Positions 1 through 64,000 of a stretch of 64,000 nucleotides of DNA are shown here, piece by piece. Numbering within the stretch: position 1 is the first letter of the stretch; the number at the start of each line of letters is the position of its first letter. A program made the translations under genes and the position numbers. The notes beneath the pieces were generated by a model that saw only the letters and a list, made by a program, of their open reading frames with translations, was not told the DNA's origin and searched no databases. Source of the stretch: Aciduliprofundum sp. MAR08-339. GTDB taxonomy: Archaea; Thermoplasmatota; Thermoplasmata; Thermoplasmatales; Aciduliprofundaceae. The stretch covers positions 310,001 to 374,000 of the forward strand of contig NC_019942.1 in the NCBI RefSeq assembly GCF_000327505.1, in the 5' to 3' direction.

Positions 1-707
1 TTTACCTTCTTTATACCCTCATATCCAGCGTACGCAATTACAACACCCAGAAATATGGACATTCCAACTTGATAGAGGAAATAGATAATTGCGGCAGGAT
101 AAAGAGTAACATATGTGGCAAGTTGCTCAACAATATGCGCGCTTGGAGCCTGGGGCATAACAAAAACCAGAGCCACAGAGGTCAGTACTATGCCCAGGGG
201 ATCGTTAAATATGGATTCCGTAACTATTACCGTCTCTATATTCTTGTCAACATGATGCTGCTTGAAAAGTGGGATCAGAGTTGCCGGATCCGTTGCAGAG
301 ATTATGGACCCGAAAAGAAAACCAACGGCAAAGGGCAGATGGAAGATCATTGAGAAGGCAAAGGCAGCAATTAAAGCGGTTATGAGAAGACCAAGAGTAT
401 CAAGTATGGCTATTGTGGTAAAGTTCTTAACAAGAAGTGAGCGCCAGAGGTGATATCCCTCTGCAAATAAAATCATAAAGAGGCCAAAAACTCTGGCATA
501 CTCAAACATCCCCAGAGCCAGTTTTCTGTCAATCAGACCGAACACCGGTCCGGCAAGTATACCGAAGATTATGAGAATAGGGATGTATGAAACGTGCGTT
601 CTTCTACTTATGAGCAGAGCAACAATTCCCAGTATGAGCACAACCAACACCACATAGGCCACAACATCCACCGTGGAATGCAACACCAGTGATATATTGA
701 AATTCAT
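1..707 (-). CDS. Na+/H+ antiporter, CPA1/NhaP type (3' end beyond window)
   Basis: The reading frame is open from an ATG at 707 to the left edge, giving the first ~235 residues of a multi-pass membrane protein. It carries ATDPATLIPLF and TESIFNDPLGIV; the Asn-Asp pair in the second is the ion-binding motif of electroneutral CPA1 exchangers. These proteins swap protons for Na+ across the cytoplasmic membrane. The start is supported by an AGGTGAT site just upstream. The next gene upstream on the same strand is a broken TrkA-C membrane protein, so this end of the window looks like an ion-homeostasis locus. The family is confident; the exact ion is not. Confidence 0.88.
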   Translation of the reverse strand, partial: MNFNISLVLHSTVDVVAYVVLVVLILGIVALLISRRTHVSYIPILIIFGILAGPVFGLIDRKLALGMFEYARVFGLFMILFAEGYHLWRSLLVKNFTTIAILDTLGLLITALIAAFAFSMIFHLPFAVGFLFGSIISATDPATLIPLFKQHHVDKNIETVIVTESIFNDPLGIVLTSVALVFVMPQAPSAHIVEQLATYVTLYPAAIIYFLYQVGMSIFLGVVIAYAGYEGIKKV

Positions 708-762
708 CTTTCATCACCTACCTAAGGTGATGACATTCCCATATATAGGTATTACTAAGGCC

Positions 763-1524
763 CTACGCACTCATGTGACCATTTTCTCCTCCATCTACCC
801 CATTCACTCTCTCCACTACCTCCCTATGCTCCCTATCTCCCCTCTTTCCCTTGATTCTACGCAACAGTTCCTTTATCGTTTCCTCTGGTCTATAGCATAT
901 GAGTTCGTCACCGGGCATGAGTTGCACCTCACCTCTTGGAGCGCCCATGTACCTCTCCCCACCCCTCACTTTCCTTATTATTCCGAGAACCAGGACACTC
1001 TCTTCGTTTAATCTCAAATCCTTCAACTTCTTATTTGCGAGCCACGAGTTTCTTCGTATCTTCGGATGGTGTAACCCTTGGACAGGCCCAGGAGGAGCTC
1101 ATAATCATAGGGGTGAATTTTTGTGAATTTTCTCAGGGTTCTTTTTATTATGTATCTCAATCCTCTGGCAATCACCTTTGATCTGGCAAAGAGAAGTAGC
1201 AAGATCAGAGCGATTGCAAGGTAAATCAAACTATCCACAATGCCCGGGTATTTTTTCCCACAAAGCTCAGGAAGAGCATGGCCATCGCAGATGTTATTCC
1301 CGCACTACCCACAAACTCAATATGAGAATTATTTTTCTCCTTACAGGATGGGACATAACATACTCAGACTCGCCGGTGGTAAACCCCACGTCCGTGTAGG
1401 CACTCTGTGCCTGAAATGTGGCTACCTCCCTGGATAATCCTGTCATCTCCAATGCAACGGCACCAAATCTAACGAAGATTATTGAGAATAGAATAACAAT
1501 GAGCAGAGATATGAGCGCTATCAA
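763..1524 (-). pseudogene. TrkA-C domain membrane protein, broken by three one-base slips
   Basis: Three consecutive frames (about 1524-1294, 1293-1023 and 1026-763) join into one protein if one base is added at each of three short homopolymers: a T run near 1334, the A6 run at 1251-1256 and an A run near 1049. The joined product has an N-terminal membrane segment, a stretch of the type FTTGESE followed by SHPVRR, two more hydrophobic segments (VGSAGITSAMA region and MDSLIYLAIALILLLL) and a C-terminal TrkA-C ligand domain (SWLANKKLKDLRL to GDELICY). TrkA-C domains bind nucleotides and gate ion transport. The start is a TTG at 1524 behind GGGTGAT. As written it cannot make a full protein; three deletions of the same sign suggest decay, although sequencing error is not excluded. 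Confidence 0.72.
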
Positions 1525-1605
1525 CCCAAATCACCCTACACACATAACAGTGAGGATAATTAAATTTTGCTGAAAGTTTATTAAGGTTTAAGATGATATG
1601 CCCCT

Positions 1606-2154
1606 ATGCGCGTGATTATCGGCATAACAGGGGCCTCCGGAGCCATTGTGGGGATAAAACTTCTGCAAAATCTCAATGCTGAAAAGTATCTGATAATCTC
1701 AGAGAATGCAAAAAAGATAATAGAGTACGAGACCTTCTACCCTCTGGACTATGTGAAATCTCTTGCCACAAAAATTTACGATAATTCCAGTATGAATGAG
1801 GACATAGCCTCCGGAACAACCAAATTTGACGCCCTTGTGATAGCCCCATGCTCCACCAGTACCCTCTCAAAAATTGCCTCAGGCATTGCAGATAACCTTA
1901 TAACCCGGGTTGCATCGGTTGCCCTGAAGGAGGGGAGAAAAATAGTTCTTGTTCCCAGGGAAACTCCCCTAAGTCCAATAGTTCTTGAAAATATGCTCAA
2001 ACTCTCAAAATTGGGTGTTGTTATCCTTCCCCCCGTGCCGGCATTCTACCTCAAACCAAAAAATATTGAGGATGTGGTGAACTACATAGTTGGCAAGATC
2101 CTTGACTCTCTGGGAGCTGAGCATGGGCTCTACGAGCCCTACTCCCCTCAGTAA
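1606..2154 (+). CDS. ubiX: Flavin prenyltransferase UbiX/Pad1
   Basis: UbiX joins a dimethylallyl group to FMN, making prenyl-FMN, the cofactor of UbiD-type decarboxylases. The 182-residue protein is of normal length, opens with GITGASG (the FMN-binding loop) and has the late [14 protein letters not shown] stretch followed by LPPVPAFY, both typical. No ubiD is in the window. Archaeal UbiX uses dimethylallyl phosphate, and an isopentenyl phosphate kinase gene lies at 34.4 kb, so a role in an archaeal mevalonate branch with a UbiD-like decarboxylase is possible (inference). It stands alone and converges with gcvPB, overlapping by 7 nt. Confidence 0.93.
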
Positions 2155-3587
2155 TCCAACCTATCCTTCATCTCCACATACATTTTCCATGTAAGCACGG
2201 GTTTTCTGTTGGCTAGAACATCATCCACACGCCCTATGGCTGCATTATGTGGAGCATCCTCAAGAACTTTTGGATTTTCCTCCGATTCCCTGGCTATGCG
2301 TATCAGAACATCCGCAAATCTATCAAGATTATCCTTTGTCTCCGTCTCCGTGGGCTCGATCATCAGTGCCTCGTTCACTATGAGGGGGAAGTATATAGTT
2401 GGAGCATGTATGCCAAAATCAAGGAGCCTCTTTGCAACATCAAGGGCCCGAGCGTTTTTCGGTCTAACAACAAATTCATGCTTCCTCAAACTCTTGTGCG
2501 GAAGAATGTAATGCTCTTTTATCCGCTCCTTGAGATAGTTTGAGTTGACCACCGCACGTATCGCTGCATTTTTTAGTCCTTCTCCACCCAGATGCTTTAT
2601 GTATGCCCATGCCTTGACAATGACTCCAAAGTTTCCGTAGAAGGAGCGAACCTTGCCTATGCTATGCTTCACATCGTAGTCGAGATAATATTTTGAACCG
2701 TCATAGCGAACGATGGGCACAGGAAGGAAATCCACAAGTTCTCCACGAACACCCACAGGCCCACTTCCGGGGCCACCACCACCATGAGGTGTGCTGAATG
2801 TCTTGTGCAAATTGAGATGCACTATGTCAAAGCCCATGAGTCCTGGAGAGGTTATGCCCATTATTGCGTTAAGATTTGCACCGTCGTAATAAAGCAGGGC
2901 TCCGTTTTTGTGCATTATCCTTGCTATTTCCAGAATATTCTCCTCAAATATGCCCAAGGTGTTTGGGTTAGTTACCATGAATGCTGCCGTTGTATCATCC
3001 GTGGCAGCCTCCAAGGCCTCAATGTCCACCATACCTTCCTCGTTTGAAGGAATTTCAACAACATTGAATCCCGCCATAGCGGCACTTGCTGGATTTGTTC
3101 CATGCGCTGAATCTGGAATCAGAACATTGCGCCTCTTCTCCAACTCCCCGCGCAATTCATGATAGGCACGCACAATTAGCATGCCTGTGAACTCCCCGTG
3201 AGCGCCTGCGGCAGGCTGAAGGGTAAACTCATCCATATCGGTTATCTTCTTAAGCATCTCCTGCAACTCGTACATTATCTGCAATGCCCCCTGCACGGTG
3301 CTCTCGTGCTGGTAGGGATGCAGGTATGCGAACCATCTTGCGATCTCCTCATTTAGACGAGGATTGTATTTCATTGTGCATGAGCCTAGGGGGTATGTGT
3401 TTATATCCACACCGTAGTTCATCTGCGAGAGACGGGTATAGTGCCGAACCATCTCATACTCCGGTATGTTGGGAATTCTCAGTTTCTCCCTCCGTATGCT
3501 CTCAGGTAGATCAAGGGAGATTTCCCTCTCTTTCTCACTCCGCATCTCGCACAAAAGCGGCTCGTCGTACCTTGCCTGCCTGTACAT
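2148..3587 (-). CDS. gcvPB: Glycine dehydrogenase (decarboxylating) subunit 2
   Basis: This is the PLP-bearing half of the split P-protein of the glycine cleavage system. It decarboxylates glycine and passes the aminomethyl group to lipoyl-GcvH. At 479 residues it has the usual length, with [10 protein letters not shown], and the PLP lysine at about residue 262 in [20 protein letters not shown]. Its ATG follows the TGA of gcvPA with no gap, so the two subunits are translationally coupled. gcvH and gcvT are not in the window. With glyA and fhs near 33-36 kb this points to tetrahydrofolate-based one-carbon metabolism. Confidence 0.96.
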
Positions 3588-4907
3588 TCAGACCACCTCC
3601 TTCAACGCATATACCAGTTTATCCATATCCTTCTCCGTGTGCATTTCGGTGGTTGCAAGAAGCATCGCGTTGCCAATGCCCCTGAAGCATCTTTCGTTTA
3701 TTGGATATCCTCCATGCACACCCTTTTCAAGCAATTTCTCGTTGATTCTGTGGGGATTATCGGGTAAATCCAGGAGGAACTCGTTGAAATGCAGGGAATT
3801 GAAATGTGGAGCGGAGAATCCTGCAATTTTCAACTTATCCATCAATTTTCTCGCATTATCCATATTCTTCCTTGCCAGGGCCCTTAGGCCATTAGAGCCC
3901 AGATAGGCAAGGTAAAGGGTGCTGAGCAATGCGCAGAGAGCCTCGTTGGAACATATGTTGCTGGTGGCCTTTCCCCTGCGAATGTGCTGCTCCCTGGTCT
4001 GAAGGGTCATTGTGAAGGCCCTCCTTCCATTCCTATCCCTCGTCATGCCTATTAGCCTGCCAGGCATCTTGCGCACATATTTCATCTTCGTGGCGAATAT
4101 CCCCAATAGCGGGCCTCCAAAGCTTATAGGATTGCCGAGAATCTGGCCCTCTCCCACAACTATATCCGCACCATACTCTCCCGGAGGTTTGAGAATACCG
4201 AGGCTTATGGGATTCACGCCCACAATGAATACCCTGTCCCCTATGACCTCCTTAACCCTCAGTGCATTCTCATCTATCACCCCGAAGAAATTGGGATTCT
4301 CCACATAAACTGCAGATACATCATCGCTCATCATCTCCCCCAGAGAATCAAGATCAACCATGCCCCTTTCGTTGAGCGGATACTTTACTATTTTCATACC
4401 CAATCCAACTATGTAATTCTTCAGCACACTCTCCTTCTCCCAGTGCAGATTCTCTGGAACGAGAATGTTCCTTTTGCGATTTATCCTGTAGGCCATCCTT
4501 GCAGCCTCACCCAAGGATGTGGAAGCATCGTACATCGAGGAATTGGCAACCTCCATGCCGGTGAGTTCCGCCATGAGGCTTTGGTATTCAAATAGAACCT
4601 GGAGCATTCCTTGGGATACCTCCGCCTGGTAAGGGGTATAGGAGGTGAGAAATTCCCCCCTTGAAGCAAGAGCCAGTATCACAGGTGGAATGTAATGAAA
4701 GTAAACGCCTGCACCCAGAAAATTGGGCATGTGGAAGAAATCCTTGTTCCTCTCCGCAATTTCTTTTGCATACCTGTAGAGTTCATACTCTTCCATACCC
4801 TCTATATCTATGCCATCCTTTCTGGCCTCCTCTGGAATGTCCTCAAAGAGAGCCTCCCAAGAATCAAGGCCCATATACTTTAGCATCTCCTCAATATCCC
4901 TATCCAT
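3588..4907 (-). CDS. gcvPA: Glycine dehydrogenase (decarboxylating) subunit 1
   Basis: This is the N-terminal-type subunit of the split P-protein; it pairs with GcvPB and lacks the PLP lysine. The 439-residue product shows the family stretches FLGAGVYFHYIPP, LTSYTPYQAEVSQG and MYDASTSLGEAA. It is the first gene of a two-gene operon with gcvPB. An A/T-rich box (AAATATTTATGG on this strand, about 4932-4943) sits about 25-35 nt upstream of the ATG, so the mRNA probably has almost no leader. The same box region also faces the divergent MFS gene. Confidence 0.96.
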   Translation of the reverse strand: MDRDIEEMLKYMGLDSWEALFEDIPEEARKDGIDIEGMEEYELYRYAKEIAERNKDFFHMPNFLGAGVYFHYIPPVILALASRGEFLTSYTPYQAEVSQGMLQVLFEYQSLMAELTGMEVANSSMYDASTSLGEAARMAYRINRKRNILVPENLHWEKESVLKNYIVGLGMKIVKYPLNERGMVDLDSLGEMMSDDVSAVYVENPNFFGVIDENALRVKEVIGDRVFIVGVNPISLGILKPPGEYGADIVVGEGQILGNPISFGGPLLGIFATKMKYVRKMPGRLIGMTRDRNGRRAFTMTLQTREQHIRRGKATSNICSNEALCALLSTLYLAYLGSNGLRALARKNMDNARKLMDKLKIAGFSAPHFNSLHFNEFLLDLPDNPHRINEKLLEKGVHGGYPINERCFRGIGNAMLLATTEMHTEKDMDKLVYALKEVV

Positions 4908-5003
4908 GAAAATGGGAATTGCTTAACCTACCATAAATATTTCTTTTTGTGGGGCAAAGGTAAAATAAGAGGGCTCAATAAATCCTTTGTGAGCGTTGAA
5001 GGA

Positions 5004-6197
5004 ATGAAAAGGGTCCTGAGCAACGGCGATTTTTTGAAACTCTGGATCGGTCAGGTGGTTTCAAACATTGGAGATGAGGTTGCATTTATAGGCCTTGCGG
5101 CCCTCATAGTTTTCAGGTGGAATGGCACCGCCACGGATGTTTCCCTGTTCTTCATCTTTGCCTCTCTCCCGGTTCTCATTTTTGGACCTATCGCTGGAGT
5201 TTTTGTTGATAGGTGGAAGAGAAAAACCACCATGATCTGGGCCGATATAATTCGCAGCGTGATAGCCCTGGGCTTCATATTCTCCACCCAACTGTGGCAT
5301 CTCCTAATCCTAATTTTTCTCCTCTCAACAGTGTCAAGGTTCTTCTATCCTGCCAGAAATGCACTCATACCAAACATCGTCAATGAGGAGAAACTAATTG
5401 AGGCAAATTCCCTATCTCAGATGACATACATGCTTGCAGTTGTCATAGGCCCTGGCCTGGGTGCAGCCTTGGTAGCCCTCCTTGGTTACACAACCACATT
5501 CATTTTTGATTCCGCATCCTATCTGTTTTCAGCCCTTATGATATTCCTCATAGGGCATAAGGAAAGGATTGTGAGGGGAGGAAAAAAGGCCCTTAACGAG
5601 ATGGTTGAGGGATTCAAATACATGGCAAAAAATAGAATAGTTAGACTCCTCGTGACCCTATTCGGGCTAATAATGCTGGTGGTAGGTGGGCTCAATGTGA
5701 TTTACACCCTCTACATAAGGGATGTTTTGCACATGAACATTGTGGGCCTGGGAATTTTGGAGACCTCATTCGGTATCGGTGCGATTATTGGTTCCATTCT
5801 CGTCGGATTCGTAGCGGGGAAAATGAAGAATGTCCACATGATCGGCGTGGGAGTGATCCTGATAGGATTTTTAATCTCTCTTATGGCAGCACTTCCATTT
5901 TTCCTCATGGCTTTGCTGGTGGCCTTTGGAATAGGGGCAATGAACTCACTGCTCTCAAGCCCATCCAATGCCATACTTCAGAAGGCCATTGAAGACAAGT
6001 ACAGGGGCAAGGTCTTCGGTGCCCAGGGTGCCGTAATTCAGGGTGCGGCCCTGATCTCCATGGGTATGATGGGCCTCCTGATCTCCATTTTCGGAATTAT
6101 CAATATACTCATATTCTCCGGGATATATGTCACTGCCATAGGAACATATCTGCTCCTAAACAAAAAGGCGGAAAAACTCATGGATATTGTGGATTGA
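5004..6197 (+). CDS. MFS efflux transporter (MFS_3/EntS-like)
   Basis: This is a 12-helix membrane protein of ~397 residues that opens LSNGDFLKLWIGQVVSNIGDE, a common start for the MFS_3 drug/siderophore exporter group. The loop 2-3 motif appears as GVFVDRWKRKTT, the usual DRxxRR-like signature. An upstream TTG at 4947 keeps the frame open, but homologues begin near the ATG at 5004, so I chose that. It is a single gene, divergent from gcvPA, and its last 20 nt overlap the convergent nitrilase gene. The substrate cannot be told from sequence. Confidence 0.85.
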   Translation: MKRVLSNGDFLKLWIGQVVSNIGDEVAFIGLAALIVFRWNGTATDVSLFFIFASLPVLIFGPIAGVFVDRWKRKTTMIWADIIRSVIALGFIFSTQLWHLLILIFLLSTVSRFFYPARNALIPNIVNEEKLIEANSLSQMTYMLAVVIGPGLGAALVALLGYTTTFIFDSASYLFSALMIFLIGHKERIVRGGKKALNEMVEGFKYMAKNRIVRLLVTLFGLIMLVVGGLNVIYTLYIRDVLHMNIVGLGILETSFGIGAIIGSILVGFVAGKMKNVHMIGVGVILIGFLISLMAALPFFLMALLVAFGIGAMNSLLSSPSNAILQKAIEDKYRGKVFGAQGAVIQGAALISMGMMGLLISIFGIINILIFSGIYVTAIGTYLLLNKKAEKLMDIVD

Positions 6198-6951
6198 AAA
6201 ACTCAATTTTAGTATCCCTGAGCGTTGGCCTCAGTCTTCTTGCAATATCAATTTCATCCAAATCCACATCCACAATGCCTATGCTCTCTTCAAAATATGG
6301 GGCTTTGTAGAGCAACTTTCCCCTGGGAGAGTAGAGCATTGAGCCACCCCAGAACTCCATGGTGCGCTGCAATCCAGCCCAGTTCACATAGGTGAAGAAA
6401 ACCGTGTCCTCTATGGCCCTTGCAGGGATTATGTCCTCAAACATGGCCCTAGAGGTTATGGGGCTTGCGGATATGTTCACTATTATATTCGCTCCTTGGA
6501 GTGCCTGAATCTTCGCCACCTCAGGGAAGAATGCATCGTAGCAAATCTGAACGCCGATCTTTCCAAATTTCGTATCGATCACCATGGGCTCTGAGCCTGA
6601 TTTGAAGTACAGTTTCTCCTCAAATGGACCAAAATTTGGAAGATAAATCTTCCTGGCCACATCCACATCTCCATCGTGCACAATGGCTGCAGAGTTGTAT
6701 ATGTGATCATCCTTCTCAGGAAATCCAAATATTATGATCCTATCCTCGGATGCCTCTCTGATTTTTGAGAAGATTTCATCATCCACGCCCAGGGCACTTT
6801 CAACAATCCTATCGCGGATGAGGTATCCCGTAAGGTACAATTCTGGAAATATGTAAATATCAGCCCTATTTGAGTTTACAATTTTCAGCAATCTGCTCAA
6901 ATTCTTTCGCGTATCAAATTCTGGCCTCATCTGGGCAAGGAGAATCTTCAT
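6178..6951 (-). CDS. Carbon-nitrogen hydrolase (nitrilase superfamily)
   Basis: The 257-residue protein has the Glu-Lys-Cys triad of nitrilases: Glu in FPELYLTGYL (~38), Lys in KIYLPNFGPFEE (~108) and Cys in GVQICYDAFFPE (~139). Members cleave non-peptide C-N bonds in amides or carbamyl groups, in the cytoplasm. The C-terminal region has the usual RAIEDTVFFTYVNWAG stretch. It follows a thioesterase gene with an ATGA overlap, so both are made from one mRNA. The substrate is unknown; no pathway neighbours decide it. Confidence 0.9.
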   Translation of the reverse strand: MKILLAQMRPEFDTRKNLSRLLKIVNSNRADIYIFPELYLTGYLIRDRIVESALGVDDEIFSKIREASEDRIIIFGFPEKDDHIYNSAAIVHDGDVDVARKIYLPNFGPFEEKLYFKSGSEPMVIDTKFGKIGVQICYDAFFPEVAKIQALQGANIIVNISASPITSRAMFEDIIPARAIEDTVFFTYVNWAGLQRTMEFWGGSMLYSPRGKLLYKAPYFEESIGIVDVDLDEIDIARRLRPTLRDTKIEFFNPQYP

Positions 6952-7334
6952 CCCATCATCTCCCTGATGTTGGCCTCAAATTTCTCCTTGTTCACCACAT
7001 ACCTGTAATGCTTGCCCTCTGCAATCTTGCCCGTGGAATCCCAAGCCTCAACCTCAAATTCCAGTTTTGGCCCTTCAACTTTTATCAGTTTCGCCCATGC
7101 TTTCACATGATCTCCGATGGGTGTGGCCTTCATGTGCTTTATGCATATTCCCGTACCCACAGTTGTGTGGGCATCATCGAGATAGCCTGCCACGCACCTC
7201 AAAGCCGCAATTTCCAGGGTTTGAACAAGGGACGGAGTGGAGAAGACGAGCACATTCAGTCCTATCTGCCTCGCCGTAAGTTCCTCCGTAACCTCAATTT
7301 CGTACTCGTATTCCACATTCTCAGGTATTTCCAT
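6948..7334 (-). CDS. Hot-dog thioesterase (PaaI/FlK-like)
   Basis: This is a 128-residue single hot-dog-fold protein. LVQTLEIAALRCV (helix region), TVGTGICIKHMKATPIGDHV and the following beta strands match acyl-CoA thioesterases of the FlK-like group. The Thr, Glu and His residues expected in the active site are present (TPSLVQTLE, CIKHMKATP). It is first in a two-gene operon with the nitrilase-like gene. A TTTTTAATC box lies 22-30 nt upstream of the ATG, indicating a leaderless start. The substrate is not known. Confidence 0.82.
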   Translation of the reverse strand: MEIPENVEYEYEIEVTEELTARQIGLNVLVFSTPSLVQTLEIAALRCVAGYLDDAHTTVGTGICIKHMKATPIGDHVKAWAKLIKVEGPKLEFEVEAWDSTGKIAEGKHYRYVVNKEKFEANIREMMG

Positions 7335-7354
7335 AGGGGGGCATGGATTTGAAG

Positions 7355-7388
7355 ATTAAAAACATTTAACAGCAAAAGTATTATTTAT
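7355..7388. promoter_or_regulatory. Divergent TATA boxes for thioesterase operon and leuC
   Basis: On the minus strand GTTTTTAATC at about 7355-7364 lies ~25 nt before the ATG at 7334. On the plus strand TTATTTAT at 7381-7388 lies ~25 nt before the ATG at 7409. Both fit archaeal box A spacing for leaderless mRNAs. The two boxes are less than 20 nt apart. Confidence 0.55.
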
Positions 7389-7408
7389 TCGCCTTCCATT
7401 TTCCAACC

Positions 7409-8635
7409 ATGCCAACCATAGTTGAGAAAATTTTACAGGCGCACACTGAGGAGAAGGTTGAGCCGGGAAAAATCGTGTGGATTGACCTTGATATCATAAC
7501 TGCCAGGGAGTTCGGCGGTCCAAATGTTGTGAAGCATCTTCGCAAGCACTTCTCCGGAAATTATGTGGCAAAACCCCAGAGCACTTTCTTCACCTTTGAT
7601 TTGAGCGTACCTGCCAAAACCCTGAAATATGCCCTTGCCCAGGACATTTGCAGAAAATTTGCCAAGGAGGCGGGCATAAGGGTGTTTGACATAAATCAGG
7701 GGATCGGAACACATGTGCTCATAGATAGGGGAGTTGTGAAACCAGGAATGACTGCAGTGGGCACTGATTCACATTACAACATCCTTGGTGCTGTGGGTGT
7801 CTTTGGCCAGGGAATGGGCGATAAAGACATAGCCTTCGCCTTCAAAACTGGCAAAACATGGTTTGAGGTACCGAACACCATGAAAATCGTGGTTGAGGGA
7901 AAATACTCCTGGCCAGCCGTGGCAAGGGACCTCACCTTCGCGGTTATGAGGGAACTAGGTCCAGCAGGGGCTCTGGGAAGAGCTATAGAGTATTATGGTG
8001 GGGCAATTGATGCGCTGAGCATTGATGGCCGCATAACTCTGGCATCCCAGACAACTGAAATGGGTGGAATAGTGGGATTTACACCCATGGATACAAAGTT
8101 GAAGGCATTTTACGATGCAAAGGGCATGGATTTCAAGCCCATTCAAGCGGATAAGGATGCAGAGTATGTGGAGGAGGTGCACATAGATGTGAACAATCTC
8201 GAGCCGCTCATGGCCGCACCTCCAAACCCCTGCAATGTTAAGCCATTGAGTGAGTTTGAAGGCATGGAAATTGATGGTGCGTTTATAGGCTCATGCACCA
8301 ATGGCCGATATGAGGATCTCGTGGCGGCCGCAAAGGTTCTGAAAGGAAAGAAGGTGAAGGTTCCTCTCACCATAACCCCAACCACCAGAGAAATCTGGCT
8401 AAGACTGATGAGAGAAGGGATATGGGAGATATTCGCAGAGGCTGGAGCTGTGCTCACAAATCCCGGATGCGGTGGATGTGCGGAGGGTATGGCTGGACTC
8501 ATTGGAGATGAAGTTTACCTAAGCACCACAAATCGTAATTACCCAGGAAAGCAGGGGCCTGGCAAATTGTACCTCGTATCTCCTGTCATAGCAGCGGCCA
8601 GCGCCGTGGCTGGAAAGGTCACCATACCAAAATAA
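7409..8635 (+). CDS. leuC: 3-isopropylmalate/homoaconitate dehydratase large subunit
   Basis: This aconitase-family large subunit (408 residues) belongs to the short archaeal/bacterial LeuC-HacA type. Cluster cysteines are visible at ~296 (IGSCTNGR) and ~354 and ~357 (NPGCGGC), holding a [4Fe-4S] centre. It isomerises 2-isopropylmalate (leucine synthesis) or a longer homologue; sequence alone does not settle which. The small subunit gene is not next to it. The mRNA seems leaderless. An Lrp-type regulator gene converges with it 8 nt downstream. Confidence 0.9.
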   Translation: MPTIVEKILQAHTEEKVEPGKIVWIDLDIITAREFGGPNVVKHLRKHFSGNYVAKPQSTFFTFDLSVPAKTLKYALAQDICRKFAKEAGIRVFDINQGIGTHVLIDRGVVKPGMTAVGTDSHYNILGAVGVFGQGMGDKDIAFAFKTGKTWFEVPNTMKIVVEGKYSWPAVARDLTFAVMRELGPAGALGRAIEYYGGAIDALSIDGRITLASQTTEMGGIVGFTPMDTKLKAFYDAKGMDFKPIQADKDAEYVEEVHIDVNNLEPLMAAPPNPCNVKPLSEFEGMEIDGAFIGSCTNGRYEDLVAAAKVLKGKKVKVPLTITPTTREIWLRLMREGIWEIFAEAGAVLTNPGCGGCAEGMAGLIGDEVYLSTTNRNYPGKQGPGKLYLVSPVIAAASAVAGKVTIPK

Positions 8636-8643
8636 TGAGAAAT

Positions 8644-9147
8644 TCAGAGTCCGACCCATTCGCAGGGTCTGTAAGCCTTGGAAACCACATGGGTCACCGT
8701 TGATATAACTCCCTCCATCTTTAATTTTCTATCTGTGAACTCCTGCAACTCCTTCATGCTCAAAAACAGGCATTCGCACAGCAAATCGTACTCTCCAAGA
8801 ATCCTGTATAGGGTTATCAGTCTGTTCTCCTTCATGAGCTCCTCCGCAAGTTCATCGATATGCCTCTTATCCACCTTTATGTAAACGAAGGCCTTTATGC
8901 TGTTCTCAACCGCATGACAGTCCACAAGGGCCGCATAACCCTTTATTATTCCCTTCTCCTCCAAAATCTTTATTCTGCGTCTCACCGTTGCCTCGCTAAC
9001 TCCCAGATTCTTGGCAAGTTCAAGATTCGATATCCTGGCATTCTCCCTTAGGGCACAGAGGATTGATAGATCAAGATCATCCACGGGCACAAGCGTTCTA
9101 TCAAGCGATTTCCATCTTGCTATCAAATTGCATCTTAATGGCTCCAT
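8644..9147 (-). CDS. Lrp/AsnC family transcription regulator
   Basis: It has an N-terminal winged helix-turn-helix (LDLSILCALRENARISNLEL to VSEATVRRRIKILEEKG) and a C-terminal RAM ligand-binding domain (AFVYIKVDKRHIDELAEEL onward, GEYDLLCECL), 167 residues in all. Lrp-type proteins sense amino acids and control their metabolism. An earlier in-frame ATG at 9198 exists, but GGTGGT lies just before the ATG at 9147, so I prefer that. A TTTAAAT box at about 9184-9190 fits a promoter. It ends against leuC. Confidence 0.92.
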   Translation of the reverse strand: MEPLRCNLIARWKSLDRTLVPVDDLDLSILCALRENARISNLELAKNLGVSEATVRRRIKILEEKGIIKGYAALVDCHAVENSIKAFVYIKVDKRHIDELAEELMKENRLITLYRILGEYDLLCECLFLSMKELQEFTDRKLKMEGVISTVTHVVSKAYRPCEWVGL

Positions 9148-9202
9148 GATACCACCTTTCGTAAAGATAATAACGCTTTTCGTATTTAAATTTTTCAATT
9201 CA

Positions 9203-11005
9203 TTAATCCGAGTTTATGATTTTTAAATTTTTGACCTCAACAACCCTGATTTTTCCTGGAGGAAGCAAACGAAGGGCCTCATCTACGGAAACACCAAATT
9301 CGGAGGATACCTTCTTGGCAAAATCGTTCTTCTTCAAATCTCCCGGCTCTATTATCGCGTATCTCTCACTCTTTGCAGATACCGATGATACGGGACCGCA
9401 CATGAGAATCTTAACCCCCTGATACTCAATCTCACCCACAGCCAGACGCAAAGGAACCTTGTGGATGTAATTTCTCCTGCCATGTACAACCCAGGCACCG
9501 CGGGCAACGTACTCTCCGCTCTCTCCCATCTTGCTAACTTGCGAAGGATAGACCCAGTACGCGCTGAGATTTCCAAATCCCGCATTCCAGGCCTTGCTCA
9601 TACTCACAGCAAACTGGGCCGCCTCGTAAAGGGTTTTCTCTCCTATCTCCTTCCCTTCGGATTTGATCACCACACTCGGAGCGCCATGGATATCGGCATG
9701 CATGTAAAGGTCCTTATCACCCAGATGCTTTTTTACAACCTCCTCATTGGTCTTGGCATCCCTTCCTGCAATCACCAGTATGTCCTCTGAGCTTATGAAC
9801 CACCTGTACTTCTCAAACCAGAACCTGCGCCTAGATTTTCTTATCTCCCTCTTTTTCTTCTCTTCCATTTTCTTGACACTCTTGAGTTCCTCCTTCGCCT
9901 TTTCAAGGGCCTGCTGGGCCCCCTTTATCTTTTCCCTCATCTTCTTTGCCTTCTCGTAGTACAGGCTCGCATTTTCACCAACACTTTTGTCAACGCGGAG
10001 TTCAACAGGAACGCCTTCAATATCAAGCACCATGGTCTTTCCCCTTGCCCTGTAGGAAATCTCAGCCCCCTTAGCCTCACTCAAGGCACGCTCAACATCC
10101 CCAAAATGTGCGTATATCAGCTCACCAATCTTCCTACTTCTTTCCTCTTCCCGTGTGAATTTTTCGATGGTTTCCTCAATCTCCCTTATCCTGCGCTTTA
10201 TCCTCAGAACCTCGGGGCTCTCAACAGCACGCTCGCTCTTCAGATAGTTCACAAGGGCCTCGTTGAAAGTGTCAAATCTCGCTATGGAAGACGGGTACAT
10301 CTTAAGCGGAATGGGTGAGAAGAAATCCTCATAGAGAAATCCCCCTTCAAAATTGAAGAGTTCCAATATGGCCATTTTGAGATTTTCGCACTCAGATTTT
10401 TCAAGGGTTCTGGCACTCTTTTCCACATCGGCACGCAGGCATGCCTCCTCCGCGTACCTTCCGAGGTTGAATCTCCTCGCCACGGTCCTAACAACATCGT
10501 ACTTTGAATTCTCAATCTCATCACACAGGAGATCGATATCCCGAAGGGGATGCAGTGCCTGTGGAGGTGGTGTGTAATTCTCGTCCCGCATAACCCTGCG
10601 ATGCCTCCACTCTCTCTCCACAAAGGCCCTCTCAATTATTCCGTCCTTCACAACAACAACATTTCCATCGCCAAAAAGTTCCAGAACCAGTTGATAACCA
10701 TCCTGGGTTTCAAAAACAACTATCCTATCAAAATTCAACTGGTAAAATCGGAGTATCTTCCTTCCCGAAAACCTCTTGCGCAGGAACATGACGAACATGC
10801 TCGGCTCCATGGGTGTCTCCCTGCCCTGAAAAAATATCCAGCCCCGTAGATTCACATAAAGCGGACGGGTCTCACCCTTGTAAATTTTAAAAAGAAACTC
10901 CCTCTCACCCACCTGATATATTTTCTTGAAGAATCCACCCTCTATCTTCTCTCTATTCTCCTCAATCCACGCATGAATGTCCAGGGAGAGCATTGCATCC
11001 TTCAC
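9203..11005 (-). CDS. rqcH: RqcH/NEMF (Rqc2) ribosome rescue factor
   Basis: This 600-residue protein has NFACT architecture: an N-terminal NFACT-N domain (SLDIHAWIEENREKIEGGF), a central helix-hairpin and coiled-coil section (~280-400, rich in Lys/Glu), then the NFACT-R/DUF814 domain (DLYMHADIHGAPSVVIKSEG). RqcH binds large ribosomal subunits blocked by peptidyl-tRNA and adds C-terminal tails. The start is a GTG at 11005, giving the family-like MKxxM(S)LD opening; the ATG at 10993 is the alternative, with GAAGGA ahead of it. It is monocistronic. Confidence 0.92.
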   Translation of the reverse strand: MKDAMLSLDIHAWIEENREKIEGGFFKKIYQVGEREFLFKIYKGETRPLYVNLRGWIFFQGRETPMEPSMFVMFLRKRFSGRKILRFYQLNFDRIVVFETQDGYQLVLELFGDGNVVVVKDGIIERAFVEREWRHRRVMRDENYTPPPQALHPLRDIDLLCDEIENSKYDVVRTVARRFNLGRYAEEACLRADVEKSARTLEKSECENLKMAILELFNFEGGFLYEDFFSPIPLKMYPSSIARFDTFNEALVNYLKSERAVESPEVLRIKRRIREIEETIEKFTREEERSRKIGELIYAHFGDVERALSEAKGAEISYRARGKTMVLDIEGVPVELRVDKSVGENASLYYEKAKKMREKIKGAQQALEKAKEELKSVKKMEEKKKREIRKSRRRFWFEKYRWFISSEDILVIAGRDAKTNEEVVKKHLGDKDLYMHADIHGAPSVVIKSEGKEIGEKTLYEAAQFAVSMSKAWNAGFGNLSAYWVYPSQVSKMGESGEYVARGAWVVHGRRNYIHKVPLRLAVGEIEYQGVKILMCGPVSSVSAKSERYAIIEPGDLKKNDFAKKVSSEFGVSVDEALRLLPPGKIRVVEVKNLKIINSD

Positions 11006-11312
11006 ACTGGCAAAATGGATTCATACCTAAATAATTTTAGCTCAAAACCATAAGGATGTTAAAAAGTACAAAATGCTGATAAGGCTATTCAGTTAGAGGT
11101 AAATAAAACTCTCCATCTGTCCAACTCTCCTCATCACTCCTTGCAGCACTTATCAATATTCTGTTATCACCGTAGAGATGGAAAATCATAGTGCTTGTAG
11201 AACGCTTGATTAACTATAATGAGCAATTGAACCATTCAAATCTTCTCATCAACCATATAATAAAGAGTATAAACCATATTAATATGATTGAGGATAGCCC
11301 ATGTATAAGCAT
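11006..11312. other. Intergenic stretch holding only a decayed gene fragment
   Basis: Between rqcH and the small membrane protein gene there is no intact gene. The only recognisable content is a broken peptidase fragment at 11085-11235. The rest is AT-rich, with no hairpin or RNA gene that I can support. Confidence 0.6.
11085..11235 (-). pseudogene. Remnant of a C13/caspase-like peptidase gene
   Basis: Two short frames on the minus strand together resemble residues ~165-215 of the intact peptidase-like protein at 11752-12627. The first reads VQLLIIVNQAFYKHYDF and stops after ~22 codons. The second, one base shifted, reads GDNRILISAARSDEESWTDG and ends at a TAG at 11085-11087. The intact copy reads VLIVVNQACYSG and GENRILISAADSTHEAWTED at the same places, so a third copy once stood here. 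The putative catalytic Cys is Phe in the remnant. No start or N-terminal part survives. Confidence 0.75.
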
Positions 11313-11741
11313 TTAATTTCGGGCATCCCAAACTTTCTTTATAAATAAAAGAGAGATGTAAAGATAGGGTGTAAATATCAAAAGAAGCAACCATATTATA
11401 TTCATTACCATTGGAGAGGTATTATTTAGATTACTATCTACTGCGGGAGCAAACACGCCAACAGAGAAGGCATAAATAGAATAAAGAACAAAGTATACAC
11501 TATACCCTATCAATAAAATACCACTTGTTTTTTCCTTGGTGTTTGTGTCTGATGCGTAAAAGCAGAAGCCCATAATATACAAAATGGATATATTTATAAA
11601 CCAAAATATTAAGATGCCATTTGAAAATTCGATGATACATAACGAATAATAGGCAAAACACCAATCCAAGAAATAAATTAAAAATAAAAAAGATGCTGCA
11701 AGAGTTGCTACAATGTACCACCTATATTTTTCTGCAATCAT
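11313..11741 (-). CDS. Small four-helix membrane protein, unknown function
   Basis: I do not recognise the family. The 142-residue product has four predicted membrane segments (WYIVATLAASFLFLIYFL, ILIFWFINISILYIMGFCFY, ILLIGYSVYFVLYSIYAF, MNIIWLLLLIFTPYLYISLL) and almost no soluble part. An earlier in-frame start at 11792 would overlap the peptidase gene; the ATG at 11741 lies 6 nt after AGAGGG, which itself overlaps the upstream TAG, so translation is probably coupled. It is very AT-rich compared with the rest of the window, like the island it belongs to. It may be a partner of the C13-like protein. Confidence 0.6.
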   Translation of the reverse strand: MIAEKYRWYIVATLAASFLFLIYFLDWCFAYYSLCIIEFSNGILIFWFINISILYIMGFCFYASDTNTKEKTSGILLIGYSVYFVLYSIYAFSVGVFAPAVDSNLNNTSPMVMNIIWLLLLIFTPYLYISLLFIKKVWDARN

Positions 11742-11751
11742 TTTCATCCCT

Positions 11752-12627
11752 CTATAAGTATATTTTTTCTGGATTTGATCCGCTATGGACAATCATGGGA
11801 TAAGAGTAATGCTCATCATAATACTCCCCGTTATTGTGTTCTGCATAGTCTCCTTTCTGGTACATATATGATATTGATTTGGGATCGCCTATATTACCCA
11901 TACTCAATATAAAACCATTATATGTTGGGAAGAACAACTGACCATTTTCATATAACTTTTTCATTCTTCCCTGATAAATAAAGGCAAAATGCTCATAAGG
12001 AGTTTGAAGCCATATGCCAAAGACCTGAAATGCATCCTCTGTCCACGCCTCATGCGTACTATCCGCCGCACTTATCAGTATCCTGTTCTCTCCGGAGAGA
12101 TGCGACTTCATTGTACCGCTGTAGCAGGCTTGATTTACAACGATCAGAACTGCGTACTTCCTATTAGCATTGTTACCAAATGTTGTGTTTATATAATTCC
12201 CAAAGTCAGAATAAGATACACTCTCTCCCTGCCATCCAGGATGGCCCTCTGATGTCTGGGCATCAGCATTGCTTCTTATTCCAAATCCTCCCGGTCCACC
12301 ATGGGTAACAATTGTAATGAACAAAGAATCATGTACTGTGATCTTTGATGCTATATCATCCAGCGCATCTTTAATGTCGTATTTATTGGGAACATCCCAC
12401 ATCGCCTCTCCGTCAACTATGCTCTCCGTGGTTTTATCATGTCCTCTCCAGCCCCAGCTACCATCATATTTGGGATACCACCTTGATGACATAAGATATA
12501 CATTGTCTGGAGAGTAGTGGTAATCGTTCACCAATTTATTGTACATTGCCTTTCCGTCGTTCCAGAAAGCTGGCACACGCGAATACCTATGCACATCATA
12601 CAGAAAATACCAATCCTGGTTCTCCAT
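11752..12627 (-). CDS. C13/caspase-like (clan CD) peptidase domain, second copy
   Basis: The 291-residue product resembles the legumain/caspase fold: putative catalytic His in THGGPGG (~110) and Cys in VNQACYSG (~168), each after a hydrophobic strand (LFITIVTHGG, YAVLIVVNQA), with SGENRILISAAD after the Cys. Such enzymes cut after specific side chains, often outside the cell. The ORF has no signal peptide. Its ATG overlaps the end of the CBM9-like gene by 32 nt in another frame, and removing one G from the G6 run at 12636-12641 would fuse both into a single secreted protein. So this may be the peptidase half of a two-domain product, either broken or switched by the tract. The substrate is unknown. 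Confidence 0.72.
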   Translation of the reverse strand: MENQDWYFLYDVHRYSRVPAFWNDGKAMYNKLVNDYHYSPDNVYLMSSRWYPKYDGSWGWRGHDKTTESIVDGEAMWDVPNKYDIKDALDDIASKITVHDSLFITIVTHGGPGGFGIRSNADAQTSEGHPGWQGESVSYSDFGNYINTTFGNNANRKYAVLIVVNQACYSGTMKSHLSGENRILISAADSTHEAWTEDAFQVFGIWLQTPYEHFAFIYQGRMKKLYENGQLFFPTYNGFILSMGNIGDPKSISYMYQKGDYAEHNNGEYYDEHYSYPMIVHSGSNPEKIYL

Positions 12628-13579
12628 TATTCCATCCCCCCACGGGCACTATATGCCAGTTGAATTGTTGATCTTCCACATAAACAATGTTGAACGGAGA
12701 TATGCCTTTGTAAGAGAAATATGCATTTATATTTAACTTAATCTCAAAAATGTGCGCTTTGGTGGCATTCACATATGAGAATTCAAAATCTCCTTCAACG
12801 GAAGATTCAGGAATTTGATGCATTTCTCTATGGGGTATTGCGTATATGATGTAATTTTCCGTTATGATTCTTAATTCTTCATCTTCAGAATATTCAGCAC
12901 CTCTTATGATGAAAAGTACATAGAGATATTGCTCATCGTACTTTAAAGCGAGAGTGATATTCACTGGGCCATTGGTTATAGGTGCATATGGCCCACCATT
13001 TTTCCAGGATTGATTGTAAATATTTGCGTCGTTCCATTCTTCAGGATCTACTTTTCCGTCAATAACAGGCGCCTTTTTTGCGTGGCTTGCTTTTAACGGT
13101 GATAGTGCTTCCATACTTACGATGTTTGAATCTGTTGTCTCGTATGGAAGTTTTGGATGATATGGATTGTTTGCACTCTTGTATCGGGCAAACAACTCAA
13201 ATTTTCCAGTAGGTAGTTTTAAAATCTTCTTACCATTTTTCACATTCTGGAAAGAATAGAGGTTATCCGTATGCGTCCAGTTTTTCTCGGGTGAGAGAGG
13301 TAATGCAGTGCAGTTGGAAGGGGGCCTGTATAATTCCAAAGTGGTACCATTTGGGTACTGGAGGATGTATGTATATGCCACATTGGGCATAGGAATTGAC
13401 TTGTTTCCTTTGTTGAATATTGTAATGGTAACATTAAAATTTGTCTGATTGACAAGAATGCGTATCTCCAGATCTCTTTTTTCATTGGGAATTTCTGATG
13501 TGGTGATTTCATAGTAGGATAGGACGCCCACCAAAAGAAGAAGAATTACTATACTTATTGCTATCATGCCCTTTTTCAT
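12596..13579 (-). CDS. Signal-anchored protein with CBM9/DOMON-like domain
   Basis: The 327-residue protein starts with an uncleaved or cleaved signal (MKKGMIAISIVILLLLVGVL). A beta-rich section follows (~25-165) and then a region typical of CBM9/DOMON-like domains (APVIDGKVDPEEWNDA at ~180, then alternating strands). Those domains bind sugars or haem at the outer face. The ATG at 13579 was chosen over a GTG at 13588 because GGTGAGGAG lies before it. The frame ends with a short odd tail (NNGEPGLVFSV) just after a G6 run; with five Gs it would read on into the C13-like peptidase. Function is unassigned. Confidence 0.65.
   Translation of the reverse strand: MKKGMIAISIVILLLLVGVLSYYEITTSEIPNEKRDLEIRILVNQTNFNVTITIFNKGNKSIPMPNVAYTYILQYPNGTTLELYRPPSNCTALPLSPEKNWTHTDNLYSFQNVKNGKKILKLPTGKFELFARYKSANNPYHPKLPYETTDSNIVSMEALSPLKASHAKKAPVIDGKVDPEEWNDANIYNQSWKNGGPYAPITNGPVNITLALKYDEQYLYVLFIIRGAEYSEDEELRIITENYIIYAIPHREMHQIPESSVEGDFEFSYVNATKAHIFEIKLNINAYFSYKGISPFNIVYVEDQQFNWHIVPVGGWNNGEPGLVFSV
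12636..12641 (-). repeat. G6 tract at the CBM9-like/peptidase junction
   Basis: On the coding (minus) strand the sequence is GTGGGGGGATGG. With six Gs the CBM9-like frame ends 14 codons later. With five Gs the reading continues GTG GGG GAT GGA ATA ATG GAG into the C13-like domain without a stop. This is either a slip mutation or a phase-variable tract. Confidence 0.6.
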
Positions 13580-13589
13580 TCTCCTCACC

Positions 13590-14186
13590 TCACAGATAGG
13601 TATGGGCAGCTAAGTATCCGTCACTACTCTCTTCATGTGGGTTATATGACTCATCACCGTACCATGAACCAGAATATCCATTATCAGGATTATCTTCTAA
13701 TAGGGCATGCTGGTGAGTGGATAGCTCATTATATGCCCTATACGCCGCATAATAATAAGCTTCCTCAAAAGATACAAACCCATCTCCATTCCCATGAGAG
13801 TCTGTAGTATATGGATCTCCATCGGGGTTTGGTAAATCGCCATATCCTAATAAACCATCTCTAAATAATTCACCCCAACCATTGTCCTCCTCAACGTATT
13901 TAGTGGATGTCAATATTACTCTATTCTCTCTACTTAAATAAGAGATAATTCCTCCACTAAAACAAGGATGGAAAGCCAATACCATTCTCTTTGCCGTTAT
14001 GTTGTCCACAAGTTCCGCTATTTTCTTAAACGAAATAGTTATTGTATTATGGTAATCAATTAAAAAAGAGTGTTCTGGAGGAGAAACACCATGTCCAACC
14101 CAAAACAAGAATAAAAAATCATGAGTAGTCATCTTCCTCGATAGGGTATTGAATGCTGAAGTGATATTATCTAGCGTTGTATTCAT
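13590..14186 (-). CDS. C13/caspase-like peptidase fragment, first copy (C-terminal part)
   Basis: This 198-residue frame holds the active-site half of a clan CD-like peptidase: His in LFLFWVGHGVSPPE (~33) and Cys in MVLAFHPCFSGG (~75), then SRENRVILTSTK, parallel to SGENRILISAAD of the second copy. An Asp/Gly-rich stretch (DSHGNGDGFVSFEEAY, ~127-142) looks like an EF-hand-type calcium loop. In the same frame, upstream of the ATG, the sequence reads YYLGYGDAGREKVD back to a TA-rich tract, beyond which the other frame (14246-15448) supplies the domain's first strand and helix. So it is the 3' part of an interrupted gene. The ATG at 14186 has no clear ribosome site. Confidence 0.62.
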   Translation of the reverse strand: MNTTLDNITSAFNTLSRKMTTHDFLFLFWVGHGVSPPEHSFLIDYHNTITISFKKIAELVDNITAKRMVLAFHPCFSGGIISYLSRENRVILTSTKYVEEDNGWGELFRDGLLGYGDLPNPDGDPYTTDSHGNGDGFVSFEEAYYYAAYRAYNELSTHQHALLEDNPDNGYSGSWYGDESYNPHEESSDGYLAAHTYL

Positions 14187-14222
14187 ATCTACTTTCTCCC
14201 TTCCCGCATCCCCGTATCCAAG

Positions 14223-14251
14223 ATAATATATATATTATATATATATTATAT
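14223..14251 (-). repeat. 29-nt TA-rich tract interrupting a peptidase gene
   Basis: An almost pure A/T run, nearly its own reverse complement, lies between codons for KDENI and YLGYGD. It brings an in-frame TAA and, at 29 nt, also shifts the frame. A nine-base version would give DENIYYLGYGD, a natural join for this fold. This suggests expansion of a short AT repeat by about 20 nt. Confidence 0.65.
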
Positions 14252-15448
14252 ATTCTCATCTTTATAACCTATATTAACTAAGTAGTTATAAATACTATCA
14301 CAAAGATTTTGATACCACTTTTTATTTAATTGGGCAGGATCTCCATATATTATAACCGCGTATCTTTTATTGTAGTTCCTTGGCTCTTGCCATCCACCAT
14401 AGTATATTCCATAAACAACTTCATAATAATCACTCATCTCATCCCCATCCGAGTCCCATGCATACGCATAGGTCCCATAGTACCCAATCTCCTGCTTATC
14501 TGTTAGGCCATCATTGTCCGTATCCTCATCCCTCGGATTCGTGCCATGTTCATATTCTTCCTTATCATTCACTCCATCATTGTCCGTATCCACAAAATGA
14601 GGATCTGAAGTGACGAGAATGTGATGCCAATTATCGCCCGAGGTGCATACCCATATGTACCATCCTGCCTCTTCCAGGGAATCTGATAATCCATCTCCAT
14701 CTGTATCGTCATTGCTTCCTCCACCGCCACCATGGTCTATCACAGGCGGGTTGTAATCCATAACCTGTGCATCTCCATAATCCTTCTCATCTCCCACTAT
14801 ATCCATATTCACATCTTCATACACGCTTATCTTCAATTCTCTGAACCTGAACTTGCTCCGCTCCCAGTTCAGCCCGAATAAAATATCTCCATCTCTCCAC
14901 ACCTTCACCATATCCTGCCCATCCTCAAATTTTCTCTCTCCTCGCACAGTGCCATTATAAATCCCCGTTCTACCGTGCCCCTCCCTGTAAGGCACCCTCG
15001 TATAGCCCGTTCCATTATCTATGACCTCAAACCAGTTGCTCCCTATGCCCTCGTATCTCCACACTACCCTGTACTCAACACTCCTGTTGAAATGCAGGGT
15101 GAAAAGTGGATATAAAGGTGCACCTTCCTTAACCACGCTTCTCTGATAATACTCCAGAGTACCGCGAACTTCTATTTTTCCTCTATGCACAAATCCTATA
15201 GAAAGCACATGCCACCCGTTGTGGATGCTGCTCTCCATAAATCTCTTCTCAAATCCCATCTCTCTCCATCCTTTCCCGCTCTTTATCTCCACCACGGGAT
15301 AGACCCTCTCTACCAATGTTCTGTGCGTATGGATCTCTTTTATTACAGCATAATTTCTCTTTATCTTAACCATTATGTCCCCGTTGCTAAACACCTTGCC
15401 CACAAAATACCCATGCATGTCCTCTGAATTCCTTGAGTCTTTACCCAT
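14246..15448 (-). CDS. Secreted protein N-terminal part: beta domain, TSP3 calcium repeats, start of C13 domain
   Basis: This 400-codon frame has a beta-rich N-terminal region (1-235), a GGGGGS linker, then aspartate-rich thrombospondin type 3-like repeats (DTDGDGLSDSLE, DTDNDGVNDKEEYEHGTNPRDED, TDNDGLTDKQE, DSDGDEMSDYYE, ~245-365) which bind calcium outside cells. It ends with the opening of a C13-like domain (KRYAVIIYGDPAQLNKKWYQN) cut by the TA tract. No signal peptide is in this frame; a perfect one is encoded just upstream in another frame (15457-15512). The intact gene would have run 15512-13590, about 630 codons. Confidence 0.65.
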   Translation of the reverse strand: MGKDSRNSEDMHGYFVGKVFSNGDIMVKIKRNYAVIKEIHTHRTLVERVYPVVEIKSGKGWREMGFEKRFMESSIHNGWHVLSIGFVHRGKIEVRGTLEYYQRSVVKEGAPLYPLFTLHFNRSVEYRVVWRYEGIGSNWFEVIDNGTGYTRVPYREGHGRTGIYNGTVRGERKFEDGQDMVKVWRDGDILFGLNWERSKFRFRELKISVYEDVNMDIVGDEKDYGDAQVMDYNPPVIDHGGGGGSNDDTDGDGLSDSLEEAGWYIWVCTSGDNWHHILVTSDPHFVDTDNDGVNDKEEYEHGTNPRDEDTDNDGLTDKQEIGYYGTYAYAWDSDGDEMSDYYEVVYGIYYGGWQEPRNYNKRYAVIIYGDPAQLNKKWYQNLCDSIYNYLVNIGYKDENI

Positions 15449-15512
15449 TACCCCCCACTCCGCTCAGAAGGATGAGCATTACTACACCTGCTATTATTAA
15501 TCCTTTAAACAT
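15449..15512 (-). other. Signal-peptide coding fragment separated from its gene by a G6 tract
   Basis: An ATG at 15512, preceded by GAGGGGAT at good spacing, encodes MFKGLIIAGVVMLILLSGVG, a typical signal peptide, then meets a stop a few codons later. The coding strand has GTGGGGGGTAATGGG (G6 at plus-strand 15451-15456). With five Gs the frame continues GTG GGG GTA ATG GGT AAA GAC into the TSP3 protein. As written, translation from this site gives only a 24-residue peptide. Confidence 0.65.
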
Positions 15513-15544
15513 ATTTATCCCCTCAACCACATGCACCTTATTTG

Positions 15545-15605
15545 TGGTATTTAAATGTTATGTGAAAAATACCAGGATCACATAAAGAGACCTAAAATTA
15601 TTTTA
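15545..15605. promoter_or_regulatory. Divergent promoter region between peptidase island and GGR-type reductase
   Basis: CATTTAAATACC on the minus strand (about 15545-15556) precedes the signal-peptide start at 15512 by ~35-40 nt, leaving room for a short leader with GAGGGGAT. On the plus strand AAAATTATTTTA (15594-15605) lies ~25 nt before the GTG at 15627, as expected for a leaderless message. Confidence 0.45.
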
Positions 15606-15626
15606 CAATGCTTCCTATCCAGAAGA

Positions 15627-16757
15627 GTGTACGATGTGATAATCGTTGGAGCAGGGCCCATCGGTCTGTTCATAGGAAAGGAGTTATCCTCCATGGGCTA
15701 CGATACCCTGATTCTTGAGGAGCACAGTGAGATAGGAAATCCGTGCCACTGCTCCGGCCTGTTTTCCTGGCACATATTTGACATGGTTGGCAAGATAGGA
15801 ATCCTGCACGAAGCAAAGTACGCCACCATCCACGCTCCGGATGGAAGTACCCTGAGCATCGGAGATGGAAGAACCCAGGGATATGTGGTTGACAGGGTTA
15901 AATTTGACAGGGAGATGGCAAAGAGAGCGGTTGAAAAGGGTGCAGAAATTCACCTGAAGGAGAGGGTGCTCCATGTGAATTATCCTGTAGTAAAAACAAG
16001 AAAAAACGAGTACAGGGCAAACATAATTGTTGGGGCGGATGGAATAAACAGCGTGGTTCGTAAAAAAATTGGTGTGAGGTTGCGAAAAATTCTGGGTGCA
16101 GCCCAGGTTATAGCCAGGTATCCTGTTGATAACCTAGAAAAGGTGGATATATACCTTGGTTCAAAGGTGGCACCTGGATTCTTCGCCTGGAAAATTCCAC
16201 TATTTGACAATCTGGTTAAAATAGGCCTCGCAAGTTATGGAAACTCGTGGATGTATTTGAAATCTCTTCTCAAGAGAATGAATGCAAGAGCGTTATCCAT
16301 CTCAGGAGGGGGAATACCCATTGGTACCGTTGAGAGAACATACAGCAAGGGTATGCTCATAGTTGGCGATGCAGCTGGCCATGTGAAGGCAACAAGCGGG
16401 GGTGGAGTGTATCCTGGACTTATGGCGGCCAGATGTGCTGTGAAAATTATTGATAAGGCACTATCCATTGGAGACTACTCATCCTCTATCCTCAGCGAAT
16501 ACGAAAACTGCTGGAAAAAAACCATAGGAAAGGAGTTGAAAAATGCTCTTTACCTCCACAGGATATACAGAAAAATAAGGGATGAGGACTTCAACAGGAT
16601 AATAAAGGATCTGAACGAGCAGAGGATAATTGAGGTGATAAACGAGTACGGAGATATTGATTACCCCTCCCGTGTAGCGACAAGGGTCCTCAGAAGAAAA
16701 CCCTCCTTGCTCAAATACCTCAGTATTCCTGCAAGACCCTATCGTAAACAGATTTGA
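15627..16757 (+). CDS. Geranylgeranyl reductase family FAD-dependent oxidoreductase
   Basis: The 376-residue flavoprotein begins YDVIIVGAGPIGLFIGKEL (Rossmann GxGxxG for FAD), has the Cys-rich NPCHCSGLFS of this family and the second FAD motif VGDAAGHVKATSGGGVYPGL. Relatives reduce the double bonds of isoprenoid chains in archaeal membrane lipids. The frame is open from 15555, but homologues start at YDVIIVG and a TATA box sits ~25 nt before the GTG at 15627. The exact lipid substrate is not settled. It converges with xerA, overlapping by 38 nt. Confidence 0.88.
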   Translation: MYDVIIVGAGPIGLFIGKELSSMGYDTLILEEHSEIGNPCHCSGLFSWHIFDMVGKIGILHEAKYATIHAPDGSTLSIGDGRTQGYVVDRVKFDREMAKRAVEKGAEIHLKERVLHVNYPVVKTRKNEYRANIIVGADGINSVVRKKIGVRLRKILGAAQVIARYPVDNLEKVDIYLGSKVAPGFFAWKIPLFDNLVKIGLASYGNSWMYLKSLLKRMNARALSISGGGIPIGTVERTYSKGMLIVGDAAGHVKATSGGGVYPGLMAARCAVKIIDKALSIGDYSSSILSEYENCWKKTIGKELKNALYLHRIYRKIRDEDFNRIIKDLNEQRIIEVINEYGDIDYPSRVATRVLRRKPSLLKYLSIPARPYRKQI

Positions 16758-17574
16758 GGGTTGCATCGTCCACATGGGTGTAAATCTGCGTGGTGGCCAC
16801 ACTGCTGTGCCCAAGGAACTGCTGTATGAACCTTATGTCCACACCTCTGCGAAGCATTGTGGTTGCAAGTGTGTGGCGAAGAACATGGGGGGTGACTTCC
16901 TTCTTTATACCCGCCTTCTTGGCGTATCTTTTAACAATTCTAAACACCTGGGAGCGGGATATTCTCTCACTCTTACGTGAGGAAAAAAGGTAAACCATAT
17001 CATCATCCCGGGTAAGCAGATAATCCTGAAGAGCTTCAATCACGCGGGAACTAACAACAACAATCCTGTCCTTATCCCCTTTTCCAGAGCGAACGTATAT
17101 TATGCGCTCATCAAAATCCACATCCTCAAATCTCAAATTGCAAAGTTCACTGACCCTGAGCCCGGAATAGGCGAGAAGTGAGATTATGGCGTAATCTCTG
17201 GGATTCTCTCTGGAGGCTTCAATCAACCTCTTTGCTTCCTCCTCCGTCAGATACTTGGGCATCTGCCTTGGCCTCTTTGGAGCGGTGAGTTTGCTGGCCG
17301 TATCCAGATCTCTGTACTTGAAATAGGCCCTTATGGCCTTCACCGCCAGATAGAGGGAGTTCTTGCTGTAATGCCTTCTTGTGGATAGGTACATCTTGTA
17401 CCTGTTCAAATCCCCAAGAGTTATCTCCTCGGTCCTCTTTCCAATATGGAGAAGCATATCGCGCACAAAATGCACGTACTCCTTAACGGTGTTCTCACTC
17501 CTCTTCTCCCCCCTTAAGTACTGGGCAAATTTTTTGACCTCGCTGTCAACATAATTTCTAAATTTGTCAGACAT
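16720..17574 (-). CDS. xerA: Tyrosine recombinase XerA
   Basis: This 284-residue protein has an N-terminal SAM-like DNA-binding domain (1-95) and a catalytic domain with Arg in AYSGLRVSEL, Lys in VRSGKGDKDR, HVLRHT, LGHSS and the nucleophile Tyr in TTQIYTH. Archaeal XerA resolves chromosome dimers at dif. Single copy and lone context fit a housekeeping recombinase rather than an element integrase. GATATTTAAAA (17595-17605) lies ~25 nt before the ATG, so it is leaderless. I see no clear dif site nearby. Confidence 0.92.
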   Translation of the reverse strand: MSDKFRNYVDSEVKKFAQYLRGEKRSENTVKEYVHFVRDMLLHIGKRTEEITLGDLNRYKMYLSTRRHYSKNSLYLAVKAIRAYFKYRDLDTASKLTAPKRPRQMPKYLTEEEAKRLIEASRENPRDYAIISLLAYSGLRVSELCNLRFEDVDFDERIIYVRSGKGDKDRIVVVSSRVIEALQDYLLTRDDDMVYLFSSRKSERISRSQVFRIVKRYAKKAGIKKEVTPHVLRHTLATTMLRRGVDIRFIQQFLGHSSVATTQIYTHVDDATLKSVYDRVLQEY

Positions 17575-17682
17575 TAGTCATACTAAGAAGACATGATATT
17601 TAAAACTTTTGCAAATAATTTCATCACACTGTGAGAATCAATCCAAAAATTAGATATAAAAAGAAGCACTAATAAAAGTGAG

Positions 17683-18258
17683 ATGGAAAAGCTCATAGCC
17701 CAAGCACAGGTTTACTACATCGTTGGATACGGAAGGGACAGATCGTTATATGATGATAAAAAATGGATACTGGGGAGAATTTATTTAACAAACAAGAGAA
17801 TTCTTTTCAAAAAACTTGACAGGTTCATAGAGGTGAAGTACGACGAAATAGTATCCCTTGCAGAGAGGGACAAATATCCACGCATATCTCCACCCATGGG
17901 CTGGTCAAGGGCAAATATTCTTGAAATAAAGCACTACGAATTTGGAGATAAGAGGCACATACTGACATCACTCATATCTGCAAGTTTTGATGTTACACTG
18001 AAACTCAGGGCCATACTCACAAAGATGATAGGAGAGAAAACTGTTGAAATTACCGAAAAACACAAGAAAATCCTCCTTCTCCTCTATACAGGAATGAAGG
18101 ACAATATTCTGATCAGCTATCTCCTGGACATGGAAGTTGGGGATATCGAAAAAATAATAGAGGACCTTAAATTCATGGGACTCCTGTCTTCAGATCTGCT
18201 ATTGACAGCAGAGGGAACAAAAATTGTGAACAAGATTAAAGCGGGAGAAAAATTATAA
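17683..18258 (+). CDS. CheF-like archaeal taxis protein (tentative)
   Basis: The 191-residue protein has a PH-like N-terminal part (ILGRIYLTNKRILFKK, KYDEIVSLAER) and a C-terminal winged-helix-like region (KHKKILLLLYTGMKDNILIS...LLSSDLLLTAEGTKIV). That order and the LTNKR signature resemble CheF, which links the chemotaxis system to the archaellum motor. Archaellin and a FlaD/E-like gene lie at 28-29 kb, which is consistent. No che genes are adjacent. A GATATAAAAAG box lies ~25-30 nt upstream and GTGAG abuts the ATG. Family call is moderate. Confidence 0.55.
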   Translation: MEKLIAQAQVYYIVGYGRDRSLYDDKKWILGRIYLTNKRILFKKLDRFIEVKYDEIVSLAERDKYPRISPPMGWSRANILEIKHYEFGDKRHILTSLISASFDVTLKLRAILTKMIGEKTVEITEKHKKILLLLYTGMKDNILISYLLDMEVGDIEKIIEDLKFMGLLSSDLLLTAEGTKIVNKIKAGEKL

Positions 18259-18280
18259 ATCCATAACCGCATTGGGAAGT

Positions 18281-18757
18281 ATGATGCTTGAAATAGATGG
18301 CTGGAAAGTTGGGCTTAAATTCTCCGCCTCCCATTTCATACCCTCTCATCACAAATGCTCCCGCATACACGGGCATGATTACGGGGTGAGAATAAGAATA
18401 TTCGGAGAGACGGAGGGGGGAATTCTATACGATTTCGTGGACTTGAAGAGAGAGGTACGCAGTATATGCGATGAACTGGATCACAGGCTCCTGCTCCCAA
18501 GGGATACAAGATACATAGAGCACAAAATAATTGGAGATACTGTTGAAGTCTCGTTTGAAGGAAAAAAATATGCATTTCCAATAGACGAAATTGCCTTCCT
18601 GGACATACCCCTAATAACAGCGGAAGAACTTGCAATATACTTCTCAAAACTCATATCTAACCGGATAAACTTTCCAGAAAATGTTAAGGGTATTGAGGTG
18701 TGCGTTGATGAAGGACCTGGTCAGGGTGCATGTCACTATGTGGAGGTGAACCTATGA
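18281..18757 (+). CDS. queD: 6-carboxytetrahydropterin synthase (QueD/PTPS family)
   Basis: This converts dihydroneopterin triphosphate to 6-carboxytetrahydropterin, the second step towards preQ0. Zinc-binding histidines are visible in [21 protein letters not shown], and the C-terminal acid motif in [20 protein letters not shown]. Length (158 residues) is normal for QueD. An upstream TTG at 18272 is in frame, but AATTATAAAT at 18251-18260 puts transcription start at the ATG at 18281. The gene overlaps queC by ATGA, so preQ0 synthesis for tRNA archaeosine is the likely job. Confidence 0.9.
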
Positions 18758-19461
18758 GAGCCGTTGTGCTACTCTCTGGCGGTTTAGATTCATCAACCGT
18801 GCTCGCAATGGCCCTTGATATGGGGTACGAAGTGCATGCATTATCCTTTGACTATGGACAGAGACATTCAAGAGAGCTGGAGAGCGCAAGGAAAATCGCA
18901 GAATATTACAACGTTCCCCACAAAATTCTCAAAATTGATCTCAGACAGATAGGAGGAAGTGCCCTGACGGATGACATTGAAGTTCCATCTAGAAGCGTGG
19001 AGGATATAGAGAAGGAAATTCCAATAACATATGTGCCCGCACGAAACACAATTTTACTTTCCTACGCCCTCGCCTATGCAGAGGTAATAGAGGCAGATGC
19101 CATATTCTACGGGGCAAATGCCATCGATTATTCAGGATATCCAGATTGCAGACCCGAATACGTGGAGGCTTTTGAAAAGTGTGCAAATCTTGGTACGAAG
19201 AGGGGAGTCACTGGAAAGCCAATAAAAATAATCGCCCCAATAATCCATATGACCAAGGCAGAAATAATAAAGAAGGGCATGGAACTTGGGGTGCCCTACG
19301 AACTAACATGGTCCTGCTACAGGGGAGGAGAGAAGGCCTGCGGGAGATGCGATTCATGCCTTCTCCGGCTGAAGGGTTTTATGGAGGCTGGCTACGAGGA
19401 CCCACTTGAGTACGAGAATTACCCCGAGTTCTACCTTGAATATATCAGGAGGAAAAGATGA
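18754..19461 (+). CDS. queC: 7-cyano-7-deazaguanine synthase QueC
   Basis: QueC makes preQ0 from carboxydeazaguanine with ATP and ammonia; in archaea preQ0 goes into tRNA position 15 and becomes archaeosine. It has the PP-loop [11 protein letters not shown] at the N-terminus and a C-terminal zinc site ([15 protein letters not shown]). The start at 18754 follows GGAGGTGA; an upstream in-frame start would run into queD. Length is 235 residues. It sits between queD and a zinc-finger microprotein, all with ATGA overlaps. Confidence 0.95.
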
Positions 19462-19553
19462 TCATCGGAAACTGCTACATCTGCGGTGCACCTGCAACAC
19501 ATGTATGCAAGATGTGCGGAAGGCCCGTTTGTGAGGAGCACTACGTTGCAAGT

Positions 19554-23487
<3,934 letters not shown>

Positions 23488-23491
<4 letters not shown>

Positions 23492-23706
23492 CCTATTAGG
23501 GACATACGAACTACGTTATTTCCCCTGAGAATCACCGTGCCCAACCTGCGGGTCATCTCCTCTGTCTTTTCCTCCGTGTCCATAAGGACCATGTTCATGT
23601 AATCATCGAAACCCACAAGTTTGCCCTCAAGCACCCTGTTGTCCTTCAAAAGCAGAGATATCCTCTTGTTCATGAAATTTTCAAGCATTTTCAAAGGCAT
23701 TGTCAT
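23488..23706 (-). CDS. Sm-like archaeal protein (Lsm/SmAP)
   Basis: The 72-residue protein has both Sm motifs: Sm1 (KRISLLLKDNRVLEGKLVGF and DYMNMVLMD) and Sm2 (VILRGNNVVRMS). SmAPs form heptameric rings that bind U-rich RNA and act as RNA chaperones. A strong GGAGGTGAT site 6-7 nt before the ATG fixes the start. It is part of a run 23924-21707 with a small coiled-coil protein upstream and the RecA-like protein downstream. Confidence 0.93.
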
Positions 23707-23750
23707 TTTTAATCACCTCCTACCCAATGAGCACCCCCATATAAATTTTT

Positions 23751-23924
23751 TTAGGTGTAATTGTATAGATCCTCTTCATCCTCATCCACATTCTCCATAA
23801 GGACCTGTAAGAGACTGCGGATGAGTTCCTTCATCTCGCTGACCTCCCTCCTCAAAGCCTTTACCTCATTTTCAAGTTTGGCAACGTCTTCAGGCTTGGG
23901 CCCTGGCTCCTTAATTGAATCCAT
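23751..23924 (-). CDS. 57-residue acidic coiled-coil protein
   Basis: This small ORF encodes a Pro/Lys-containing start (MDSIKEPGPKPEDVAKLE), one amphipathic helix (NEVKALRREVSEMKELIRSL) and an acidic tail (NVDEDEEDLYNYT). A TTTAAATA box lies ~20-25 nt upstream of the ATG, with no ribosome site, so it is probably leaderless. The Lsm gene starts 45 nt later on the same strand. Coding is supported by the helix pattern and position; the function is unknown. Confidence 0.6.
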   Translation of the reverse strand: MDSIKEPGPKPEDVAKLENEVKALRREVSEMKELIRSLLQVLMENVDEDEEDLYNYT

Positions 23925-23945
23925 AAATTGCCAATATGTAATCCC

Positions 23946-24551
23946 CTATTTAAATTCTCCTACGGATATTCTGTAAAGCACCATATCAATGTAAACCCTA
24001 TCGCGCGTATGAAAGCGAAACGTCCGGGGTATTGGAAATTTGTAAATCTTCTTATGTGTTATTTTCCCCCCAAATTCCTCAACTTTCTCCTCTACGAAAC
24101 TGGCCGTTACAGCATTGTGCAGGGTGTAAACCACACTGGCAACTTCCATGGCCTTTCTGAGAAATGGGAGATCTGCATGCTTTCTTTGTGAGCCGAATGG
24201 GGGGTTCTGTATCACCACGTGCACATGCATATCAAAATTTTCAACATCATCATTAACAATTTGAAAATCGCATTTGAATTTTTCAGCATTTTTCCTAAGT
24301 ATCACAACAGCCTCCGGATCAATTTCCACGGCATAAACCACGCCCCCGAGAAGACAGGCACCTATGGAAAATATGCCCGTACCTGCACCAAAATCTGCTA
24401 CTTTCCTTCCCCCAATATCACCAAGGGAATGGGCAAAAAAAAGGATATCTGATGCTATGGGAGCGGGAGTGAAATACTGCTCAAAAAAGGCCTTGGGATT
24501 CGTGTATTTATCCACGCCCTCAAGCAGAATTTCAAGTTTTTTCTTTTTCAT
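23946..24551 (-). CDS. METTL5-like RNA N6-adenine methyltransferase
   Basis: The SAM-binding motif reads VADFGAGTGIFSIGA (~50-64), followed by VYAVEIDPEA and the catalytic NPPFGSQRKHAD (~115), which marks enzymes that methylate the amino group of adenine. Size (201 residues) and sequence match the archaeal relatives of METTL5, the 18S rRNA m6A enzyme. So small-subunit rRNA is the likely target (family inference). It overlaps the preceding small gene by ATGA. Confidence 0.88.
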   Translation of the reverse strand: MKKKKLEILLEGVDKYTNPKAFFEQYFTPAPIASDILFFAHSLGDIGGRKVADFGAGTGIFSIGACLLGGVVYAVEIDPEAVVILRKNAEKFKCDFQIVNDDVENFDMHVHVVIQNPPFGSQRKHADLPFLRKAMEVASVVYTLHNAVTASFVEEKVEEFGGKITHKKIYKFPIPRTFRFHTRDRVYIDMVLYRISVGEFK

Positions 24552-24886
24552 TGAGTTGCCACTGCCCTTACAAGGCGATGTGCGAGTTCAGAGGCATGGG
24601 TCGCCGATATTCCCCTGTTTTTCAGTTCCTCTGCGACCTTCTTCATTGCCCTGCGCCACTTCCACGTTGATTTGCTGTACCTTGCCTCCACGAGAATTCT
24701 CACAATTTCCTTATCAACCTCTATGCCATATTTCTCCCTCAATTTCAATTGCCAGAGCGGGATCAGCACGTAGGGCACGTACACCCTATCAACGTAAGTT
24801 TGGCCTGCAACCCTGTACCTTCTACCCATCAACTTTTCCAATACCCTATTGAGATAAATAATTTTTGCCATTGCACCAAAATGCAT
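24548..24886 (-). CDS. Conserved-looking basic protein of unknown function
   Basis: The ~112-residue, Arg/Lys-rich helical protein (KWRRAMKKVAEELKNRG) has no motif I recognise. GAGGGAG lies 5 nt before the ATG at 24886; the ATG at 24871 (MAKIIYLN) is the alternative. It overlaps the METTL5-like gene by ATGA, so the two are co-translated, which hints at RNA binding or methylation support. It is divergent from the radical SAM gene with 26 nt between starts. Confidence 0.6.
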   Translation of the reverse strand: MHFGAMAKIIYLNRVLEKLMGRRYRVAGQTYVDRVYVPYVLIPLWQLKLREKYGIEVDKEIVRILVEARYSKSTWKWRRAMKKVAEELKNRGISATHASELAHRLVRAVATQ

Positions 24887-24912
24887 ATTTACTCCCTCGC
24901 AATTGTCGAAAT

Positions 24913-25740
24913 GTGTACATATATTACCCTGGAAACAGATTTCCTTCGCTCTCCGTGACGGGAAAATTCTGCACACTGCACTGCAAGCACTGCAGCGGAA
25001 AGTATCTAGAGCATATGGTACCCGTTGAGACTCCAGAGAAATTGCTGAAATTTGTTAAGGATAAAGAAAAAAGTATTAACGGTTTCCTTCTGAGCGGTGG
25101 CTCCATGCCCAACGGAAAGGTGCCTCTCAGAAGGTTCAAGGATGCGGTGAGGTGGATCACTGAAAACACTGATCTTCTGGTTAACGTGCACACCGGAATA
25201 ATTGACAGAGAGGACATAAACTACCTTGAAGAGATGAATCCACACCACATATCCTTTGACGTTGTGGGCTCAACGGAAACCATAAGAGAAGTTCTGGGAT
25301 TAAACAGAACCGAGGAGGACTATTTCTATGCACTTGAAATGCTCGATGATTCATCACTCAATTACTCACCCCACATCATCATAGGGCTCAATTTTGGAAG
25401 GGTGGAATGGGAATACGCAACCGTGGATTTTATTGCCCATTTGAAAAGGTTCTCAAATCTCGTGCTCATAGTTCTCATTCCCACAAAGGGCACACCGATG
25501 GAGAATGTAGAGATAAGAGAGGAGGAAGCAATTGATGTGCTCAGATATGCGGCAAAAAAGATCAATCCCGGAAAAATTGTGTTGGGATGCATGCGTCCAA
25601 GAAAATTCGTAAATCTGGAACGGGAGGCAGTTGATCTGAATTTCAAGGGTATAGTTATTCCATCCCTCAAAACAATGAGGTACATGAGAGGCAAGGACAT
25701 AGAGGTGAGACCTATGGAAACATGCTGCGTTTTCCCCTAA
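24913..25740 (+). CDS. Radical SAM protein, unassigned
   Basis: The CxxxCxxC cluster motif is in VTGKFCTLHCKHCSGKYLEHM (~20 residues from the start). A TIM-barrel body follows, with VNVHTGIID, HISFDVVGST and HIIIGLNFG. The product ends RPMETCCVFP, an unusual vicinal Cys pair. The frame is open from 24865, but the GTG at 24913 matches the usual distance to the cluster and the ATAAATAATTT box (~24854). The first residues YIYYPGNRFPSLSVTG are typical of this archaeal subgroup. The substrate is unknown. Confidence 0.8.
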   Translation: MYIYYPGNRFPSLSVTGKFCTLHCKHCSGKYLEHMVPVETPEKLLKFVKDKEKSINGFLLSGGSMPNGKVPLRRFKDAVRWITENTDLLVNVHTGIIDREDINYLEEMNPHHISFDVVGSTETIREVLGLNRTEEDYFYALEMLDDSSLNYSPHIIIGLNFGRVEWEYATVDFIAHLKRFSNLVLIVLIPTKGTPMENVEIREEEAIDVLRYAAKKINPGKIVLGCMRPRKFVNLEREAVDLNFKGIVIPSLKTMRYMRGKDIEVRPMETCCVFP

Positions 25741-25790
25741 GTCGGGAAAATATAAATATGTGAAAGGATATTAAGACCGAGGTGATTTCC

Positions 25791-26093
25791 ATGGAAGATG
25801 ACTCAATAATGAGTGCTTATTACAGCAATCAGATTGTAACCGCACTTATTGGGGTTAAGGTTGACACAAAGAGTATTGAGGATTTCGCAAACGAGGCAAG
25901 GGAATTTACCAATGTGGAAGATGTTTTTCTCGTCACGGGGGAGTATGATATTATCGTGAAGGTGAAATTCCCCTCCTACGGAGAGTTAAAGGATTTCATT
26001 GTGAACAAACTCTCCAAACTTGATGGTGTTATGAAGACTGAAACCATGATGGTTGTGAACACCTACAAGGAGAGAGGAATAAAATTTGAATGA
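25791..26093 (+). CDS. Stand-alone RAM domain (Lrp ligand-binding type)
   Basis: The 100-residue protein is an Lrp/AsnC C-terminal domain without a DNA-binding part: VTALIGVKVDTKSIEDFANEA, VEDVFLVTGEYDIIVKVKF and a final VVNTYKERGI. Such single RAM proteins bind amino acids as ring oligomers and may modulate full-length Lrps. GAGGTGA before the ATG at 25791 sets the start. It is followed by the UPF0147 gene in the same operon. Confidence 0.88.
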   Translation: MEDDSIMSAYYSNQIVTALIGVKVDTKSIEDFANEAREFTNVEDVFLVTGEYDIIVKVKFPSYGELKDFIVNKLSKLDGVMKTETMMVVNTYKERGIKFE

Positions 26094-26103
26094 GGTGATA
26101 AAT

Positions 26104-26376
26104 ATGAGCGAAAAAGATAAACTTTACCAGGAGATAGTTGGTATGCTGGAGGAGTTGAGTGAAGATACCTCGCTCCCAAGGAATATAAGGAAGGGTATTT
26201 CAAATGCAAAGGATATTCTCACCAAGAATGGCCAGGCATTGGATGTGCGCATTGCAAGCGCCATATTCGCACTTGATGAAATCGCAAACGATCCAAACAT
26301 ACCCGTTCACGGTAGAACCATGGTGTATATGATAATGGGCAAACTGGAAACCCTCTCCAAGGAGATTTCGTCATAA
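26104..26376 (+). CDS. UPF0147 family protein
   Basis: The small all-helical archaeal protein (90 residues) carries the family stretches LPRNIRKGISNAKDIL, RIASAIFALDEIANDPNIP and HGRTMVYMIMGKLE. GGTGAT before the ATG at 26104 supports the start. The function is unknown; it is common in archaea. It is in a tight run with the RAM-domain protein upstream and marC downstream. Confidence 0.88.
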   Translation: MSEKDKLYQEIVGMLEELSEDTSLPRNIRKGISNAKDILTKNGQALDVRIASAIFALDEIANDPNIPVHGRTMVYMIMGKLETLSKEISS

Positions 26377-26388
26377 TAGGGAGAAATT

Positions 26389-27003
26389 ATGGATTTGAAT
26401 ACCTTCCTTCACATTTTCATACCCCTATTTGCTGTTATAGACCCCTTCGCTGCCCTTCCACTTTACATGTCTCTTACAGCAGGACTCAGCGAGGGGCAGA
26501 GGAGGAAAATAGTAAAGGAGGCTTCCATCACAGCCATAGTTCTCCTAATATTCTTTGAATACCTGGGCATATACATCCTTGATTTCATGGGAATATCCAT
26601 TGAAGCCCTTATGATTGCAGGGGGTCTTCTAATGCTCATGGTGAGTATTGAAATGGTAAAGGAGGGAGATAAGCCCAGAAGCACGAACAAGAAAACCGCA
26701 CTCCACGAGGAGACTGGAGATGTGGGTATTGTACCCCTGGGAACACCCATGCTCGCCGGTCCTGGCGCCATATCCCTCGTAATAATTCTTATGGGAAAGT
26801 ATCCAGGTGAGAGTGTATCAATTGCAGTATCCATAATATCCATAGTACTTCTAACCTCACTGATATTTCTGGGTGCAAATTACATTTCAAGAATAATGGG
26901 AGAGAAGGGTGCCAGGGCATTTACCCGTGTGATGGGACTTCTTGTGGCCGCTTTTGCCGTGCAGTACATTCTTGATGGAATAGCACAGTACTTTGGAATA
27001 TAG
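26389..27003 (+). CDS. MarC family integral membrane protein
   Basis: The 204-residue protein has six membrane segments with MarC signatures: FAVIDPFAALPLYMSLTAGL near the start, and VPLGTPMLAGPGAISLVII in the middle. MarC proteins were once linked to antibiotic resistance, but that is not supported; the role is unknown. The central charged loop (EGDKPRSTNKKTALHEETGD) is normal for the family. It is last of a three-gene run with RAM and UPF0147. Confidence 0.9.
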   Translation: MDLNTFLHIFIPLFAVIDPFAALPLYMSLTAGLSEGQRRKIVKEASITAIVLLIFFEYLGIYILDFMGISIEALMIAGGLLMLMVSIEMVKEGDKPRSTNKKTALHEETGDVGIVPLGTPMLAGPGAISLVIILMGKYPGESVSIAVSIISIVLLTSLIFLGANYISRIMGEKGARAFTRVMGLLVAAFAVQYILDGIAQYFGI

Positions 27004-27102
27004 CCCAGGGGAGCGATGGACTCTCATTTTTCGAGCCCACCGGTTTCCTGGGCATGTACAATATGAGAAAAAATAATTTATCATTTGCGCTATGAGGTGC
27101 CT

Positions 27103-28251
27103 ATGGATAAGGTGAATATTGAAACTGCAAAACTCCCCATATGCGACCATTGCCTAGGAAGGATATACGCCTTGCTTGGGCACGGATTGAGCAACGAAGA
27201 GAGGGGAAAGGCCATCAGGGTTATGTTTGCAATGGAAAACAATGTGAATGTTGAGACCTTAATTCCCGAAAACTGTGAGGTTTGCGATAACATATTTTCA
27301 CGGCTTGAAGATTATGCTCACTACATTTCTCAAATACTCAAGGACTATGAATATGACACCTTTATGATAGGTTCCAGATTTTCAAAAGAGACCATGGCCA
27401 AGGATGAGGAATACAGGATGGAATTCGGGAACATGGGAGAACCCATAAACAGGGAATTCAATAGGGAACTTGGAAAAATGGTTATGTCCTTGACAGGTAA
27501 GGAGGCCACCACCAAAGATCCAGATATAACTGTCATCGTGGACACGAAATACGATGATGTGCGCCTTGAAATAAAACCAATCCTCATCTACGGAAGGTAC
27601 AGAAAACTGGTGCGTGGAATACCGCAGACAAAATGGCCCTCCGGGAAGTACATGGAGAGTGTTGAGGAGATAATAGCAGCACCAATTATGAAAATCACCG
27701 GAGGTTCTGGTCATGCTCTCCATGGAATGGGCAGAGAGGACATTGATGCGAGAATGCTGGGAAATGGCAGACCTTTCATAGTTGAAATAAAGGCACCCAG
27801 AAGAAGAAGAGTGGATCTGCAAAAAATACAGGAGGAGATCAACTCCAGCGGAAAGGTGGAAGTTATGGATTTGAGATTTGCCACAAAGGATGAAATTCAG
27901 AAAATAAAGAGTGCCGAACCCAGAAAAAGGTACAGGGTTGGGATTAGGGTGGATGCTGATGAGGAGGATATAAGAAGGGCACTCTCATCTCTGGTGGGTA
28001 AAATATCACAGAGAACACCAACAAGGGTAAAGCATCGCAGGGCTGATAGGGTTAGAATTAGAGAGGTTTACGAGATAAAACTCGTGGAAAGGAAAAAAGA
28101 TACATGGGTTGTGGAAGTGCTTGCACAGAGTGGTACCTACATAAAGGAACTTATGCACGGCGATGGAGGAAGGACCACCCCAAGCCTAGCAGAGAAACTT
28201 GACAAAAGGGTTGAGGTTCTGTGGCTAGATGTGATAGAAATCCTAGATTGA
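27103..28251 (+). CDS. pus10: tRNA pseudouridine synthase Pus10
   Basis: Pus10 makes pseudouridine 54 and 55 in archaeal tRNAs. The 382-residue protein has an N-terminal zinc site (CDHC at ~14, CEVC at ~60), a THUMP-like region and the catalytic domain with GREDIDARMLGNGRPF, whose second Asp is the nucleophile, then VEIKAPRRR and SGTYIKELMHGDGGRT. The start at 27103 follows GAGGTG. It converges with the FlaD/E-like gene, overlapping by 9 nt. Confidence 0.94.
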   Translation: MDKVNIETAKLPICDHCLGRIYALLGHGLSNEERGKAIRVMFAMENNVNVETLIPENCEVCDNIFSRLEDYAHYISQILKDYEYDTFMIGSRFSKETMAKDEEYRMEFGNMGEPINREFNRELGKMVMSLTGKEATTKDPDITVIVDTKYDDVRLEIKPILIYGRYRKLVRGIPQTKWPSGKYMESVEEIIAAPIMKITGGSGHALHGMGREDIDARMLGNGRPFIVEIKAPRRRRVDLQKIQEEINSSGKVEVMDLRFATKDEIQKIKSAEPRKRYRVGIRVDADEEDIRRALSSLVGKISQRTPTRVKHRRADRVRIREVYEIKLVERKKDTWVVEVLAQSGTYIKELMHGDGGRTTPSLAEKLDKRVEVLWLDVIEILD

Positions 28252-28587
28252 GAGGATTTCCTCCGGACTGTTTATCCAATTCTCAATGTAGGTATTGATG
28301 CCTGTGAGTTCTCTCTCAATAGGTATATCTGCCAGTTTGGATATGAAGAGCAGGGAGGTGAGGTGAACCCTGAACGGCAGGGTCCACTCCCCCTTTCCCG
28401 TGGATTTAAGACCCGAGGCGATGGAGCTTAATTCTTCCTTGGCACGAGTGCCTATCCATCCTATTTTTTCGTAGTACTCCAGTACCCTCTCCAGACCCTG
28501 GTGATCCACATGCTGCATCATATACGCGAGCCATTTCATCGCCAACACATGCTTACTTGGGTCTTCTCCTATCCTCTCAAGTATCAT
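28243..28587 (-). CDS. Archaellum FlaD/E-like protein
   Basis: The 114-residue protein matches the C-terminal domain of archaellum accessory proteins FlaD/FlaE: MKWLAYMMQHVDHQGLERVL, then LEYYEKIGWIGTRAKEEL and a short C-terminal helical part. FlaD/E with FlaC form a cytosolic platform linking chemotaxis to the motor. The longer N-terminal coiled-coil part of FlaD is missing, so this is FlaE-sized. It starts 11 nt after archaellin and is probably in the same operon. Confidence 0.78.
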   Translation of the reverse strand: MILERIGEDPSKHVLAMKWLAYMMQHVDHQGLERVLEYYEKIGWIGTRAKEELSSIASGLKSTGKGEWTLPFRVHLTSLLFISKLADIPIERELTGINTYIENWINSPEEILSI

Positions 28588-28598
28588 TTTTCACCTCC

Positions 28599-29468
28599 TC
28601 ACCAGAGATTTATGTACTTGGTTGTGTACGTAGATGGGGTTTCAAATTCCACCAGATTCGGCACTCCGTGCTTTGGTATGAGCTTTATCATCACGTTGGT
28701 CTGGGGAGCGAGATAAAGTCCAACGGCCGATGCGTTTATTAATATCTTTATCACATCTCCGGAGGTTATCACCCTATCCCTTTCCCAGTTGGATGGTGGC
28801 ATGTCCCTTGCTATCTGCACCCCAAATGTTCTGTTTGTGAGATCAGTGAAATTCTGAGCATTTGGATTATAGGTCAGGGTCGCATCTGTGTAGCCATCGC
28901 TTATTTCCACAAGCACGCTGTAGAGCGAGATAGGAGGACTTCCGGCCATGAGACCAACCTTGATTTCCAGATAGGTTATTGTTGGACTGTATCCAGAGCC
29001 ATAGGTGGCATTTACCTCACTACTTGCTGTGGCTGCCTGTGGGAGTATCAACTTAACCTCTCCAGTGTTGTAGTTTATTGTCCCACTCACATTGCCTATT
29101 ACCGGCACAAGGTTTCCTGTACCATCGTCCTTAACAACAAAGGTTCCATTTGTTATGGTAACACTGTGAGGATTCACCGGCACATGTTTGAGGGTTCCTG
29201 TGAATACGGTGTCTCCGGAGGATATGTTACCCAGAGTTTCGTTTGTGTAGATCACATCACTTCTTATGCCCTGAATTGTAATCACCTTGAAGCCTGTAGC
29301 AACATCCTGTATGGCTACGTCCCCTGTTTCCATGGCCTGTTGCTGGAGCATATATGCAGTCTGTATTAGCACTGTTGCCGCCACTGCGGCGACTATGATC
29401 ATAGCGATGAATATTATGAGTGTGCCCACGCCCATTTCGCCCTTTTCTCTCCTATACACCTTCTTCAT
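28599..29468 (-). CDS. flaB: Archaellin (archaellum filament protein) precursor
   Basis: The 289-residue protein starts with a class III signal peptide: REKGEMGVGTLIIFIAMIIV, cut after the first Gly by the preflagellin peptidase FlaK/PibD. The hydrophobic N-terminal helix continues with AATVLIQTAYMLQQQAMETG. The rest is beta-rich and Thr/Ser/Asn-rich, with likely N-glycosylation sequons (NET, NGT, NVS). AGGAGA precedes the ATG. A FlaD/E-like gene follows; the motor genes flaH, flaI and flaJ are not in the window. Confidence 0.92.
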   Translation of the reverse strand: MKKVYRREKGEMGVGTLIIFIAMIIVAAVAATVLIQTAYMLQQQAMETGDVAIQDVATGFKVITIQGIRSDVIYTNETLGNISSGDTVFTGTLKHVPVNPHSVTITNGTFVVKDDGTGNLVPVIGNVSGTINYNTGEVKLILPQAATASSEVNATYGSGYSPTITYLEIKVGLMAGSPPISLYSVLVEISDGYTDATLTYNPNAQNFTDLTNRTFGVQIARDMPPSNWERDRVITSGDVIKILINASAVGLYLAPQTNVMIKLIPKHGVPNLVEFETPSTYTTKYINLW

Positions 29469-29520
29469 TTTGACATTCTCCTAAGAGGGCCCTGTGCCCG
29501 CAGGTGATAGCATGGAGACA

Positions 29521-29536
29521 TTCTCATTTTTGAGAA
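29521..29536. promoter_or_regulatory. Inverted repeat between divergent archaellin and CPBP genes
   Basis: TTCTCA and TGAGAA arms separated by TTTT lie about 53 nt upstream of the archaellin ATG, in the 109-nt divergent spacer. A plus-strand box TTTTAAATACC at about 29560-29570 likely serves the CPBP gene. The repeat could be an operator for archaellin; no regulator can be named. Confidence 0.4.
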
Positions 29537-29577
29537 CGATTAATGATAATTTGACCTGATTTTAAATACCTTTTCTC

Positions 29578-30750
29578 ATGATTATCTATTATGGAACAAA
29601 ATCACGAAAAAACTTTATCAAACAAGCCATTCTCCTCTGTATGAAATCACCCCTTCACACCCTGAAGGAAATATCATCCTTCATAGCATCGCTGATAGCA
29701 CTGACAATAATAATCACAATTTTCGCCTACATGCTCTACAGTTTGTTTTACCTTGTTCCACACATATCCGATACCTATTTTGCAATTCCCATTTATGTGG
29801 TCATACCCTTCCCAATCTGGCCCACCCCCGTATTGATTTTCTATCTAACGGGCTCATTTGGGTATGCCTGGTACGTTTTTCTGGCATCTGCAATCTCAGC
29901 ATCGGTCATACTCATGCTCTTCTACGGGATAATCCCGTATTACAGAAGTTTTGTGAAAAATCCATCGGCCTACAGAAGAAATCCATTCCAGGAACTTTCT
30001 GAACTTTACGCATTGAACATATTCTTCAGCATACTCGTTGTTTACATATTTCTGCTGTTCGGATACACGCCCCACACACCGGGAATCGGGAAGATGCCCA
30101 TATGGCAGCAAATGCTGAGTTTGCTCCATGCCTCCGTGTATGAAGAACTTATTGTAAGAACAGTGTTCCTCGGCATACCTGTGTACCTCTTTTACATTCT
30201 CAAGGGAAAAAGGGTGTCTCCAATACGCATATTAGGAGGGTACGGAAAAATCACCTCTGTTGAAGCCATATTTATAGTGCTCTCAGCCATAGTGTTTGCA
30301 GCGGCACACGTGTCAGCATGGGGTTTTTGGAAGATGATTCCAACCTTTGTGGGTGGACTCCTCCTGGGTTATCTCTACATTCGCTATGGCATATACGCAT
30401 CCATAATGCTGCACTTCATGACCGATTTCATAAGCATACCAATGGGGATGGAAAAGGGATTATCCTACCTTTTCGGATTCCTCATGCTGGCCATGGCAAT
30501 TCTGGGTTTGATTTTCTTCATATCATACACCATCAGAACAATAAACTATTTCTCAAAGAAAAAACCTGTAAAGCGTAGGCCGCAGGAAAATAAAAGGGTA
30601 CCCAACGTGGCATGGACCAACCTGGTATGCCCAAACTGCGGAGGTACAATATTCCAGTACGTTGATAAAAACACAGTAAGATGCATCAGGTGCGGCACTG
30701 AAATAAAGGTGGGAGAAGACAATTCATATTACCAAAACTACTTCAACTGA
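29578..30750 (+). CDS. CPBP-family membrane protease with C-terminal zinc ribbon
   Basis: Multi-pass membrane protein of 390 residues. The CPBP/Rce1 signature is present: the EE pair in SVYEELIVRTVFLG (~190), His in FAAAHVSAWGF (~243) and His in IMLHFMTDF (~281). These form the glutamate/histidine site of Rce1-like intramembrane proteases. A soluble tail follows with a zinc ribbon (CPNCGG at ~351 and CIRCGT at ~368), an uncommon add-on. The ATG at 29578 is near the promoter box, so an ATG at 29641 is an alternative start. The substrate is unknown. Confidence 0.82.
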   Translation: MIIYYGTKSRKNFIKQAILLCMKSPLHTLKEISSFIASLIALTIIITIFAYMLYSLFYLVPHISDTYFAIPIYVVIPFPIWPTPVLIFYLTGSFGYAWYVFLASAISASVILMLFYGIIPYYRSFVKNPSAYRRNPFQELSELYALNIFFSILVVYIFLLFGYTPHTPGIGKMPIWQQMLSLLHASVYEELIVRTVFLGIPVYLFYILKGKRVSPIRILGGYGKITSVEAIFIVLSAIVFAAAHVSAWGFWKMIPTFVGGLLLGYLYIRYGIYASIMLHFMTDFISIPMGMEKGLSYLFGFLMLAMAILGLIFFISYTIRTINYFSKKKPVKRRPQENKRVPNVAWTNLVCPNCGGTIFQYVDKNTVRCIRCGTEIKVGEDNSYYQNYFN

Positions 30751-31123
30751 GCTTTCTCGTATCGGGGGCAATCATATCCACTATCTCCCTTAAATTCTCG
30801 CCCCTCATGATTATCTTTATATCTCCAAGGGGCACGTTGCCCACGGAAAAATTCACCTTTCCAACTGTGGCCGCCTGCTTGCTTATTGAAAAAACGATCT
30901 CATCATCGTATAGATTGCTCAGAAAAACACTGCGAGCCGCGTCCCTTATTCTCATCTCCTTCAGAATCTTGCCCAAGGTATCAACACTGTGGGATATGCC
31001 CCTAATTTCCCCCGCAAGAATTTCCAACCTGGCATCGGGGAATATATTCAATATGGCATTTTTAACCTTTTCCACATCCTCTGTTGGGTGGAGTTCCGCC
31101 TCAATCACTATCTCTAAACCCAT
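30743..31123 (-). CDS. UPF0201 family RNA-binding-like protein
   Basis: The 126-residue archaeal protein with VIEAELHPTEDVEKVKNAI near the start and ILNIFPDARLE, then RIRDAARSVFLSNLYDDEI, matches UPF0201, an L5-like fold thought to bind RNA. The C-terminus reads RGENLREIVDMIAPDTR. It overlaps the hexuloisomerase gene by 10 nt and is the last of a three-gene operon starting at 32660. Confidence 0.85.
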   Translation of the reverse strand: MGLEIVIEAELHPTEDVEKVKNAILNIFPDARLEILAGEIRGISHSVDTLGKILKEMRIRDAARSVFLSNLYDDEIVFSISKQAATVGKVNFSVGNVPLGDIKIIMRGENLREIVDMIAPDTRKLS

Positions 31124-31656
31124 ATGGCATGGCGCCTCCTCATATCCTCTTCCCTCTGACCCAGTTTCTTCATAAGCGCTGCTATGAGTGAATCAAAAAA
31201 TATAACCGATGCATCTTCAAAGAGAGTGCCCAATGGGGCAAGTTCACCCCTTGTTTTACTGTATTTGATTATGAATGTGAGATCCGCATTCTCCGCAAGC
31301 GGAGAGGAACCATCGGATGTTACAGCAATAACCCTCGCATTAATCCTCTTCACAATACTTTCCACGAGAAGAGTTGACTGCGTGCGTCCGGTATTGGATA
31401 CGAGCACCACCACATCTCCCGGATTAACCACAGGAGTTATAGTCTCACCGATGAAATAAGCAACAAGCCCCAGCTGCACCAAGCGCATGGCGAAGAACTT
31501 ACCCACAAGACCGGAGCGCCCGGAGCCGTAAACAAAAATCTGCTTTGCGGAGGATATCATCTCCACGGCCCTGTTTACCAGGGAAGTATCAACGGCATCC
31601 AATGATTCACCTATGCTCTCAATTATGTACCTGTAAGCCTCATGGAACATGCGCAT
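31114..31656 (-). CDS. hxlB: 6-phospho-3-hexuloisomerase (SIS domain)
   Basis: PHI interconverts 6-phospho-3-hexulose and fructose 6-phosphate. In archaea lacking a pentose phosphate path it helps make ribulose 5-phosphate by the reversed ribulose monophosphate route. The 180-residue SIS protein has VYGSGRSGLVGKFFAMRL, VSNTGRTQSTLLV and ELAPLGTLFEDASVIF, and the typical end RRRHAIW. Its ATG overlaps the stop of the TIM-barrel gene (TGATG). The partner synthase gene hxlA is not in the window. Confidence 0.9.
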   Translation of the reverse strand: MRMFHEAYRYIIESIGESLDAVDTSLVNRAVEMISSAKQIFVYGSGRSGLVGKFFAMRLVQLGLVAYFIGETITPVVNPGDVVVLVSNTGRTQSTLLVESIVKRINARVIAVTSDGSSPLAENADLTFIIKYSKTRGELAPLGTLFEDASVIFFDSLIAALMKKLGQREEDMRRRHAIWV

Positions 31657-32660
31657 CACTTCTTCTTTGCAAGCCTTCTGGCAAGAACACGCTCCATAAT
31701 AACCCGCATGTATGCAGCATCATGCTCAAGAAGCGGAGTGGAGGATATAACCGTGATATTGTACTCATTGTTGAGCAGGACATTTGCAAGGGTTTCGAAT
31801 TTCAGGTCTCCTTTTTTTATGGGAACTATGGCAGTCTCGTTGCCGTTCTCATAAAACACGCCTGCAAAATGCACATAATACTCATCCTTCCAGAATGGCG
31901 CGAGTTTATCAAATACTTCCTCGAATTTTTTCTGATCCTTTAGAGATCCATTTGTTCTGGCATGTATGTGGGCAAAATTGGCAACCGGCAAAACTCCCTT
32001 GACCTTCTTTGAAAGTGAAATTACCTCCTCTAGACTTCCAAAAACCACCTGCTTGCCAGAGGTTTCGAATCCCAGTTTCGGCTTGAGTTTGAGTTCCCTG
32101 TACCTTGTCTTTATCTTCTTCACATTCGCCACAACGTTCTTCATTGCCTGCGCCTTGCTGAGATCCCCATACAGACCGATGTGATTGACAACGTATTTTG
32201 CTCCCATCTCGTTGGCAAGCAATCCTCCCCAAATTATGTAATCAATTGATTTCTCAGTCAGTTCCGTATTCGAAATCAAATCCATATAATAGGGCGTATG
32301 CAAACTCAACTGCACATCAAGTTCCTTGGCCAACTCGCCAAGTTTTTTCAATTCACCGTAACTTGTGGCAAGGTTCCAGAAGAGTTCAAGAAGAATATCG
32401 TCCTCCTCCAGTTGCGTATCTATACCGATGGGCTGATAATTACCCTCCTCGTCAGGGCGCAGAACCTCTACAATCAGGGCATTTTCAATCTCTCTGGGCT
32501 TCAAACCCACCTCATCGTAAACGCTTCTTTCCTGAACGTTGACACGCAAAAATTGAATCTCCATGGCATGTAGTCCCATTCTGTGGGTATCCTCTATGGC
32601 ATCCTTTAACGTGCGTCCCTTGCACGATAACGGTATTCCGGCAAGACCAAAACGATACAT
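31656..32660 (-). CDS. Endonuclease IV-like/xylose isomerase-like TIM barrel protein
   Basis: The 334-residue TIM barrel has metal-ligand-like residues in the usual strand ends: His in LSLHTPYYMD (~119), His in VVNHIGLYG (~162), Glu in LGFETSGKQ, His in NFAHIHARTNG and His in YVHFAGVFY. This fits the AP endonuclease family 2 fold. Archaeal members include deoxyribonuclease IV-like enzymes, but some are sugar isomerases; sequence alone does not decide. It opens the operon with hxlB and UPF0201. Confidence 0.78.
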   Translation of the reverse strand: MYRFGLAGIPLSCKGRTLKDAIEDTHRMGLHAMEIQFLRVNVQERSVYDEVGLKPREIENALIVEVLRPDEEGNYQPIGIDTQLEEDDILLELFWNLATSYGELKKLGELAKELDVQLSLHTPYYMDLISNTELTEKSIDYIIWGGLLANEMGAKYVVNHIGLYGDLSKAQAMKNVVANVKKIKTRYRELKLKPKLGFETSGKQVVFGSLEEVISLSKKVKGVLPVANFAHIHARTNGSLKDQKKFEEVFDKLAPFWKDEYYVHFAGVFYENGNETAIVPIKKGDLKFETLANVLLNNEYNITVISSTPLLEHDAAYMRVIMERVLARRLAKKK

Positions 32661-32713
32661 CTGCGCATATATTACATTGAAACTAATAATCTTTTCGCAA
32701 AATGAATAAAAAA

Positions 32714-34324
32714 TTAGTGCAGACCGACTATGCGGCCATCATCCGTCAGGTCTATGTTTTCCGCAGCAGGTTTTGTGGGAAGTCCAGGCATGGTGTTTAT
32801 ATCACCCAAAAGAGGTACAACGAACCTTGCACCAGAGGAGATCTTCAAAGCGCGAACATGCACCTCAAAGTTTTCAGGCGCTCCAAGCAATTTTGGATTG
32901 TCACTGAGGGAATACTGGGTCTTTGCCATGCACACGTAGAAATCGTTGAATCCCAGTTTATCCACCAATTTGAGATCCTTCTTCGCCTGCTGCTCCCATA
33001 CCACACCGCTCGCACCGTATATCTCGGTGGCTATGGCCTCAACCTTTTCCCTTATGGGCTCATCGAGTTTGTAGGTGAACCGTGGCTTCCTGGGTTGTAT
33101 GCTCTCAAGGTGCTTGGCAATATCAATTCCCCCCCCTCCACCCCTGGCAAATACCTCGCTCACTGCAAATTTGACATCCATATCTTCCACTATTTCCTGC
33201 AACCTGCTCAACTCTCGTTCCGTATCCTGAGGGAAGTGATTTATGGCAACGACGGGTTCAAATCCGAGTTTGCGCACGATATCTATGTGCCTCTGAAGGT
33301 TGGATGCCCCACTCTCCAATGCCTCCACATTCTCCTCCTCAAGGTGCTTCTTTTTCACACCTCCATGGTACTTCAGTGCCTTAACCGTGGTCACAAGCAC
33401 GGCACCACTGATATCAAAATCACCCATCCGAGCAACAATGTTCACGAATTTCTCGGCACCAAGGTCTGAGCCAAAACCTGCCTCCGTTACAAGGTAATCT
33501 GAATAGCGCATACCTATCTCATCGGCCAGGAGCGAATTGTGCCCGTGGGCTATGTTTGCAAATGGACCTGCATGAACCACCGCAGGTGTGCCCTCTGAGG
33601 TCTGCACGAGATTAGGAAGCAGTGCATCTCGGAGCACGGCAGCCATTGCACCCACCACATTGAAATCCCTTGCAAATACGGGGGTTTTATCGTTTTTAAA
33701 TCCCACAAGGATGTTGGACAATCTCTCCTTCAAATCTCTGTAATCCTTGGAGATTGCTATTATGGCGGATATCTCACTTGCAGAGGTTATCTCGAAATGG
33801 TTCTCCATAACTGCCCCACCGTTGGGACCAAGGCCCTCAACTATGCCTCGCAATTCCCTGGCATTGAGGTCCATAACCTTGCTCCAGAGAATTTTCTTCC
33901 TGTCAAGGCAGGGCTCAACATTGTGAAATATTGCATTGTTGATCACCGTGGAAAGAAGATTATGGGCTATCTGAATGGCATGAAAATCACCGGTGAAGTG
34001 CAAATTTATATCTTCGCTGGGTTCAACGGTACTTTTTCCACCTCCTGTGCCACCTCCCTTTATCCCGAAAACAGGTCCAAGTGAGGGTTCTCTAAGGGTC
34101 ACAATGCTCCTCTTTCCCATTCTCCAGAATGCCATACTGGTGCCTATGGAAGTTGTTGTTTTCCCCTCCCCATGGGGAGTGGGATTTGTGGCAGTTACCA
34201 GAACCACCTTGGCTCTCCTTTCCCTCCTCCAGATCTCCTCAAGGGGGATCTTTGCCTTGTAATTTCCGTAACGAATAATGTTCTCTATCCCTACCTTTGA
34301 GGCAACTTCATCTATGGGCAACAT
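32714..34324 (-). CDS. fhs: Formate-tetrahydrofolate ligase
   Basis: The enzyme makes 10-formyl-THF from formate, THF and ATP. The ATP loop is ATNPTPHGEGKTTTSIG (~46-62); further family stretches are LREPSLGPVFGIKGGG, IHFTGDFHAI-like LHFTGDFHAIQIAHNLL and EAGFGSDLGAEKF. At 536 residues it is slightly shorter than bacterial forms (~555). A run of eight G (33129-33136) encodes part of FARGGGGGIDIAKH, where other family members have a Gly/Glu mix. The promoter ATTTAAATAAG (~34349) fits a leaderless start. It supplies formyl groups, with glyA and gcvP. Confidence 0.95.
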   Translation of the reverse strand: MLPIDEVASKVGIENIIRYGNYKAKIPLEEIWRRERRAKVVLVTATNPTPHGEGKTTTSIGTSMAFWRMGKRSIVTLREPSLGPVFGIKGGGTGGGKSTVEPSEDINLHFTGDFHAIQIAHNLLSTVINNAIFHNVEPCLDRKKILWSKVMDLNARELRGIVEGLGPNGGAVMENHFEITSASEISAIIAISKDYRDLKERLSNILVGFKNDKTPVFARDFNVVGAMAAVLRDALLPNLVQTSEGTPAVVHAGPFANIAHGHNSLLADEIGMRYSDYLVTEAGFGSDLGAEKFVNIVARMGDFDISGAVLVTTVKALKYHGGVKKKHLEEENVEALESGASNLQRHIDIVRKLGFEPVVAINHFPQDTERELSRLQEIVEDMDVKFAVSEVFARGGGGGIDIAKHLESIQPRKPRFTYKLDEPIREKVEAIATEIYGASGVVWEQQAKKDLKLVDKLGFNDFYVCMAKTQYSLSDNPKLLGAPENFEVHVRALKISSGARFVVPLLGDINTMPGLPTKPAAENIDLTDDGRIVGLH

Positions 34325-34344
34325 GGTTGAGAAAGATTATTCCT

Positions 34345-34362
34345 CTTATTTAAATCCTGTGC
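34345..34362 (-). promoter_or_regulatory. TATA box for fhs
   Basis: GGATTTAAATAAG on the minus strand lies about 25-35 nt upstream of the fhs ATG at 34324, the spacing expected for a leaderless archaeal message. Confidence 0.5.
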
Positions 34363-34418
34363 CACAATTCTGTGGATTTCCAAAACATATTTTAAAGTGC
34401 AATCCCTTAAGGAGGACA

Positions 34419-35150
34419 ATGAAAATAATCAAAATAGGAGGCTCTGCACTTACAGATAAGAGAAATGGAGATGACCATGTCGCGGAGGTAGCAGATAGGG
34501 TGGCTAGGGAACTCATTCCCAATGAAAGGTACGTGATTGTGCACGGTGTGGGCTATGTAGGCCATAAACTGGCCAAGGAGTACAAACTTTTCAAAGGATT
34601 GCAAAGCAACCATATTCAGTGGGCCTACCTGCGCTCTGAGGTGGCAAAAATCACAAAGGTCATCGTGGAGGCTCTCGTTGAGCATGGGCATCCGGCTGTG
34701 GAAGTATCCATTACCGATGTGGCAAGAGCCAGAAATGGAGAGTTTATCCATTTTAATTTAAATTGCCTTAAAAGATTTGTGGATATGGGGTTCATCCCCG
34801 TGCTGAGGGGAGATGGGGTCATTGACGAATCATCGGGCTTAACAGTGATTTCTGGAGATAAAATCGCAACGGAGCTTGCACTGCGTCTTGGGGCGGATGA
34901 AATAATATACGGTACGGACGTGGATGGTTTACTTGACAAGAAGGGAATGGTTATTGGAAGAATAGGGAAGGATGAGGCACGCTCCCTCCCTCTCTGGGAT
35001 ACAGGCGATTTCTCTGGTGGAATGAAAAACAAACTTCTTGAGGCACTGAGGTTGAAGAATGCAAAAATAAGGATAATAAACCTCAGAAAGGATGGAAATC
35101 TGAAACTCGCCCTTGAAGGCAGGGATGTGGGCACCCTCATACTCCCATAG
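34419..35150 (+). CDS. ipk: Isopentenyl phosphate kinase
   Basis: IPK makes isopentenyl diphosphate from isopentenyl phosphate, the last step of archaeal mevalonate pathways. It is an amino acid kinase-fold protein (243 residues) with [13 protein letters not shown] at the start, the catalytic His in VHGVGYVGHKLAKEY and VLRGDGVIDESSGLTVISGD, then YGTDVDGLLD. The ATG at 34419 follows AAGGAGG, although the frame is open further upstream. It overlaps the convergent glyA by 14 nt. Confidence 0.93.
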   Translation: MKIIKIGGSALTDKRNGDDHVAEVADRVARELIPNERYVIVHGVGYVGHKLAKEYKLFKGLQSNHIQWAYLRSEVAKITKVIVEALVEHGHPAVEVSITDVARARNGEFIHFNLNCLKRFVDMGFIPVLRGDGVIDESSGLTVISGDKIATELALRLGADEIIYGTDVDGLLDKKGMVIGRIGKDEARSLPLWDTGDFSGGMKNKLLEALRLKNAKIRIINLRKDGNLKLALEGRDVGTLILP

Positions 35151-36327
35151 CCCTCTCACCCATGGTTTTTCCATCCCATTTTTCCACGAGAGCACGTACC
35201 TCTTCTGCCACACTCTCACCCTTCAATGCGCTGATAATGAGTTTAGCAATACTCTCCATATCCTCCTTGCCATAACCCTTCCACGTGAGTTCTGCAGTTC
35301 CAATTCTTCCAACAGCATCCACTATGATACCATTTTTCTCCAAGACTCTGCTCATATCGGGGGGAGTTAAATTGAATTTATTAAGAGCGCCCTCCTCAAG
35401 AAGTATCTGGTGAGAATCTGTGAAATCCGGAGGAAAGCGTATTTCAAGCCCTAGGGAATGCAGAGTTCTTGCCAGAACCTTTGAATTCTCTCTCACCCTA
35501 TCACCATACTCCTTGGCAACCGGCTTGAATTCCTCAAGTGCAAGGGCCAGTGCCGCAACACGATTGGTATGAAAATTGTCCTGCGTGCGCCATGTCATAT
35601 TTTTCTCAATCTTGTTGCCAAGATCTGAATCATTGGTCAGAATTATCCCACCCTGTGGTCCTGGAAATGATTTGTGGGTTGAACCGTAAACCACATCGCA
35701 CCTCTCTATGTCTTTTTGAAAACCGCTGGGTAGGAGTCCAAGAACGTGGGAGGCATCGTAAACCACCCTTGCTCCCACATCTTCAGCCACATCAAGAACC
35801 TCGTCCAGATTATAGGGAAAGAGAATGTAACTCGCACCCAAAATGATAAGTTGGGGCTTTTCTTTTCTTATATCCTCCGTATCCACATATCTCAAATCCT
35901 TCAATTTCAACTGCACAAATTTCAGGTCGAACATATCTGGCATGTACTGCTGAGAGTACCCATCGTAACCCCCGACCTCGGGAGGTATTGCCATTATCTT
36001 ATCTCCTCTCCTCGCGATGGATATGAGCACACTCATGGCGGCTATGTGCCCAGAAATGGGTTTTACACTGGCGTATTGGAACGCAAATACATTTTTTGCC
36101 ATATCAGATGCATAATTCACTATATCCTCCTGATACCTCGTTCCGCCGTAGGCGTTGTGCACCACGCTGCCATGCACTTCCATATCAAACACCATGGAAT
36201 ACCTGGATGCCATGTCGGATGCCAGAGCCCTGCGCACCCTGTATGAAAGGTAATTTTCAGATGCTTGCATGTTCAGCACATTTTTCCTGTACTCGTCATG
36301 CAGATGCACCAGTTCTTCAGGATTCAT
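35137..36327 (-). CDS. glyA: Serine hydroxymethyltransferase (archaeal type)
   Basis: SHMT transfers the serine hydroxymethyl group to the pterin carrier, giving glycine. The 396-residue fold-type I protein has NMQASENYLS (usual SENxxS), HNAYGGTRYQED and the PLP lysine at ~217 in VYGSTHKSFPGPQGG. It is clearly diverged from bacterial GlyA. Its start overlaps the end of thrC by 11 nt, so the two are one operon. With gcvPA/PB and fhs it completes the C1-THF supply. Confidence 0.92.
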   Translation of the reverse strand: MNPEELVHLHDEYRKNVLNMQASENYLSYRVRRALASDMASRYSMVFDMEVHGSVVHNAYGGTRYQEDIVNYASDMAKNVFAFQYASVKPISGHIAAMSVLISIARRGDKIMAIPPEVGGYDGYSQQYMPDMFDLKFVQLKLKDLRYVDTEDIRKEKPQLIILGASYILFPYNLDEVLDVAEDVGARVVYDASHVLGLLPSGFQKDIERCDVVYGSTHKSFPGPQGGIILTNDSDLGNKIEKNMTWRTQDNFHTNRVAALALALEEFKPVAKEYGDRVRENSKVLARTLHSLGLEIRFPPDFTDSHQILLEEGALNKFNLTPPDMSRVLEKNGIIVDAVGRIGTAELTWKGYGKEDMESIAKLIISALKGESVAEEVRALVEKWDGKTMGERAMGV

Positions 36328-37468
36328 TTTCTATCACCTCCAAAAGTCTCTCAAGATCTTTGAGTTCGCATTGGTATATGCGTCCATGATATTCCATTTT
36401 TGCCTTTAGCCCGGAACCGGTGAGTACAAGCACAATCTTTTTGTCCCTTACTTTCAGATGCGTGGCAGCAGCCAGGACTGTGGCGGATGCTGGCTGCACG
36501 AATATTCCCTCATGGGCAAGGTCCATTTGAGCATTAATTATATCCTCATCTGAAACAGATATGCAGGTACCTCCGTACCTTTTGAGCAACCTCAATACCT
36601 CGTTTCCACTGGGAGGATACGGATTTGAAATGGCATGTGCGATTGTTCTTGGCCCATCAAATCTTTCAACCTGAGTACCGTTGTGGAATGCCCTGCAAAT
36701 GGGGGCACACCCCTCTGCCTGAACGGCCACGGGCACTGGAATCCTATCTATAATACCGCTGTTTCTCAACTCTTCAAAGCCCTTCATTATTCCCCTAAGT
36801 AAGCCGCCAGAACTCGTGGGAATCACCACATAATCGGCCTCAACGGTCTCTCCAATTTCAAAGGCTATGCTCTTGTACCCCTCAACCCTGAAAGGATCGT
36901 CCGAGTTCATAAAATAAATGCCCTCTCGGGTTCCAATCCCTATGGATTCATAGTAGAGGGTTCCATAGTCACCCTCAACCAGAATTACCTTGGATCCGTA
37001 CACTGATATCTGGGCCACCCTATCTATGGACGTGCCGGAATGAAGGAGAACGTAGGTTTCAAGTCCCGCTCTGGCACCGTAGGCGGATACGCTTGCAGCC
37101 ATGTTCCCCGTTGAAACAACCCCTATTTTTTCAAATCCGAGGGAGATTGCACGATTTAGTGCCACGAAAGTTCCCCTGTCCTTGAAACTCCAGGTGGGGT
37201 TCTGCGATTCATTTTTCAAATAAATATCGTTCCCAAGTTTTCGGGATATCCTTCTGGAAAATAGGAGAGGAGTATCTCCCTCTCCCATGCTGTAATCCAT
37301 GTTCAGATGCACATCTGGATAGAAATCACCAAACCTGCTCCATACACTCCTGCCTTCCCGAACATATCCCCGTGCAAAATCCAGTTGAAGCGGCTCACCA
37401 CACCTGGAGCATCTTTGAATTGGAGAGGAGAGGTCGTATCTCTCGCCACATTTTGTACAAACAAGCAT
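36317..37468 (-). CDS. thrC: Threonine synthase
   Basis: This PLP enzyme converts phosphohomoserine to threonine. The short N-terminal zinc ribbon (CTKCGERY, CSRCGEPL) is followed by the PLP lysine in NPTWSFKDRGTFVAL (~110) and the phosphate loop STGNMAASVSAYGARAG. GDTPLL appears earlier, as usual. Three ATGs are in frame (37492, 37483, 37468); the box GCATATTTAT at 37493-37503 places the transcript start at 37468. It feeds threonine to, and is co-transcribed with, glyA. Confidence 0.92.
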   Translation of the reverse strand: MLVCTKCGERYDLSSPIQRCSRCGEPLQLDFARGYVREGRSVWSRFGDFYPDVHLNMDYSMGEGDTPLLFSRRISRKLGNDIYLKNESQNPTWSFKDRGTFVALNRAISLGFEKIGVVSTGNMAASVSAYGARAGLETYVLLHSGTSIDRVAQISVYGSKVILVEGDYGTLYYESIGIGTREGIYFMNSDDPFRVEGYKSIAFEIGETVEADYVVIPTSSGGLLRGIMKGFEELRNSGIIDRIPVPVAVQAEGCAPICRAFHNGTQVERFDGPRTIAHAISNPYPPSGNEVLRLLKRYGGTCISVSDEDIINAQMDLAHEGIFVQPASATVLAAATHLKVRDKKIVLVLTGSGLKAKMEYHGRIYQCELKDLERLLEVIENES

Positions 37469-37504
37469 GGGCCCGTATCTCATCCAGAGCATATAAATAT
37501 GCCT

Positions 37505-38113
37505 TCAAATCTCAATATCCACCTCACTTGTTATCAAGTTTTTAAATCCGTATAGGCGAACCGTTATACGAATGATGCCCCCTTGGCCCGGATTTTTGAT
37601 GATCCACAGCAATTCAGTCACGGCAACGAAATGGGAGGCTTGCGGCTTGAATCCATCATAAATGCTCTTGGGACTCCAAGCATCGGGACTGCCCAAGGAT
37701 GCTTCCTGGGGCCAGGGAGTTGCATTGAACCCAGAATTGTTTTTCATAAGGAAAGAATAGTACATGGTCCGATTTCCGGAGCCTCTAACTGCAAATACCA
37801 CGTCCTCGGGAACGAGTCCATGGGGCATGTGCCCGGTGGCATTTAGGGACATTATGATTCCAAGGGCCGATGAATTACCACAAGGAATTTTGGTGATTCT
37901 ACCAACAGACACTCTCAAACTCAGATACCCAGAACCATTGTTCAGAATCGTTGTGGCACTAAAACTCTCCGTGCTGTTTCCAGGAGTGAGGTTATAAAGA
38001 GCATGACCCTTCTCTGTGATATAAACCTGGCCTCCCAAACTAGGATGGTAGATGAGGGCAATTATCAGAACGATGAGGAGAAAAACAATAATGCTTTTTA
38101 TGCGTTTTTGCAT
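37505..38113 (-). CDS. Membrane-anchored outer protein of unknown function
   Basis: The 202-residue protein has an N-terminal signal anchor (RIKSIIVFLLIVLIIALIYH) and a beta-rich outer part with many Asn-X-Ser/Thr sites (NLTPGNST, NGSG, NRTM, NNSG), as for glycosylated archaeal surface proteins. No family is recognised. The ATG at 38113 follows GGGGGTG; a TTG at 38131 is also in frame. It is 36 nt upstream of thrC but is probably transcribed from its own promoter. Confidence 0.6.
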   Translation of the reverse strand: MQKRIKSIIVFLLIVLIIALIYHPSLGGQVYITEKGHALYNLTPGNSTESFSATTILNNGSGYLSLRVSVGRITKIPCGNSSALGIIMSLNATGHMPHGLVPEDVVFAVRGSGNRTMYYSFLMKNNSGFNATPWPQEASLGSPDAWSPKSIYDGFKPQASHFVAVTELLWIIKNPGQGGIIRITVRLYGFKNLITSEVDIEI

Positions 38114-38198
38114 AACACCCCCATGACCCAAATGTATTTAGAAATTTACAAAAATTATTTAAAGGAAAGGCCATTTACCTTCGCAAAGGTGATTACCC

Positions 38199-38900
38199 AT
38201 GGCAAGCAGAAGAGCGGAAAGGGCCGCTGCCAGGAGAATTCGTGATAAATGGAGATCAAAGGTATGGTACACCATAATAGCACCGGAGACATTTAGTTCA
38301 AAGGAGATCGGTATGACTCCAGCGAACGATCCGGAAAAGGTAATTGGCAGAATTGCAGAATCAACCCTATACGATCTCACGGGCGATTTTAAGAAGATGC
38401 ACGTTAAACTCTATTTCAAGATCAACAGAATTCAGGGCACAAACGCATATACAAGATTCATAGGCCACGACATGACCAACGATTACATACGCCGCATGGT
38501 GAGGAGGAGACGCAGCAGGATAGATGCCATATTCCCCGTTCTCACTGCAGATGGTTACAAGATAAGGGTCAAGGTAATCGCCGTTCCAGATAGGAGAATT
38601 AAGAGTTCAATAAAGAGTGAGTTGAGGAAGAAAATTTCTGAGTATCTTTTTGCAAAGGCCACAGAACTGACATTTTCCGAATATGTGAAGTATCTCCTCA
38701 GTGATGAGGTCAAAAGGGACCTTTCCAAGGCCCTGAAACCCATTTACCCCGTCCGCAGAATTGAGGTCCGCAAAACGGAAGTTCTGCACTTCCCGGAAGA
38801 GAAGGTCATTGAACTGGAGCGTGAGGAGGAAAAGAAGGAAATTGAAGTTGAAGCCCCTGAAGAAGTTTCGGAAGAGGTTGCAGAAGAAGAGGTTTCTTAA
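38199..38900 (+). CDS. rps3ae: Small ribosomal subunit protein eS1 (S3Ae)
   Basis: The 233-residue protein has the archaeal/eukaryal eS1 pattern: DKWRSKVWYTIIAP near the start, FKKMHVKLYFKI, FIGHDMTNDYIRRMVRRRRSR, and a Glu-rich C-terminal tail (EEVSEEVAEEEVS). It binds at the mRNA exit of the 30S subunit. AGGTGATT precedes the ATG and an AAAATTATTTAAAGG box (38150-38164) lies upstream. The tRNA-Met gene begins 2 nt after its stop, so the two are likely on one transcript. Confidence 0.96.
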   Translation: MASRRAERAAARRIRDKWRSKVWYTIIAPETFSSKEIGMTPANDPEKVIGRIAESTLYDLTGDFKKMHVKLYFKINRIQGTNAYTRFIGHDMTNDYIRRMVRRRRSRIDAIFPVLTADGYKIRVKVIAVPDRRIKSSIKSELRKKISEYLFAKATELTFSEYVKYLLSDEVKRDLSKALKPIYPVRRIEVRKTEVLHFPEEKVIELEREEEKKEIEVEAPEEVSEEVAEEEVS

Positions 38901-38902
38901 AC

Positions 38903-39008
38903 GCCGGGGTGGCTCAGCCTGGTGGAGCGTCGGACTCATAGGGTATTTAATCTCCACCTCCAAGCCTGAGAAATCCGAAGGTCCCGGGTTCAAACCCCGG
39001 CCCCGGCA
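38903..39008 (+). tRNA. Elongator tRNA-Met (CAT) with a 32-nt intron
   Basis: The acceptor arms GCCGGGG (38903-38909) and CCCCGGC (39001-39007) pair fully, with A as discriminator; CCA is not encoded. The anticodon stem is TCGGA/TCCGA with loop CTCATAA. An intron at 38941-38972 sits after A37, the canonical place. CTCA in the exon pairs with TGAG at the intron end, forming the 4-bp helix of a bulge-helix-bulge cut by the archaeal splicing endonuclease. The first pair is G-C and no run of three GC pairs marks the anticodon stem as initiator, so I call it elongator. Confidence 0.93.
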
Positions 39009-39009
39009 C

Positions 39010-39345
39010 TCAGAGCATGTATATTATACCTCTCCATCCAAAACTGGCAACCATTAGGGCTATGAAAAACATAAGGAATCCCGTGAGAAGGATGAAAAGA
39101 CTCTCTCTCCAGGATACGTTGTAAATTTTGTCAGGATCCTCAATATCTTCAACATCAACCTCGGCGGATTTGAATATCCTCTTTGTTCTGAACCTGAGAA
39201 GGTTTATGGTAGGGCTCGTTGAAAAGGCCCCAATAAGCATTACTGCCAGTCCAACAATCATAACGAGGTATGGTGTGATTATCAGGCCTATTACCGTGAG
39301 AATCGAATACTTCACGAGGGATTTCACAAACTCGTTCCAGTTCAT
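39010..39345 (-). CDS. Small membrane protein of unknown function
   Basis: The 111-residue protein has three to four hydrophobic segments (YSILTVIGLIITPYLVMIVG, LAVMLIGAF, LFILLTGFLMFFIALMVASF) with a charged loop (FRTKRIFKSAEVDVEDIED) between them. No family is recognised. It converges head-on with the tRNA gene, ending 1 nt from it. It is a single gene. Confidence 0.6.
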   Translation of the reverse strand: MNWNEFVKSLVKYSILTVIGLIITPYLVMIVGLAVMLIGAFSTSPTINLLRFRTKRIFKSAEVDVEDIEDPDKIYNVSWRESLFILLTGFLMFFIALMVASFGWRGIIYML

Positions 39346-39392
39346 CGTTTCATCATGCTCCTATGAAATTTAATTCTTTGGAAGTTGGGAAA

Positions 39393-40544
39393 TCAACCGC
39401 GGATTATCCTGACATCCACCCCTGCATCTTCAAGTATTTTCCGTGAATCATCACCGATATTCTTAACCTCAACAACGTCCACACCACGGTCTATCAGGGA
39501 TAGGGCCGCCTTAACCCCGCGCTTCTTTGAAAGCCCAAACCCGGGATTCTTCATACGCTCAATTTTCTCCCTTCTTCCTTCCAAAATAAGGAATATATCA
39601 AAATAGGGAGCTGAGCCAAAAACCCTTGCAAGTGAACCATCCTCATTAACGGGTCTCGCCATAAGCATCTCGGATTTCTCTGGCTCGATGTGCACCATCA
39701 CATGGTCCACAATCTCCAGGGCTCTTACCCTTATTTCCACATCATCTGCAATTTTGTGGGCCCTATCCACATCAAGCCCCTCCGGAACGAGGATCACCAG
39801 TTCAACCATCAAAAACGGGCCAGAGCGCCTGGCCTTTACCTCCTTCACCCCCTTCACCCTGGGAACTGAGAGCACAGCATTTTTTATTCTCTCAATGTCC
39901 TTCTCACTCACCCCCGCATCCATCAGGGCCAGGGCAGAATCACGAAAATTCTCGTATCCTGCGTAAAACACGAATAGGGAAAGGATTATTCCAACAGCAC
40001 CTTCCACGTAGGGAATGTGGAAGATTGAAGACACGAATCCAAATAGAACGAGAAATGCAGAGAGAATATCCATTTTTGTCTCGGTGGCATTGGCCATAAG
40101 GGCCTGAGATCTCGTTCTCTCTGCAGCCCTGAACTGGTACCTGTAAAGAAAATAGGATGTGATTATGGCAACCGCAATCATGGAAATTCCAAGCCAATCG
40201 TTGGTCACATTTGAAACTTCTGAGAGTAGTCGGTTTAAACTCTCAGATAATATCTCAAATCCCAGGAAGAAGATGAACAAACTTGCAAATAGAGCCGCAA
40301 GATTTTCCGCCTTGTAATAGCCAAATGGAAACTTCTCACTCTCCGGCTTTTGGGCTATTTTGAGCCCAAACCACGCAGCCATTATGGGAACTATGTCTGA
40401 AAAGCTGTGAAAAGAATCTGCAAGTATAACAACGGAGTTGGTGAGCATGGCCACGGCAAGCTTTCCCAGAGCGAGAAAAAAGGTAACTACAGTCACATTC
40501 CGTGCTACCCTCTCACCATCAACAAGCTCGTTCAATAACATCAC
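39393..40544 (-). CDS. Cation diffusion facilitator transporter fused to a NifX/NifB-like domain
   Basis: A normal CDF body (~1-285) exports divalent metals by proton exchange: metal-site Asp/His in LADSFHSFSDIVP (~37-49), the second site in NATETKMDILSA (~155), and a cytoplasmic metal-sensing domain (VPRVKGVKEVKARR). The last ~95 residues (MARPVNEDGSLARVFGSAPYF to LEDAGVDVRIIRG) match the dinitrogenase FeMo-cofactor/NifX-NifB fold, which binds metal clusters or cofactors. The fusion is uncommon and may add metal sensing. The metal is not known. Confidence 0.85.
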   Translation of the reverse strand: MMLLNELVDGERVARNVTVVTFFLALGKLAVAMLTNSVVILADSFHSFSDIVPIMAAWFGLKIAQKPESEKFPFGYYKAENLAALFASLFIFFLGFEILSESLNRLLSEVSNVTNDWLGISMIAVAIITSYFLYRYQFRAAERTRSQALMANATETKMDILSAFLVLFGFVSSIFHIPYVEGAVGIILSLFVFYAGYENFRDSALALMDAGVSEKDIERIKNAVLSVPRVKGVKEVKARRSGPFLMVELVILVPEGLDVDRAHKIADDVEIRVRALEIVDHVMVHIEPEKSEMLMARPVNEDGSLARVFGSAPYFDIFLILEGRREKIERMKNPGFGLSKKRGVKAALSLIDRGVDVVEVKNIGDDSRKILEDAGVDVRIIRG

Positions 40545-40588
40545 CTGATTCTAAGCATAGGATACGGGTACTTATAACTTTTCAAAAC

Positions 40589-41803
40589 TCAGTCCCCAAC
40601 GAACACCAGAGGGGCCAAGAGAAGAACTAAGAATCCAACCAGGGCAAGGGCTGAGCCCACACCAAATAGGTCTGCAAAAAACCCCATAAACACGGACAGG
40701 GATGCAGCTATTATGGTCTTTGTCTGTGATTCAACACTAAGGCCAGAAGCCATAACCCTGCTCTTTATACGTTCTGCAATGTATCCAACGTTCATGGGCC
40801 TGCGCAGGTTTTGAAGCACATATATAAGCAAAAACAGGAGTATGGAGAGTACAAGCAGGTTCCAGTGATAAAATGCTCCTGCAAGAAGTATGGTCACCGC
40901 ACCAAGTATCAGAGTTACATTTATGGCCCTTGCCAGATTTCCAACGCGCTTTACTATTCTGTAGGCATTGCGGGAAGCGTATGAATTCATAAGATAGATG
41001 AAGAAATAAACCACTCCGATCACCACTGCTGTTCTCTTATCCTGTCCGAGGTACATAAAAATGGGGAGGGACAGGGCAAATACCTTCAAAACAGCCTGCA
41101 GATAATCCTTTACAGCCTCATAGGAACCGGAGAACAGTGAAGAATTTAAAATGGCCCTAAGAGCAACCTTATCTTTCAACATATTCTTGAAATCTGATAT
41201 TGTTCCCCTGAACTGCCTCATAACCCTTCCCCTGCCGAGTTCCCTCATTATCTCGCCATCCAAAATCCTCGGATACGTGGCCAGATTTATAAAGTTGAGA
41301 ATGTAGGGGATTATTGTTATTATGAATATGTCCCTGTAATTTCCTGTGTAAAATACAATTAATCCCGCCAGCAGAGCATTTAGAGCCGACCCAAGCTGAG
41401 AGAACGAACGGGTGGCACCATAGTACTCAACCTTTCTATCAGATATACCCTTTATTTTCAGATACTCCAAAATCATTGCCTTGTGTGTGCCTGTCCTGTA
41501 AGCATCACCGAGGGCGTAGAGAACCATTGCAAGGGCGAATAGCCAGAAACTGGAGAAGAGGAAGAATATGGAAAAGGATACCATGTAGGAGAGCATACTC
41601 ATAAGCATTGACCTGCGACGACCCATGGCATCTGCATACACCCCCGTGGGGATTTCGAGAATATACACAGATACCTGCTTTATTGCTATCAAAACACCTA
41701 TTTCTGTGAAATCAAGCCCCGCACCAAGAAAAAACAGGAGGATGAAGGGTTCAAATAATCTCAGATTCTTCAAAAACCCGTAGGCGGCAAACTTGTGGAA
41801 CAT
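40589..41803 (-). CDS. MFS transporter
   Basis: The ~404-residue protein has 12 hydrophobic segments. It opens MFHKFAAYGFLKNLRLFEPF and has the loop 2-3 signature GVYADAMGRRRSM, plus EIPTG on helix 2 as in the YxlH/tetracycline-type exporters. An earlier in-frame TTG (41842) is less likely than the ATG at 41803. A TTAAATAATT box lies at ~41847. Its substrate cannot be read from sequence. It has no operon partner. Confidence 0.83.
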   Translation of the reverse strand: MFHKFAAYGFLKNLRLFEPFILLFFLGAGLDFTEIGVLIAIKQVSVYILEIPTGVYADAMGRRRSMLMSMLSYMVSFSIFFLFSSFWLFALAMVLYALGDAYRTGTHKAMILEYLKIKGISDRKVEYYGATRSFSQLGSALNALLAGLIVFYTGNYRDIFIITIIPYILNFINLATYPRILDGEIMRELGRGRVMRQFRGTISDFKNMLKDKVALRAILNSSLFSGSYEAVKDYLQAVLKVFALSLPIFMYLGQDKRTAVVIGVVYFFIYLMNSYASRNAYRIVKRVGNLARAINVTLILGAVTILLAGAFYHWNLLVLSILLFLLIYVLQNLRRPMNVGYIAERIKSRVMASGLSVESQTKTIIAASLSVFMGFFADLFGVGSALALVGFLVLLLAPLVFVGD

Positions 41804-41858
41804 CCTGTCCTTGGGTATCAATGCATGACAATGCAAAGGCAATTATTTAATCTTTACC

Positions 41859-42257
41859 TCAGAGCCAGAGATAAAAATCAACCACCTTCCGTATATCCTC
41901 ATGGGCTCTTTTCTTTTTCAGTAAATTTCTCAAACTCTTGTTCTCTCCAAGTTTTCCCGCAAGCACAATCGCCAGACCTCTGTTCTCCTTCACGTATGTA
42001 TGGGACCTGTACCTCACTGATGCCCATTTCCCCTCAAGTTCAAACATCTCGGCAAGTAGAGCATCAATTTCATTTCTCAGAGTTTCAACCCTCTCATTCT
42101 TGGATTCTTTTTCCCACCGCTCTGTAAGGGCCTTAAGTACCACTTCCTCCTCTGGAAGGTTGTAAATGGAGGATACCTCTCTTATTATCGCAGAGGTCCT
42201 TTTATCAATCCTGAACTTTTTCCTTTTTAATTTTCCCGCCCTGAAGGTAATCTCCAT
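41859..42257 (-). CDS. Coiled-coil protein with possible ribbon-helix-helix start, second of a pair
   Basis: No family is recognised. The first ~50 residues (MEITFRAGKLKRKKFRIDK, then TSAIIREVSSIYNLPEEEVV) have the strand-helix-helix pattern of small RHH DNA binders; the rest (~50-132) is a basic/acidic helical region. It overlaps the preceding gene by 53 nt in another frame, so both depend on the same mRNA. It may be a partner of that protein. Confidence 0.55.
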   Translation of the reverse strand: MEITFRAGKLKRKKFRIDKRTSAIIREVSSIYNLPEEEVVLKALTERWEKESKNERVETLRNEIDALLAEMFELEGKWASVRYRSHTYVKENRGLAIVLAGKLGENKSLRNLLKKKRAHEDIRKVVDFYLWL

Positions 42258-42555
42258 TTCCTCTCATCTCCTCAAGAAGGCTTCTGTTCTCCATATCAAG
42301 TTCATCTATCCAGATGGACATTCTCTCCTGATCCATTCGGGCCCTCTCACAAAACTCTGTGAGTTCTGCTATCTCATTCTTCATTTTCCTTATTCTATCC
42401 TCAATCTCCATTTTCCTCCTCAAAAGCGCTTCCTCGTCGTTCATTTCAAGATACCTCTTGAGAGATACCACCCTCTCATAGATAAACCTGTTCAAATCAT
42501 CCTCCCTCATATTACGAATCCTCTCAAACACATCCTTTGGAACCTCTACCTCCAT
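42205..42555 (-). CDS. Coiled-coil protein with possible ribbon-helix-helix start, first of a pair
   Basis: The 116-residue protein begins MEVEVPKDVFERIRNM, then LNRFIYERVVSLKRYL, a strand-helix-helix pattern like RHH regulators, followed by a long charged coiled coil (NDEEALLRRKMEIEDRIRKM onward). The ATG at 42555 has AAAGGTGGT ahead of it. Two perfect 12-bp palindromes lie directly upstream (42564-42595), as would suit self-regulation. I cannot name a function. Confidence 0.55.
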   Translation of the reverse strand: MEVEVPKDVFERIRNMREDDLNRFIYERVVSLKRYLEMNDEEALLRRKMEIEDRIRKMKNEIAELTEFCERARMDQERMSIWIDELDMENRSLLEEMRGNGDYLQGGKIKKEKVQD

Positions 42556-42563
42556 AGGGACCA

Positions 42564-42595
42564 CCTTTTAAAAGGAGCCATCAGCCCGATCGGGC
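42564..42595. promoter_or_regulatory. Two adjacent perfect 12-bp palindromes
   Basis: CCTTTTAAAAGG (42564-42575) and GCCCGATCGGGC (42584-42595) are each fully self-complementary and lie 8 nt apart, directly before the paired coiled-coil genes. The first overlaps the ribosome site and could also be a box A. The second looks like an operator. The plus-strand pyrophosphatase gene starts 102 nt away on the other side. Confidence 0.5.
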
Positions 42596-42696
42596 GATTG
42601 TGGTGGGCCCCATCACCTAGTTTCACCAATAAATTATGGTATAAATAATTAACCCAAAAACGTGAAAATAAAATACGATGAGAGCATTGAGAGCCC

Positions 42697-43209
42697 ATGA
42701 AACCTGGAGAGAACCCGCCGGAAGATATTTACGTTTTCATAGAGGTGCCCAAGGGGAGCAATATAAAGTGTGAGTATGATTTTGAAATGAATGTGATAAA
42801 GGTGGATAGGGTACTCCACACAGCATCATTTTACCCCTTCAACTACGGGTTCATACCCGAAACCCTTGAGGAGGACAACGACCCCATTGATTGCCTTATC
42901 ATATCCTACGATTCATTTCCCCACGGAGTGATCGTCAAAGCCGTACCCATAGGAATGCTTGTGACAGAGGACGAGCACGGGCCAGACAGAAAGATTCTGG
43001 CCGTACCTCACCCAGACGTGGATCCAAGGAGTGCCGAGGTTAGGAGCATAGAGGACCTATCCCCGAGCATACTTGATCAGATTCAGCACTTTTTTGAACA
43101 TTACAAGGAACTTGAGAAGAACAAGTGGGTCCGCATAATAGGATTTGAAGGGGTTGACGAGGCAAAGAGGGCCATAACGAGAGCCATTGAGAGAAGAGGG
43201 AAAAAATAA
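42697..43209 (+). CDS. ppa: Inorganic pyrophosphatase
   Basis: The soluble family I enzyme of 170 residues hydrolyses pyrophosphate. The active-site signature is EEDNDPIDCLIIS (~62-74, usual DGDPxDVLV), with earlier FIEVPKGSNIKCEYDF and YPFNYGFIPETL. GGTATAAATAATT (42638-42650) is the promoter box, leaving a ~30-nt leader. It is followed by a zinc-ribbon gene. Confidence 0.94.
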   Translation: MKPGENPPEDIYVFIEVPKGSNIKCEYDFEMNVIKVDRVLHTASFYPFNYGFIPETLEEDNDPIDCLIISYDSFPHGVIVKAVPIGMLVTEDEHGPDRKILAVPHPDVDPRSAEVRSIEDLSPSILDQIQHFFEHYKELEKNKWVRIIGFEGVDEAKRAITRAIERRGKK

Positions 43210-43233
43210 ATATTCAAACACCCCTATCCCACC

Positions 43234-43431
43234 GTGGTCAAGATAAAAATATGCCCCGTGTGTGGAAGCACGAGAATTCACTACGTGGCCGGGATGGTCA
43301 CGGGGGAGAAATTTAAATGTGAAAATTGTGGGTATATTGGCTCTCTTGTTGTGGAGATAGAGGAGGATGAATATGAAGATTGGCTTCGGGAGAGGAAGAG
43401 AGATGGAAGTGGAGATAAAGGCAAAGATTGA
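43234..43431 (+). CDS. Small zinc-ribbon protein
   Basis: The 65-residue protein holds one zinc ribbon: CPVCGS at residues 7-10 and CENCGYIG at ~29-32, followed by an acidic and then basic tail (EIEEDEYEDWLRERKRDG). It starts with GTG at 43234. Its last 29 nt overlap the CYTH gene. No specific function can be given; such proteins often bind nucleic acids. Confidence 0.65.
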   Translation: MVKIKICPVCGSTRIHYVAGMVTGEKFKCENCGYIGSLVVEIEEDEYEDWLRERKRDGSGDKGKD

Positions 43432-43909
43432 TGACTCTGGCGAATTTGAAAAAATATTGAACTACCTGGGGGCCAGGTTTCTGAGAGAGGTCGTGGAGGA
43501 GGACCTGTACTTCAACCATCCATGCAGGGATTTCGCCCAGACGGATGAGGCCCTTCGCATAAGAAGTGATGGAACGCTCACCTACAAGGGACCAAAAGTG
43601 GATAGGGATACAAAGAGCCGAGAGGAGATCAACCTGAGAATAGGAGGGGTGCAGGACGCCCGATCTCTGCTTGAAAAACTTGGATTCAGATTTGTTGCCT
43701 CCGTGAGGAAGAGAAGAAAATATTATTCTCTGGGAGAGGTTACAATATGCGTTGATGATGTGGAGAATCTGGGAAATTTTGTGGAGATTGAATGCATAGG
43801 AGAGTATGACCCGTGCAGGGATAGAGTTCTTTCCCTTGCTAAACAACTGGAAATAGAGAGGTTCATCACTAAATCCTATCTGGAAATGCTTCTTGAAAAA
43901 GAGAAATGA
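43403..43909 (+). CDS. CYTH domain protein (class IV adenylate cyclase-like/triphosphatase)
   Basis: The 168-residue protein begins MEVEIKAKIDD, the ExExK signature of CYTH enzymes, and continues with ALRIRSDGTLTYKGPK, YYSLGEVTICVDDVENLGNFVEIE and a late Lys/Arg set (RFITKSYLEM). CYTH proteins form a tunnel that binds triphosphates; members make cAMP or hydrolyse ThTP or tripolyphosphate. Archaeal members have unclear substrates. The start at 43403 follows AGAGGAAG; earlier in-frame ATGs would extend into the zinc-ribbon gene. Confidence 0.87.
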   Translation: MEVEIKAKIDDSGEFEKILNYLGARFLREVVEEDLYFNHPCRDFAQTDEALRIRSDGTLTYKGPKVDRDTKSREEINLRIGGVQDARSLLEKLGFRFVASVRKRRKYYSLGEVTICVDDVENLGNFVEIECIGEYDPCRDRVLSLAKQLEIERFITKSYLEMLLEKEK

Positions 43910-43919
43910 GGTGGTGTGA

Positions 43920-45032
43920 ATGAAAGAAAGAATTTTTGCAATTTTCCTGCTGCTGATCCTGATGCTCTCCTTAGTTACCGATGCTGGGGCTTCGTCCCCT
44001 GGGCATGGATACCTCTGGTCCCTCAACATTGAAAAGGATCTAAAAGATGAAAATTTCACTGGAGTGGCGAGGGGAACAAGGGTTATGGGCCTATACCTGG
44101 AGCATCCAAAGATGCAGGGGGATATGTACAACTGCTCATTCTCCGGGATACTTTATTCAAACACCTACCTGAACGGAAAATTGAACATGGTTCGGTTATC
44201 ACAAAATATGGTATGGAAAAATTTAATCGTTCAAAGATGGATAAATTACGAGGGATACTTTCTCCTTGTCAGATACAATACAACGCACAACGGCAAAACT
44301 CAGAATTTTTACGGGATAAAGGCAATTGGCATACGCATTTACACAAAGCAACCTGAGAGGGCCCGCGGCGAGATTATTTATACCATGCCCATCGCAGGTA
44401 GAGTTGTAGAGAGAAATGACTATTCCTTGAAGTACGATATATATCTGGGGATAAACTACTCAAAGCCCGTTCCATACATACCCGTTGGGCAGGATGAGAA
44501 CGTGAGTTATTATACCAACGCAAATTTCTATGGAAATATAGTTGCAGGCGGTGTTGGGTATTCGAAAATTAACAATATAACCTCAAACTTGAATAGGACC
44601 ATAAGTAAAAAAATATCCGGGAGCGTCCAGATGAAGGTTCAGATGGAGACAAGGGATAATATCATAAGAAGGTCCGGAATAATAGAACTCCTTCCCATGG
44701 AGATTGGAATGATGAGCGCAGGCATTATCTATCACCCTAATGATACATTCTACGGTGCAATACTCTTTGCAACAATGCTCCAAGATAAGGGCATAATGGA
44801 TAACGGTTCATATAAAAAAATAACCCTCTCAAAATACACGTTCGGAATGAGAGAGTATCCATCCAAGAGTGTGTCCAGGGAGGAAATCCTGAATTTGAGG
44901 GAAATAGGCCCTGAAAGAGGGAATTTGAACACCTTTGAAATTTATATCGCCACAGGCATACCTCTTTTCCTATCCCTATTGCTCATAGCATCCGGGTTCA
45001 AGGCCAGGAGGGATCATAGAGGGACCACATAG
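43920..45032 (+). CDS. Secreted, C-terminally anchored protein of unknown function
   Basis: The 370-residue protein has a cleavable-looking signal peptide (ERIFAIFLLLILMLSLVTDAGA), a beta-rich outer part with many N-glycosylation sites (NFTG, NCSF, NTTHN, NYSK, NLNRT) and a C-terminal membrane helix (IATGIPLFLSLLLIASGF) followed by a basic stop (KARRDHRG). No domain is recognised. GGTGGTGTGA precedes the ATG. It converges with the PIN-ATPase gene, overlapping by 19 nt. Confidence 0.65.
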   Translation: MKERIFAIFLLLILMLSLVTDAGASSPGHGYLWSLNIEKDLKDENFTGVARGTRVMGLYLEHPKMQGDMYNCSFSGILYSNTYLNGKLNMVRLSQNMVWKNLIVQRWINYEGYFLLVRYNTTHNGKTQNFYGIKAIGIRIYTKQPERARGEIIYTMPIAGRVVERNDYSLKYDIYLGINYSKPVPYIPVGQDENVSYYTNANFYGNIVAGGVGYSKINNITSNLNRTISKKISGSVQMKVQMETRDNIIRRSGIIELLPMEIGMMSAGIIYHPNDTFYGAILFATMLQDKGIMDNGSYKKITLSKYTFGMREYPSKSVSREEILNLREIGPERGNLNTFEIYIATGIPLFLSLLLIASGFKARRDHRGTT

Positions 45033-46807
45033 ATAATTTCTCCCTTCCTCAGGGCCTCCATCACCTTCTTTCCGTTGGCCGTGCTCTTTCGCAGATTTAT
45101 GTAACCCTCACGGGACACGGTGACATCAAAGAGCCTATGAGTGTCCGCGAATACAGAGACCTTGGAGTGAGCCAGGTGCTCTCCCACATGCAGCCGGATT
45201 GTCTTTTTCTTCATCTCCACCTCAACCTCAATCCTCTCCACACTTGCTCTCTCACTTCCAAGGGGCTCCACATCAAGGGATATGCCGAGAAGTTCCTCAA
45301 TATCCGCGATTCTCTTGCCCCTCTTTCCTATGACGGAGGATATGGCTGGGGAGGGCACATATATCTTAGCCCGATTATCGCTCACCACCCTTGCCTTCAC
45401 CCTAAGCCCTGGGAAGAGTTTGCGCATCTCCTCCTCTATGCCCCTGGCTGCAAGTTTGTATATTCCCTTTTCCTCCTCCTTCACGGGCACGACGACTATC
45501 TGCTCACCAAAGGAATAAACCTCGTAAAGTAGTTTTTCCTCCTCAATATCCCTCACCTCTATGACCGGTCTGGCAAGGTCCTCCTCGTGCATGCCGCTGG
45601 GCACCTTGACGGTGTAGCGGAGGGTGAGAACCTGGGCAATTGAACCCTTTTCTATGTGTATTATGGTATCCACTATCTGGGGAATGACACCAAGCTCAAC
45701 CCGTCCTATGAAGCGCTGCAAGGCGTCTATCGCACGGGTTGCATGCACCACCCCCACCATTCCCACTCCTGCCAGGCGAAGATCCGTGAACACCTTGAAA
45801 TCTGATGTTGTGCGCATCTCGTCAAATATGGTATAATCCGGGCGAACGAGGAGAAGTATATCTCCAGTTTTCTCCATACTTCCCTCCAGGGCCGTGTACT
45901 GCGTTATTTCATCTTTCAGAATCAAATCTCGTGGCTTCTCCATGGTCTTGACTATCTTGTTGAGGGAGGCGTAATATTCCGCAATGGCCTGAACGAATGT
46001 GCTCTTTCCAGCGCCGGGAGAGCCGGAAACCAGTATGCCCTCTGCCCGCTCCTCAATTCTCCTCCTCAGCTTCTCGCTTATATTGTAATCCTCAAGTGCC
46101 AATTTCACAATCGGACGAACTGCCGTTATCTCCATGGCATCCGAGAATGGAGCACGGGTTATGGCTATGCGATATTCCCTCAACTGCACCACGGTAGCCC
46201 CCTTCATATCCATCTCAATGAAGGACCTCTCATCTCTCCTGGCCCTCTCAACAATGTCGTAGGCGATCTCCTCAACCTCCTCCGGGCTTATGCTCTCCCT
46301 TATCCTCACCAGTTTGAATTCCCCAGGTTTCCCACGCTTGGCAAAGGCACCCACATCTGCCTTTATGTGCACGCTCATCGTCTCCGAGGTGAAGAAATCC
46401 TCAATCCTCATTTTTACAATCTTCTTCTGTTCCAAATAAATAACGGGTATGCCCTTGATCTCCGCAATGTGCCTCTGCACGGAATCTCCAGTAACAAGAG
46501 TCGCACCACTTTGCGAGGCGCATTCCCTTATGATGTTGTCTATTTCACCTTCTCTTGCACGGCGGATCTGCCACTCCTCAGGCCGGGAGCCACAGAATAC
46601 AAGATTTATACCCCTCTGCTCGCAGACCTCACGGATTTTCTTCAAATCGCTCAGAGCAGAAAAGCCGATGCTCATACCCCGATTGGCTTGGTGTTCAACC
46701 TCTGAAATTATGGCTTCGGGAATGATTATTTCCTCCACTTCCTCACTCTGCAGGAACTCAAGGAATCTCCCATCAACTATAACGCTCGTGTCTGGAACCA
46801 GCTTCAT
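45014..46807 (-). CDS. PIN domain + PilT-like ATPase + KH domain protein
   Basis: The 597-residue archaeal protein has an N-terminal PIN nuclease-like domain (LVPDTSVIVDGRFLEFL, with Asp and Glu ligands; 1-130), a secretion-type ATPase core with Walker A GSPGAGKSTF (~265) and DYTIFDEMRTTSDF (~335), then a KH RNA-binding domain (YVPSPAISSVIGKRGKRI, ~475). This known archaeal family (COG1855) is presumed to act on RNA; its exact job is open. It is single, with no toxin-antitoxin partner. Confidence 0.9.
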   Translation of the reverse strand: MKLVPDTSVIVDGRFLEFLQSEEVEEIIIPEAIISEVEHQANRGMSIGFSALSDLKKIREVCEQRGINLVFCGSRPEEWQIRRAREGEIDNIIRECASQSGATLVTGDSVQRHIAEIKGIPVIYLEQKKIVKMRIEDFFTSETMSVHIKADVGAFAKRGKPGEFKLVRIRESISPEEVEEIAYDIVERARRDERSFIEMDMKGATVVQLREYRIAITRAPFSDAMEITAVRPIVKLALEDYNISEKLRRRIEERAEGILVSGSPGAGKSTFVQAIAEYYASLNKIVKTMEKPRDLILKDEITQYTALEGSMEKTGDILLLVRPDYTIFDEMRTTSDFKVFTDLRLAGVGMVGVVHATRAIDALQRFIGRVELGVIPQIVDTIIHIEKGSIAQVLTLRYTVKVPSGMHEEDLARPVIEVRDIEEEKLLYEVYSFGEQIVVVPVKEEEKGIYKLAARGIEEEMRKLFPGLRVKARVVSDNRAKIYVPSPAISSVIGKRGKRIADIEELLGISLDVEPLGSERASVERIEVEVEMKKKTIRLHVGEHLAHSKVSVFADTHRLFDVTVSREGYINLRKSTANGKKVMEALRKGEIIYVVPL

Positions 46808-46883
46808 ATATTTGAAAAGTTGTGCTATTATTTAAACCATTTCTAAGAAAATAATTTATATCTGCGGGAACATCACGGGGAGA

Positions 46884-48467
46884 ATGCAAAGATCCGTTGT
46901 TATCCTAGCTTTGCTCCTGCTTCTCTCGACGCCCCTGGCCCAGGCCCATAACGTTTCTGTAGATGCAAAGATAAAAGATAGGTACAACGGAACAATAGAG
47001 ATCGTGGAGTACTTAGATGAGAACACGAAGAAAAAATATGATCTGGATTCCTCGGGAAACTTGAGTGGTATTGAACTGAGCAACCTCTTGAAGGATAATC
47101 TTCTGAAACTAAACCTCACACCTGCCGGAGATTACTATTACCTCGTAGGAAACCTGACTCTGGACGGCAGACACCCCCTGGCCAATGTTCATAAAATAGT
47201 GGTGAACTACTCAAAACCAATGCCCGTAAACGGAACATCCAAGGTGATCACGAGCATAACCTTCCACTTCTACCTTAACGGAACAAGCGACCATAAATTT
47301 GTTTTGAAACTGCCCTACTGCCAGGGATACTTCAAAATGAGCCTGCCCAAAAACGATACTGTTCTGAAAAGCAATCTTATTGATGCCCATATAAGGAACA
47401 ACATTATTTCCGGGAAATTCAAGGATAGTGTAATTATTGAATTCAGAGAAATGAAATATTTCTGGATGGGAATATTTGCAAATTCCCTGGTAGTTATTGG
47501 CGTTGTGATTTTCATCCTGGCTGCATACAAGTTCAGGGGTGGAAGGAGCAAGGGCATAAAGCTCCTGATAAGAAGCACGCTTAGAAATATGGTATCTCTT
47601 TTCATAGTTCTCACCATACTTTTTTACATCCTCTGGGTAGCTGGTCCGCCCCTATCGGTTAGGGTTGGAGGTATATCAACCATAGTTATGAGATTCCAAA
47701 TCATACAATACTACCATCTCGATCGCCCGTGGTACGATCAGTACCTAAACTGGTGGCACCTTCTACTAACTGGAGGGATAACCAAGGGTGTTGAATGGGG
47801 ACTGAAGGGTCTATCCCTCCAAAAGGCCCTTGTGATATCACTTAGCATATTCATTCTCACGGCCCTCTTCTCCTACCTGATTTCAATATATTTGGCAGTG
47901 AGGAAAAAGGGTTCGAGAAGTTTGGATCTCTACGCTGCTCTGTTTCTGGCCCTTTACTCCATACCAACCTTTTATGCAACCTACCAGTTCCTTCACCTTT
48001 TTGAGAATTACCCTCTGATCTACACCACCCTGGTTGCGCCCAGGGGAGGGATTGAGGAGTTCTTCCAGATTCTCTTCGCATCCTCCATCCTCACCCTGCT
48101 CACACTCGCGAGGCCCTATCTGATAGCAAGAGCACTTGCAGTAAAGGAGTACAGGGAGCCCTATGTGAACACATTCAGGGCAGTGGGATTCAATCCAAAG
48201 AAGATAAGAAAATTTGTTAGAAGAAGCACAGAGATTCCAACAATTACCGACTCAGTGCTGAATTTCGGGTGGGTTCTCACCGCACAGGTGTTTCTTGAGG
48301 TCATATTCAAGATCAAGGGAATGGGGTATCTTCTGTTCAAGGGCACTGTCAACGGAAATCCATTTCAACTTCAAATTTCAGTTATTTACTTTTCCCTAGT
48401 TATGATTGCAGCATCAATATTCTCAGACATCGTCATCTACTATCTCGATCCGAGGGTGAGAAGATGA
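46884..48467 (+). CDS. Dpp/Opp-type ABC permease (DppB-like) with fused EF-hand-containing outer domain
   Basis: A signal peptide (SVVILALLLLLSTPLAQA) leads into a ~165-residue outer domain with a canonical EF-hand loop at 53-64 (DLDSSGNLSGIE: Asp1, Asp3, Ser5, Asn7, Ser9, Glu12). An extra membrane helix (~195-215) follows, then a DppB-like permease core from ~225: TLRNMVSLFIVLTILFYIL, and the ATPase-coupling loop FRAVGFNPKKIRKFVRR before LNFGWVLTAQVFLEVIF. So the usual N-terminus is preceded by its own soluble domain. It overlaps the DppC-like gene by 4 nt. No binding protein or ATPase is adjacent. The substrate is unknown. Confidence 0.82.
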   Translation: MQRSVVILALLLLLSTPLAQAHNVSVDAKIKDRYNGTIEIVEYLDENTKKKYDLDSSGNLSGIELSNLLKDNLLKLNLTPAGDYYYLVGNLTLDGRHPLANVHKIVVNYSKPMPVNGTSKVITSITFHFYLNGTSDHKFVLKLPYCQGYFKMSLPKNDTVLKSNLIDAHIRNNIISGKFKDSVIIEFREMKYFWMGIFANSLVVIGVVIFILAAYKFRGGRSKGIKLLIRSTLRNMVSLFIVLTILFYILWVAGPPLSVRVGGISTIVMRFQIIQYYHLDRPWYDQYLNWWHLLLTGGITKGVEWGLKGLSLQKALVISLSIFILTALFSYLISIYLAVRKKGSRSLDLYAALFLALYSIPTFYATYQFLHLFENYPLIYTTLVAPRGGIEEFFQILFASSILTLLTLARPYLIARALAVKEYREPYVNTFRAVGFNPKKIRKFVRRSTEIPTITDSVLNFGWVLTAQVFLEVIFKIKGMGYLLFKGTVNGNPFQLQISVIYFSLVMIAASIFSDIVIYYLDPRVRR

Positions 48468-50320
48468 GGAGGAAAGAATTAAAAATGAGCAGAACGGGTA
48501 AGATCGCCCTTGGAATACTCACAGTTTACATAATAATTGCACTTGTGGTACCCGCCTTACCGCTTCGCAATCCAACGGGATTCCACGCACCACCCCAGGA
48601 CATATTTGTACCACAGATAGTTGGTCAATTCAACTTCTCGGTGCCCATAGACAACTTCGCGGTATACGGATACGACATATTTGCAGTGAGTAACAATGGA
48701 ATTTTCATACATTACGATATGATTCAGCACAAAACAGTGAAAACCTTTAACATCAATTCTTCCCATATCTCGGGGATAAAAATACTCCGTGCAGGAGCAT
48801 ACGGAATGCCCATCTTTCACACGGAGAGTGCAGTTTACCTATACTCACCAACGCAGGAAAGATTGTACAGAATGGATGTGAGGAACACCTACGCCATTTA
48901 CCCAATTCAGATTCCATTCTCACAGTACACGGGATTCATCGCGGTGAACTCCACGGGAGTGTACGCCTATTCATACAGCCCATACACAGATGAAAGACCA
49001 TCATTCATGTGGAATTTCTCGCTTGAAAAAAATATTCTTGGGATACATTATTCTTACACAAATTTCTACATATCCACTCCAGATCGGTTGATAGCCCTCA
49101 ACGACCAAGGAAGGATGATTTGGAGCATTAATGGAAATTTCACTTCAAACCCCATATACATACCAGTTTATGGAAACAACATAATATACGTGGCATCGGG
49201 AACAAGTATAATGGGAATTTTCATGACCAACGGAAGTTATGCCACAAACATAAGCATGGCAGTAAAGATAACACACCTTCACTATTACGGACAATCCCTA
49301 TACGCCTACTCTCCACAGGGCATAGTTGGAAAGGTTAACACCCTGAGCAATAGGGGTTTTCTGTGGAAAATAGGCAATATAAAGGAGTACTCACTCTCAT
49401 CCTCCGTGGATGGCATGGGGGCAATTCTAAAAGATGGAAGGTTAATATTTGTTCTTACCGGGGACGGGACTGTGCAATGGGGCACTAAGGGAAATTTTAC
49501 AAAAATAGCACTTGGAGAGCAGGACCTGGTACCATACCTATTTGCATTGCTGAACAACGAAAAATCCATCGTGCAGTACAGTTATTCTGGAAAACTGATA
49601 ACACCACTTCCTCCGAGCAAAAAGTATCTACTGGGCACAGACTCAGCCGGAAGGGACGTGCTTTCCCAGTTACTCTGGGGATTCAGAAATGAGATTTACA
49701 TAGCATTTGTGAGTGGATTCGCTGTCCTGATTCTGGGAACACTCTGGGGACTCACAGCGGGTTATTTCTCCGGGCTCCCTGACGATCTGCTTCTTCTTCT
49801 ATCAGACTCTTTCCTGTTCATACCTGCAATAGGATACGCTGCACTTATGATTTACCTTTTCGGGATACAGCATCACATAATGGCCACAATCACAGCCTCC
49901 ATACTCGCCCTGTCTCCCCTTGAGGCCAGGGCAGTGAGAAACTATACCAAGGTGATAAAGGAAAAACCATTTGTGGAAAGTGCCAAGGTTTCAGGAGCCG
50001 GATTCTGGAGAATAATGTTTAAACACATACTCCCTGAAATAAAGGGAATCTCCATGGTCTACGCATTGAGCGCAACAACAATGGCACTTTTGCTGGAAGT
50101 GGGCATATCGTTTTTGGGATTTGGAAACTACGCTATACCCACATGGGGCTGGATGATAACCAACGCCTACTTCACAGGATACCTAGATAAATGGTGGCTT
50201 GTAGCACCACCCCTGATTGCCCTATGGCTCCTGGTGTACTCCCTCTATCTGCTATCCCAAGAGATGTACACCACCGAGTACGTTAGATCCATAGAGAGCA
50301 GAACACTAGATGAAGAATGA
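48464..50320 (+). CDS. Dpp/Opp-type ABC permease (DppC-like) with inserted beta-propeller-like domain
   Basis: After TM1 (KIALGILTVYIIIALVVPAL) there is a ~340-residue outer domain (~40-385) of short repeated strands such as DRLIALNDQGRMIWSINGN, which resembles PQQ/WD-type propeller blades, with many glycosylation sites. Then the DppC hallmark LLGTDSAGRDVLSQLLWG (~389) and the permease core follow, with coupling loop SAKVSGAGFWRIMFKHILPE. Typical DppC has only a short loop here. At 618 residues it is twice the normal size. A second ATG at 48485 is possible. It works with the DppB-like partner. Confidence 0.82.
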   Translation: MRRKELKMSRTGKIALGILTVYIIIALVVPALPLRNPTGFHAPPQDIFVPQIVGQFNFSVPIDNFAVYGYDIFAVSNNGIFIHYDMIQHKTVKTFNINSSHISGIKILRAGAYGMPIFHTESAVYLYSPTQERLYRMDVRNTYAIYPIQIPFSQYTGFIAVNSTGVYAYSYSPYTDERPSFMWNFSLEKNILGIHYSYTNFYISTPDRLIALNDQGRMIWSINGNFTSNPIYIPVYGNNIIYVASGTSIMGIFMTNGSYATNISMAVKITHLHYYGQSLYAYSPQGIVGKVNTLSNRGFLWKIGNIKEYSLSSSVDGMGAILKDGRLIFVLTGDGTVQWGTKGNFTKIALGEQDLVPYLFALLNNEKSIVQYSYSGKLITPLPPSKKYLLGTDSAGRDVLSQLLWGFRNEIYIAFVSGFAVLILGTLWGLTAGYFSGLPDDLLLLLSDSFLFIPAIGYAALMIYLFGIQHHIMATITASILALSPLEARAVRNYTKVIKEKPFVESAKVSGAGFWRIMFKHILPEIKGISMVYALSATTMALLLEVGISFLGFGNYAIPTWGWMITNAYFTGYLDKWWLVAPPLIALWLLVYSLYLLSQEMYTTEYVRSIESRTLDEE

Positions 50321-50353
50321 AAATTATTTATCACCCTTACCATATCCCCAAGC

Positions 50354-51799
50354 ATGGAGAGAAAGGATTACATCAAGCGCCTACAAATCGTGGAGAAATT
50401 GAGGAGTATGGGCGTGGAGCCCTATCCTCAGAGCACGCCCATAACCAATTACATTGAAGAGATCGTAAGAGACTCCGATAAATTCATGGGCAAGGAAGTG
50501 GCCGTTGAGGGAAGATTGTACGCCCTGAGATTTCATGGCAAACTCGCCTTTGGAGATCTGCGTGACAATGGGGAGAAGATCCAGGGCTTCTTCCGTCAGG
50601 ATGTTCTGGGAGAGGAGCAGTACATATTCCTGAAGAGATATGTTGATCGAGGCGATTTTCTCTGGATCAGGGGAGAGGTTATGAGAACAAAGAGGGGCGA
50701 GTTGAGCATTCTGGCAAAGGAGATAAGAATTGCAGCCAAGGCCCTCTACGATTTGCCCCATGAGTGGTTCGGCATAGGGGATGTGGAGAAGAGGTACAGG
50801 CAGAGGTATCTGGACCTTATGTTCAACAGGCAGGCCTTTGAGACATTCAGAAAGAGGAGCGAGATTGTGAAGGAGATTCGCAGGTTCCTCTGGGACAGGG
50901 GATTTCTGGAGATGGAGACGCCCATCCTGCAACCCGTTTACGGAGGGGCCAATGCAAAGCCATTCAAGACCCATGTGAATGCCATAGACAGGGATTACTA
51001 CCTTCGCATCTCAGACGAGTTGTATCTTAAGCGCCTGATAGTTGGAGGGTACAACAGGGTATTTGAGATAGGAAAGGATTTTCGCAATGAGGACATTGAT
51101 ACAACCCATAACCCTGAGTTCACGATGATTGAAATATACCAGGCCTATGTGGACTACAACGATATGATGGATCTCACCGAAGGGATGATAAAGCACGTTG
51201 CAAGGCATATGAGCGTGGATAAGATCAATTTTGGGGGGCACGAAATAGACCTGACAAAGCCCTTCCGTCGGGAGAGGATGCTTGATATGCTTGCAAGGAG
51301 GGGAATAGATGAGAATACGAGCGATGAGGATATAAAGGCATTGCTTGAAAAATACAAAATAAAGATGCCTCAGTACAACCGCGGTCTCGCCCTGGGCAAG
51401 TTGTTTGAGAGGGTGTGCGAGGAAGATCTCATTGAGCCTGTTTTCGTCATAGATCACCCCAAGGAAACCACCCCTCTGTGCAAGCTGCACCGTGGAAACA
51501 AAAACCTGATTGAAAGATTTGAACTCTACATTGGTGGGGTGGAACTTGCAAATGGGTACACTGAGCTCAACGATCCACAGCTGCAGGAGCATTTCTTCCG
51601 GGATGAGGTTGAGCGCCGCACCCTTGGAGATGAGGAGGCACATCAATACGATGAGGATTTCATAGAGGCTCTTCGCTGGGGCATGCCGCCAATGGGTGGC
51701 GTGGGAATAGGCATAGACCGTCTCGCCATGATACTTACAGGAAACACGAGCATAAAGGAGGTCATACTCTTCCCCATACTGGCTCCGAAAAAGGACTAA
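50354..51799 (+). CDS. lysS: Lysyl-tRNA synthetase, class II
   Basis: The 481-residue enzyme has an N-terminal OB-fold anticodon domain (VAVEGRLYALRFHGKLAFGDL) and a class II core: motif 1 FLWDRGFLEMETPILQPVYG, motif 2 FEIGKDFRNEDIDTTHNPEFTM, and motif 3 GMPPMGGVGIGIDRLAM. It charges tRNA-Lys. Archaea may carry class I or class II LysRS; this one is plainly class II. AAATTATTTA at 50321-50330 is the promoter box, giving a leaderless mRNA. It converges with an alpha/beta hydrolase gene, overlapping by 4 nt. Confidence 0.97.
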   Translation: MERKDYIKRLQIVEKLRSMGVEPYPQSTPITNYIEEIVRDSDKFMGKEVAVEGRLYALRFHGKLAFGDLRDNGEKIQGFFRQDVLGEEQYIFLKRYVDRGDFLWIRGEVMRTKRGELSILAKEIRIAAKALYDLPHEWFGIGDVEKRYRQRYLDLMFNRQAFETFRKRSEIVKEIRRFLWDRGFLEMETPILQPVYGGANAKPFKTHVNAIDRDYYLRISDELYLKRLIVGGYNRVFEIGKDFRNEDIDTTHNPEFTMIEIYQAYVDYNDMMDLTEGMIKHVARHMSVDKINFGGHEIDLTKPFRRERMLDMLARRGIDENTSDEDIKALLEKYKIKMPQYNRGLALGKLFERVCEEDLIEPVFVIDHPKETTPLCKLHRGNKNLIERFELYIGGVELANGYTELNDPQLQEHFFRDEVERRTLGDEEAHQYDEDFIEALRWGMPPMGGVGIGIDRLAMILTGNTSIKEVILFPILAPKKD

Positions 51800-52638
51800 G
51801 AGAGAAATTCCAGTACTCTCCTCACATAACCTTCCCTGTCAAGCTGAATGCTCCTGACGTGGGCAGCATCGGTTACCCATAGTTCAATATTTTTCCCGGA
51901 CTGCTCCACAAACTCCTTTATCTCCTCAACCCTAACCAGAGGATCTTTTTTCCCAGCCACTATGAGTACCTTCGCCCTGAGATCCTTCACAAACAGAAAT
52001 GGATTAGTGTTTTTGAAATTCGCTCCAGATATGAGAATGGCGAAGGGCTTTACAAAGGCATACAAAGATTCGGGCAGATTGGCAAAGTACTTGAGTCCCC
52101 TAGCACCTGTTTTATCCGTGTAGATGTAGGGACTATCCGCCACAACCTTCTCCACCTGATCCAATGTGGCAGCCTTGAGAGCCAAAAATCCCCCCATGGA
52201 GTATCCCACAACATAAACGTGGCTGCATCTCTCCCTTGCATAATTTACGGCGGTGACCACATCTTCGAACTCTCTGTCCCCTATGGTGGTGTGCTTTCCC
52301 TGGCTTTCCCCATGGGCGCGAAAGTCAAAGGTGAGCACAGAATATCCACTCTTCCACAACTCTTCCATCATGGGCCTCATGTATACCTTGTCCCACCTGC
52401 TGACGCTGTAACCGTGAAGGAGGACCACGCATCTTTCACCTCCCTTTATGAACCATCCTTTCAGTTTTAGCCCATCTGAAGTTCTAAGTTCAACGTCCTC
52501 GTACACCGCGCCAAAGTCCTTGGGTGTCCAAGAGTCCCTGAACCTGGCAGGAGTGACCAATTTGTATCCAACAAAGGCAGAGAAAAGCAGGAAAATAAAA
52601 ACAATAAAAATTAAAATTGAGATTATGAGCCATATCAT
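51796..52638 (-). CDS. Alpha/beta hydrolase (S33-like), membrane anchored
   Basis: The 280-residue protein begins with a membrane helix (WLIISILIFIVFIFLLFSAFV). The hydrolase domain has the oxyanion stretch VVLLHGYSVSRWD, nucleophile Ser in VVGYSMGGFLALKA (~147), Asp in VAGKKDPLVRVEE (~228) and His in DAAHVRSIQ (~258). Serine aminopeptidase S33 and esterase relatives share this layout. It is 3 nt downstream of an MFS gene on the same strand, so the two are one operon. The substrate is unknown. Confidence 0.88.
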   Translation of the reverse strand: MIWLIISILIFIVFIFLLFSAFVGYKLVTPARFRDSWTPKDFGAVYEDVELRTSDGLKLKGWFIKGGERCVVLLHGYSVSRWDKVYMRPMMEELWKSGYSVLTFDFRAHGESQGKHTTIGDREFEDVVTAVNYARERCSHVYVVGYSMGGFLALKAATLDQVEKVVADSPYIYTDKTGARGLKYFANLPESLYAFVKPFAILISGANFKNTNPFLFVKDLRAKVLIVAGKKDPLVRVEEIKEFVEQSGKNIELWVTDAAHVRSIQLDREGYVRRVLEFLS

Positions 52639-52641
52639 TTC

Positions 52642-53973
52642 TCACAACTCCTCGGTGGCCTCTATGGCATCTTCCATTGATGGTTCGCTCTTTTCCCTGT
52701 CCAGATGCTTCATAGCCCATATTAGCGGAAGGGCTATTATGACAAATAGGGCCCCCACAGGGAACAGAACCTTGTAATTTCCTCCTGCGAGGTGCACTAT
52801 GGCGCCACCAACCACACCTGCTATAAGTATGGGAAATGACTTGGTGGCCTCAAAGAATCCATAGTATCTACCGTTGAAGAACTCCTTTTCGTACCTGTTG
52901 AGAAGGTCACCAATCACGGGCCATGATGTTGCCATGAGCATACCCCAGCCGATTCCAGCGATGCCTATGGCCTCAGTTATCTCCATACTGGTGGTGACAA
53001 ACCAGCCCCAGATGAAGGGTAAAAGAAACACAAGCCCGCCAATCACTATGGACTTTCTCCTTCCTATCCTGTCGTAAAGTGGTCCTCCAATAAGGGCACC
53101 CACAAGAACCGTTATGTTGAAAAGGGCCATTATTGCCGCTCCCAGAGTGAGAACCTTCTGGGTGTGGAGAATTGATTCAAGAATTCCATATAGAAATACC
53201 GCAATGAACTCAAAACTGAGCCACCACAGAATCTGGGCTGAGTAGAACTTCACAAAGTCCCTGTCGGCAAGTATGGCCCTTAAATACTCTCCAAGGCTCT
53301 CCTCCGGAGCCTCCTCCGGGTAAGCAGGTTCCTTAACGCGGAAGTATACGATCAATCCAGATACTACCAAGAAAAAGCCAACTATGGCGAAGGGAATCCA
53401 GAGGTAATGGGCCATTATCATAGCATCAATGCTGGTATCTGCATTGGGAATCTTGCTGAGGGCAAGTGAGGATATGATTGCAACCAGTCCAAAGAGGAGC
53501 AGATTTCCGCCCCACTCAAAGAAAGTTATCACACCACTTGACTTACCGCGCTGGCCACTCGGAACAACATCGGGCATAAGGGAACGGTACTGGGCCACAA
53601 AGAAGTACATGAAGAAGTAGAACACGGCAAGAAGGAGGGAGAACAGAATGAGTGGGGATGATGCGATGAATGAGAAGTACACAGCGAAAATCGAGAGCGT
53701 GGAGGCTATGGCACCCCACAAAATGAACGTTGTTCTCCTTCCCCTGCCGGAGCGGTAGGTATCGCTGTAATATCCCATAAGGATTGGTACAACTATTCCC
53801 ATCAATCCCTGCAATGCCAGTATGGAACCTATAACAAAAGGATCCGTGGTATAACTCTGCAAAAGTTTGAAGGATAGCGCCTTGTTTATTGCCCAACCGG
53901 TGCTCATACTGAATCCAACGAAGGCAATAGCCAAAATCACTTTAAATGATACACCTCTTTTCTTAGGAGTCAT
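52642..53973 (-). CDS. MFS transporter (sugar/SLC45-like)
   Basis: The 443-residue, 12-helix protein opens VILAIAFVGFSMSTGWAINK, and has GYYSDTYRSGRGRRTTFILWG (loop 2-3 signature in the form typical of glycoside/sucrose symporters) and GPLYDRIGRRKSIVIGG in the second half. These point to sugar or glycoside transport, but only by family resemblance. It leads a two-gene operon with the alpha/beta hydrolase. Confidence 0.82.
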   Translation of the reverse strand: MTPKKRGVSFKVILAIAFVGFSMSTGWAINKALSFKLLQSYTTDPFVIGSILALQGLMGIVVPILMGYYSDTYRSGRGRRTTFILWGAIASTLSIFAVYFSFIASSPLILFSLLLAVFYFFMYFFVAQYRSLMPDVVPSGQRGKSSGVITFFEWGGNLLLFGLVAIISSLALSKIPNADTSIDAMIMAHYLWIPFAIVGFFLVVSGLIVYFRVKEPAYPEEAPEESLGEYLRAILADRDFVKFYSAQILWWLSFEFIAVFLYGILESILHTQKVLTLGAAIMALFNITVLVGALIGGPLYDRIGRRKSIVIGGLVFLLPFIWGWFVTTSMEITEAIGIAGIGWGMLMATSWPVIGDLLNRYEKEFFNGRYYGFFEATKSFPILIAGVVGGAIVHLAGGNYKVLFPVGALFVIIALPLIWAMKHLDREKSEPSMEDAIEATEEL

Positions 53974-54054
53974 TGTAGAGATAATTTCCTTTGTGCTTAA
54001 ATATTTTGTTATTATTTGGGAAATTTTAATTAGGTTGTGTAAATTAAGAGAGAT

Positions 54055-54546
54055 ATGGCAGCGGAATCCATAGTGTATGAGGAGAAACTGGTATCCAAAC
54101 TCAACGCGGTTATGTTCCTCATAATAGGTGCCTTTTTCCTGTACCTTATGTATTACTCATTCACTCAACACCTGCTGGGTTCAATAATATTGACCCTCGT
54201 TGTTCTTGCAATAATAGGATTCATAGGGGCTAATTTTTCGGTTATGAGCATAAGAATTCTGCCAGAGTACCTCATTGTATCCTTTGGAATCTTCAAAAAG
54301 ATCTTTGAATGGAGATATATAGAGGATTGCCGGGAGGATGACCGACACGGAATGAGGTACGGGGGATGGGGCATAAGATACGCAAGAATAAACGGTATGC
54401 CTGTGGTAGCGTACATAGTGGAAAACAAGCCTCGGGTAGTGATAACCCTGAGGGACTCAAGATACAGGGAGTTCGTATTTTCAACCTCAAATCCGGAGAG
54501 AGTCATGACTCTGCTGAGACGGAATATTGAAAACATGGAAAAATGA
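54055..54546 (+). CDS. Two-helix membrane protein with PH-like domain
   Basis: The 163-residue protein has two membrane helices (AVMFLIIGAFFLYLMYYSF, SIILTLVVLAIIGFIGANF) and a cytosolic PH-like part: MSIRILPEYLIVSFGIFKK, a WRYIEDCREDD turn and PRVVITLRDSRYREFVF. This resembles bacterial PH domain families. Its stop overlaps the ATG at 54543 in the coaBC frame, but the promoter evidence suggests coaBC has its own start. The function is unknown. Confidence 0.65.
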   Translation: MAAESIVYEEKLVSKLNAVMFLIIGAFFLYLMYYSFTQHLLGSIILTLVVLAIIGFIGANFSVMSIRILPEYLIVSFGIFKKIFEWRYIEDCREDDRHGMRYGGWGIRYARINGMPVVAYIVENKPRVVITLRDSRYREFVFSTSNPERVMTLLRRNIENMEK

Positions 54547-54552
54547 GCCAAC

Positions 54553-54562
54553 ATTTTATATT
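54553..54562 (+). promoter_or_regulatory. TATA box for coaBC
   Basis: ATTTTATATT lies 20-29 nt before the ATG at 54582. It lies within the first codons of the longer possible coaBC frame, so it argues that the true protein begins at 54582. Confidence 0.5.
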
Positions 54563-54581
54563 GAGAATGACATTCACACCC

Positions 54582-55751
54582 ATGCAACCCTGGGAGAGGA
54601 TCAGGGGTGAGAAAAGCGATCTCCTGTCAAATAAAAAAATCGCACTCTGCATAACAGGTAGCATTGCCGCCGTTGAGACCGTAAAACTTGCAAGAGAACT
54701 CATTAGGCACGGGGCTGATGTGTACCCCTACATGACCAGAAACGCCCTCAAATTCGTTGGAGAGGATGCTTTGCTCTTCTCCACAGGGCATCATCCCATC
54801 ACAGAACTCTCAGGATTGGACGAGCATCTTTACAATTTTGATGCAATTCTCGTGGCTCCGGCCACGGCAGACATAATTTCCAAGACATCCTGTGGTATAT
54901 CGGATGACGCCGTAAGCACGCTTCTGCTTGCAAATTTGAAGGGAAACACAATATTCGTTCCATCAATGTCCCAGAGCATGTACGAAAATCCAATTTTACA
55001 GGCCAATATGGAGAGACTACGAAAGTATGTAACCTTCATAGAGCCAAAATTTGAGGAGGATAAGGCCAAAATGCCAGATGTGGACAGGATAGTCGCAGAG
55101 GTTATTCACTCCCTCCACAATGAACTCCGGGGAAAGAGAATTATGGTGATTGGAGGTGCTGGTTACGAAAAGTTTGACAACTTCAGGATAATAACTAATC
55201 TGGCCACCGGGAGGATGGGTATTGAAATAGCCAGATATGCGTACTATTACGGAGCGGATGTTACTCTTCTTCTTGGCCTCCATTCAGCCCAAGTACCGTC
55301 CTACCTGAAGTTCAGGAGATTTGGAACGGTTTCAGACCTTATGAACAGGATTGAGGAGATGATGAACTACGATGCCATAGTGGTTCCAGCCGCCCTACCA
55401 GACTTCAAACCCGAAAGGAGAGAGGGAAAGATAAAAAGCCTTGAAGAATTCAGCAGAGTTTATTTTGAGGAAAATCCAAAGTTCTTAAGAGAACTCAGAA
55501 AAAGATTTGAAGGTTTCCTTGTAGGTTTCAAGGCAGAAAGTGGAATAAGCCGTGAAGAACTCATAAAAAGGGCAAGGCGGAGAATGAAGGAATATTCCCT
55601 GGATATGATCATCGCAAATCTATTGGAAGACGTTAAGGAGGATAGAACAAAGGCAATTGTGATCTTCAGCGACGAGGAGATGGAAGAATTTGAGGGCCCA
55701 AAGGAGAGACTCGCCAATAGGATAGTGGAACTGATGGCGGAATCCATATGA
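54582..55751 (+). CDS. coaBC: Phosphopantothenoylcysteine synthetase/decarboxylase
   Basis: The bifunctional CoA-synthesis enzyme (389 residues) first joins phosphopantothenate with cysteine and then decarboxylates it. The N-terminal CoaC half has LCITGSIAAVETVKLARELI and the catalytic-loop PSMSQSMYENPILQANM; the CoaB half has VIGGAGYEKFDNFRIITNLATGRMG. The start at 54582 gives MQPWERIRGEKSDLL, the usual archaeal opening; the frame is open to 54543. It overlaps the pantoate kinase gene by 4 nt, forming a CoA operon. Confidence 0.95.
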   Translation: MQPWERIRGEKSDLLSNKKIALCITGSIAAVETVKLARELIRHGADVYPYMTRNALKFVGEDALLFSTGHHPITELSGLDEHLYNFDAILVAPATADIISKTSCGISDDAVSTLLLANLKGNTIFVPSMSQSMYENPILQANMERLRKYVTFIEPKFEEDKAKMPDVDRIVAEVIHSLHNELRGKRIMVIGGAGYEKFDNFRIITNLATGRMGIEIARYAYYYGADVTLLLGLHSAQVPSYLKFRRFGTVSDLMNRIEEMMNYDAIVVPAALPDFKPERREGKIKSLEEFSRVYFEENPKFLRELRKRFEGFLVGFKAESGISREELIKRARRRMKEYSLDMIIANLLEDVKEDRTKAIVIFSDEEMEEFEGPKERLANRIVELMAESI

Positions 55752-56587
55752 TAAGGGCATTTTCCCCGGGAAGCATCACACTTTTTTTCGAGATTAGGGA
55801 CGAAAAAATTGATCCCCTCAGGAGAGGTTCAAGAGGTGTGGGTGTATGCATTTCAGAGGGTATGGTCACCGAGGTGAGTGCAGGGGATAAACTGGAAATT
55901 TATCTGAACAGGAAGAAAATTAAACACTCAATACAGGAAGATATTGCAAAAATTTATGGATTTTCAGGAAAGATAGAGAGTTTCACTGAATTACCCGTGT
56001 CCCAGGGATTCGGTATGAGTGCGGCTGCAGCACTTAGCACAGCGCTGGCCTTGGAGAGAATTAATAACGGAACATATATGCACGCAGCCCAGGTGGCCCA
56101 CAGAATAGAGATTGAGAGAAGAAGTGGGCTGGGGGATGTGGCATCCCAATACGAGGGAGGTTTCACCGTACGCACAAGGGAGGGTATTCAGCCCTACGGC
56201 GTTGTGGATAGAATTTTCTTCCCTAATACTCCTATGAGCATAGTTATCCTTGACGAGGCCATAGAGACCAGAAGGGTGATAGGAGATAAGGACTCAAGAA
56301 GAAAAATAAAAAAGGAGGGGCATCTGGCCATGGAGAAATTCTTAAGGGCCCCTTCACTAAAAAATGCCATAAAAATTGCAAGAGAATTTGCCCTGAACAC
56401 GGGTCTCATAAACGAGGAGGGAAAGAACCTCCTGCAGAAGTGTGAGAATGCTGCCATAGCCATGATCGGTAATTCGGCTGTGATATTTGGAGAGTGCGGG
56501 AGAGATTTAATTGAGGAATATCCTACATACATCGTAAACTTGGGGAATAGGGCGGGAATTCTCAGTTCTCCACAATCTCCTCGTTGA
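55748..56587 (+). CDS. Pantoate kinase (GHMP family)
   Basis: This archaeal enzyme phosphorylates pantoate, replacing pantothenate kinase in the archaeal CoA pathway. It is a GHMP kinase of 279 residues with the phosphate loop PVSQGFGMSAAAALSTALAL (~80-100) and RRSGLGDVASQYEGGF. The gene overlaps coaBC, which strongly supports the pantoate kinase call over other GHMP kinases. The phosphopantothenate synthetase gene is not in the window. Confidence 0.9.
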   Translation: MIRAFSPGSITLFFEIRDEKIDPLRRGSRGVGVCISEGMVTEVSAGDKLEIYLNRKKIKHSIQEDIAKIYGFSGKIESFTELPVSQGFGMSAAAALSTALALERINNGTYMHAAQVAHRIEIERRSGLGDVASQYEGGFTVRTREGIQPYGVVDRIFFPNTPMSIVILDEAIETRRVIGDKDSRRKIKKEGHLAMEKFLRAPSLKNAIKIAREFALNTGLINEEGKNLLQKCENAAIAMIGNSAVIFGECGRDLIEEYPTYIVNLGNRAGILSSPQSPR

Positions 56588-56692
56588 CAAATTTTACAAT
56601 CCTGTGTGCATCCACACGTTTTTATGCATCTTTATTTATCCACCGTTGCAAAAAGAAAAAATTTATCTTCATTCTCAGATTAGGGTGAACCA

Positions 56693-58129
56693 ATGGATTT
56701 AAGGAAGGTTATTGTTGAGGAACTGCTCAAACATGAGATTCTTGTTGAGCCGGAAGTTGTTGAGTACATAATAGAGAATGGTGGAGTTGATTATCTACCC
56801 TCATTCCTATCAAAATACGGCAATTCTGCCTTTGTGAGCCTTTCCTCCATATCTCCCTCAAGAGTGGAAATTGTAGATGAGATAAAAACAGAGGAGCAAA
56901 AAGAGAGAAGCCCTGCAGAAAAGGGTCCTTTCACGAGGCCCGAAGCCTACGAGCATGACTGGGATTTTAAAATTTTAATAGATCCCGGATACACTCAGAG
57001 TTCGGGAAAGGTGGACGATTTCCGCAGCCTGTTCCTGGATAGGTACAAGAGGTTATCCAAATATGTCCGAAGAAATTTTCTTATGCGTGGGGCTACGGAC
57101 ATAGCAAATATAAGTGGGGGTGAGGTAAGAATAATAGGGCTCGTTGACGATTTGAGAACAACATCAAGGGGCTCTCTGAGTTTTTACCTTGAAGATCCCA
57201 CCGGAAAGGTGAAATGCATATACCAGGGGGAGAATTTTCTACTAAACGATGAAGTTATTGGCGTGGTGGGAACCTACCGTGAGGATGGAAATTTCGTGTA
57301 TGTAAAGGAAATAGTCAGGCCAGGAGTTAGAAAACCCCAGAAGAACAGAAGAATTGAGGACCCCATAGGGGCTGTCATAATATCAGACGTACACATAGGG
57401 AGCAAAATGTTTCTGCGCAAGAACTGGGAAAAATTCATCGCCTGGCTGAAAAGCGGAAGAGATGGGGCGGAGACTGTAAAATACCTAATAATAGGGGGAG
57501 ACCTGGTGGACGGAATAGGCATATATCCGAATCAGGAGGAGGAACTTGAAATAATTGATATCTACAAGCAATATGAGGCCCTCGCAAATTACCTTGCAGA
57601 TTTGCCTGATTACATCAAGGTCATTATGATCCCTGGAAACCATGATCTTGTAAGAAACACCGAGCCGCAGCCACCGCTTCCACACGATATCCAGTCTCTT
57701 TTCAATGGAAATGCCGAGTTTCTAAGCAACCCATCTGTCTTCTCACTCCATGGATACACTTTTCTGATTTATCACGGGGCAACCATAAATGACCTTGTGG
57801 AACTCATACCGGGAGCCAGTTATGAAAATATTGCACCAATAATGAGCCATATATTGGAGATGCGGCACCTTGGCCCAAGTTACGGAGGCAAAGTACCTAT
57901 TGCCCCACTTCCAAGGGATTTCATGGCAATAGACCTTGTACCCGATGTTTTCATAACTGGGCATGTGCATGCCTTCACGTACAGCAATTACAAGGGAGTG
58001 CATATGATAAACGCATCCTGCTGGCAGGCACAGACAAAGTACCAGAAGATGATGAACTTCAACCCCGTGCCGGGAAAGGCCACCCTGATCAATTTCCACA
58101 CAGATGAGGTCAAAATACTATCCTTTTGA
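56693..58129 (+). CDS. polB: DNA polymerase D small subunit (DP1)
   Basis: DP1 is the 3'-5' exonuclease subunit of the archaeal replicative polymerase D. The 478-residue protein has an N-terminal helical domain (1-65), an OB fold (VRIIGLVDDLRTTSRG, ~140) and a calcineurin-like phosphoesterase core with metal motifs ISDVHIGSKMF, GGDLVDGIG, PGNHDLVRNTEPQP and ITGHVHAF. GGGTGAA precedes the ATG. The large subunit gene is not in the window. It converges with the amidohydrolase gene, overlapping by 20 nt. Confidence 0.95.
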   Translation: MDLRKVIVEELLKHEILVEPEVVEYIIENGGVDYLPSFLSKYGNSAFVSLSSISPSRVEIVDEIKTEEQKERSPAEKGPFTRPEAYEHDWDFKILIDPGYTQSSGKVDDFRSLFLDRYKRLSKYVRRNFLMRGATDIANISGGEVRIIGLVDDLRTTSRGSLSFYLEDPTGKVKCIYQGENFLLNDEVIGVVGTYREDGNFVYVKEIVRPGVRKPQKNRRIEDPIGAVIISDVHIGSKMFLRKNWEKFIAWLKSGRDGAETVKYLIIGGDLVDGIGIYPNQEEELEIIDIYKQYEALANYLADLPDYIKVIMIPGNHDLVRNTEPQPPLPHDIQSLFNGNAEFLSNPSVFSLHGYTFLIYHGATINDLVELIPGASYENIAPIMSHILEMRHLGPSYGGKVPIAPLPRDFMAIDLVPDVFITGHVHAFTYSNYKGVHMINASCWQAQTKYQKMMNFNPVPGKATLINFHTDEVKILSF

Positions 58130-59090
58130 TATCCGCTGGAGAGGATTTGTTCACCAATTCGTAGGGAGTTATCAACCTTCTGAAAACTATGAATCTTGCC
58201 TTTCCCCCAATCTGATTATCCACCATCCCTAGAATCTTCCTGGGATTTTCAGTCGCCATCTTCAATATTTCCTCGGGGGACACATGGCCGTAAATCATAG
58301 ATAATTTGTATGCAATTTCCATTTCCCTGAACATTGAGGGCAGAGAGAACATACCATTATCTGTGCCCAATGCAAGGGTTATTCCGTATTTCAAGAGCCT
58401 TGGTATATTTGGAATTTTGCCAAAGAAAAGATTTGATCTGGGAGTAATAACAACAGGCACTCCCCTTTTTCCTACCTTCCGCAAATCTTCATCAGTGGCC
58501 TCAAGCATGTGCACGATGAAACTTGGATTAAGGGAGAGAACGAAATCTATGTCCTCCCTTACCCTCTCGGAGACATGTATTGCGAATAATTTACCCTCTT
58601 TTCTTGCATACCTGACCATTTTGATTATAAAATCCCTATCATAATCGCTTATGCTGCTAAGTCCTACACCCAGAGATTCGGGATTGATATTCCTAGCAAA
58701 TATTATTGGCTTTATTTTAAATCCACGGGATGCCTTCAAAAGGAGTTCAACACCCTTATCTCCACCCTCACGAAAATCCACAAAATGGGATATGCCCTCC
58801 ATCTGCATGTATCTCATCGCCCTCCTCATACCCCAATACACCTTCCTTCTGCTCCTCAGAACCCTGTACTTATATCCCCCAGGGCCAACAATTTCCGCAA
58901 TACCTCCCCGGGGCTCATCCTGGGCGCAGAAATCTCCAATATGAGTGTGCATGTTTATGAAGGTTGGTATAACAGTGCCACGAATATCGTAATCCCTCTC
59001 CCTTCTAAAATCCTCAACGTATCCTTCCTTGATCACCAGCGTTCCCTTCTCAAACCTTCCCTGCCAAAGAATATTTCCGTAAATTTTCAC
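58110..59090 (-). CDS. Amidohydrolase (TatZ/TrzF/cytosine deaminase-like)
   Basis: Metal-dependent hydrolase of 326 residues: HTHIGDF metal pair (~56-58), FAIHVSER (His), FIVHMLEAT (His) and LALGTDNGMFS (Asp, ~252). This set is that of deaminases acting on nucleobases, SAH or formamides. The frame is open to 59210, but TTTTTAATC lies ~25 nt before the GTG at 59090 and homologues start with KIYGNILW-type strands, so I chose that. The substrate is unknown. It lies downstream of the ion-transporter gene. Confidence 0.83.
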   Translation of the reverse strand: MKIYGNILWQGRFEKGTLVIKEGYVEDFRRERDYDIRGTVIPTFINMHTHIGDFCAQDEPRGGIAEIVGPGGYKYRVLRSRRKVYWGMRRAMRYMQMEGISHFVDFREGGDKGVELLLKASRGFKIKPIIFARNINPESLGVGLSSISDYDRDFIIKMVRYARKEGKLFAIHVSERVREDIDFVLSLNPSFIVHMLEATDEDLRKVGKRGVPVVITPRSNLFFGKIPNIPRLLKYGITLALGTDNGMFSLPSMFREMEIAYKLSMIYGHVSPEEILKMATENPRKILGMVDNQIGGKARFIVFRRLITPYELVNKSSPADIKRIVF

Positions 59091-59125
59091 AGTTCTAAAT
59101 CGCCTCGTGATTAAAAAGTTTTTCA

Positions 59126-60397
59126 CTAACCCATATATTGCAAAATGAATAAAAATAAAGTCCCCACAAGCATTGTCACCAAACCCACAACAGTTCCAAA
59201 CCTGAACCATTCTCTATCGGAAACGGGATGCCCGTACCTCTTCGACAGCGATACGGAAACCACACCCGCAGATGAGCCTATGGGCGTTATGTTTCCACCC
59301 AGCCCGACCCCCATAGCAAGGGCCCACCACAGAAGCCCTGTATGGTACGTCTCCGCCATATTTCCAACCACGGGTATAAGAGCTGCTGTGATTGGAATGT
59401 TATCCACCACAGAGGATGTCAATCCGGAAACCCAAAGAATGATTATGGATGCAATGAGGTGATTGCTGGAGATGGAAGATAGAGCATCGGCCATTTCTGA
59501 AAGTAACCCGGTTTCACTCAACCCACCCACAAGCATAAATAGAGATATGAAAAATATGAGTGTTGGCCATTCAACAGATTCAAAGGCCTTCTTAGGATCT
59601 TCCATGGTGATTAGAAGGGACATGGTGCCACCAACCATGGCAACCAAGGCTGGAGATACCAGTATGTAATCCTGAAGACCAAAAAATAGGATCATGAAGC
59701 CCAGAAGTATGAGAAGATATTTCATTGTTCTCGGATCCTTAATGTAGCTTTCAGAATCGAGTTTCATAAGGGCTTCTATGTGTTGAGCCTTCGTGTTTAT
59801 CCATTTAGCGTAAAGATATCGGGAAATTATAAGGGACAGAAGGAGAGCACACAGGATAGGGGGAAAGAGATGTACAAAAAAAGCGTTGAAGGAGTATTTG
59901 GACGCGGAGGCTATTAAGATGTTCGGAGGATCTCCTATCATCGTGGCCACACCCCCAACATTTGAGAATATGGCCTCTCCAAGTATTATTGGAACGGGGT
60001 TGATTTCGAGCAATTCGGCGACCTCAACTGTGAGAGGAATCATAAGAAGAATTGTGGTCACATTATCTATCACCATTGAAACAAAGGTGGTTATGAGGGT
60101 TAAATAGAGAAAAACAAGCCATACCTTACCACGGGATAGCTGTATGGCTTTTATCCCAACGTACTTGAAGAATCCAGTATTGGCCAGTTGCCCCACATAG
60201 GTCATCATTCCAAACAGGAGGAGGATCACCCCCCAGTCCACATATTCAAGAGCCTTCTCAAAATTCATAAAATGGAGTGTGTATCCTGCCGTTAGCATCA
60301 GGAACACTCCAAAAAGTGCGGCAACTGTCCTGTCAACCTTACCGCTGAATATTAAAATGTAACTAAATATGAAAATCAACAGTGCAACAATCTGCAC
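59126..60397 (-). CDS. ArsB/NhaD/SLC13-type ion transporter
   Basis: The 423-residue membrane protein of the ion transporter superfamily has two related halves, each with a hairpin motif: DNVTTILLMIPLTVE and GGVATMIGDPPNILIASAS in the first, and DNIPITAALIPVVG and GGNITPIGSSAGVVSVSLS in the second. Relatives export arsenite or exchange Na+/H+ or move carboxylates. It starts with GTG, sharing one base with the stop of the upstream UspA gene, so they form one operon. The substrate is open. Confidence 0.87.
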   Translation of the reverse strand: MQIVALLIFIFSYILIFSGKVDRTVAALFGVFLMLTAGYTLHFMNFEKALEYVDWGVILLLFGMMTYVGQLANTGFFKYVGIKAIQLSRGKVWLVFLYLTLITTFVSMVIDNVTTILLMIPLTVEVAELLEINPVPIILGEAIFSNVGGVATMIGDPPNILIASASKYSFNAFFVHLFPPILCALLLSLIISRYLYAKWINTKAQHIEALMKLDSESYIKDPRTMKYLLILLGFMILFFGLQDYILVSPALVAMVGGTMSLLITMEDPKKAFESVEWPTLIFFISLFMLVGGLSETGLLSEMADALSSISSNHLIASIIILWVSGLTSSVVDNIPITAALIPVVGNMAETYHTGLLWWALAMGVGLGGNITPIGSSAGVVSVSLSKRYGHPVSDREWFRFGTVVGLVTMLVGTLFLFILQYMG

Positions 60398-61209
60398 TAT
60401 GCCCGTTTAAACCACCTCTTTTTCAGAGCACTGACAAAAATCACTGGAATTGGGGAGTGTGTGGCCACAATCTGAGCCATGTGCCCGATGTGCCTGTGTA
60501 AAATTCGTCTGCGACCTATTCCCATCACAACAAGATCGTTGTTGGCAAAATGCTTCATGAGCATGTCCCTGAAACTCTCAATGGAGCGCTTCACATTCAC
60601 ATCAAGATACTTTGCCCTCCACATCACACTATCCAATTTTTTTGATGCATCTTCATCCTCCTCCTTTATGTAGAGGGCTTCAAGCCTTGCCTTGTAAGAG
60701 GATGCAAGCAGGATTGCGTAGTTCTCAGCCCTTTTTGAAATGCCCGTGCCATCGGTGAGAAGAAGGATGTTTTTTATCTCGTATCTCTGACATTCTTCCG
60801 CGAGAGTCAGAACGGGAATTGTGCTTATTCTAAGCACATTCCTTATTGTTGACCCCATTCTGTGTGCAGAGGCGGTGGATTTTCTGCAGTAAACGCGCAT
60901 GGCTATTATATCCAAATCATGGATTTTTGAGTATTTCACAATCTCCCTTGAAGGCAGCCCCTCAAGAATATGGGTGTGTATGAGATGTATACCTTCCTCT
61001 TCCAGAAGGGCTTCCGCATGCTGGATAGCCTTTCTGGCGCTATCCTTCATCTCCCTGTAAAGGATGTCTGTCATCTGCACGCCCCTCTCATAGGTGTTCA
61101 CAACACTTATCACATGGAAATCCGCAAATGGAAATGCCCTGGCCACATACCTTATCACGTGGTCCTCAAGCCCGTAACCATCCGTAGGGATGAGAATTTT
61201 CTTAATCAT
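60397..61209 (-). CDS. Tandem universal stress protein (two UspA domains)
   Basis: The 270-residue protein has two UspA folds: KKILIPTDGYGLEDHVIRYV (first, ~1-140) and IKNILLLTDGTGISKRAENYA (second, ~147-270). The ATP-binding loops are altered (DIIAMRVYCRKSTASAHRMGS; VVMGIGRRRILHRHIGHMA). Operon position before an ion transporter suggests it modulates that transporter, as for other Usp-transporter pairs (inference). Three starts are in frame; the GATAAATAAT box (61231-61240) favours the ATG at 61209. Confidence 0.85.
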   Translation of the reverse strand: MIKKILIPTDGYGLEDHVIRYVARAFPFADFHVISVVNTYERGVQMTDILYREMKDSARKAIQHAEALLEEEGIHLIHTHILEGLPSREIVKYSKIHDLDIIAMRVYCRKSTASAHRMGSTIRNVLRISTIPVLTLAEECQRYEIKNILLLTDGTGISKRAENYAILLASSYKARLEALYIKEEDEDASKKLDSVMWRAKYLDVNVKRSIESFRDMLMKHFANNDLVVMGIGRRRILHRHIGHMAQIVATHSPIPVIFVSALKKRWFKRA

Positions 61210-61230
61210 CAGGGAAGTTATCTGCATCCC

Positions 61231-61267
61231 ATTATTTATCTTTAAGCCCTCCAAAAAATAATAAATA
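61231..61267. promoter_or_regulatory. Divergent TATA boxes for uspA operon and pgk
   Basis: GATAAATAAT on the minus strand (61231-61240) and AATAATAAATAC on the plus strand (61256-61267) each lie about 25 nt from the starts at 61209 and 61287. Both genes are probably leaderless. Confidence 0.55.
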
Positions 61268-61286
61268 CCCAGGCCAATTACCCATC

Positions 61287-62513
61287 ATGAAGGATTACTT
61301 CACCATGGATGACTTCAACTTCAGGGGCAAGGTTGTTCTCGTGAGGGTTGATGTGAACTCTCCCATGGACCCAGCCACAAGCACAATTCTGGATTATTCA
61401 AGGTTTGAGGCACACAGACAGACACTGGCAGAACTCAAGGATGCGAAGGTAGTAATTCTGGCCCATCAGAGCAGGCCTGGAAAAATGGATTTTACCCCCC
61501 TGAAGGCACATGCAGAAGTGTTCACAAAAATATTGAACAGAAGGGTAAAATTTGTACCAGATCTGTTCGGAGATTACGCCGTGAGAGAGATTGAAAATAT
61601 GAAAAACGGAGATTACCTTCTCCTTCAAAACACGAGATTTTACTCTGAAGAGTACTGTCTGAAAAGGGGATTTGAACATACCCACATAGTAAAAGAACTA
61701 TCATCCGTGGCGGATTATTTCATAAACGATGCGTTTGCAGCTGCCCATAGGGCCCAAACAAGTTTGATCGGCTTTACCTCCAAGATGCCCATGATCGCTG
61801 GACGTCTGATGGATAGAGAGATAAAGATGCTGAGCAAATTCATTGAATTGAAAGAGCATCCGAAGATTGCGGTACTTGGAGGCGCAAAAGTGGACGACTC
61901 AATAAAGGTTGCAAAGAATTTTCTTGAAAAGGATATAGTGGACTTTGTTCTCACGGGTGGTGTCGTGGCATCCGTGTTCCTCATTGCCAGCGGGGTGGAT
62001 GTCGGTCCGGGAACATGGGATTTCATAAAGAGAGAGTATGAAAATTACGGAGAATTGATAGATCTGGCAAAGAACCTTCTTGATAGATTTCCGGAAAAGA
62101 TAAAAATTCCCGTGGATGTTGTTGTGAACAAAAACGGAAAGAGAAAGGGCATGCCCATAAGCATGCTTCCCAGTGAGTACCCCATATTTGACATAGGACT
62201 GGACACCGCCACAGAGTACGAGAGCATAATAAGGGAGGCGAAAGGAACAGTGCTCAACGGTCCCATGGGGGTATTCGAATTATCCGAGTTCTTTGTGGGC
62301 ACAGTCATGGTAATGAGGGGTGTGGCGGAAAGTAAGGGATTCAAGGTTGCTGGGGGAGGACACACCATTGCAGCCCTGGAAAAATACGGACTGAAAAATT
62401 ACTTTGACCACGTGAGCACTGGGGGCGGCTCACTCATAAGTTTCCTATCCGGGGAAAGGATGCCTGTCATAGAGGCCCTGAAGGAGTCCTACTCAAAATT
62501 CAAATCAAAGTAA
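61287..62513 (+). CDS. pgk: Phosphoglycerate kinase
   Basis: PGK moves a phosphate between 1,3-bisphosphoglycerate and ADP. The 408-residue archaeal form has VVLVRVDVNSPMDPATS, LAHQSRPGKMDFTPL, LGGAKVDDSIKVAKNFL and the nucleotide-loop GGGHTIAALEKYG and STGGGSLISFLSG near the end. Leaderless start with the TATA box at 61256-61267. It converges with the corA-like gene, overlapping by 9 nt. Confidence 0.96.
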   Translation: MKDYFTMDDFNFRGKVVLVRVDVNSPMDPATSTILDYSRFEAHRQTLAELKDAKVVILAHQSRPGKMDFTPLKAHAEVFTKILNRRVKFVPDLFGDYAVREIENMKNGDYLLLQNTRFYSEEYCLKRGFEHTHIVKELSSVADYFINDAFAAAHRAQTSLIGFTSKMPMIAGRLMDREIKMLSKFIELKEHPKIAVLGGAKVDDSIKVAKNFLEKDIVDFVLTGGVVASVFLIASGVDVGPGTWDFIKREYENYGELIDLAKNLLDRFPEKIKIPVDVVVNKNGKRKGMPISMLPSEYPIFDIGLDTATEYESIIREAKGTVLNGPMGVFELSEFFVGTVMVMRGVAESKGFKVAGGGHTIAALEKYGLKNYFDHVSTGGGSLISFLSGERMPVIEALKESYSKFKSK

Positions 62514-63248
62514 TCCCCTCTTTTTAAAATAATAAAGCATGAAAATTGCAACGAGAAACATCAAGACGAGGGAATAAAAATAGCCATACTCCCATTGGAT
62601 CTCCGGCATATTTCTGAAATTCATTCCATAAATCCCAGTGATCAGGGTGAGGGGCATCATTATGGTGGCTATTATGGTGAGAATCTTCATAACATCATTC
62701 ATCTTCATGGTCACAGTGTTCTGCATAAGTTGTATGGCCACAGTGGCACCGTCAACCAGGTATTCTATGCCATCTATGAGTTCATTCACGTCCCTCAAAA
62801 TCTGTGATGCATCTTCATTTCCATTTTCGACAGCCCACTCAAGTACATTTCTCATACGAATGTAATCTTTATGAATGGCAAAAAGGGTTTTCTTCACCTT
62901 TAAAATCTCCTGGAGCGTGGATGATGAATACTCATGCAGGGATTTGTTCTGCAACGCTTCAACCTTGTTTTCCAGACGCTCCATGGTCCTGTATTCATAC
63001 TGTATCAGACTCCACACCACGTCCATAGGAGAGTCCCTCTTCACAAGATAACCTTTTATTTCCTCAAGGGTATCCCTACTGGTCTTCAAAATTAACCGAT
63101 CTCCACCATTTTCCCAGCTTAAATACACAATATGTGGCATGTATTCATTTTCAAATCCATGAAGTCTCAGAACAAGAACATATTTGCCGGCATCTTCCCT
63201 GAACTTTGGTCTCTGTTGAACCCGCTCCTCCACAATGTCTATCCTCAT
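62505..63248 (-). CDS. CorA-like divalent cation channel, short form
   Basis: Two C-terminal membrane helices flank the GMN selectivity motif: ILTIIATIMMPLTLITGIYGMNF (~180-202) and YGYFYSLVLMFLVAIFML. The upstream long helix (RTMERLENKVEALQN onward) is as in CorA. At 247 residues it is shorter than the usual ~315, because the cytosolic N-terminal domain is reduced. It probably carries Mg2+ or a similar ion. The start ATG at 63248 was preferred over a TTG three bases earlier. Confidence 0.88.
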   Translation of the reverse strand: MRIDIVEERVQQRPKFREDAGKYVLVLRLHGFENEYMPHIVYLSWENGGDRLILKTSRDTLEEIKGYLVKRDSPMDVVWSLIQYEYRTMERLENKVEALQNKSLHEYSSSTLQEILKVKKTLFAIHKDYIRMRNVLEWAVENGNEDASQILRDVNELIDGIEYLVDGATVAIQLMQNTVTMKMNDVMKILTIIATIMMPLTLITGIYGMNFRNMPEIQWEYGYFYSLVLMFLVAIFMLYYFKKRGLL

Positions 63249-63279
63249 CAAAAAAAGAAGGTTTTAGATGTATTTAACT

Positions 63280-63846
63280 TTATCTCCTAATGAGATTTAG
63301 GAAATTTTTGAAGATCTCCTCTCCGTACTGGGTATGCTGGACCTCTGGATGAAACTGCACCCCGTATATGGGTTTCGTTCTATGCTTTATGGCTTGATAC
63401 TTGCAGTTCTTTGAATGGGCAAGCCCCACAAGGTATGGACCCAGTTCCTTTATTTCGTCGTTATGACTCTCCCATGCAATGAAACTCTGAGGGATGTTCT
63501 GAAACAGATCATCTGGCTCGTCCACTATGATTTCCGTCTTACCGTATTCAGGATACTTAGCTGTTGAACTTTTCCCTCCAAAATGTTCCGCTATTAGCTG
63601 AGCACCCACACATATTCCAAGAATTGGAACGTCAAGGTGATCGAGATAGAGGCCCTGATTTCCAAGTTTTTGTTTTTCATAGGCTATGCTCGGAGCACCC
63701 CCGGAAAGGACCAGCGCATCTGCGTCCTGCAATTCCTCTAAAGATGTTGTGTTTGGGACTATTACCGCATCAACATCCATATACTTCAGCACTCTCCATT
63801 CCCTATGGGTCCACTGACCACCGTTGTCAATGACGTATACCCTCAT
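63280..63846 (-). CDS. guaAA: GMP synthase glutamine amidotransferase subunit
   Basis: This separate glutaminase subunit, typical of archaea, supplies ammonia to the GuaAB subunit for GMP synthesis. The 188-residue class I amidotransferase has Cys in LGICVGAQLIAEHFGG (~76) and His-Glu in QFHPEVQHTQYGEEIF (~165 and ~167). The usual GICLGHQ is GICVGAQ here, so the His after the nucleophile elbow is replaced. MRVYVIDNGGQWTHRE is the normal start. It is 5 nt downstream of the TFB gene. Confidence 0.9.
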   Translation of the reverse strand: MRVYVIDNGGQWTHREWRVLKYMDVDAVIVPNTTSLEELQDADALVLSGGAPSIAYEKQKLGNQGLYLDHLDVPILGICVGAQLIAEHFGGKSSTAKYPEYGKTEIIVDEPDDLFQNIPQSFIAWESHNDEIKELGPYLVGLAHSKNCKYQAIKHRTKPIYGVQFHPEVQHTQYGEEIFKNFLNLIRR

Positions 63847-63851
63847 AAGAC

Positions 63852-64000
63852 TCACTTTGAAATTTCCATATGTAAGGCAGTTGAAATCTCTTTGTAGCGA
63901 TTCCTTATGGTCACTTCAGTTACACCAGCAACTTCTGCAATTTCCTTCTGTGTCCTGGGCTCGTTGAGCATATTGGCCGCTATGTAGATGGCTGCTGCCG
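63852..64000 (-). CDS. tfb: Transcription initiation factor B (TFB), C-terminal end only
   Basis: The frame is open from the right edge to a TGA at 63852. It encodes the last ~48 residues: [20 protein letters not shown], then [20 protein letters not shown]. This is the end of the second cyclin-fold repeat of archaeal TFB, including the recognition helix that contacts the BRE element. The 5' part lies outside the window. guaAA follows 5 nt downstream on the same strand. Confidence 0.9.

Follow-up and report, generated by a model that had tools for sequence, protein, structure and literature searches.

The run of six Gs at positions 15451-15456 (minus strand) of the window, by which we mean the whole 64,000-nucleotide stretch of Aciduliprofundum sp. 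MAR08-339 DNA analysed here, is probably an allele in the OFF state, belonging to a poly-G phase-variation switch kept family-wide at the signal end of a secreted TSP3-C13 protein. At the equivalent place in homologues the G tract varies in length, both ON and OFF frames occur, and the mature part that follows is under purifying selection. Slipped-strand mispairing would add Gs to the tract or remove them; with 3n+2 Gs the signal would continue into the mature protein and the product would be exported, and with any other length translation from the signal would stop shortly past it, leaving no exported protein. From these comparisons we infer that the tract slips often and reversibly in living cells, that this slippage arises during replication, and that tract length turns export ON or OFF, OFF meaning no export. 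For the gene family as a whole, the proposal that slippage would decide the export of the TSP3 protein is strongly supported.

The junction in the window and the protein that follows it

On the minus strand, an ATG at 15512 starts MFKGLIIAGVVMLILLSGVGGNG, a frame of 23 residues (15512-15441) that ends at a TAA stop at 15443-15441 and was called a signal peptide by eye from its Lys, hydrophobic core and small residues. A putative TATA-like promoter block, CATTTAAATACC (15546-15557, minus strand), lies upstream of it and is also found in a second copy elsewhere in the genome. The mature ORF (15448-14246, minus strand, 400 aa) follows in a different frame and has no signal of its own; Pfam, AlphaFold2 and fold searches place in it a sugar-enzyme-like N-terminal domain and TSP3 repeats, and it stops short of the C13 catalytic half. 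The separation of signal and TSP3 ORF by a G6 tract, as described in the initial annotation, is real, and the signal does end at a stop when six Gs are present, after 23 residues rather than the 24 given there. The tract is coding and a one-base change shifts the frame, as at homopolymer (SSR) phase-variable loci: one G less or two Gs more would join the signal to the mature ORF. The five Gs put forward as the joining length do restore the frame, but the length that matches the homologues lacking a tract is eight.

Taken by itself the length of this run is ordinary, because G6 runs are common in both window and genome: G/C runs of at least six number 17 in the window, and GGGGGG has 139 + 140 matches in the 1.44-Mb genome, overlaps counted. 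No G run of nine or more occurs in that genome (one contig, 1.437 Mb). Judged against the homologues, it is the position of the tract that is remarkable.

Fold searches place the AlphaFold2 model of the N-terminal domain (mean pLDDT 83.5) among the beta-supersandwich domains known from galactose mutarotases and from glycosidases, with 8x1b as the best VIA row (Z 15.9, rmsd 2.8, 194 aligned) and 3q1n as Foldseek's best (Z 13.9). TSP3_bac (PF18884) is recognised in the mature ORF of the window with 49.3 bits against a cut-off of 25, and Peptidase C13 (PF01650, cut-off 22.8) reaches 61.5 bits in the homologue G003:C39 and 30.3 bits in G014:C34. The domain order is N-terminal domain, TSP3 repeats and C13 peptidase domain, one homologue (G013:C167) ending in a clostripain-type domain instead, and the protein would correspond to a putative secreted sugar-binding protease. 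DNA similarity ends within the TSP3 region both between the window copy and the second genomic copy and between G002 and G003:C39; C-terminal ends therefore seem to have been swapped in this region, with the look of a cassette exchange. Positions 14440-15560, compared with the second copy (L018, G000:C1:413000-420000), have an identical 5' half from promoter to N-terminal domain, and the C-terminal ends differ. A tract-free paralogue of 1034 aa in G003 (L022, G003:C54, 76-3177, minus strand) has the same N-terminal domain, but its C-terminal part is long, of a different kind and lacks a clear match in Pfam.

The window copy is damaged at a second place. A 29-base AT repeat (14226-14254, minus strand) terminates the mature ORF and disrupts the C13 domain, the second half of which (13590-14186, minus strand; 22.0 bits with Peptidase_C13, below the cut-off of 22.8) is cut off from the first half and lies out of frame with the mature ORF; G003:C39 is a continuous single frame across the same place. 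A stretch spanning promoter, signal, G6 and N-terminal domain (14636-15560, minus strand) is identical at 925/925 bases to the second copy at G000:C1:416 kb, so that the two copies, G6 included, are not independent. The second copy has an open frame of 461 aa and, in our own reading against G003:C39, no catalytic-residue stretch. Both copies in this organism thus have a reduced look, and a tract of only six Gs probably slips slowly; because its tract is short and its peptidase half is lost, the window copy may be a slow or locked OFF allele.

Several other features lie close to this gene. A fragment of another C13 gene (11064-11198, minus strand), with a stop inside, shares 49% identity with the ORF at 11752-12627. 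The ORF at 12596-13588 (minus strand) overlaps that same C13 ORF in another frame (region 11752-13588), and the same overlapping pair is found in G013, a different genus, where the first protein is 87% identical, a value that suggests a recent transfer. A second G6 at the junction of this pair (12636-12641) was considered as a second switch and rejected, since G013:C19 has the same overlap although the tract is replaced there by GGGAGG. A tyrosine recombinase, XerA-like by eye, is encoded near the C13 cluster (16720-17574, minus strand); nothing here ties it to the switch.

Tract length and frame among the homologues

A search for the N-terminal domain in 117 genomes of the order and 400 genomes sampled from the class identified it in 12 of the former and nine of the latter, all within this archaeal family. 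A scan of genome contigs yielded 13 loci, several of them matching genomes already included here, the relatives being Aciduliprofundum sp. and bins of the DHVE2 group, and viral contigs gave a single weak match to the domain (32% identity). Junctions were read only in homologues whose gene start lies on the contig, so that G019:C12 and G013:C167, which start off the contig, are excluded from the ON/OFF counts; two deletion remnants (G015:C55 and G015:C45) are not counted among the tract copies, and two partial DNA matches (G012:C36 and G022:C52) contain no tract copy. In the remnants (L138 and L144, respectively), the signal, or the signal and the start of the domain, is fused to the final codons of a C13 gene.

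The initial annotation had proposed comparing the tract in several strains; among relatives its length does vary, from 5 to 11 Gs in the 12 homologues that carry both a tract and a mature part: 6 and 6 in G000 (the genome of the window), 10 in G002, 10 in G003:C39, 9 in G009, 8 and 7 in G013, 8, 6 and 6 in G014, 11 in G015:C41 and 5 in G016. Three of them are in frame (G8, G8 and G11) and nine are out of frame, and together they occupy all three frame classes. In-frame lengths are 3n+2, five Gs thus being in frame too, but with one Gly fewer than G8; in G016 an extra base near the G5 tract makes the in-frame lengths 3n+1. The tract-free homologues are all in frame (9/9), a difference from the tract copies that is significant (Fisher p 0.0011; 0.009 with near-identical copies merged). 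In several of them the same Gly-Gly is encoded by GGAGGA or GGTGGG, and the resulting protein sequence is, for example, VGGVMG or LGGAMG, a reading that the G000 and G002 genes would match at G8.

Tract length varies among close copies with conserved flanks, as it does at SSR loci. Four copies are identical at 60/60 bases upstream, and any two of them differ at 1-5 positions in the 40 bases downstream of the tract, which comprises 8 Gs in G014:C34, 11 in G015:C41, 6 in G014:C130 and 9 in G015:C55. Across the 18 genomes of the family there are five G runs of at least nine, and all five lie at this one site in homologues, four in the tract copies listed above and the fifth in the remnant G015:C55; the tract is thus above background length at this site for the family, whereas the G6 of the window is not. 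In a tree of 17 rows, which omits the second G000 copy and G014:C94 (found later), eight tract copies form one group (support 87/90) and the G000 and G013:C32 copies are placed elsewhere, so that the tree does not establish a single origin for the tract. That one-base changes decide export, as the initial annotation claimed, accordingly fits the gene family, with tracts of 5-11 Gs, ON and OFF states and every long run at this site, and may not hold for the window organism, which has the short G6 in both copies and in which the window copy is broken again.

Selection on the mature part and alternative explanations

Five OFF copies (G002, G003:C39, G013:C68, G014:C130 and G016) retain an open mature frame of 587-669 aa. 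Among 12 dN/dS comparisons, two of which gave no value owing to saturated synonymous sites, G002 against G003:C39, both OFF with G10, has a dS of 0.22 and a dN/dS of 0.25; the G014/G015 copies among themselves give 0.17-0.22, the tract-free pair G020:C3/C14 gives 0.36 and the G016 pairs give 0.12-0.13. Comparisons of G000 with other genomes, where dS was above 2 or gave no value, were not used. These ratios indicate that the mature parts are under purifying selection, even between two out-of-frame copies; selection thus keeps the gene intact across the family, although the copy in the window is broken. Open frames and low dN/dS in OFF copies imply that the genes have been used as proteins, either because the OFF state is a passing one or through leaky reading.

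Such constraint is difficult to reconcile with simple decay, according to which the OFF copies would be pseudogenes and the G run, which spans two adjacent Gly codons, would gather frameshifts once the gene is unneeded. Most OFF copies retain long open mature frames under purifying selection, 0/9 tract-free homologues are out of frame, and decay would not extend a G run to 9-11 at a single site. Decay does occur in the family, as the remnants G015:C55 and G015:C45 show, and it is favoured by the two breaks in the window copy and by further fragments in the C13 cluster of the window; as an account of the OFF copies in general we consider it unlikely. The remnants, the additional break in the window copy and the presence of G6 only, the same in both copies, in the genome of the window also count against a switch, as do the occurrence of MutS in most family genomes and the origin of some tract contigs in low-coverage bins.

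Leaky reading could also take the form of recoding, in which RNA polymerase or the ribosome slips on the G tract and out-of-frame genes constantly give some full protein. This would account for selection on OFF copies without DNA switching, and transcriptional slippage on long G runs is possible. Programmed recoding would, however, hold one frame relation, whereas the tracts fall into all three frame classes; near-identical copies differ in the length of the tract in their DNA, and the tract-free homologues manage without one, which together make recoding quite improbable.

The second start described in the initial annotation exists, as an ATG at 15448-15446 in the window, but a signal-less product from it is doubtful. 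A restart at this codon, just past the tract, would give a cytoplasmic form and make the signal ORF a leader, an arrangement suggested by the GGAG about 9 bases upstream of the ATG and by the signal-frame stop (15443-15441) that comes three bases after it. The ATG is nevertheless absent from the G014, G015 and G016 copies, the signal frame stops farther downstream in G002 and G003:C39, and in many copies the codon is the Met of a VGG(A/V)MG motif at the signal end, part of the cleavage region in ON and tract-free copies. We therefore hold an internal start to be very improbable.

Exact G8 runs, of which the 18 genomes have 30 and this site two, represent background. The other 28 comprise 17 within intact frames, two that break a gene (G003:C24 and G017:C89) and nine that are intergenic or unclear; the two gene-breaking runs give the baseline to be expected from error or from chance mutation. 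They shift the frame of a HAD-like phosphatase (L066) and a decarboxylase-like enzyme (L085), both identified by eye, through error or mutation. Homopolymer sequencing or assembly error, for which these 2/19 coding G8 runs and the low coverage of some bins (JALWEL ~1.7x and JALULR ~1.5x by record titles) would speak, can be given almost no weight for the family, since breaks cluster here (9/12 tract copies against 2/19, p 4.6e-4), the G11 contig has ~35x coverage by its title, and the window genome is a single contig in which G6 is seen twice.

Absent mismatch repair was considered as a cause of tract instability and is not supported, MutS_V being found in 17/18 family genomes; NucS_C was above cut-off in 1/18.

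Comparison with known phase-variable systems

Poly-G switching by slippage is classical in bacteria, and what would be new here is the archaeal host, in which, as far as the literature searched goes, it is hardly described. A search of the open-licence literature found no cellular archaeal poly-G switch, the phrase 'phase variation in archaea' giving no match, and none is named in the available excerpts of PMC3711429 and PMC8416519. A tract survey that includes archaeal genes describes, in its excerpted part, an excess of poly-A/T and a 5' bias, not generally of poly-G/C, and names no archaeal switch there. In vitro slippage is reported for archaeal PolB and PolD (PMC4134008), and a 2025 review (PMC11868660, in excerpt) presents archaea as a group for future extension of the map of phase-variation loci, adding that genomes with many switches seem confined to pathogens, perhaps through database bias.

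Whether the switch extends to a wider system is, in our judgement, evenly balanced: in such slippage-driven archaeal phase variation, Aciduliprofundum and the DHVE2 group would maintain a poly-G tract, up to 11 Gs long, dedicated to switching secretion ON and OFF for a protein built of modules (a sugar-enzyme-like domain, TSP3 repeats and an exchangeable peptidase end), with the 5' cassette copied between copies of the gene and with switching and C-terminal exchange acting jointly, comparable to surface variation in bacterial pathogens, in free-living vent archaea. A poly-G switch in free-living archaea, if real, would mean that such bet-hedging needs no animal host, and would suggest that selection comes from viruses, rivals or neighbours.

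The nearest likeness is with Neisseria, where the pilC tract is located in the signal-peptide region. Phase variation of pilC1 involves a change from G10 to G9, and, as far as the excerpted source describes it, the two cases share a coding tract (G9/G10 in pilC1) in the gene of a surface protein, turned ON and OFF by one-base slips (PMC5231331); pilC1, unrelated in sequence, encodes a bacterial pilus-tip protein whose switching was seen directly in isolates, whereas here it is the homologues that point to switching. A similar likeness exists with the poly-G/C contingency loci of Helicobacter, Campylobacter and Neisseria, in which hypermutable G tracts switch surface-related genes (PMC2831843, PMC4965091 and PMC5953494), although those bacteria have many loci per genome, as opposed to one gene family in an archaeal host. 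Finally, the tail-fibre of the haloarchaeal virus phiCh1 provides, according to the excerpted report, phase variation in an archaeal setting; that system is viral and recombinase-driven, whereas slippage in a cellular gene is proposed here (PMC4284463).

Follow-up and report, generated by a model that had tools for sequence, protein, structure and literature searches.

The window analysed here is a stretch of 64,000 nucleotides from the heat-loving archaeon Aciduliprofundum sp. MAR08-339, whose genome (1,437,090 bp) is a single contig; the genome counts given below rest on family and protein searches. It carries two intact open reading frames that overlap by 4 bp and encode a DppB-like and a DppC-like permease (Table 1). 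The gene upstream of this pair encodes a divergent PIN/ATPase/KH protein, and the gene that follows it is lysS. No genes for a substrate-binding protein (SBP) or for ATPases were found beside the pair at this locus, in agreement with the preliminary description, according to which neither follows it. The TATA-like sequence TTTATATC, as read from the letters, suggests that the pair may have its own promoter. Related loci in the named collection come from Aciduliprofundum and DHVE2-group archaea.

Other features of the window were noted in passing. A fluoride riboswitch (RF01734, 45.6 bits; window 42565-42626, minus strand) lies directly before a 119-aa coiled-coil-like ORF, after which come a 132-aa ORF, an MFS gene and a CDF-like gene; an inorganic pyrophosphatase gene lies divergently on its other side. 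A tRNA of 106 bases (38903-39008, plus strand) was reported by Rfam and not by ARAGORN in bacterial mode, and possibly contains an intron. A 370-aa protein encoded at 43920-45032 (plus strand) has a signal peptide-like start and a C-terminal hydrophobic stretch and gave no Pfam or NCBIfam match.

Table 1. Features of the permease pair, in window coordinates.
Feature	Position	Strand	Layout or basis
TATA-like sequence TTTATATC	46855..46862	+	22 bp before the DppB-like start codon; sequence reading
DppB-like permease, 527 aa	46884..48467	+	signal peptide 1-22, outer EF-hand/beta-sandwich domain ~23-192, extra TM 195-213, DppB core ~225-527
DppB-like outer domain, residues 23-192 (~170 residues)	46950..47459	+	AlphaFold2 model; narrow spread across the class
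EF-hand calcium-binding-type loop DLDSSGNLSGIE, residues 53-64	47040..47075	+	orthologue conservation; calbindin profile match
Extra TM helix, residues 195-213	47466..47522	+	hydropathy; helix in AlphaFold2 model
DppB coupling-helix (EAA) region, around residues 429-440	48168..48203	+	alignments
DppC-like permease, 618 aa	48464..50320	+	TM1 14-32, propeller ~46-382, DppC core ~385-600
Eight-bladed, BamB-like beta-propeller insert, residues ~46-382 (~340 residues)	48599..49609	+	fold model, Foldseek and junction motifs

Both permease cores match PF00528 in Pfam (E 3e-17 for the DppB-like and 1.7e-14 for the DppC-like protein), and their nearest solved structures are DppB/OppB and DppC/OppC, respectively, of E. 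coli and M. tuberculosis. The DppB-like protein had been described as carrying a signal peptide, an EF-hand-containing domain and an extra helix, and all three were borne out. Hydropathy placed hydrophobic segments at residues 4-22 (the signal peptide, AQA-H), 195-213 (the extra helix) and 236-254 (canonical DppB TM1), with a positively charged linker between the latter two. AlphaFold2 modelled residues 23-222 as a helix-loop-helix, a beta-sandwich and a TM helix (pLDDT 80, pTM 0.69), and a Foldseek search of the PDB returned no meaningful match to the fold of the outer domain. The EF-hand loop comprises 12 residues between two helices, with ligands at positions 1, 3, 5, 9 and 12 and glycine at position 6. 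Its pattern, D-x-[DN]-x-[DSN]-G-x-[LIV]-x3-[ED], occurs at the same place in 6/6 orthologues, whereas the outer domain taken as a whole is only moderately conserved, and the pattern does not occur a second time in the ~20,500 residues of window ORFs. A profile of the outer domain matched the calbindin EF-hand (E 1e-9). The pattern search found one loop per DppB-like protein among the orthologues and no paired EF-hands. The outer domain may be of a calcium-binding kind.

The propeller-like domain of about 340 residues that had been placed between TM1 and the core of the DppC-like protein was likewise recovered. Residues 38-390, folded alone, gave an all-beta model of ~33 strands (pLDDT 84.8, pTM 0.83), in which residues ~46-382 are predicted to be an independent domain; the preliminary description had proposed residues 40-385. 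Foldseek matched the model to BamB and to designed eight-bladed propellers (E ~1e-12 and TM ~0.7 for these matches together, E 6e-13 and TM 0.69 for BamB), and weak PQQ_2/BamB matches in Pfam were obtained for 4/7 orthologues. The window insert has the fold of BamB/PQQ-type eight-bladed propellers in common with them at ~12% identity; unlike BamB, it sits within a permease, between TM1 (AP..D) and the core (PLPP...GTD), and has no BAM complex.

The two outer domains differ in how far they extend beyond the pair, so that the idea that they are special to it stood for one and fell for the other. The EF-hand domain of DppB was found in 4/300 genomes of the class, all 4 within the organism's own family. 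Full-length orthologues of the window DppC were confined to the same family in a search of the class, but the DppC propeller as such is shared by many DppC proteins of the class. Among the best 146 other DppC matches in the class, ranked by similarity to the window query and hence not an unbiased rate, 69 lie in open frames of at least 690 aa; beyond the class, some few genomes elsewhere in the phylum also encode large DppC proteins. The large proteins share with the window DppC both the insert site and the AP..D and PLPP motifs at its junctions. PQQ/BamB matches were obtained for 12 and Kelch matches for 3 of the 23 large proteins examined (best E 1e-19 and 1e-32, respectively), which suggests that one type of propeller was swapped for another at an unchanged insert site. 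A whole-propeller profile comparison between the window and sister inserts matched the junctions alone; a larger alignment matched a 115-column C-terminal stretch with an E value of 1e-9 that rests partly on the junction. In a tree of DppC cores, from which four very long branches were removed, the window DppC groups weakly with the propeller clade (support 78/75) on a long stem branch. Alignment A5 (L018, L056-L090) has PQQ/BamB- or Kelch-type propellers at one same site in large DppC proteins.

In most loci read, the large DppC genes have DppD and DppF genes after them. A large SBP gene (~950-1640 aa, or its visible part) lies just upstream in 6/8 loci outside the family with the upstream flank read (L085, L087, L090, L091, L093 and L095); no such gene was seen in L086 or L094, and the contig of L092 is too short. 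Because the propeller inserts sit in ATPase-bearing operons, mostly with an SBP upstream, the propeller does not stand in for the SBP. The organism's own propeller-type operon, with B, C, D and F genes at 147-152 kb of the chromosome, and the systems of other Thermoplasmata (L085, L087, L090, L091, L093-L095) have the insert site, the junction motifs and a propeller-type domain in common with the window pair. Unlike the pair, these systems have DppD/DppF in the operon and mostly a giant SBP just upstream, their inserts are bigger (473-852 aa), and their DppB proteins have no EF-hand domain in front. In the organism's own family, the large SBP is encoded away from the propeller operon. The giant SBP of the host genome (1429 aa; G000:C1:235613-239899, that is L019 1611-5900, at 236-240 kb) lies apart from the presumed BCDF operon and consists of an SBP_bac_5 domain, Ig-like repeats, a C-terminal coiled coil, a TM anchor and an acidic tail.

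A search for homologous fused permeases found, besides the widespread propeller-bearing DppC, the pair itself conserved as a two-gene unit in 9/18 genomes of the family. Wherever flanks could be read in these 9 carrier genomes, no peptide-transporter ATPase gene lies beside the pair. Identity among orthologues is 63-78% in the DppC core and 48-71% in the DppB core, and the EAA coupling regions are present in both subunits and well conserved. The pair occurs in 9/10 genomes with an Aciduliprofundum-type propeller-operon DppC versus 0/8 others (Fisher p 4e-4, with kinship ignored). In two closely related genomes, a giant SBP gene lies three genes from the pair, and genus g2 has a second giant SBP, one of the two being near the pair. 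In a sister genus (L083 10750-12233; L101 11870-13353), two KaiC/RadA-like ATPase genes were read after the pair.

Three complete Dpp/Opp permease and ATPase gene sets lie elsewhere in the host genome, at ~150 kb, ~550 kb and ~1180 kb. All six oligo_HPY ATPases of the genome fall within these three operons, and a protein and family search for orphan DppD/DppF, which the preliminary description had proposed as a check, found none; other ABC ATPases are also encoded. In seven better-assembled carriers, the number of DppC genes exceeds that of oligo_HPY ATPase pairs by exactly one (4/3 in the host G000, 5/4 in G013, 4/3 in G300 and G301, 2/1 in G302, 7/6 in G153 and 6/5 in G252, one item of this count being a partial hit); the fragmentary drafts G306 and G307 were left out. 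The two numbers balance at 1/1 in the seven pair-less genomes in which both were found. By this count the ATPase pairs are all accounted for, with none to spare for the window pair.

In E. coli Dpp, the scoop region of DppB engages the SBP. The corresponding region of the window DppB, between TM1 and TM2, is of near-canonical length, with the positions of the two charged E. coli tip residues, E41 and R42, in or next to a gap. Lys243 of E. coli DppB forms a salt bridge to DppD (PMC12136057). The window DppB has Val434 at this position, and the valine is invariant in all orthologues aligned; the other three DppB proteins of the genome have Lys or Arg there. Judged from these alignments, the pair probably still engages an SBP, since the scoop region is kept in length, whereas docking to DppD must differ. 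In the coupling regions, the window DppC is identical to the 150-kb, 550-kb and 1180-kb systems at 17/39, 17/39 and 11/39 positions, and the window DppB at 13/41, 9/41 and 12/41; these identities single out no one ATPase pair. Compared with E. coli DppABCDF and with Dpp and Opp of M. tuberculosis (PDB 8z1v, 8wd9, 8j5q), the window pair has in common both permease cores, the EAA regions and a DppB scoop region of near-normal length. It differs in adding an outer domain and a TM helix to DppB and a propeller to DppC, in having no linked SBP or ATPases, and in the replacement of Lys243 by Val.

The explanation that we favour, and to which we would give an even chance, is that the pair serves as a satellite of the propeller-type Dpp system: having no ATPases of its own, it would be energised in trans by those of that system, and its outer domains would dock or tether the binding protein. 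In this reading the two genes would supply the channel of a type I (Dpp/Opp-type) peptide importer, with transport presumably directed inward, and that importer would have lost, or never possessed, ATPase and SBP genes of its own. By way of its coupling helices, this channel would borrow DppD and DppF from the 147-152 kb propeller operon. Outside, the propeller of DppC and the EF-hand domain of DppB would together make a platform for a membrane-anchored, Ig-stalked SBP or another surface partner, and calcium would stabilise the DppB outer domain. In favour of this reading are the conservation of a two-gene unit that has no flanking ATPase, the surplus of one DppC and the co-occurrence with the propeller operon. 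The conserved EAA regions, the insert site and junctions common to the sister DppC proteins and the profile match over the C-terminal stretch point the same way, as do the large SBP that sister systems usually have, the membrane-anchored giant SBP of the host genome, the SBP gene near the pair in two genomes and the ATPases found in G302. A precedent is MsmK of streptococci, an ATPase shared in trans by importers (PMC4519317); MsmK serves bacterial carbohydrate importers, whereas for the archaeal pair we infer such sharing. Val434, the coupling identities that favour no one ATPase and the weak clade support count against the satellite reading.

Three other explanations seem unlikely to a similar degree. 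According to the first, the propeller, the EF-hand domain or both bind the ligand themselves and pass it to the channel, which works without an SBP on shared ATPases. Propellers can bind ligands, no SBP gene lies nearby, and the genome has three family-5 SBPs for four permease pairs. The proposal of the preliminary description that the permeases catch their ligand by themselves was nevertheless not supported: same-site propellers stand in ATPase-bearing operons, and most of the loci read have an SBP gene immediately before them; the scoop region of DppB is kept at near-canonical length; and genus g2 encodes that second giant SBP, with one of the two near the pair. We consider less likely still an elaboration in which the channel's own propeller and calcium-dependent outer domain collect the cargo with no SBP at all, while the ATPases of the sister transporter drive the channel; if true, such a type I importer would have no SBP and no motor dedicated to it.

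It is also doubtful that the pair has given up transport to act as a sensor or regulator, detecting a ligand or calcium outside the cell and adjusting the activity of the sister transporter, for instance through competition for its ATPases or SBP. Such a role would fit the invariable loss of the lysine that bridges to DppD, the lack of ATPases of its own, the strict co-occurrence with the sister operon and the added outer domains, but the channel core is conserved as expected of a working channel, and no cytoplasmic signalling domain is present. Nor do we think it probable that the pair is an independent importer driven by the ATPases of one of the Opp operons (at 550 kb or 1180 kb) or by an ABC ATPase that has no oligo_HPY domain. 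The genome does offer three complete ATPase pairs as well as further ABC ATPases, and the DppC coupling region is as similar to the 550-kb as to the 150-kb system; however, the occurrence of the pair follows the propeller operon, and in G302 (79% complete), which has the pair, the propeller operon supplies the sole DppD/F genes found. That the pair is a decaying or non-functional paralogue, as the missing ATPase and SBP genes might suggest, is very improbable: many genomes have both ORFs intact and overlapping, with motifs conserved and an identity of 40-62%.

The usual picture of a type I peptide importer is that of a compact channel whose outer loops are short and whose binding protein is separate. 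In the open-licence papers searched, we found nothing on archaeal DppC propellers, EF-hand permeases or peptide uptake by Aciduliprofundum, and no description of a propeller-bearing DppC or of an ATPase-less pair with an EF-hand domain. In this archaeal class a beta-propeller has been put into DppC, in most cases next to a giant binding protein, and a single lineage has in addition a permease pair with an EF-hand domain and no ATPases. If confirmed, this would reveal the way in which a receptor anchored at the cell surface is linked to the importer, and would make archaeal peptide uptake a clear case in which to test the sharing of ATPases.
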